A stretch of DNA of 20,217 bases, taken from positions 1 through 20,217 of IMG/VR virus record IMGVR_UViG_3300036846_000428; one strand, given 5' to 3'. The notes under the pieces were generated by a model. It was not told the origin of the DNA and searched no databases. It worked only from the letters and a program-made list of their open reading frames with translations. This DNA is from a virus. Each line of letters opens with the position of its first letter. The first letter of the stretch is position 1. Position numbers and translations under genes: made by a program. Below, in pieces: positions 1-20,217 of the stretch.

Positions 1-17
1 CCCGCCGTTTCTCTCCG

Positions 18-347
18 ATGGCGGCCGATGGCGAGCCGATGGCAACCAAAGGTGACCGAAGGCGGCACGGTCGCGTCGAGATCGGGCTCGATAACGAGCT
101 CGTCACCCGGCCGGAAATTCGCTCGGCCGCTCGCGCTGCCCTTCGCAGTCAGGCGCACGCCGTCGACCTCGCCGAAGCCGCTCGCGACGTCATGGCATTG
201 ACCGATGCCAACCGCGTCTACCTCGCCATGCGACACGCCGAAGGCCTCGCCCCGCCGGCGCCCAAGATCGAAGGCGACTCCTGGGATCAGCTCGTGGCCG
301 AGCTCGGCCGGCCCGGCGCCGGCGCTAGCGACACCGCGGACACCTAG
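18..347 (+). CDS. Putative terminase small subunit
   Basis: Codes for 109 residues just upstream of the large terminase and downstream (across the window ends) of an HNH nuclease, the usual HNH-TerS-TerL order of cos-type actinophages. The family's role is to recognise packaging sites and deliver DNA to TerL. The protein is mostly helical and charged, with a central alanine-rich helix (about residues 35-65) and a C-terminal motif DSWDQLVAELGRP resembling the end of actinophage TerS proteins. No helix-turn-helix is obvious. Start uncertain: ATG at 18 and ATG at 39 are in frame and neither has a good Shine-Dalgarno; three copies of CGATGGC fall in the first 45 bases. It overlaps the TerL reading frame. 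Assignment rests mainly on position. Confidence 0.6.
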   Translation: MAADGEPMATKGDRRRHGRVEIGLDNELVTRPEIRSAARAALRSQAHAVDLAEAARDVMALTDANRVYLAMRHAEGLAPPAPKIEGDSWDQLVAELGRPGAGASDTADT

Positions 348-1716
348 TCGGCCGACCTACGGCGGAGCGGTCGCGACGATCGCGAAGCATCTCGGCCGGC
401 CGTTCTTACCGTGGCAGGCCTACACGGCCGACGTCGCGCTCGAAGTCGACCCGACGACCGGACACTTCGTCTACCGCCTGGTCGTCGTGACCGTGCCTCG
501 CCAGTCCGGAAAGACGACGCTCGACTTCTTCGTCATGGATCACCGCGCGCTCACCGTGCCGCGCGCCCGTGTCTGGTTCACCATGCAAGCCGGCAAGGAC
601 GCGAGCGACTGGCTCTTAAACGAAGCGTGGCCGCTGATCGAAGGCCTCGGCCGCGAGGTCTCGATCCGTCGGGCGATCGGCTCGGAACATATCCGCTGGC
701 GCCGCTCCGGCGGACTGATCAGGCCCTTTCCGCCGACGCGGGAGGCCTTGCACTCGAAGACCTCCGACCTCGTCCTCGTCGACGAGTGCTGGAAATTCGA
801 CCTCATGGCCGGACAGGCGATCGACCAGGGAATCGTCCCGACGCAGGCGACGAAGCCGAGCTCGCAAGTCTGGAAGGTGTCGACCGCCGGCGACGCCTCG
901 TCTGTCTGGTGGCAGGGAACCGTCGAGGCTGGGCGCTCCGCAGTCCTCGCAGGCCGTCGCGAGGGAGTCGCCTTCTTCGACTGGAGCTGTCCGGACGACC
1001 TCGATCCGACCGACCATGATGCCTGGCCGCTCTATCACCCGGCCTACGGCCGGACGATCGGCGACGAGGCAATGGTCGCCGCGCTCGACATGCTCGGCGC
1101 CGACGGCTTCGCCCGCGCCTACGGCAATAGGTGGCTCTCGGCAGCGACCCGCGTGATTCCGGTCGAGGCCTGGCGCCGTGCTGCCGAGGAGCCGGCGCCG
1201 CTACCGGAGCCCGGCACGGTCGCGCTCGGCTTCGACTCGGCGATCGACCGCAGCGACGCCTCGATCGTGGCCGCCTGGCGCGACGAGCTCGGCGCTCATG
1301 TCGAAGTCGCTGATCATCGACCCGGCACCGGATGGCTCGTCGAGCGCCTCGTCGAGCTCGCCGAAAGGTGGCGCCCGGTCGCCATCGCTTACGATCAGGC
1401 CGGCCCGGCGATCGACCTCGGCGACGGCGCCCGACGCGCCGGCCTCGAAGTGATCGGCCTCGGCGCCCGTGACTACGCCGGCGCCTGCGCCGCCTTCCTC
1501 GACGACGTCGTCGCCGATCCGCCGAAGCTCCACTACCGACAGCACGAGGCCCTCGACGCAGCGGTCGCGAGTGCCGTCCGTCGGGCGCTCGGCGACGCCT
1601 GGGCCTGGGGCCGCCGGCAGTCCTCCGGAAGCCTGGCCGCGCTCACCGCCTCGACCGTGGCCGTGTGGGGCTTCGATCACGCGCCCGCCGTCCTCGGCGA
1701 CTTCCGCATCCTCTGA
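205..1716 (+). CDS. terL: Terminase large subunit (ATPase and nuclease)
   Basis: Motor that translocates phage DNA into the prohead and cuts it. Counting from the ATG at 205, Walker A is VPRQSGKTT (around residues 97-105) and Walker B is LVLVDE (D193, E194), followed by a C-terminal RNase H-like nuclease with GFDSAIDRSDASIV, an AYDQAG strand and the HEALDAAVASA helix. In many relatives an Asp precedes the last conserved helix; here the stretch reads SSGSLAALTAS, so the third metal ligand must lie elsewhere or be missing. The conserved N-terminus (GRPFLPWQ) begins about 60 codons after the 205 ATG. No ATG, GTG or TTG occurs in frame between them, so residues 1 to about 48 would be translated out of phase over the small-subunit gene. 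The true start is therefore unclear. Confidence 0.93.
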   Translation: MPTASTSPCDTPKASPRRRPRSKATPGISSWPSSAGPAPALATPRTPSRPTYGGAVATIAKHLGRPFLPWQAYTADVALEVDPTTGHFVYRLVVVTVPRQSGKTTLDFFVMDHRALTVPRARVWFTMQAGKDASDWLLNEAWPLIEGLGREVSIRRAIGSEHIRWRRSGGLIRPFPPTREALHSKTSDLVLVDECWKFDLMAGQAIDQGIVPTQATKPSSQVWKVSTAGDASSVWWQGTVEAGRSAVLAGRREGVAFFDWSCPDDLDPTDHDAWPLYHPAYGRTIGDEAMVAALDMLGADGFARAYGNRWLSAATRVIPVEAWRRAAEEPAPLPEPGTVALGFDSAIDRSDASIVAAWRDELGAHVEVADHRPGTGWLVERLVELAERWRPVAIAYDQAGPAIDLGDGARRAGLEVIGLGARDYAGACAAFLDDVVADPPKLHYRQHEALDAAVASAVRRALGDAWAWGRRQSSGSLAALTASTVAVWGFDHAPAVLGDFRIL

Positions 1717-1740
1717 GATCGCCCGTAAGGCTCGCAAGCT

Positions 1741-1770
1741 CGCCGCGAGGGTATTAGTACCCGACCGGCG
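1741..1770 (+). terminator. Hairpin between terL and portal, possible weak terminator
   Basis: An inverted repeat has 13-base arms: outer CGCCG/CGGCG, a 3-base mismatch, inner GGGTA/TACCC, and a TTAG tetraloop. About 8 bases after it comes TCTTTTA, a short T run. It sits in the 80-base gap after terL and could be a leaky terminator, an RNA-processing site or a fold near the portal ribosome-binding region. There is no long U tract, so a full terminator is not claimed. Confidence 0.35.
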
Positions 1771-1796
1771 AGCAGGTCTTTTACACTTAGGTCTCC

Positions 1797-3035
1797 GTGA
1801 GCATGGCGGCGCACTTCGGCACGGTCCGACCGCGCGACGGCCTGCTCATTCCGCCGCCTTCTCCGGTCGGCGCCTACGGCTTGCCCGGGCCCTACGTCTA
1901 CGACACGACCTCGGCGCGCAGAGTGCCGGCCGTGGCCCGAGCGATTCAGCTCTACGCCGGCATGTGCAAGCAGATGGCGATGGACGCCTACCGCGGCGCG
2001 ATGCCTTTGCCTCGACCTCGACTGCTCGCCCGACCCGACCCGGACAATGCTCGCTCCTGGTTCGTCGGAGTCTCGATCGAGGACTATCTGCTCAACGGGA
2101 ATGCGATCTGTCTGATCACCGAGCGCGGCGCCGACGGATGGCCGCTCACGGTCCGATGGCTTCCGGCCTCCTGGGTATACATCGTCTGGAATCCGCCCGA
2201 CCCGGCGAGCGTCACTTACTACCTCGCCGGAATGGGCCCCGGCTTCATCCTTCCGCCCGACGACGTCGTGCACGTAAAACGCGGCGCCGATCGCTGGTAT
2301 CCGGTGCGCGGAGTCGGCATCGTCGAGGAAGGCATGTCGACGCTCGACCGCGTGGCGATGGAAGAGGAGTATGAGCGATCGACGCTCGCGACTGCCTCCG
2401 TGCCGAGCGTCGCCGTAATCGCTCCGCAAGCCGTCATACCGCAGGAGGTCGCCGACCAGGCGAAAGCGGACTGGCTGTCGAAGTTTTCCGGCCCGGTCCG
2501 CGAGCCGGTCATCCTTCCGGCCGGAAGCCAAGTCGTGCCGCTCGCCTGGTCGCCGTCCGATACACAGCTGACCGAGGCCCGGCGCGCCTCGCTCCTCGAC
2601 GTCGCCAACATGTTCAACCTCGACGGCTACTGGCTCGGAAGCCCGGTCGCCGGCATGACCTACAAGACCGCAGGGCCGCAGTATCAGCAGATCCTCCGGA
2701 CCTCGATCGAGCCGGTGATCGTCGACTTCGAAGACGTCTGGTCCGACGCCTGGCTGCCGCGCGGAACCGTCGTGCACTTCGACCGCAATCAGCTGCTCAG
2801 AGACGACATGTCGACGACCGCGCTCGCACTCTCGACGCTCGTCGGCTCGAAGATCATCACGCCGCAAGAAGCTCGCGCCTATATGGCACTTCCGATTACC
2901 ACCGCCGGCGCGCCCGCCGACATCCTTCAACAAGTAGCGCCCGACACCGCGCCGCCGGCCGACGACACCGCGCCGCCGGCCGGCGACACACAACCGGCGC
3001 CGGACGATCTGCAAGGAGCAGGAGCAGGAACATGA
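1797..3035 (+). CDS. Portal protein (HK97/SPP1-like portal family)
   Basis: Dodecameric ring at the packaging vertex through which DNA enters and leaves the head. The 412-residue protein has typical portal features: an N-terminal alpha/beta region with PAVARAIQLYAGMCKQMAMD, the DYLLNGNAICLI segment, a DDVVHVKRGADRWYPVRGVG turn and a MFNLDGYWLGSP region before the C-terminal helices. The tail (from about residue 382) is low-complexity Ala/Pro/Asp, built from a 21-base repeat (GACACCGCGCCGCCGGCCG at 2943 and 2964). Start is GTG at 1797 or ATG at 1803, two codons apart. The gene ends in an ATGA overlap with the protease gene, implying translational coupling. Confidence 0.92.
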   Translation: MSMAAHFGTVRPRDGLLIPPPSPVGAYGLPGPYVYDTTSARRVPAVARAIQLYAGMCKQMAMDAYRGAMPLPRPRLLARPDPDNARSWFVGVSIEDYLLNGNAICLITERGADGWPLTVRWLPASWVYIVWNPPDPASVTYYLAGMGPGFILPPDDVVHVKRGADRWYPVRGVGIVEEGMSTLDRVAMEEEYERSTLATASVPSVAVIAPQAVIPQEVADQAKADWLSKFSGPVREPVILPAGSQVVPLAWSPSDTQLTEARRASLLDVANMFNLDGYWLGSPVAGMTYKTAGPQYQQILRTSIEPVIVDFEDVWSDAWLPRGTVVHFDRNQLLRDDMSTTALALSTLVGSKIITPQEARAYMALPITTAGAPADILQQVAPDTAPPADDTAPPAGDTQPAPDDLQGAGAGT

Positions 3036-3700
3036 CGACGACCTTTCTCGCCACACTCGACCGGCCCGGTCCCGATGACAACGCCGCGCACCCCTGGCTC
3101 GGCGAGACGCAGTTCGCGATCCGCGAGATCCAGGCCGTCGGGCGCCCGTATCGCTATATCGAAGGCCGCGCGGTGCCCTATGACGTCTTCGCCGACATAG
3201 GCGTCTTCCTCGAAGCTCACGCTGTCGACTCCTTCAAGCGGAGCACTAACGGCCCGGCGAAGAATGCGCCGCTCCTGTTGTTTCACGACTCCTCGTCGTT
3301 TCCGATCGGACACGCCGAGAGCTGGAACCATATCGGCGACGGCCTGCACGGAGTCTGGAAGCTGAACGACTCCGCCGAGGCACAGCGAGCCGGACAGGCA
3401 GCCGAAGCCGGCGACATGATCGGACTGTCGGTCGGCTTTCAGCCAGTGAACTCGCAATGGGAGCTCGTCGACAACTTCGCGCCCGAGCTCGGCGCGGCGC
3501 ACAAGGACCGCGTCACGCGCACGCAGTCGCGCCTCGTCGAGGTCTCGATGACGCCGACGCCGGCCTTCGTCGACGCGATGGTGACCGAGGTCCGCGAGGC
3601 CGCCACCTACACACGCGCCGCCCGCGCGCAATTCCTCGGACCGAGCGACGCCGACCGATGGCGCGACGAGCTCGACCGCCTAAGTAAGATCCGCGGCTAG
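3032..3700 (+). CDS. Prohead maturation protease (HK97 family)
   Basis: Serine protease that cleaves the capsid scaffold domain and itself during head maturation. The 222-residue length is normal for the family (Peptidase S78-like). The probable catalytic His is in LLLFHDSS (H85) and the nucleophile Ser in GLSVGF (S133). An acidic residue follows in RLVEVSMTPTPAF (E170), which also marks the conserved end of the protease core. The start ATG overlaps the portal stop (ATGA), preceded by AAGGAGCAGGAG. The order portal, protease, capsid is the classical HK97-type head module. The C-terminal 30 residues are charged and helical. Confidence 0.92.
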   Translation: MTTTFLATLDRPGPDDNAAHPWLGETQFAIREIQAVGRPYRYIEGRAVPYDVFADIGVFLEAHAVDSFKRSTNGPAKNAPLLLFHDSSSFPIGHAESWNHIGDGLHGVWKLNDSAEAQRAGQAAEAGDMIGLSVGFQPVNSQWELVDNFAPELGAAHKDRVTRTQSRLVEVSMTPTPAFVDAMVTEVREAATYTRAARAQFLGPSDADRWRDELDRLSKIRG

Positions 3701-3834
3701 CGAAGCCACGCAGCAGGCCCCGCGAGGCCCCTCGGAACCGGCCCGGCTAAGGCCACCCGGTCACCACGGGCCGGACACGCCGGCACAGCACCTAAGCGCC
3801 CGTAAGTGTCACTACTCGACGCGGAGGTCTTCTA
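3701..3834. other. Intergenic spacer before the capsid gene
   Basis: A 134-base gap in an otherwise tightly packed operon. It contains an 8-base inverted repeat (CCGGCCCG at 3738-3745, CGGGCCGG at 3767-3774) with a 21-base loop and no T run. It ends with the capsid ribosome-binding site GGAGG about 8 bases before the ATG. It may hold an RNA structure or a capsid-specific promoter, but I cannot identify -10/-35 boxes with confidence. Confidence 0.4.
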
Positions 3835-5157
3835 ATGCCGAATGCCGTACTCGAATCCTTGCTCGCGCAGCGCGCCGAGCAGATAGCAACGATGGACGCG
3901 ATCCTCAGCCAAGTCGACGGACGAGATCTCGTCGACGCCGAGCGAGGCCTCCTCGAAGCGACCCGCGACCGGATCATCGCCATTGATGACCAGCTTCGCC
4001 CGATCGAGGAATACGAGAACATGCGCGCCGCGCACGCGAGCCGCCTCGCCTCACTGGAACCGGCCCGGCTGACCGTACCGGCACAGCCTCGCCGCATCGA
4101 TGCCGGCGAGCGCGACTTTCCCTACGAAGGCGCCGGCGACTTCCTCGTCGATTACGTCCGCGCGCAGGGAATCGTCGACCGTGGCAGGCGCGACGAGCAG
4201 GCGATGGCGCGAATTCAGCAGTCGCGAGCCGCCGCGAATCAGATCACGAGCGACACGCCTGGAATCCTGCCGACGCCGATCGTCGGCGCGGTCGTAAACC
4301 TGATCGACGCGAATCGGCCGCTCCTGACGAGCCTCGGCGGCGCAAAGGCGCTCGGCGCAATTCCTGGCGCGACCTTCTCTCGGCCGATCATCACGCAGCA
4401 CACGACCGTCGGGCCGCAGACAGCGGAAAAGACCGAGCTGCCCTCCCAGAAGATGACGATCGCGCAGATCCAGTTCGCGAAGAAGACCTACGGCGGCACG
4501 GTCGATATCTCACGCCAAGACATGGACTGGACCTCGCCGAGCGCCTGGGACATCCTCGTGAACGACCTGGCGAACGTGTACGCCCGCGAGACCGAAGGCG
4601 CGGTCGCCGATGACTTCACGACCAACGCCGGCGGTACGGCCGTACCGCTCGGAACCGCCGGAACTGCGCCGAGCCTCGCCGAATGGTCGACCGCCCTCTA
4701 CACCGCAGCGATGCGCAGCTATAACGCCTCCTTCCGGATGCCTGACCGTGTCTGGTGTTCCGTCGACGTGTGGGCCGCGCTCGGCTCACTGGTCGACACC
4801 GCCCGCCTCGTCATGCCGCCGGCACAGACCGAGCAGCCGGCCGGCACGACCTCGCTCGCCGACTTCCGAGGAGACGTCATCGGCCTTCCGCGGATCGTCG
4901 TCCCGATGTTTTCCGATGGGACGTGCATCGTCGGGCCGAGCAACCTCTATGAGGCATACGAGGAAGTGATCGGCCTTCTCAGTGTGATCGAGCCGAGCAT
5001 TCTCGGAGTCGAGGTCGCCTACGGCGGATATCTCGCCTTCGGCTCACTGCACCCTGGCGCCTTCGTGCCGCTGCAGATCGCCGGCACGCTGCCGACCATC
5101 GCGCCGAACGGTAACGGCAGCCGACGCGGTAACGGCGGCGCATCCTCGACGAGCTGA
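3835..5157 (+). CDS. Major capsid protein (HK97 fold) with N-terminal scaffold domain
   Basis: Forms the icosahedral shell. The 440 residues split into a charged helical N-terminal region (about residues 1-110, the delta/scaffold domain expected to be removed by the preceding protease) and a mature domain beginning near the ITSDTPGILPTPIVGAVV segment. HK97-type hallmarks include the SRPIITQHTTVG E-loop region, the KMTIAQIQFAKKTYGG strand, the VDISRQDMDWTSPSAW helix and a C-terminal IEPSILGVEVAYGGYLAFG strand. The C-terminal 20 residues are Gly/Asn/Ser-rich and probably disordered. The start is well supported by GGAGG about 8 bases upstream. The exact cleavage site cannot be read from sequence. 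Confidence 0.93.
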   Translation: MPNAVLESLLAQRAEQIATMDAILSQVDGRDLVDAERGLLEATRDRIIAIDDQLRPIEEYENMRAAHASRLASLEPARLTVPAQPRRIDAGERDFPYEGAGDFLVDYVRAQGIVDRGRRDEQAMARIQQSRAAANQITSDTPGILPTPIVGAVVNLIDANRPLLTSLGGAKALGAIPGATFSRPIITQHTTVGPQTAEKTELPSQKMTIAQIQFAKKTYGGTVDISRQDMDWTSPSAWDILVNDLANVYARETEGAVADDFTTNAGGTAVPLGTAGTAPSLAEWSTALYTAAMRSYNASFRMPDRVWCSVDVWAALGSLVDTARLVMPPAQTEQPAGTTSLADFRGDVIGLPRIVVPMFSDGTCIVGPSNLYEAYEEVIGLLSVIEPSILGVEVAYGGYLAFGSLHPGAFVPLQIAGTLPTIAPNGNGSRRGNGGASSTS

Positions 5158-5171
5158 GAGAGGAGTAATCG

Positions 5172-5495
5172 ATGGCGGCCTGGCCTGCACTAAAGGAAGT
5201 TCGGAGCGTCCTCCGTCTACAGCCGGACGCGAACGAGGACCCGATCATCCAAACGGCCCTTTCGGCCGCCATCGATTACGGCATCCGCCGGACGAATCAC
5301 CAATACGACGCCGATCCGAACTCCGTCTCGGACTCGGCACACGAGGCCTGTCTCCTCGACGCCTGTCGTATCTACCGCCGGCGCGACTCGCTCGACGGCA
5401 CGATCTGGTCCGGCGATACCGGCCGATCTGTCGGGCGAGCCGATCCGGACGTCGAGCGTCTCTACTCGAACTGCGGCCCGATGGTCTTCGCGTGA
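5172..5495 (+). CDS. Head-tail connector protein (gp6/adaptor-like)
   Basis: Codes for 107 residues, all-helical in appearance. The N-terminal VRSVLRLQPDANEDPIIQTALSAAIDYGIRR pattern is typical of gp6-like phage connectors that attach beneath the portal ring. A second helix (HEACLLDACRIYRRRDS) and a short tail follow, ending in a CGPMVFA extension. Start ATG is preceded by GAGAGGAG at good spacing. It lies directly after the capsid gene, the usual connector position, and its stop overlaps the next GTG start. The family assignment rests on helix pattern and position rather than catalytic residues. Confidence 0.75.
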   Translation: MAAWPALKEVRSVLRLQPDANEDPIIQTALSAAIDYGIRRTNHQYDADPNSVSDSAHEACLLDACRIYRRRDSLDGTIWSGDTGRSVGRADPDVERLYSNCGPMVFA

Positions 5496-5884
5496 GCTGG
5501 TCCCTTGTCGCCGTGTCCGAGGCGCTCGCCGCGACTCTCAGCGCCGCGCTGAATCCGGACAGTGTGACTGTGTTCGCCTCACCGCCGACGACCCTCAATC
5601 CGCCGGCGGTCGTCGTGTCCTATCCGGCGCCGGTCGTCTTCGGCACACGCGCGCTCGGAGTCGACACCGCGGCGATTCCGGTGATCTGCGCTGTCGGCCT
5701 CACTGCGCCGCTGTCATCACTCGACGCGCTCCTCGAAAGTACCCGCGCCGCGCTCGACGCAGATCGCAAGCTCGGCGGCGCGGTGAAGAGCTGTCTCGTG
5801 ACCGAGCTCGTCGATATTCGTAGTGCCTCGATCGCCGGTATCGATCTGCTCGCCGGCTATCTGTCGGTCTCCGTCGAAAACTAA
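5492..5884 (+). CDS. Putative tail terminator / tail completion protein
   Basis: Codes for 130 residues. The layout matches actinophage tail terminators: an N-terminal helix, an NPPAVVVSYP strand, an AAIPVICAVGL strand, a long helix (LDALLESTRAALDADRKLGG) and a final pair of strands ending LLAGYLSVSVEN. Such proteins cap the tail tube at the connector end. Start is GTG overlapping the previous stop (GTGA). It lies immediately before the tube protein gene. It could instead be another neck protein of similar fold. Confidence 0.65.
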   Translation: MSWSLVAVSEALAATLSAALNPDSVTVFASPPTTLNPPAVVVSYPAPVVFGTRALGVDTAAIPVICAVGLTAPLSSLDALLESTRAALDADRKLGGAVKSCLVTELVDIRSASIAGIDLLAGYLSVSVEN

Positions 5885-5903
5885 GCGAAAGGAAGAACTA
5901 GCG

Positions 5904-6464
5904 ATGACTGTCCCACCTGCGCCGGTCGACACCGGCGGCGCGCCGATGACCTTTGGGATCGACGCGGTCGTGACGATCCTCAATGTCAAGCTGAATTGCG
6001 TCCTCAATAAGACGGCACTAGTGCCGTCTGTCGCCACCGAGAGTGCAGTGACCCTATGTGGCGCTAGTGACCTGCCTGGAGCAGAGAAATGGACCTTCGA
6101 GAGCATTCTCTATCTCAGCTACGAGGACCTCGGAGCCTATGACGTGCTATCGGCGGCCGTCTTCGGACGCGTGCCCGTGCCGTTCACCGTGTCCTTCTTG
6201 CCCGGCGCGCCGGCCGCTAACGCGCCGCAATTCAGCGGCATGCTTCGCCCGCAGGCCTTCGAGCTCGTCAACTCGACGAGCGGCGCACTGATCGAATGTG
6301 ACTTCACCTGGAACCTGGTCGACGCGCCGCAGGAGGACTACGGCACCGGACCGCAGCCCATCGGCACGCAGTCCTCGACGAAGTTTCCGGCCGGAGGTCT
6401 CGCCTCGACGGGCAATGGCTCGCGCCGCAGCGCGCCGGAGCCGGCTGCGAGCTCGGCGGCCTAG
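5904..6464 (+). CDS. Major tail (tube) protein
   Basis: Codes for 186 residues from the ATG at 5904, preceded by AAAGGAAG at about 10 bases; an upstream in-frame ATG at 5823 lies inside the previous gene and is not favoured. Beta-rich composition with strands such as AVVTILNVKLNCVLNK and KWTFESILYLSYED, consistent with a siphovirus tube protein polymerised around the tape measure. The last 40 residues are Ala/Ser/Gly-rich with a run of small residues and look like a flexible tail. It sits between the terminator candidate and the tail chaperone genes. The stop overlaps the next GTG by one base (TAGTG). Confidence 0.72.
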   Translation: MTVPPAPVDTGGAPMTFGIDAVVTILNVKLNCVLNKTALVPSVATESAVTLCGASDLPGAEKWTFESILYLSYEDLGAYDVLSAAVFGRVPVPFTVSFLPGAPAANAPQFSGMLRPQAFELVNSTSGALIECDFTWNLVDAPQEDYGTGPQPIGTQSSTKFPAGGLASTGNGSRRSAPEPAASSAA

Positions 6465-6937
6465 TGCCAGCCGCGCAGCCGGTCGTGCAGGTCGACGGAC
6501 TGCGCGCGCTGTCGCGCGACCTGACCAAGCTCGGCGACGCCGGCGCGCCGCTGATCGCCGAGATCAAGAAGGCCGCGAAGACCGCCGCGCAGCCAGTCCT
6601 CGTCAAGGCGCGGAGCTCCTGGCCGCTTACTGGCATTGATCACAAGCACCATGACGACTCGCTGCGGATCAGTCCCACCAAGACCGGCGCCACGATTCGC
6701 GAAGGTGGCAAGGCCTACGGCGGTACCGGATGGCTCGAATTCGGCGGCTACCGCCGACAGCCACGCGGAGGCTACGCACAGCGCGACCGGATGCCGAATG
6801 GTCGCTACCTATTCCCTGCCGCGCAGGGCCTCGCCTCGACAGCCGGCCCGGCCTTCTCCGATGCCGTGCAGCAGATCCTCGACCGCTCGTCGGTCTGGAC
6901 TAACAGCGGAAGTGAGGCGACGGCCGTACATGACTGA
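6464..6937 (+). CDS. HK97 gp10-like neck/tail-completion protein
   Basis: Codes for 157 residues from a GTG. It shows the shape of HK97 gp10-type proteins: an N-terminal helical segment (GLRALSRDLTKLGDAGAPLI and onward), a central beta region with GTGWLEFGGYRR, an RYLFPAA motif, and a closing helix. These proteins act at the head-tail junction. In most phages this gene precedes the tail tube gene; here it follows it. It overlaps the chaperone gene by 8 bases (ATGACTGA). It could alternatively be a minor tail assembly protein; the LFPA motif favours the gp10 assignment. Confidence 0.6.
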   Translation: MPAAQPVVQVDGLRALSRDLTKLGDAGAPLIAEIKKAAKTAAQPVLVKARSSWPLTGIDHKHHDDSLRISPTKTGATIREGGKAYGGTGWLEFGGYRRQPRGGYAQRDRMPNGRYLFPAAQGLASTAGPAFSDAVQQILDRSSVWTNSGSEATAVHD

Positions 6938-7262
6938 CGAGCTCGACACCGTAAAGGCTTTTACCGGCGGATCGTTCACGCTTCGAGCCTCGGACGCGAA
7001 GGCCTTGCTGAAAGCATCGGGCCGCACGTTGACCGAAATGATGCAAGGTGGCGACATGGTCGAGATCGCGCAGCTGACGGCCTTCCTCGAACTGCGAAAG
7101 CGCGAGCGAGCTGCACAGCAGAATCCCGTGCGCGGTGTCTATGACTATCGCGACCCTGCCGAGACCTGGGCGATCGCCGAAGATATCGATGTCGAATTCA
7201 ACGCCGCGCCCGACGAGCAGCCGGTAAGGCGGCCCGACCCTTTAAGCGAGACGTTCTCCTAG
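6930..7262 (+). CDS. Tail assembly chaperone, short form (gpG-like)
   Basis: Codes for 110 residues and lies directly before the tape measure gene, the position of lambda gpG-type chaperones that coat the tape measure while the tube grows. The protein has a beta segment (TGGSFTLRASDAKALLKAS), two helices and an acidic, Pro-rich C-terminus (DEQPVRRPDPLSETFS). Start ATG at 6930 overlaps the previous stop. Near its end the frame contains C CCT TTA (7238-7244), a canonical -1 slippery heptamer, after which the -1 frame stays open to 7390. A second, longer product is therefore expected (separate entry). Confidence 0.8.
   Translation: MTDELDTVKAFTGGSFTLRASDAKALLKASGRTLTEMMQGGDMVEIAQLTAFLELRKRERAAQQNPVRGVYDYRDPAETWAIAEDIDVEFNAAPDEQPVRRPDPLSETFS
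7238..7244 (+). promoter_or_regulatory. Programmed -1 ribosomal frameshift heptamer
   Basis: In the chaperone frame the codons read GAC CCT TTA, giving C CCT TTA, an exact X XXY YYZ heptamer. Slipping back one base gives CCC TTT and continues as AAG CGA GAC. The -1 frame is open from 7145 to the TAG at 7388, overlapping the zero frame by 118 bases. A -1 shift between the two chaperone genes just before the tape measure is a conserved siphophage feature. Confidence 0.82.
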
Positions 7263-7390
7263 ACGAGGCCGCCATGTGTTACTTCTGGCATTACACGCCC
7301 GCCGAGCTCGACGCGCTCGACGACGACACGATCGCCGCCTTCAAGGAGTTCATGCAGCTGCAGGCGCGACAGCAAGCCAAAGGCCGCTAG
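7244..7390 (+). CDS. Tail assembly chaperone frameshift extension (gpGT-like)
   Basis: Forty-eight residues added by -1 frameshifting, giving a 153-residue fusion (105 residues of the short form, then KRDVLLDEAAMCYFWHYTPAEL and onward). The extension contains the FWHYTPAELDAL motif, resembling the aromatic Trp-Pro-Ala-Glu signature of actinophage second chaperone products, then a helical, Gln-rich end. An internal ATG at 7274 could give a 38-residue stand-alone product, but only a weak GACGAGG precedes it. The stop abuts the tape measure ATG with no gap. The frameshift explanation is favoured because of the heptamer and the open overlap. Confidence 0.75.
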   Translation, partial: KRDVLLDEAAMCYFWHYTPAELDALDDDTIAAFKEFMQLQARQQAKGR

Positions 7391-9709
7391 ATGGCCGGTC
7401 CTTCTGTCGCGGTTCGCATTTACGGCGATCTCTCGAACTGGGCGAAGTCGGTCTCCGGCGCCGGCGAGACCGCGGCGACCGGCGCGAGCCGTATCAAAGG
7501 CGCCTTTTCCGGAGTGCTCGGCGCGCTCAACAAGACCGGAGTCCTCGCGCCTTTTCAAGAGGCGCTCGACGGAGTCGGCGAGGCCTTCGACGAATTAACG
7601 AAGAAAGGCTCGACTGCAGCCGACAAGCTCACCGGCACCGGCACCGCGCTCGCCGGCATCGGAGTCGGGCTGATGACGATCGGCAGCGGCCAGAAGGCCG
7701 CACAGCAACAGCTGTCCGCGGCGATCACGGCGACCGGCGGCAGTTATCAGCAATACGCCGGCGACGTCTCCGACGCGGTCAAGGAAGAGGAAAAGCACGG
7801 CGAAACCGCCTCCGAGACCATGACCGCGCTGCAGATGCTCACGCAGGCGACACACAGTCCGGCGGCCGCGCTGAAAGACCTCGGCATCGCCTCGGACTTG
7901 GCAGCGAGCCGACACGAATCGCTGCAGCAGGCCTCCGAAGACCTCGGCCGCACGATCGGCGGCAGCACGAGGATCTATAAGGAATACGGCATACAAGTCA
8001 CGAAAGCCGGCGCCCAACAAAAGGCGCTAAACCAGGCGGAAAAGGCCGTGACGACTGCGGATGACGCGGCGCAAAAGGCGAAGCAAAAGCTCGTCGACGT
8101 TCACATTCTCCTCGCCGGTAAGACGCACCTGACCGCGGCCGAGCAGGTCCGACTACGCGACGCGCAGATCGCCGTGACCGACACGACCGCGAAGCAGTCC
8201 GCAGCGCATGGCGCGCTCGCGGTCGCGCAGGACAACGCGAAGAAGTCGACGAATAATCAATCCGACGCGCTCGCACAGCTGGCGAAGGTGATTCACGGAC
8301 AGGCAGATGCGCAGGCGAACACCTTTACCGGACATCTGAAAGATATGAAAGCCTGGGCCGAGACGACAGTCTCGACCTTTGCGAACCGCTTCGGTCCGAG
8401 TATCACCGCGGCCGGAACGGCGATGGCCGGACTAGGCGCGACCATGAACGTCGCCAAAGGCGCGCAGGAGGCCTACAAGAACGCGACGCAGGACGGCTCG
8501 CTCGCGACCAAGGCCTACACGGTAATTCAAGGCATATTCAACGCGGTCATGGACGCGAACCCGATCGTGATAGTCGTCCTCGCGCTCGCCGCGCTCGTCG
8601 CGGCGGTCGTCCTCGCGTATACACACTTCAAGGTCTTTCGAGACATCGTCGCCGACGTGTGGGACTTCGTGAAGACGGCCTTCGACGGCATCGTCGCAGC
8701 CTTTAAGAAGGTCTGGGACTGGATACAGCAGTATTGGCCTTTGCTCCTCGGCATCCTTCTCCTGCCATTTTCGCTGTTCGTCGCCGGAATCGTGCTGATC
8801 GTGACCGAGGTCGTGCAGCACTGGCAGGCCGTGTGGGACTTCATTTCGAGCATCGGCTCGAAGATCGAAGGATATTTCCGCGACGCGATCACCTGGCTGC
8901 AGGAGGCCGGCAAGGACATCGTCAACGGCCTGCTCACTGGCATCTACACGATCGCGAAAGATCTGTGGTCATGGCTCGAAGGCCTCGGCGGCCGCCTCGT
9001 CGGCTACTTCGACAAGGCCGTGACCTGGCTCGTGCAAGCCGGAAAGGACGTCGTGTCCGGCCTGCTCACTGGCATCTATACCGCGGCGCAAGATGTCTGG
9101 ACATGGTTCGGCGGCATCGGCGGCCGCCTCGTCGGCTACTTCGACAAGGCCGTGACCTGGCTCGTGCAAGCCGGAAAGGACGTCGTCGGAGGCATCGTCT
9201 CCGGTATCAGCACGGCGGCCTCGGATGTGTGGGACTTCTTCACCGGAAAGAACGGCATCGGTCAGAAGATCATCGGCTACTTCAAGGACGCCGGCACCTG
9301 GCTATTCGACGCCGGTAAGGCGATCGTGACCGGCCTCCTCAAAGGCATTGCCAACGTCGCCGAGAAACCGCTGCAGGCAGTCGGAAAGCTCGCGAGCGGC
9401 GCGTCGAAGATCTTCTCGAAAGTGCTCGGCATCTTCTCGCCGAGCTCTGTCTTCAAGGAATACGGCGAGAACGTCGTCGCCGGCTTCGTGCAAGGCATCT
9501 CCGGCTCGACCGGCGACGCGCACAAGGCCGTCGCGACAATGGCCGGCGGCACGATCGACGCCGGCATCTCCGGCTCGACGAGCTCCTCGAATGCCATCGC
9601 TGCGCGAGGCCCGGCGGTCGTCATCCAGACCGCGCACTTTAATGACCCGGTCGACGTCGACACCTTGCTACAGCGCGCCACCTTCGCGGTACGGGCGAAC
9701 AAGATCTAA
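7391..9709 (+). CDS. Tape measure protein
   Basis: Longest gene in the window (772 residues). It sets tail length; at the usual 0.15 nm per residue it would specify a tail near 115 nm. The N-terminal half is Ala/Lys/Gln-rich helix with coiled-coil-like stretches (about residues 200-300). Two hydrophobic segments follow, around residues 391-412 (PIVIVVLALAALVAAVVLAY) and 450-475 (PLLLGILLLPFSLFVAGIVL), typical of siphophage tape measures. Residues 490 to about 664 are four imperfect repeats of about 44 residues (separate entry). The C-terminal part carries IFSPSSVFKEYGENVVAGFVQGI, a motif common at the end of these proteins. Its stop shares one base with the next start (TAATG). Confidence 0.93.
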   Translation: MAGPSVAVRIYGDLSNWAKSVSGAGETAATGASRIKGAFSGVLGALNKTGVLAPFQEALDGVGEAFDELTKKGSTAADKLTGTGTALAGIGVGLMTIGSGQKAAQQQLSAAITATGGSYQQYAGDVSDAVKEEEKHGETASETMTALQMLTQATHSPAAALKDLGIASDLAASRHESLQQASEDLGRTIGGSTRIYKEYGIQVTKAGAQQKALNQAEKAVTTADDAAQKAKQKLVDVHILLAGKTHLTAAEQVRLRDAQIAVTDTTAKQSAAHGALAVAQDNAKKSTNNQSDALAQLAKVIHGQADAQANTFTGHLKDMKAWAETTVSTFANRFGPSITAAGTAMAGLGATMNVAKGAQEAYKNATQDGSLATKAYTVIQGIFNAVMDANPIVIVVLALAALVAAVVLAYTHFKVFRDIVADVWDFVKTAFDGIVAAFKKVWDWIQQYWPLLLGILLLPFSLFVAGIVLIVTEVVQHWQAVWDFISSIGSKIEGYFRDAITWLQEAGKDIVNGLLTGIYTIAKDLWSWLEGLGGRLVGYFDKAVTWLVQAGKDVVSGLLTGIYTAAQDVWTWFGGIGGRLVGYFDKAVTWLVQAGKDVVGGIVSGISTAASDVWDFFTGKNGIGQKIIGYFKDAGTWLFDAGKAIVTGLLKGIANVAEKPLQAVGKLASGASKIFSKVLGIFSPSSVFKEYGENVVAGFVQGISGSTGDAHKAVATMAGGTIDAGISGSTSSSNAIAARGPAVVIQTAHFNDPVDVDTLLQRATFAVRANKI
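8858..9382 (+). repeat. Four tandem 132-base repeats within the tape measure gene
   Basis: Units at 8858-8989, 8990-9121, 9122-9262 (141 bases) and 9263 to about 9382. Each encodes a variant of the G(R/K)(L/I)(V/E/I)GYF-D/KA-TWL--AGK core, followed by a G-(L/V)-G(I) helix and a Trp-rich end. Units 2 and 3 share a perfect 70-base match (8985-9054 with 9117-9186), implying recent duplication or gene conversion. Units 1 and 4 are more diverged. Confidence 0.9.
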
Positions 9710-10623
9710 TGGACTGCGCGCGCCGAGCCTGGCTCGACCTCTACGGCGACGGCTCCGTGACACTGCAGCTCGAGGACGGCACTGCAGGGTACTGGTGCAG
9801 CGATCTCGATCTCGGCTATCCGGTCGTGCGCGCGGTGACCAATGATCGAGCAGTCGCCGACGGCACGATCGACCGGACACAGTTCATGGGATCTCGTGCC
9901 GTGGCCGCCTCGATCTCGGCCTTTGCGAATGCCGGCTCGATGACCGTCGACCAGATGGCCGCGCTGTTTGCTCGCTACATGGCGCCGAGCGCGCGCCCGA
10001 TACTTCACTACGTCCTCGATCGGCCCGGCAATGCCGAGCGAGTGATCACGCTCCGAGCCGCCGGCGCGACCTGGCCGGTATCCGGCCCCGGTACGCGCCG
10101 CGACATTCAGCTCGCCTGGGTGGCGCCCGACCCGATCATTAGAGACGCGGTCGCGCAGTCCGAAGCCGCCTGGTCCGGATCTTCGGCGACGCCCGGTCGC
10201 GCCTATCCGCTGACCTATCCGCGCCAATATCCGCCCGGCACCGGCGCCGCGACGACGGCGATCTTCACGAGCCCCGGCGACGTCGCGGTCTCGCCGTTAC
10301 TTCGCATTTACGGCCCGATCACTGGGGCCTATGCACAGCTGCAGGCCGTACCGCGGACCGGCGCCACCATCACGCGCCGCATCGCCTTCGAGAGCTCCTT
10401 CGTCATTAACGCCGGCGACTGGGTCGACGTCGACTGCGTCGCGCACACCGCGCTCGTGAACTCCGACCCGACGCAGCCCGTCCTCGATCGCCTCGACTTC
10501 TCCGACACGACCTGGCCGCAGATCATGGTCGCGCCGTATACGAATTACCTCTCGCTAGTCGGAACCTCGACGAATACGACGAGCCAAGTGCATGCGATCT
10601 GGTCCGATGGTTACCTCTCGTGA
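9709..10623 (+). CDS. Distal tail / minor tail protein (Dit-like)
   Basis: Codes for 304 residues, first gene after the tape measure, where siphophages place the distal tail protein linking tube to baseplate. It is beta-rich, opening with WLDLYGDGSVTLQLEDG, then a SDLDLGYPVVRAVTNDRAVADGTIDRT strand-turn region and a galectin-like second half with LLRIYGPITGAYAQL and WPQIMVAPYTNYLSLVG. Dit proteins have the same two-part layout of an N-terminal ring domain plus a beta-sandwich. The start overlaps the tape measure stop. Assignment is by order and fold appearance. Confidence 0.68.
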   Translation: MDCARRAWLDLYGDGSVTLQLEDGTAGYWCSDLDLGYPVVRAVTNDRAVADGTIDRTQFMGSRAVAASISAFANAGSMTVDQMAALFARYMAPSARPILHYVLDRPGNAERVITLRAAGATWPVSGPGTRRDIQLAWVAPDPIIRDAVAQSEAAWSGSSATPGRAYPLTYPRQYPPGTGAATTAIFTSPGDVAVSPLLRIYGPITGAYAQLQAVPRTGATITRRIAFESSFVINAGDWVDVDCVAHTALVNSDPTQPVLDRLDFSDTTWPQIMVAPYTNYLSLVGTSTNTTSQVHAIWSDGYLS

Positions 10624-11870
10624 GCACGCCCGTACCGCCCGGCCGCAACCGCTGGCGCCTCACCTTGCATAAGCGCGCCTACGCCGCGAACCTCGACCCG
10701 GTCCTCGATCTGTTCCTCGCCGAGGTAATGGACTGGCGATCACTGAACCTCGTGCAGAAGCTCAACTACGCCGCGCAGCTCGTCTTCGCGCTCGACGGAA
10801 CCTCGGCCGCCGCAAGCCTGATCGAGGAGCTGACGACCGACGTCGTCGCCTGGCGATGGGACGAGGTCTCCGGAAAAGACATCGCCGTCTTTCGAGGCCT
10901 GGTCGCGCAGGCGGTCGATTCGCTGTCCGAGACCGTCGACACCGTCACCTTCACCGCGCACGACTACGAGACAATGACCGGCCGCCGGCTGCTCGGCGGA
11001 GGAGTTAGCTATCAGCAACTCGATCAGGACTCGCTCGTGTCCTCGCTCCTGAATCTTGCTCAGACCGTGCCGTACACGAGTTACGGCGAGAGTCTGCTAC
11101 CGGGCTCCTACTTCCCACTAACTGTGGATCCTTGCTATCCGGACGGCTCGCAGTCTCGGCCGCTAAGCGGACAGCTGCGCGACCGCGCCTACGCCGCGCA
11201 GACCGACCTCGAACAGGCCTTCGAGGAGCTCGCAGCCGTGCAGGGAGGCTTCGACTGGGACGTCGTGCCCGGCCTTCGCTACACGTCACACGTCAACGAT
11301 CAGCTCCGGATCTTCTACCCGAACCAGGGAGTCGACCGGCCCGACGTCGTCCTCGAATACGGCGGATCGGTCGCGAGTCTCACACGGTCGACCAATAGCG
11401 CCGACTTCGCGAATTACTGGCGAGTGATCGGCGCGAGCTCGGACCCGACCGATTCGACCGCGCCGCCTTTATGGTCCGACGCGATCGATCCGAGCGCGAC
11501 CGATGTCGTGACCTACCCGCAGGGCCTGTTCATGTCCGGCGACAATGCCTCCGACGTCACGATTCAGGCGACACTCGACCAGAAGGCGCAAGGCGACCTC
11601 GCGGCCTCATTCCTCGAACCGGCCTACACGCTCGGCCTCACACCTGGCGCCTACTCCTGGGGAAATCCGAACATGGGCGACACGGTCCGACTGATCGTCA
11701 ACGCCGGGCGCCTCGACGAGGACACGAGCACGCGAGTCGTCGGCATCACTTACGACGCCGGCGACGCCGGTCAGGAGGACGTCACGCTCGCGCTCGGCCG
11801 GGCTTCGCTGATCTTTCCGGATCTGTTCACCGCGCAAAAGCGCGACATAAACGCACTAGCTCGAAGGTGA
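10620..11870 (+). CDS. Minor tail protein (Gp37-like baseplate hub)
   Basis: Codes for 416 residues, starting GTG in a GTGA overlap with the preceding gene. The sequence resembles actinophage Gp37-like minor tail proteins: an N-terminal beta domain (NLVQKLNYAAQLVFALDG), a FTAHDYETMTGRRLL segment, a central LEQAFEELAAVQGGFDWDVV region and a C-terminal GAYSWGNPNMGDTVRLIVNAG with a final strand pair. Such proteins form the tail-tip hub that contacts the Dit ring. No peptidase or lysozyme motif is visible. The next gene starts 4 bases after its stop. Confidence 0.7.
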   Translation: MSTPVPPGRNRWRLTLHKRAYAANLDPVLDLFLAEVMDWRSLNLVQKLNYAAQLVFALDGTSAAASLIEELTTDVVAWRWDEVSGKDIAVFRGLVAQAVDSLSETVDTVTFTAHDYETMTGRRLLGGGVSYQQLDQDSLVSSLLNLAQTVPYTSYGESLLPGSYFPLTVDPCYPDGSQSRPLSGQLRDRAYAAQTDLEQAFEELAAVQGGFDWDVVPGLRYTSHVNDQLRIFYPNQGVDRPDVVLEYGGSVASLTRSTNSADFANYWRVIGASSDPTDSTAPPLWSDAIDPSATDVVTYPQGLFMSGDNASDVTIQATLDQKAQGDLAASFLEPAYTLGLTPGAYSWGNPNMGDTVRLIVNAGRLDEDTSTRVVGITYDAGDAGQEDVTLALGRASLIFPDLFTAQKRDINALARR

Positions 11871-11874
11871 CGAG

Positions 11875-12912
11875 ATGACCCGATACACGCCGCTATGGGA
11901 GCAGCAGGGAAATTACGCGGCGAGTGTCGACCGCCGGCTGATCAGCACGATCTGGCCGGCCGCTCGAACGTCCGGCCTCGCGGTGACCGTCGTGGGCGGC
12001 ATGACGGTACAGATCGCGCCCGGCTCGGCGGCCGTCCCTACCGCTAACAGCACCGGCTCCGTGCTGTGTGTCTCGGATGCCGTCGAGAATCTGCTACTCG
12101 CGGCCGCGCCGGCGAGCGGCCTCGATCGATACGACCTCGTGATCGTGCGGCCGCGCGGTAACGACCTCGACGGCGGCACGAATAACGACTTCATCTTCGA
12201 CTTCGTCGAGGGACCGGCGGTCACGAGCGGCACCGCGACACCTCCAGCGGCGCCCGCCGGCACCGTCGAGCTCGCCTACATCGGCCGGCCTGGCGGCGAG
12301 GCCGCCATCGTGGCCGGCGACATAAACGACAGCCGGCCCGGCGACATCGTGCCCGGCGCCCACACGGGCGACCTGAAGCCGAGCGCCGCAGCCGGCGCGG
12401 CGCCGTCCGGATGGCTCGTCTGTGACGGCTCGGCCGTGCGCCGCTGGAGTTACCCGGCGCTATTCGCCGCGCTCGGAGGCGCCTCGTCACCCTGGGGACA
12501 AGGCGACGGCTCGACGACCTTCAACCTTCCGGACATGCGCGGACGCGTTCCGATGGGTACCGGGCTAGGCAACGCGCAAGGCGCTACTAATAAACCGCTC
12601 GGGCAAGTGGGCGGAAACGAAACGCAACTAATTACGAATGCGATGATGCCACCGCACAGTCACGGCGGGCATAGCGGCAACGACGAGCAAAATCACACGC
12701 ACTACGCAAATAGCAATTCGTTTTTCGTGCAAGGCGTTAACAGCGGGACCGCGTATTCCGGCGCGGCACCTGGCACCGGCGCCAACTGGGCGGTCGGACA
12801 AACCGGCACGATTATTAACAATCACACTCACACTGTGGCCAGCGATGGCGGCGGCGCTTATATGGGAATTCTCCCGCCGTTCGCGGCAGTTAACTGGCTA
12901 ATCAAAACGTAA
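11875..12912 (+). CDS. Tail fibre protein with phage tail collar domain
   Basis: Likely receptor-binding fibre of 345 residues. Residues 1 to about 160 form a beta-rich shaft or anchor. From about residue 165 comes a phage tail collar domain: GDLKPSAAAGAAPSGWLVCD, YPALFAALGG, then GDGSTTFNLPDMRGRVPMG. The C-terminal part is His-rich (PPHSHGGHS, NHTHYAN, NNHTHTV), like the metal-binding HxH motifs of T4 gp12-type fibre tips, and ends PPFAAVNWLIKT, typical for the domain. From about base 12560 the gene becomes visibly richer in A/T and uses codons such as ACT, AAT, AAA and TTA that its first half avoids, suggesting the tip was acquired separately. Confidence 0.88.
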   Translation: MTRYTPLWEQQGNYAASVDRRLISTIWPAARTSGLAVTVVGGMTVQIAPGSAAVPTANSTGSVLCVSDAVENLLLAAAPASGLDRYDLVIVRPRGNDLDGGTNNDFIFDFVEGPAVTSGTATPPAAPAGTVELAYIGRPGGEAAIVAGDINDSRPGDIVPGAHTGDLKPSAAAGAAPSGWLVCDGSAVRRWSYPALFAALGGASSPWGQGDGSTTFNLPDMRGRVPMGTGLGNAQGATNKPLGQVGGNETQLITNAMMPPHSHGGHSGNDEQNHTHYANSNSFFVQGVNSGTAYSGAAPGTGANWAVGQTGTIINNHTHTVASDGGGAYMGILPPFAAVNWLIKT

Positions 12913-12923
12913 GGGGCGACAAA

Positions 12924-13106
12924 ATGACTATCCGGGCGGCGATGACGTTTACTTTTGAAGCGGCCGACGAGGCCGAGGCGTTAGCGGTCGTGCAAGCGAT
13001 CACCTACCCACCGGGCGCAGATTGCGTGTTGTCTATTCCGTCGCCTATGTACTCACAATCCGCCAACGAGAGCGGAGACGTGCGATTCGCGCCGCCGTCA
13101 CCGTAA
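12924..13106 (+). CDS. Small protein of unknown function (60 aa)
   Basis: Not recognised. Start ATG is preceded by AAGGGGCG at good spacing. The N-terminal half can form a strand then a helix (MTFTFEAADEAEALAVVQAI), followed by a Pro/Ser-rich tail. It shares the A/T-richer composition of the end of the fibre gene and may have travelled with it, for example as a fibre-associated factor; that is inference only. Confidence 0.65.
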   Translation: MTIRAAMTFTFEAADEAEALAVVQAITYPPGADCVLSIPSPMYSQSANESGDVRFAPPSP

Positions 13107-13124
13107 GAGAGGAGAATGTCGTTT

Positions 13125-13262
13125 ATGAGCGATCCGCAGACACCTGACCCGACACCTGAACCGCCGGCGCCACCCGAACCGCCCGCAGATCCGCCTACCG
13201 GCGCCGAGACGGTCTGGATCGGCTCCGCGTCGGTCGAGCGCCACCCGGCGAACGGCCTATGA
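13125..13262 (+). CDS. Small Pro/Asp/Glu-rich protein (45 aa)
   Basis: Not recognised. A short ORF with ATG at 13125 (in-frame ATG at 13116 also possible). AGGAG at 13110-13114 lies 10 bases before 13125 but only 1 base before 13116, favouring 13125. The first half is Pro-rich (PDPTPEPPAPPEPP); the second half reads GAETVWIGSASVERHP. The stop overlaps the next ATG (ATGA), so it is likely translated as part of the operon. Confidence 0.6.
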   Translation: MSDPQTPDPTPEPPAPPEPPADPPTGAETVWIGSASVERHPANGL

Positions 13263-13432
13263 AAAGACTCCGGCGCCGCCTCGGCCGCGTACCGGCCGAG
13301 GTCTTCGACCTCGACCTCGTCTGGCCGATGCGCGCGCCCGAACTGCCCTACGAGCGCGGGCATCCCGACCGCATACCCGACGACGCGCCCGGCCCCTACC
13401 GCCGCCGGCCAGACGAGGACGAGCGCGAGTAA
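13259..13432 (+). CDS. Small charged protein (57 aa)
   Basis: Not recognised. Starts at the ATGA overlap with the preceding gene and ends in TAATG overlapping the endolysin start. It begins with a basic cluster (KRLRRRLGR), then VFDLDLVWPMRAPELPYERG, and ends acidic/basic (RRRPDEDERE). No membrane segment. The double overlap with real genes on both sides is the main support that it is translated. Confidence 0.62.
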   Translation: MKRLRRRLGRVPAEVFDLDLVWPMRAPELPYERGHPDRIPDDAPGPYRRRPDEDERE

Positions 13433-14151
13433 TGGCACTTAACCGCGTCGCGATGCCGAGCCCGAACTATTCGAGCCGAGGAGGCTCGACGGTCCGCCTG
13501 GTCGTGCTGCACACCGCCGAAGGCGCGACGACGATCGAGAGTCTCGGAAACTTCTTCGCGAGCTCGTCCTCTGGAGTGAGCTCGCACGCCGGCATCGATG
13601 ACCAGGCCGGCAAAATAGGCGTCTACGTCAAGCGCGCCGATAAGGCCTGGACGGCTGCGGCCGCGAATCCTTACAGCGTGCAGGCCGAGCTCTGCGGCTT
13701 CGCCGAATGGTCGACGGACACCTGGCGCAAAGGTCACCCGAACATGCTCGCTAACGCTGCGGCCTGGATCGCCGAGGAGTGCGCCGCCTTCGGAGTGCCG
13801 CTCCGCAAGCTGTCGGCCTACGAGGCGCAGTCCGGCGCCGCTGGAGTCTGCCAGCACGTCGACCTCGGCGCGGACGGCGGAGGTCACTGGGACTGCGGCC
13901 CCGGCTTTCCGATCGACTACGTGCTGCAGCTCGCAGCCGGCGCCGCGCCCGAGCCCGAGCCCGAACCACCTGCACTGGAGGACTTCGTGTCTCTAACCTC
14001 ACTGATCGATCGCGACGGAAATATCCGGATCTACGGCCTCGACCCTGACGGCGACCTGATCGAGATCACCGACGCGAATCCGCAAGCCGGCGACAGCTAT
14101 CGCTTCTCGAACATCACCGCCAACAATCACGGCACGAAGCTCGCCACCTAG
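13432..14151 (+). CDS. Endolysin: N-acetylmuramoyl-L-alanine amidase
   Basis: Cleaves the amide bond between muramic acid and the peptide stem to release phage. The amidase_2/PGRP-like fold is shown by VRLVVLHTAEG (first zinc ligand H27), SSHAGIDDQAGKI, and GVCQHVDLGAD with a closing HWDCGPGFP motif (H142 and D154/C155 as candidate ligands). Residues 172-180 form a Pro/Glu linker (PEPEPEPP), followed by a C-terminal domain of about 60 residues (SLIDRDGNIRIYGLDPDGDL) that may bind cell wall. There is no signal peptide, so export should depend on a holin; two membrane ORFs follow directly. The stop overlaps the next GTG. Confidence 0.9.
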   Translation: MALNRVAMPSPNYSSRGGSTVRLVVLHTAEGATTIESLGNFFASSSSGVSSHAGIDDQAGKIGVYVKRADKAWTAAAANPYSVQAELCGFAEWSTDTWRKGHPNMLANAAAWIAEECAAFGVPLRKLSAYEAQSGAAGVCQHVDLGADGGGHWDCGPGFPIDYVLQLAAGAAPEPEPEPPALEDFVSLTSLIDRDGNIRIYGLDPDGDLIEITDANPQAGDSYRFSNITANNHGTKLAT

Positions 14152-14339
14152 TGACGCCGGCGCGGCGACTCGCCTACCTGATCGGGCTCGCCGTCGCCGT
14201 CCTCGCCCTGTCCGTGGTCGTCTTCGTCCTGAATCGCGGGCTCGACTTCGACCTGCTCGCCGTGATCGGGCTCCTCGGCGGCCTGGCGATCGCCGTGACC
14301 GCGCTGCCGACTAACGGAGGCGACAAGCATGCGCCGTGA
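14151..14339 (+). CDS. Putative holin (two membrane segments)
   Basis: Codes for 62 residues starting with GTG in the endolysin stop (TAGTG). Two hydrophobic helices (about residues 7-28 and 34-53) separated by a short NRGLDFD turn, then a polar C-terminus (PTNGGDKHAP). Size, topology and position after the amidase fit a small phage holin that forms the membrane lesion for endolysin release. Holins lack sequence signatures, so this is by context. Confidence 0.68.
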   Translation: MTPARRLAYLIGLAVAVLALSVVVFVLNRGLDFDLLAVIGLLGGLAIAVTALPTNGGDKHAP

Positions 14340-14421
14340 GATCTCCGCCGAGGCCGTGGCGCTAATCGTCATGGCGGCTGTGATCGTCCTCGCCGTGCTG
14401 TTCGTCGCCGGTCGTCTGTAA
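14329..14421 (+). CDS. Small single-pass membrane protein (30 aa)
   Basis: ORF of 30 residues: MRREISAEAV then a hydrophobic stretch ALIVMAAVIVLAVLFVAGRL. Start ATG is preceded by GGAGG with 8-base spacing, an excellent ribosome-binding site, which supports real expression despite its length. It overlaps the holin candidate by 11 bases. It may be a second holin, antiholin or lysis accessory protein; function is not shown. Confidence 0.6.
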   Translation: MRREISAEAVALIVMAAVIVLAVLFVAGRL

Positions 14422-14500
14422 CTAGTCTCGTGCCGGTCGAGGTCGAGGATCGTCTTCGTTCTCGTGTCGTCGGGCGCGAAGTTTCCCTCGACCTCGACAA

Positions 14501-14528
14501 TGGTCCGCACTGGTCCGCACTGGTCCGC
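14501..14528 (+). repeat. Tandem TGGTCCGCAC repeats
   Basis: TGGTCCGCAC occurs at 14501-14510 and 14511-14520, with TGGTCCGC again at 14521-14528. A further full copy lies at 14672-14681, between the attachment-site repeat pairs. Ten-base phasing suggests protein binding on one helical face, for example by an excisionase or regulator; this is inference. Confidence 0.75.
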
Positions 14529-14633
14529 GGACCGGACTGAATCCGCCGTTTAGGCCTACCGCTGTAGGAGACTGATCGCGCCGGCGCCGGCTGTCTGGTT
14601 ACAACCTCCTAGGCGGCCGGCGACCGCCCTTTC

Positions 14634-14828
14634 ATGGTGGCCTTTATGGTGGCCTCCGCTCGCGTCCGCCCTGGTCCGCACGGCTCCGACCGTATAGACG
14701 CCTTTCGCTAAGGCCCTGGTCACAGCCTCGGCGAGTGCTGTGCGAGGCCTTTCGGGCTTCACCATGGGATCAGGTTTTAAGCCTCTGACCTGCTCGGACC
14801 TCGAAATGGTGGCCTGACATGGTGGCCT
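14634..14828. other. attP: Candidate attP (paired arm-type repeats)
   Basis: The 10-mer ATGGTGGCCT occurs four times in two close pairs: 14634-14643 with 14646-14655, and 14806-14815 with 14819-14828. Within pairs the spacing is 12-13 bases (about one helical turn), and the pairs flank about 150 bases. Paired direct repeats on both sides of a core, next to a tyrosine integrase gene, is the layout of lambda- and L5-type attP arm sites. The core itself is not identifiable without the host attB; no tRNA-like 3' end is recognisable between the pairs. Confidence 0.6.
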
Positions 14829-14839
14829 TTTCGGCGCCC

Positions 14840-14862
14840 GGTCAGGTACCCTGTACCTGACC
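14840..14862. promoter_or_regulatory. Operator-like dyad before the integrase
   Basis: GGTCAGGTA (14840-14848), a 5-base spacer and TACCTGACC (14854-14862): a perfect 9-base inverted repeat ending 21 bases before the integrase ATG. Its compact form suggests a dimeric regulator site controlling int rather than a terminator. No confident -10/-35 pair is assigned around it. Confidence 0.6.
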
Positions 14863-14883
14863 GACGACACGGGAGAACAGAAG

Positions 14884-15993
14884 ATGGCTACCTACAGCCG
14901 CGACCGCAACGCCTGGCGCCTCACCGCGCACGCGACGATCGACGGAAGAAGAAAGCGCCGGACGCGCGACTTCGACGCGCCCGACACGCGCCTCGGAAGA
15001 AAGCACGCCGAGCTCGAAGAATCGAAGTTTCGCGAGCAGATCGAGGCCGAGCTCGACAAGCCGGCGACTGGCACCTTCGCCGAGGAGGCGCAAGCCTTTC
15101 TCGCCCGCCTGGCCGAGAACTGCAAAGACGACAGTGTGAAAAGCCGCGAGTCCGCGCTGCGTCTTCACGTGCTTCCCTACCTCGGCCGCCTCGACTTCGA
15201 GGACGACCGACTGGCGATCGAGGTCGCCAACATGCACGCCGCCTGGGCTGCGGATGGCTTCGCTCGCACGAGCCGCTACCGCTGGCACAAGATCGTCCGC
15301 CAGATCTTCGCCGAGGCCTACCGGCTCGAACGGATCGAGCGCGATCCGCTGCGAGTCTTCAATCGGCGCGCGCCCGGTAGCCCGAAGCGCGAGCACGAGC
15401 TCGTCGTGCCGAGCGCCGAGGAGATCGCCCGAATCGAGGCCCACGCGCCGCGCGCCTACCGCGACGGCTTCGTCTTATTCGTGCGGATCTCGGCCCGTAC
15501 CGGCGCCCGGTCCGGATCGGTCCGGAATCTTCGCTGGCGCGACGTCGACCTCGACGAGGCGACGCTCTACTTCGGCACGACCAAGGAGGACAAGCCCTAC
15601 ACGGTCGCGATCGACGCCGGCCTTTGCGACGAGCTCCGAGACATGCGCCGCAAGGCCCGCGAGACCGCCTTCTCGCTAGGCCTGGGCGCTCGGCTCGAAG
15701 ATCTGTACGTCTTTCACTCGAACGGCGGCACGAGGCCGCTGAGCGTCTCACAGCCGACGCATTACTTCCGCCGAGCAGCCGACGACGCCGGACTGTCCGA
15801 CGTTCACCTGCACTGTCTTCGGCACTATCACGCGTCCGTCTGTCTCCGGTCTCGGCGCCTCTCGTACAAGGAGGTCGCGACGCGCCTCGGCTGCACGGAG
15901 GCGAACGTGATCGAGAACTACAGCCACCTAGTCGACGGCGACGCCGATCGCCGAGCGGCCGACCTCATGTCGGAGATCTTCGCGACCGGCTAG
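14884..15993 (+). CDS. int: Tyrosine site-specific integrase
   Basis: Recombines attP and attB to integrate or excise the phage. The 369-residue length fits a lambda/L5-type integrase: an N-terminal arm-binding domain (NAWRLTAHATIDGRRKRRTRD), a core-binding SAM-like domain (about residues 65-160) and the catalytic domain. Catalytic residues: R209 in ARTGARSGSVRNLRWRDVD, a beta-hairpin Lys in GTTKEDKPYTV, H310 and R313 in HCLRHYHAS, and nucleophile Y346 in VIENYSHL. The conserved LGH motif is RLGC here, so Cys337 replaces the usual His/Trp. Start is supported by GGGAGAA upstream. Its stop overlaps that of the leftward gene by 4 bases, so the genes converge. Confidence 0.93.
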   Translation: MATYSRDRNAWRLTAHATIDGRRKRRTRDFDAPDTRLGRKHAELEESKFREQIEAELDKPATGTFAEEAQAFLARLAENCKDDSVKSRESALRLHVLPYLGRLDFEDDRLAIEVANMHAAWAADGFARTSRYRWHKIVRQIFAEAYRLERIERDPLRVFNRRAPGSPKREHELVVPSAEEIARIEAHAPRAYRDGFVLFVRISARTGARSGSVRNLRWRDVDLDEATLYFGTTKEDKPYTVAIDAGLCDELRDMRRKARETAFSLGLGARLEDLYVFHSNGGTRPLSVSQPTHYFRRAADDAGLSDVHLHCLRHYHASVCLRSRRLSYKEVATRLGCTEANVIENYSHLVDGDADRRAADLMSEIFATG

Positions 15994-16571
15994 TCGAAGC
16001 CGAAGCCGTAGATCACGTGCTGCTCGACGCCGGCGGCCCGTAGGAACATTTCGATAATCGTCGGACGAGCTCGACAGACCGGACAGGTCGCCTGTTTACC
16101 GTCGAGATTCGTCTCGAAGCTCACCATCGCCCGGCTGAGATCGACACCGCACACGGTCACGCCGCGCTCGATCAGCAGCTCAGTCGTCAAGTGCACGACC
16201 TCGCTCGCGAGCGTCGCGTACTGCCACGGCGGCCCGTATTCCTTTAATCGCTGTCCGGCGATCTCGACGTCGAAGAGGTACCGCTCGTGCAGCGGGATCG
16301 ATCGATGCGCGGCGAGCTCGTCGAACTCGCCATTCAGCACGCGATCGAGCTCGTCGAGGTCAATGCGGATCAGCTTCGGCCCGAGGCGATGGACCGGCAA
16401 GATGCCGCGCCGAATCCAACCTCGAAGCGTCGCGACCGAGACCTGCGCATACATGGCCGCTTCTTTCAAGAAGACCAGGCGCGCGAAATGCGTGCCGAGG
16501 AGGAGATCGCCACCGCGCCGGCGGTCTGCCATCTGGTCGACCAGGAATAGTGCGACGTGCCGATGGTCCAT
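15990..16571 (-). CDS. HTH DNA-binding protein, excisionase/MerR-like, with CPVC motif
   Basis: Codes for 193 residues from the ATG at 16571, preceded on its strand by GGGGGG at good spacing; an in-frame GTG at 16601 would add ten residues but has a poor site. A winged-helix domain of the excisionase/HTH_17 type runs from about residue 33 to 80 (FLKEAAMYAQVSVATLRGWI then IRIDLDELDRVL). The C-terminal 100 residues match nothing I recognise; they include one CxxC (TCPVCRARP) that might bind metal, but no second pair is visible. It is the only leftward gene, converging on int and divergent from the repressor. It could be the directionality factor or a lysogeny regulator. Confidence 0.75.
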   Translation of the reverse strand: MDHRHVALFLVDQMADRRRGGDLLLGTHFARLVFLKEAAMYAQVSVATLRGWIRRGILPVHRLGPKLIRIDLDELDRVLNGEFDELAAHRSIPLHERYLFDVEIAGQRLKEYGPPWQYATLASEVVHLTTELLIERGVTVCGVDLSRAMVSFETNLDGKQATCPVCRARPTIIEMFLRAAGVEQHVIYGFGFD

Positions 16572-16631
16572 CTTCGACCCCCCGACCGGATCAGATATCA
16601 CGAAGGTGCAATACCCGTAGCACGTACCGAT

Positions 16632-16658
16632 ACTTTCCTAGGTAATAGCAGGAAAAGT
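16632..16658. promoter_or_regulatory. Imperfect dyad over the leftward promoter
   Basis: ACTTTCCT (16632-16639) and AGGAAAAGT (16650-16658) form an inverted repeat with one extra A, around a 10-base centre that contains the proposed leftward -10 box. Likely an operator; its binding protein is not shown. Confidence 0.45.
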
Positions 16659-16671
16659 GTCGGGCTGTCAC
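16642..16671 (-). promoter_or_regulatory. Candidate leftward promoter
   Basis: On the minus strand GTGACA (16671-16666) is followed after 18 bases by TATTAC (16647-16642), a fair sigma70/SigA-type pair. It would start transcription near 16635 and drive the leftward HTH gene. It lies in the A/T-richer 108-base divergent region. Confidence 0.5.
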
Positions 16672-16676
16672 CTTGT

Positions 16677-16701
16677 AAGTACCGGACCGGAGCCGGTACT
16701 T
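16677..16701. promoter_or_regulatory. Operator-like dyad before the repressor
   Basis: AAGTACCGG (16677-16685) and CCGGTACTT (16693-16701) form a perfect 9-base inverted repeat with a 7-base spacer, ending 8 bases before the repressor ATG. The position suggests autoregulation by the XRE protein. The 11-mer GCCGGTACTTC at 16692-16702 recurs at 20151-20161, giving a possible half-site near the genome end. Confidence 0.6.
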
Positions 16702-16709
16702 CTTGCATC

Positions 16710-16976
16710 ATGCGTGACTTCCGATTGACGAGCAAGGACCGCGAGCGAATCGGCGAACGCGTCCGAGCCGCCCGACTGCTCTGTGACCTCAGCCAAATGC
16801 AGCTCGCCGGCAAGCTCGGCCTGCGCACGAAGACCTCGATCGTGCACTGGGAGCACGGAGTGATACCGGAGCCGCCGATGCGTGCCCGCATCGCTGCCGC
16901 GCTCGATCAGCCGGCCGAGGTCTTATGGGCCGAGGAGGTCGCGCGCCTCGACTCGATGCGCGCGACCCTGAGATGA
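16710..16976 (+). CDS. XRE-family HTH regulator (repressor or Cro-like)
   Basis: Codes for 88 residues from the ATG at 16710. It has a lambda-repressor-type HTH at about residues 15-70: GERVRAARLLCDLSQMQLAG, then KTSIVHWEHGVIPEP, where the WEHG turn is typical of the family. It lacks a C-terminal oligomerisation or cleavage domain, so it is more Cro/short-repressor-like than CI-like. A perfect dyad lies just upstream and may be its own operator. The short gap after the dyad leaves no clear Shine-Dalgarno, hinting at a leaderless transcript. Its stop overlaps the next ATG (ATGA). Confidence 0.85.
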   Translation: MRDFRLTSKDRERIGERVRAARLLCDLSQMQLAGKLGLRTKTSIVHWEHGVIPEPPMRARIAAALDQPAEVLWAEEVARLDSMRATLR

Positions 16977-17233
16977 GCGAGCGGCCTGTCGACGCGATCG
17001 AACGGGCGATCGCCGACGCGATCTGCGAAGTGCTGCCCGGCCTGCTCGATCGTCTGGCCGAGCTCGCCGGGCCGCGCGCCTACGCGGTGCCAGAGGTCGC
17101 GAAGCGCCTCGACCTCGCCGAGTCGACGATCTACAAGCTCATCTCCGACGGAGTGCTGCCGACCGTGCCGCACCTGCCGGCGAAGCGGATCGCGTCCCGC
17201 GCGCTCGACGACTTCATGGCCGGCCGACTGTGA
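16973..17233 (+). CDS. Excisionase-like HTH_17 DNA-binding protein
   Basis: Codes for 86 residues from the ATG at 16973 (an in-frame upstream ATG lies within the repressor gene). Residues 1-33 form an amphipathic helix; residues 36-83 are a MerR/excisionase-like winged helix: AYAVPEVAKRLDLAESTIYK then an RIASRALDDFMAG recognition-wing end. This family contains phage excisionases and transcription regulators. It is co-transcribed with the repressor-like gene (ATGA overlap) and with the following basic protein (GTGA). Together with the leftward gene there are two candidate directionality factors. Confidence 0.78.
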   Translation: MSERPVDAIERAIADAICEVLPGLLDRLAELAGPRAYAVPEVAKRLDLAESTIYKLISDGVLPTVPHLPAKRIASRALDDFMAGRL

Positions 17234-17391
17234 GCGGCCGGCGATACAACGAGCCGAGACACGAGCACTGGCGCAGCTACGGCCGGCCGGTCGAAGCAAC
17301 GACCGTGCCGCCGCACTACAAGCGCGACCGAAACCGGCTCCGGCGAAAGATGCGCCGGCGCAGCCGACAAGCACAGAGGAGGCACAAGTGA
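17230..17391 (+). CDS. Small arginine-rich protein (53 aa)
   Basis: Not recognised. Starts GTG in the previous stop and ends in a GTGA overlap with recT, so it is embedded in the operon. Strongly basic, with a C-terminal run of Arg/Lys (RDRNRLRRKMRRRSRQAQRR). It may bind nucleic acid. Its 3' end carries the AGAGGAGG ribosome-binding site for recT. Confidence 0.62.
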   Translation: MSGRRYNEPRHEHWRSYGRPVEATTVPPHYKRDRNRLRRKMRRRSRQAQRRHK

Positions 17392-18185
17392 CCGACGTCG
17401 AGAAATGGGAACGGCCGAACCTCGGCAAGGACATGCTGCGCCGCCAGTTCGCCCCGCAGGCGAGCGATCTGGAGCTCGAACACTTCGCGCTCGTCTGTCG
17501 GCATCTCGACCTCGACCCCTATATCGACCAGATCGTGCTGATCGGGCGCAACCAGAAGACGACACAGAAGGTAAACGGGCGCGACGTCGAGACCTGGGAG
17601 CTCGTGCATAAGCCGCAGATCACCGTCGCCGGCCGGCGGGCGATCGCCACCCGAACCGGACGATTCGCCGGCGCGATCGGGCCGCAATGGTGCGCGAAGC
17701 GCGAGATCGGTCCGGACGGTAAGAAGCTGCCGCTCGAATGGCTCGACGTGTGGGACGACGACGACGAAAAGCCCTACGCGGCGCGCTGCCTGGTCTTCGT
17801 CACTGGTTGGGTCATGCCGACGAATGGGACCGCGAAATGGTCCGAATTCGCGCAGTTCACTGACCGCGAAAAGAAGCACCTTTCGCCGTTCTGGTCCGGC
17901 GCGCCGTCTCACATGCTCGGAAAGGTCGCCGAGGCGCTCGCGCTGCGGCGCGCATTTCCCGAAGTCGAGCAGGCAGTCGCCTACGCCGAGCAAGGCGAAA
18001 ACCTCGAAGACGGCGCAGGCGAGGAGCTGCCGCTCGAAACTCCGAGAAATCTGCCGCCACCTGCACCGCAGCCGATCGAGACGACCGTGCGGTCGCGAAG
18101 CTCGCCGCGCTCGCGACGAGATCTCGACGATCGGCCGCCAGATGACCTATACGACAATTCGCCGGAAGGACGAGGTCAGGCATGA
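17388..18185 (+). CDS. recT: RecT/Bet-family single-strand annealing protein
   Basis: Promotes annealing of complementary strands during phage recombination and replication. Family hallmarks are clear: LDLDPYIDQIVLIGR, then ITVAGRRAIATRTGRFAG, and the conserved block LSPFWSGAPSHMLGKVAEAL followed by ALRRAFPEVEQAVAY. The core ends near residue 205; the last 60 residues are Pro/Arg/Ser/Asp-rich and likely disordered, a possible partner-binding tail. Start is GTG at 17388 with a strong AGAGGAGG upstream. No exonuclease partner (RecE, YqaJ, Exo) is seen beside it, so it acts alone or with a host nuclease. The next ATG overlaps its stop. Confidence 0.9.
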   Translation: MTDVEKWERPNLGKDMLRRQFAPQASDLELEHFALVCRHLDLDPYIDQIVLIGRNQKTTQKVNGRDVETWELVHKPQITVAGRRAIATRTGRFAGAIGPQWCAKREIGPDGKKLPLEWLDVWDDDDEKPYAARCLVFVTGWVMPTNGTAKWSEFAQFTDREKKHLSPFWSGAPSHMLGKVAEALALRRAFPEVEQAVAYAEQGENLEDGAGEELPLETPRNLPPPAPQPIETTVRSRSSPRSRRDLDDRPPDDLYDNSPEGRGQA

Positions 18186-18394
18186 CCGAGCGAAAAGACA
18201 ATTACGACACCGCGTCCGAAATGGCGAATTGGGCCCATGACCTCAACGCCGATCAGGAGCTCGCCGCGGCGCAGGTCTTCGCGATCCTCTCGGTCGCCGA
18301 CGCGATCCGCGCCGCCGGCGAATCGGTCCGAGCACTTTCCGAGGCGATCGAGGCCGTCTATCCGGCGCCCGAGCTGCCGGCACAGCAGTCGTGA
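18182..18394 (+). CDS. Small helical protein of unknown function (70 aa)
   Basis: Not recognised. Starts in the recT stop (ATGA) and is followed by a GTGA overlap. Residues 10-60 form long Ala/Glu-rich helices (NADQELAAAQVFAILSVADA), ending EAIEAVYPAPELPAQQS. Linked by translation to recT, so it may assist replication or recombination; no direct evidence. Confidence 0.65.
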   Translation: MTERKDNYDTASEMANWAHDLNADQELAAAQVFAILSVADAIRAAGESVRALSEAIEAVYPAPELPAQQS

Positions 18395-18561
18395 GACTTC
18401 GCCGTCGTCGCGAGGCGACACAGACCGGCGAGTATCCGATCAGTCACGTGCAGCTCGTCGAGGCGCCCGAACTGCCGCCGATCGACCTCGGCGAGGTCGT
18501 CGAGGAATGGATGCGGAGCAAGGAAGCGGCGCGCTACATCTTCGGCGGTCGCGATGACTGA
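18391..18561 (+). CDS. Small protein of unknown function (56 aa)
   Basis: Not recognised. Starts GTG in the previous stop and overlaps the next ATG by 8 bases. Begins with an Arg cluster (RLRRRREATQTG), then YPISHVQLVEAPELPPIDLG and an acidic helix (EVVEEWMRSKEAARYIFGGRDD). Support comes from the overlaps on both sides. Confidence 0.6.
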   Translation: MRLRRRREATQTGEYPISHVQLVEAPELPPIDLGEVVEEWMRSKEAARYIFGGRDD

Positions 18562-18766
18562 CGAGCAGAAGATCCTCGACGACCTGCTCGTGCACTACCG
18601 CGAGCAGCTCGCCAAGCTGAATCGGAACCTCGAACGGCTGAAATTCGACCCGCTATTCGACGACGACGCCGCGAGCGCGCTCGAACTAGACGACTTACGG
18701 CAGGCCGTCGACATCACCGGCAGATACCTCGTCAAGTGCGGCCGACACGTCCGCGAGGAGACGTGA
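18554..18766 (+). CDS. Small coiled-coil protein (70 aa)
   Basis: Not recognised. Charged helical protein with heptad-like spacing in residues 5-30 (ILDDLLVHYREQLAKLNRNL), an acidic middle (DPLFDDDAASALELDD) and a second helix. Stop overlaps the next GTG. Perhaps a regulatory or replication accessory protein; not shown. Confidence 0.63.
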   Translation: MTDEQKILDDLLVHYREQLAKLNRNLERLKFDPLFDDDAASALELDDLRQAVDITGRYLVKCGRHVREET

Positions 18767-18903
18767 AAGGGAACGCGATAAAAGGCCGGCTCAGATTCGG
18801 CGGCGCGACCATAAACGCGCCGTTTCCGAGCTGCATCGTCGTCTTTCGCTGGCCCGTTACAAGTCGCGCGCAATCTCCGACAGAGATCGTGACCTGTGGA
18901 TAA
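18763..18903 (+). pseudogene. Fragment resembling the C-terminus of a phage adenine methylase
   Basis: A 46-residue ORF starting GTG in a GTGA overlap. Its first 30 residues (MKGNAIKGRLRFGGATINAP then FPSCIVVFRW) resemble the C-terminal strand pair of phage N6-adenine methyltransferases of the Dam/PF05869 group, which typically read IxGRLxFGG...APFPSxIVVF. No SAM-binding or DPPW catalytic motif exists upstream, where an unrelated coiled-coil gene lies. So either a methylase was deleted down to its end or a short domain has been retained. The TAA stop lies in the first DnaA-box-like site. Resemblance judged by eye. Confidence 0.5.
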
Positions 18904-19004
18904 GTGCTGCATAACCCTGTGGATAACTTGTTGAAAGACCACGAAGGTACACGGGATAACGCATGGATAACCCTAAAGGTTCCACTTGACAGCTATGTGC
19001 ATAA
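18895..19004. other. DnaA-box cluster, candidate replication origin
   Basis: TGTGGATAA (reverse complement of the classical DnaA box TTATCCACA) occurs perfectly at 18895-18903 and 18918-18926. Near matches in the same orientation: TGTGCATAA at 18996-19004 (8/9), CATGGATAA at 18962-18970 (7/9), and weaker ones at 18951-18959 and 18906-18914. The stretch is clearly A/T-richer than its surroundings and lies in the longest gap (18904-19097) of the early region. This is the expected look of a DnaA-dependent origin; an operator array for the downstream HTH protein is the alternative. Confidence 0.62.
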
Positions 19005-19097
19005 TCCAGGCGAGCGCCGGCGCCGGCCGCTTAAAGGAAGCCGGGCGCCCTTTGCGCTCGACGCCGTGGCAGATGGTTGCAGACGAAAGCTATCGCT

Positions 19098-19520
19098 GTG
19101 ATAGATAGTGAGCCGGTCGAATTCGCGTCGCCTTTGAGCTACGAAGTCACAGTGAAAGCTGTCTGTCGCTGGACCGATGACCACTACGAAGTAGCAGCGA
19201 TCCGCGTCGAAGGTGGCGATCTGACAGCCGCGGGAATGCGTGCAGTCCGATGGGCCGAGGTCTTCCGCGGCGGCCTGGCGCCGCTTCGTCCGCTGGTCTT
19301 CGCGCACTTCCTCGACGGACGAGACGAGCGCGATCTGACCGAGGCCGAACTGCTGGCGGTCGTCTACGCGACCGCGTGCGCGCTACACGCCGACCCGGTC
19401 GTCGAGATCGCTGCGCAGTTCGGCATCTCTCGCTCGACGGCGAATAAGAAGGTGATCGCTGCGCGCCGATCTGGCTATCTGCCGAAGACGACGCAAGGAG
19501 CGCGACGTGCCTGGACATAG
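19098..19520 (+). CDS. HTH regulator with sigma-like C-terminal domain
   Basis: About 140 residues; start uncertain (GTG at 19098 with weak GAAAG upstream, or TTG at 19077). The N-terminal half is an alpha/beta domain (YEVTVKAVCRWTDDHYEVAA then IRVEGGDLTAAGMRAVRWAE). The C-terminal half is an HTH of the kind found in many actinobacterial elements: DLTEAELLAVVYATACALHA, DPVVEIAAQFGISRSTANKK, VIAARRSGYLPKT. Probably a transcription regulator that binds nearby DNA, perhaps the repeats just upstream. The stop overlaps the next gene, whose ribosome-binding site (AAGGAG) lies within this one. Confidence 0.72.
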   Translation: MIDSEPVEFASPLSYEVTVKAVCRWTDDHYEVAAIRVEGGDLTAAGMRAVRWAEVFRGGLAPLRPLVFAHFLDGRDERDLTEAELLAVVYATACALHADPVVEIAAQFGISRSTANKKVIAARRSGYLPKTTQGARRAWT

Positions 19521-19800
19521 CGAGCGACGGATCAAAGTGAAGACGCAGCACGTCTATACCTTCACGTTCGACTGGCCAGTCTCGGCAGACGAGGCCGACG
19601 CCGTGCTCGGCCCTGGCGCACGCCGTCTCCTCGATCTCGCAGTCGTCGACGAGCTGATCGAGAACGGCCTAAACCGCAACGCCATACGAGCAGCAGTAGC
19701 GCGGGCGATCGGCTACGACGACCTAGCGGATTACCTATCCGCGCTGGCCGATGATTCGCAGCAGCGAGGCGAGCGCGATCACGCCGACCTCGATAAGTAA
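19507..19800 (+). CDS. Protein of unknown function (97 aa)
   Basis: Not recognised. Start GTG at 19507 with AAGGAG six bases upstream, a strong site. N-terminal strands (RIKVKTQHVYTFTFDWPVSA) lead to two or three helices with DLAVVDELIENGLNRNAIRA and AIGYDDLADYLSALADD. Co-transcribed with the HTH gene, whose last 14 bases it overlaps. No motif indicates a function. Confidence 0.7.
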   Translation: MPGHSERRIKVKTQHVYTFTFDWPVSADEADAVLGPGARRLLDLAVVDELIENGLNRNAIRAAVARAIGYDDLADYLSALADDSQQRGERDHADLDK

Positions 19801-19855
19801 GACGATCGTCTGTGTGTCATTCACCTGCACCACATACCCGCGACAGACTGATGAC

Positions 19856-20149
19856 ATGACAGACGACCCGCGTATGTGGTCTCGATCGTGGCGACGTCTG
19901 GCTCGTGCAGTGATCGACCGTGACCTCGGCCTGTGTCAGATCAAAGGACCGCACTGCACGACCTACGCGACCGAGGTCGACCACATCGTGCCGAGGATCG
20001 AAGGCGGCGCGCTGTTCGATCCTGCCAACCTTCGGGCCGCCTGCCGTGCATGTAATTCGCGCGCCGGCGCGCAGTTAGGTAACTCCCGCGCTGCGGCGCG
20101 CGGCGCGCGCTACCGCCAGTCGACCGCCCCCTACCTCTCGCGCTTCTAA
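19856..20149 (+). CDS. HNH endonuclease
   Basis: Codes for 97 residues from the ATG at 19856. Zinc-finger/HNH core: C27 and C34 (LCQIKGPHC), VDHIVPRIEGG with D42 and H43, N58 in FDPANLRAACRAC, and C63/C66 completing the second zinc pair. Small HNH proteins of this type next to terminase genes take part in cos cleavage and packaging in HK97-like phages. The gene sits about 85 bases before the terminase genes if the genome ends join. The basic C-terminus (ARGARYRQS) may bind DNA. An upstream in-frame ATG at 19751 lies in the previous gene and is rejected. Confidence 0.9.
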   Translation: MTDDPRMWSRSWRRLARAVIDRDLGLCQIKGPHCTTYATEVDHIVPRIEGGALFDPANLRAACRACNSRAGAQLGNSRAAARGARYRQSTAPYLSRF

Positions 20150-20217
20150 TGCCGGTACTTCGCCGCCGCTGCGCCGCTGGTGGGGGGTCATTTTTTGTCA
20201 CCGCCGGCGCCGACCAC
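20150..20217. other. Candidate cos region at the genome end
   Basis: Sixty-eight bases after the HNH stop with a run of G (GGTGGGGGGTCA), six T, then a GC-rich CCGCCGGCGCCGACC end. Joined to base 1, it lies between HNH and the terminase small subunit, where actinophages place cos. The cut position and overhang cannot be read from sequence. Confidence 0.45.

Follow-up and report, generated by a model that had tools for sequence, protein, structure and literature searches.

The stretch of DNA analysed here, called the window, is a complete IMG/VR entry of 20,217 bases that appears to represent a small temperate phage almost in full. Terminase genes occupy its left end, genes for capsid, tail and lysis are present, and an HNH endonuclease gene stands at the right end. 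Its terL is akin to the terL of 14-17-kb actinophages such as RRH1, Emperor and SallySpecial, and the source, a small soil phage, is best explained as a temperate actinophage. A terL profile search gave one match among 61 Actinomycetota genomes, and no host link was obtained by way of prophage terminases. Searches for tRNAs and Rfam families returned no matches, and GC skew carried no informative signal. The features that matter below are the following.

14884-15993: integrase gene
17388-18185, plus strand: gene for a RecT-family single-strand annealing protein (Pfam RecT 1.1e-14, PHROG 7.6e-28), used as the marker of the locus in relatives
18182-18394, 18391-18561 and 18554-18766 (block 18182-18766), plus strand: three short open reading frames (ORFs) with no assigned function
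18767-19076, no strand: gap between called genes that contains the array, GC 0.58
18886-19005, plus strand: putative DnaA-box array and predicted unwinding region, lowest in stability of all 120-bp windows in the sequence
18895-18903, plus strand: box 1, TGTGGATAA (TTATCCACA), perfect
18904-19101: 65-residue ORF in the array gap, with a low gene score and without a PHROGs match
18906-18914, plus strand: weak site GCTGCATAA, 2 bp from box 1
18918-18926, plus strand: box 2, TGTGGATAA, perfect
18929-18937, plus strand: weak site TGTTGAAAG, 2 bp from box 2
18951-18959, plus strand: weak site ACGGGATAA
18962-18970, plus strand: site CATGGATAA, two mismatches, 2 bp from the weak site ACGGGATAA
18996-19004, plus strand: box 3, TGTGCATAA (TTATGCACA), a full match to TTATNCACA
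19077-19520, plus strand: gene for a helix-turn-helix (HTH) protein (HTH_23, E 0.0029, below the cutoff), at the position of the initiator-like gene of relatives
19507-19800, plus strand: ORF with no assigned function
19751-20149, plus strand: HNH endonuclease gene, the right border of the RecT-to-HNH locus

Thirty ORFs compared with PHROGs, and ten of these with Pfam, gave no match to polymerase, primase, helicase or initiator families. This agrees with the initial annotation, which had recognized none of these and had described the element as one without replication genes. The description holds for the families named, but it overlooked the RecT gene that ends upstream of the gap.

Two perfect sites 23 bases apart had been reported, together with a third site matching at eight of nine positions and several weaker ones, all in one orientation. 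The perfect pair is present as boxes 1 and 2 (23 bp from start to start), and the weaker sites at 18906, 18929, 18951 and 18962 do share its sense. The third site, box 3, also lies in this sense, but it matches TTATNCACA in full, so that there are three consensus boxes within 110 bp rather than two. The DnaA consensus is given as TTWTNCACA, and after TTAT the fifth position is best filled by C, next by A or G and last by T (PMC5835720, in part). Sites of the form TTRTNCACA occur in the 20,217 bp at boxes 1, 2 and 3 only.

Shuffled sequences give a measure of how rarely such a cluster arises. The expected number of TGTGNAYAA sites is 0.05 per window, and three were reached in none of 100 shuffles. 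Two same-strand TTATNCACA sites within 110 bp appeared in 0 of 2000 dinucleotide shuffles of the whole window and in 0 of 20,000 shuffles of the gap only. A census of weak sites, allowing up to three mismatches to TGTGGATAA in segment 18885-19010, finds seven sites on the same strand and one on the opposite strand; at least seven were seen in 2 of 5000 shuffles of that segment, and none of the other 125-bp stretches listed for the window has more than four per strand.

The seven sites follow one another at 11, 12, 11, 22, 11 and 34 bp. They share one helical register of about 11 bp (resultant 0.988 at the best period), which was equalled in 4 of 20,000 random placements, and in three cases exactly 2 bp separate neighbouring sites. 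Low-affinity DnaA sites of E. coli are likewise described as exactly 2 bp apart, in the same direction and on one face of the helix (PMC4451416, in part).

The array is also the least stable DNA of the window. The nearest-neighbour stability minimum falls at 18956-19005 for 50 bp, at 18899-18978 for 80 bp and at 18886-19005 for 120 bp. Part of this low stability comes from the boxes themselves, and the spacers alone lie at the 2.6th percentile. The gap had been called richer in A/T than its surroundings, and 50-bp windows across the array indeed have a G+C content of 42-48%, while the window as a whole has about 66%. A DnaA-trio adjoining a box is an accessory origin feature and was not treated as required; no run of three or more triplets was found near the array. 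Next in low stability among the 80-bp stretches comes 16602-16681, which lies near the start of a leftward HTH gene, upstream of a cI-like gene, and is probably a divergent promoter region.

The same 9-mer can be found in bacterial chromosomes. A tight pair of perfect boxes occurs in 53 of 396 Actinomycetota genomes, and eight of the 12 chromosomal loci that were fetched carry 12-22 perfect boxes together with an ORF bearing a DnaA signature. Pfam confirms DnaA and DnaN at two loci (L310 and L313), and in some Actinomycetota the gap between dnaA and dnaN is filled with the 9-mer. Because the boxes stand beside DnaA-signature ORFs, TTATCCACA is likely a chromosomal DnaA box in some Actinomycetota, although it may not be the box preferred by the host of this phage. 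The G+C content of the chromosomal loci is 57-65%. In one Actinomycetota genome a tight box pair lies directly upstream of a dnaB helicase gene (L318, 3817-3837).

Pairs of this kind are found in other viruses as well. Direct pairs of the perfect box occur at no fewer than 120 loci of IMG/VR, compared with 76 stretches for a reversed-letter control in the whole collection. Among the 120 loci listed (L050-L169), 110 of 152 box pairs lie outside ORFs of at least 100 residues, compared with 23 of 88 control pairs. Their periods are mainly 11-13 and 20-23 bp, which places the pairs in helical phase, counted over all 120 (an earlier histogram covered 80 of them), while the control periods are for the most part multiples of three. 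The genes adjoining the pairs are mixed and include terminase, primase/helicase and a DnaD-like loader (87 of the 126 neighbouring ORFs listed were scanned). The contigs are mostly unrelated to this phage, and ten of the 120 listed encode an HNH relative.

Relatives of the phage were collected through RecT, terL and capsid, never through the box. Twelve were counted, namely those in which the RecT-to-HNH locus could be delimited, with borders set by hand; the count omits three with an incomplete locus (G010, G012a and G017, 0 sites each) as well as G004, G007, G014 and short contigs, which have no locus. In the 12 relatives all nine TTRTNCACA sites (read as TGTGNAYAA) lie within the locus, which amounts to 36,108 bp, and all have one sense. 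The 137,258 bp outside the locus contain none, and none has the opposite sense.

Conservation of the repeats in relatives, which had been proposed as a check, is borne out for the place and sense of the boxes that relatives have, less so for the array. Four of the 12 relatives (G001, G011, G012 and G015) have no box at all, and the intergenic array is absent from the nearest RecT relatives. Something similar exists only in G013, where two intergenic boxes 12 bp apart (2285 and 2297) follow a weak RecT homologue (Pfam E 0.002) and form the least stable 80 bp of an 18.2-kb record. Two relatives with a second type of initiator-like gene (G002 and G003) have one TGTGGACAA each in the locus, that of G002 inside the initiator-like gene. 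A box-like TGTGAATAA is found outside the locus in short contigs, directly behind terL (L005 1753, L008 2077, L014 4148); it belongs to a conserved element at the terL-portal junction made of a GTTATCCGTA part and a TGTGAATAACTGCACTA part.

In five relatives (G005, G006, G008, G009 and G016) the box lies within a gene whose product is a winged-helix protein (alignment A2). Behind the box, four such genes contain repeats about 22-24 bp apart, many of them palindromic. The genes with these repeats lie at L033 8092-8685, L032 3249-3881, L034 8718-9206 and L042 14643-15164, and the sequence of the repeats differs from phage to phage. It could be asked whether TGTGGATAA in the five relatives is a coincidence of coding for the peptide motif GYLxVDK; this was rejected by means of homologues found without the box.

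A scan with A2 search peptides that left out the box region yielded 12 homologues, seven of them new. Among these seven, TGTGNAYAA is present at +185 to +209 in five, as a perfect TGTGGATAA in three and as TGTGGACAA in two, while random synonymous codons would give 0.096 (P 1.8e-9, a value that ignores the relatedness of the genes). The remaining two have no box at +185 to +209, and one of them has a box at +410. In L324 the protein motif is lost, yet a perfect box stands 21 bp earlier. Across L324-L334 the box at +185 to +209 is kept at the DNA level within coding sequence, and T stands at rare wobble positions. In five of the 12 loci the fetched stretch has its stability minimum at +262 to +319 of the winged-helix gene.

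The anatomy of these genes suggests that they encode initiators; their matches to HTH_36 are weak. The model of the protein is good only in the first 70 or so residues, and Foldseek matched it best to generic winged-helix regulators such as CodY and MarR (best E 1.4e-3), so the fold assigns no initiator family. Since the DnaA box accompanies an initiator-like gene in these relatives, DnaA may be only a helper there.

No relatives of the window's own HTH protein turned up among viral contigs, phages, plasmids and 63 genomes, and its single-sequence model is poor (pLDDT 55). It may be a regulator, a helper or an initiator.

A regular row of boxes, with a site at the same place in most relatives, makes the array probably the place where host DnaA starts copying the phage. 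Judged from sequence, the cluster is probably a phage origin resembling oriC, at which host DnaA is recruited. The recruitment of host DnaA, proposed in the initial annotation, is favoured by the identity of the boxes, their phasing, the stability minimum, the confinement of boxes to the locus in relatives and the presence of the 9-mer in chromosomes; from these we infer that DnaA binds, that the DNA melts, that helicase is loaded and that the array acts as an origin. Host DnaA would dock on the three consensus boxes and would spread cooperatively onto the four weak sites on the same face of the helix. Melting of the A/T-rich array or of its flank could follow, after which the helicase, primase and polymerase of the host would take over. 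RecT, encoded directly upstream, may serve recombination-dependent replication, and the downstream HTH protein perhaps regulates or assists.

The further claim that this is an unusually minimal strategy is less secure. The phage has RecT, and since its HTH gene occupies the position of the relatives' initiator-like gene, it may encode a helper or initiator of its own. A stronger version, in which the phage has no initiator and its 120-bp miniature oriC is read solely by host DnaA, is put forward tentatively, as a possibility with somewhat less than even chances. Other members of the group keep one box in the coding sequence of an initiator-like gene, which would suggest a passage from initiator plus DnaA to DnaA alone.

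DnaA could also bind the sites for another purpose, either to govern transcription of the HTH operon or to be titrated, with no origin present. E. coli DnaA boxes both regulate promoters and titrate DnaA (PMC5835720, in part), and box 3 overlaps a -10-like CATAAT at 19000-19005 that was noticed by eye. However, a sigma-70-type promoter was not found in 18700-19200, and the single box of the relatives, situated in initiator-like genes by repeats and low-stability DNA, fits an origin better, which leaves this explanation rather unlikely. It is improbable that the array is an origin with the phage HTH protein as its initiator, the repeats being its iterons and their likeness to DnaA boxes a partial mimicry or a shared site. 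Such an arrangement would accord with the winged-helix initiator-like gene that relatives carry at the same position, and the direct repeats that form plasmid iterons are phased (PMC5043065, in part). Against it, the HTH protein has no detectable kinship to the initiator-like genes (hhalign probability 3.8%) and its gene is without closely spaced iterons, the repeat unit matches the chromosomal DnaA box exactly, and the 9-mer is kept in relatives whose downstream proteins are unrelated.

As its alternative the initial annotation had offered operators for the HTH gene that follows. Taken as an operator of that protein only, with DnaA uninvolved, the array does lie directly upstream of the HTH gene, but its repeats are direct rather than palindromic, they span 110 bp with extended phasing and agree with the consensus for DnaA, and across the locus the pattern of boxes persists in relatives with differing, unrelated downstream genes; the idea is thus weakened and is now very unlikely. 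As for a chance cluster, the perfect sites are few, but the absence of comparable clusters from all three sets of shuffles (0/2000, 0/20,000 and 0/100) and the concentration of boxes in the relatives' locus reduce its probability almost to nothing.

An origin recruiting host DnaA, the preferred reading, can be compared with known systems. Bacterial oriC, as in the arrays of E. coli and the dnaA-dnaN gap of Actinomycetota, shares with the phage the 9-mer, consensus anchors with weak sites 2 bp apart in one direction and on one face of the helix, and DNA of low stability. The phage array differs in being borne by a phage, in its size of about 120 bp with three consensus boxes, and in that no DnaA-trio was found. 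The plasmid origins of P1, pSC101, R6K and RK2 also have DnaA sites by A/T-rich DNA and phased direct repeats (PMC5043065, in part). These origins have a dedicated initiator, whereas the window has no recognized one and its repeats are the DnaA boxes themselves.

In phage lambda the iterons of the origin lie inside gene O. They are bound by the O protein, as parts of the literature describe. The likeness to lambda belongs to the relatives, with their winged-helix gene, 22-24-bp repeats (many palindromic) and, in several cases, local stability minimum; unlike lambda, they add a DnaA box, and the window has neither such a gene nor such iterons. A lambda-type iteron origin was considered for the window and rejected, because closely spaced iterons were not found in 19077-19860.

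Replication genes are missing from the annotation of several of the smallest tailed phages. For one group of these, phased DnaA boxes at a conserved locus offer a concrete and testable answer as to how replication starts. The box conserved at synonymous positions in phage initiator-like genes may likewise serve as a simple signature by which origins could be located in phages from metagenomes. DnaA boxes in a predicted phage origin have already been published (PMC11512268, in part), and in a phage that transfers its DNA in two steps the signal that stops injection reportedly contains DnaA boxes (PMC13250531, in part). No report of DnaA-box origins in small actinophages was found in the open-access literature.

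The named actinophages RRH1, Emperor, SallySpecial, Schiebs, EricDab and Jessica resemble this phage in terL kinship, small size, layout and the lack of annotated replication genes, and they too have an HNH gene close to the end that comes before the terminase genes. They differ in that TTRTNCACA occurs in none of the six, and the boxes are thus not required by every such phage. Gene-free gaps of 250-510 bp, with no DnaA boxes, lie near the HNH gene in named actinophages (L046 13225-13733, L049 15264-15575 and L048 15672-15926).
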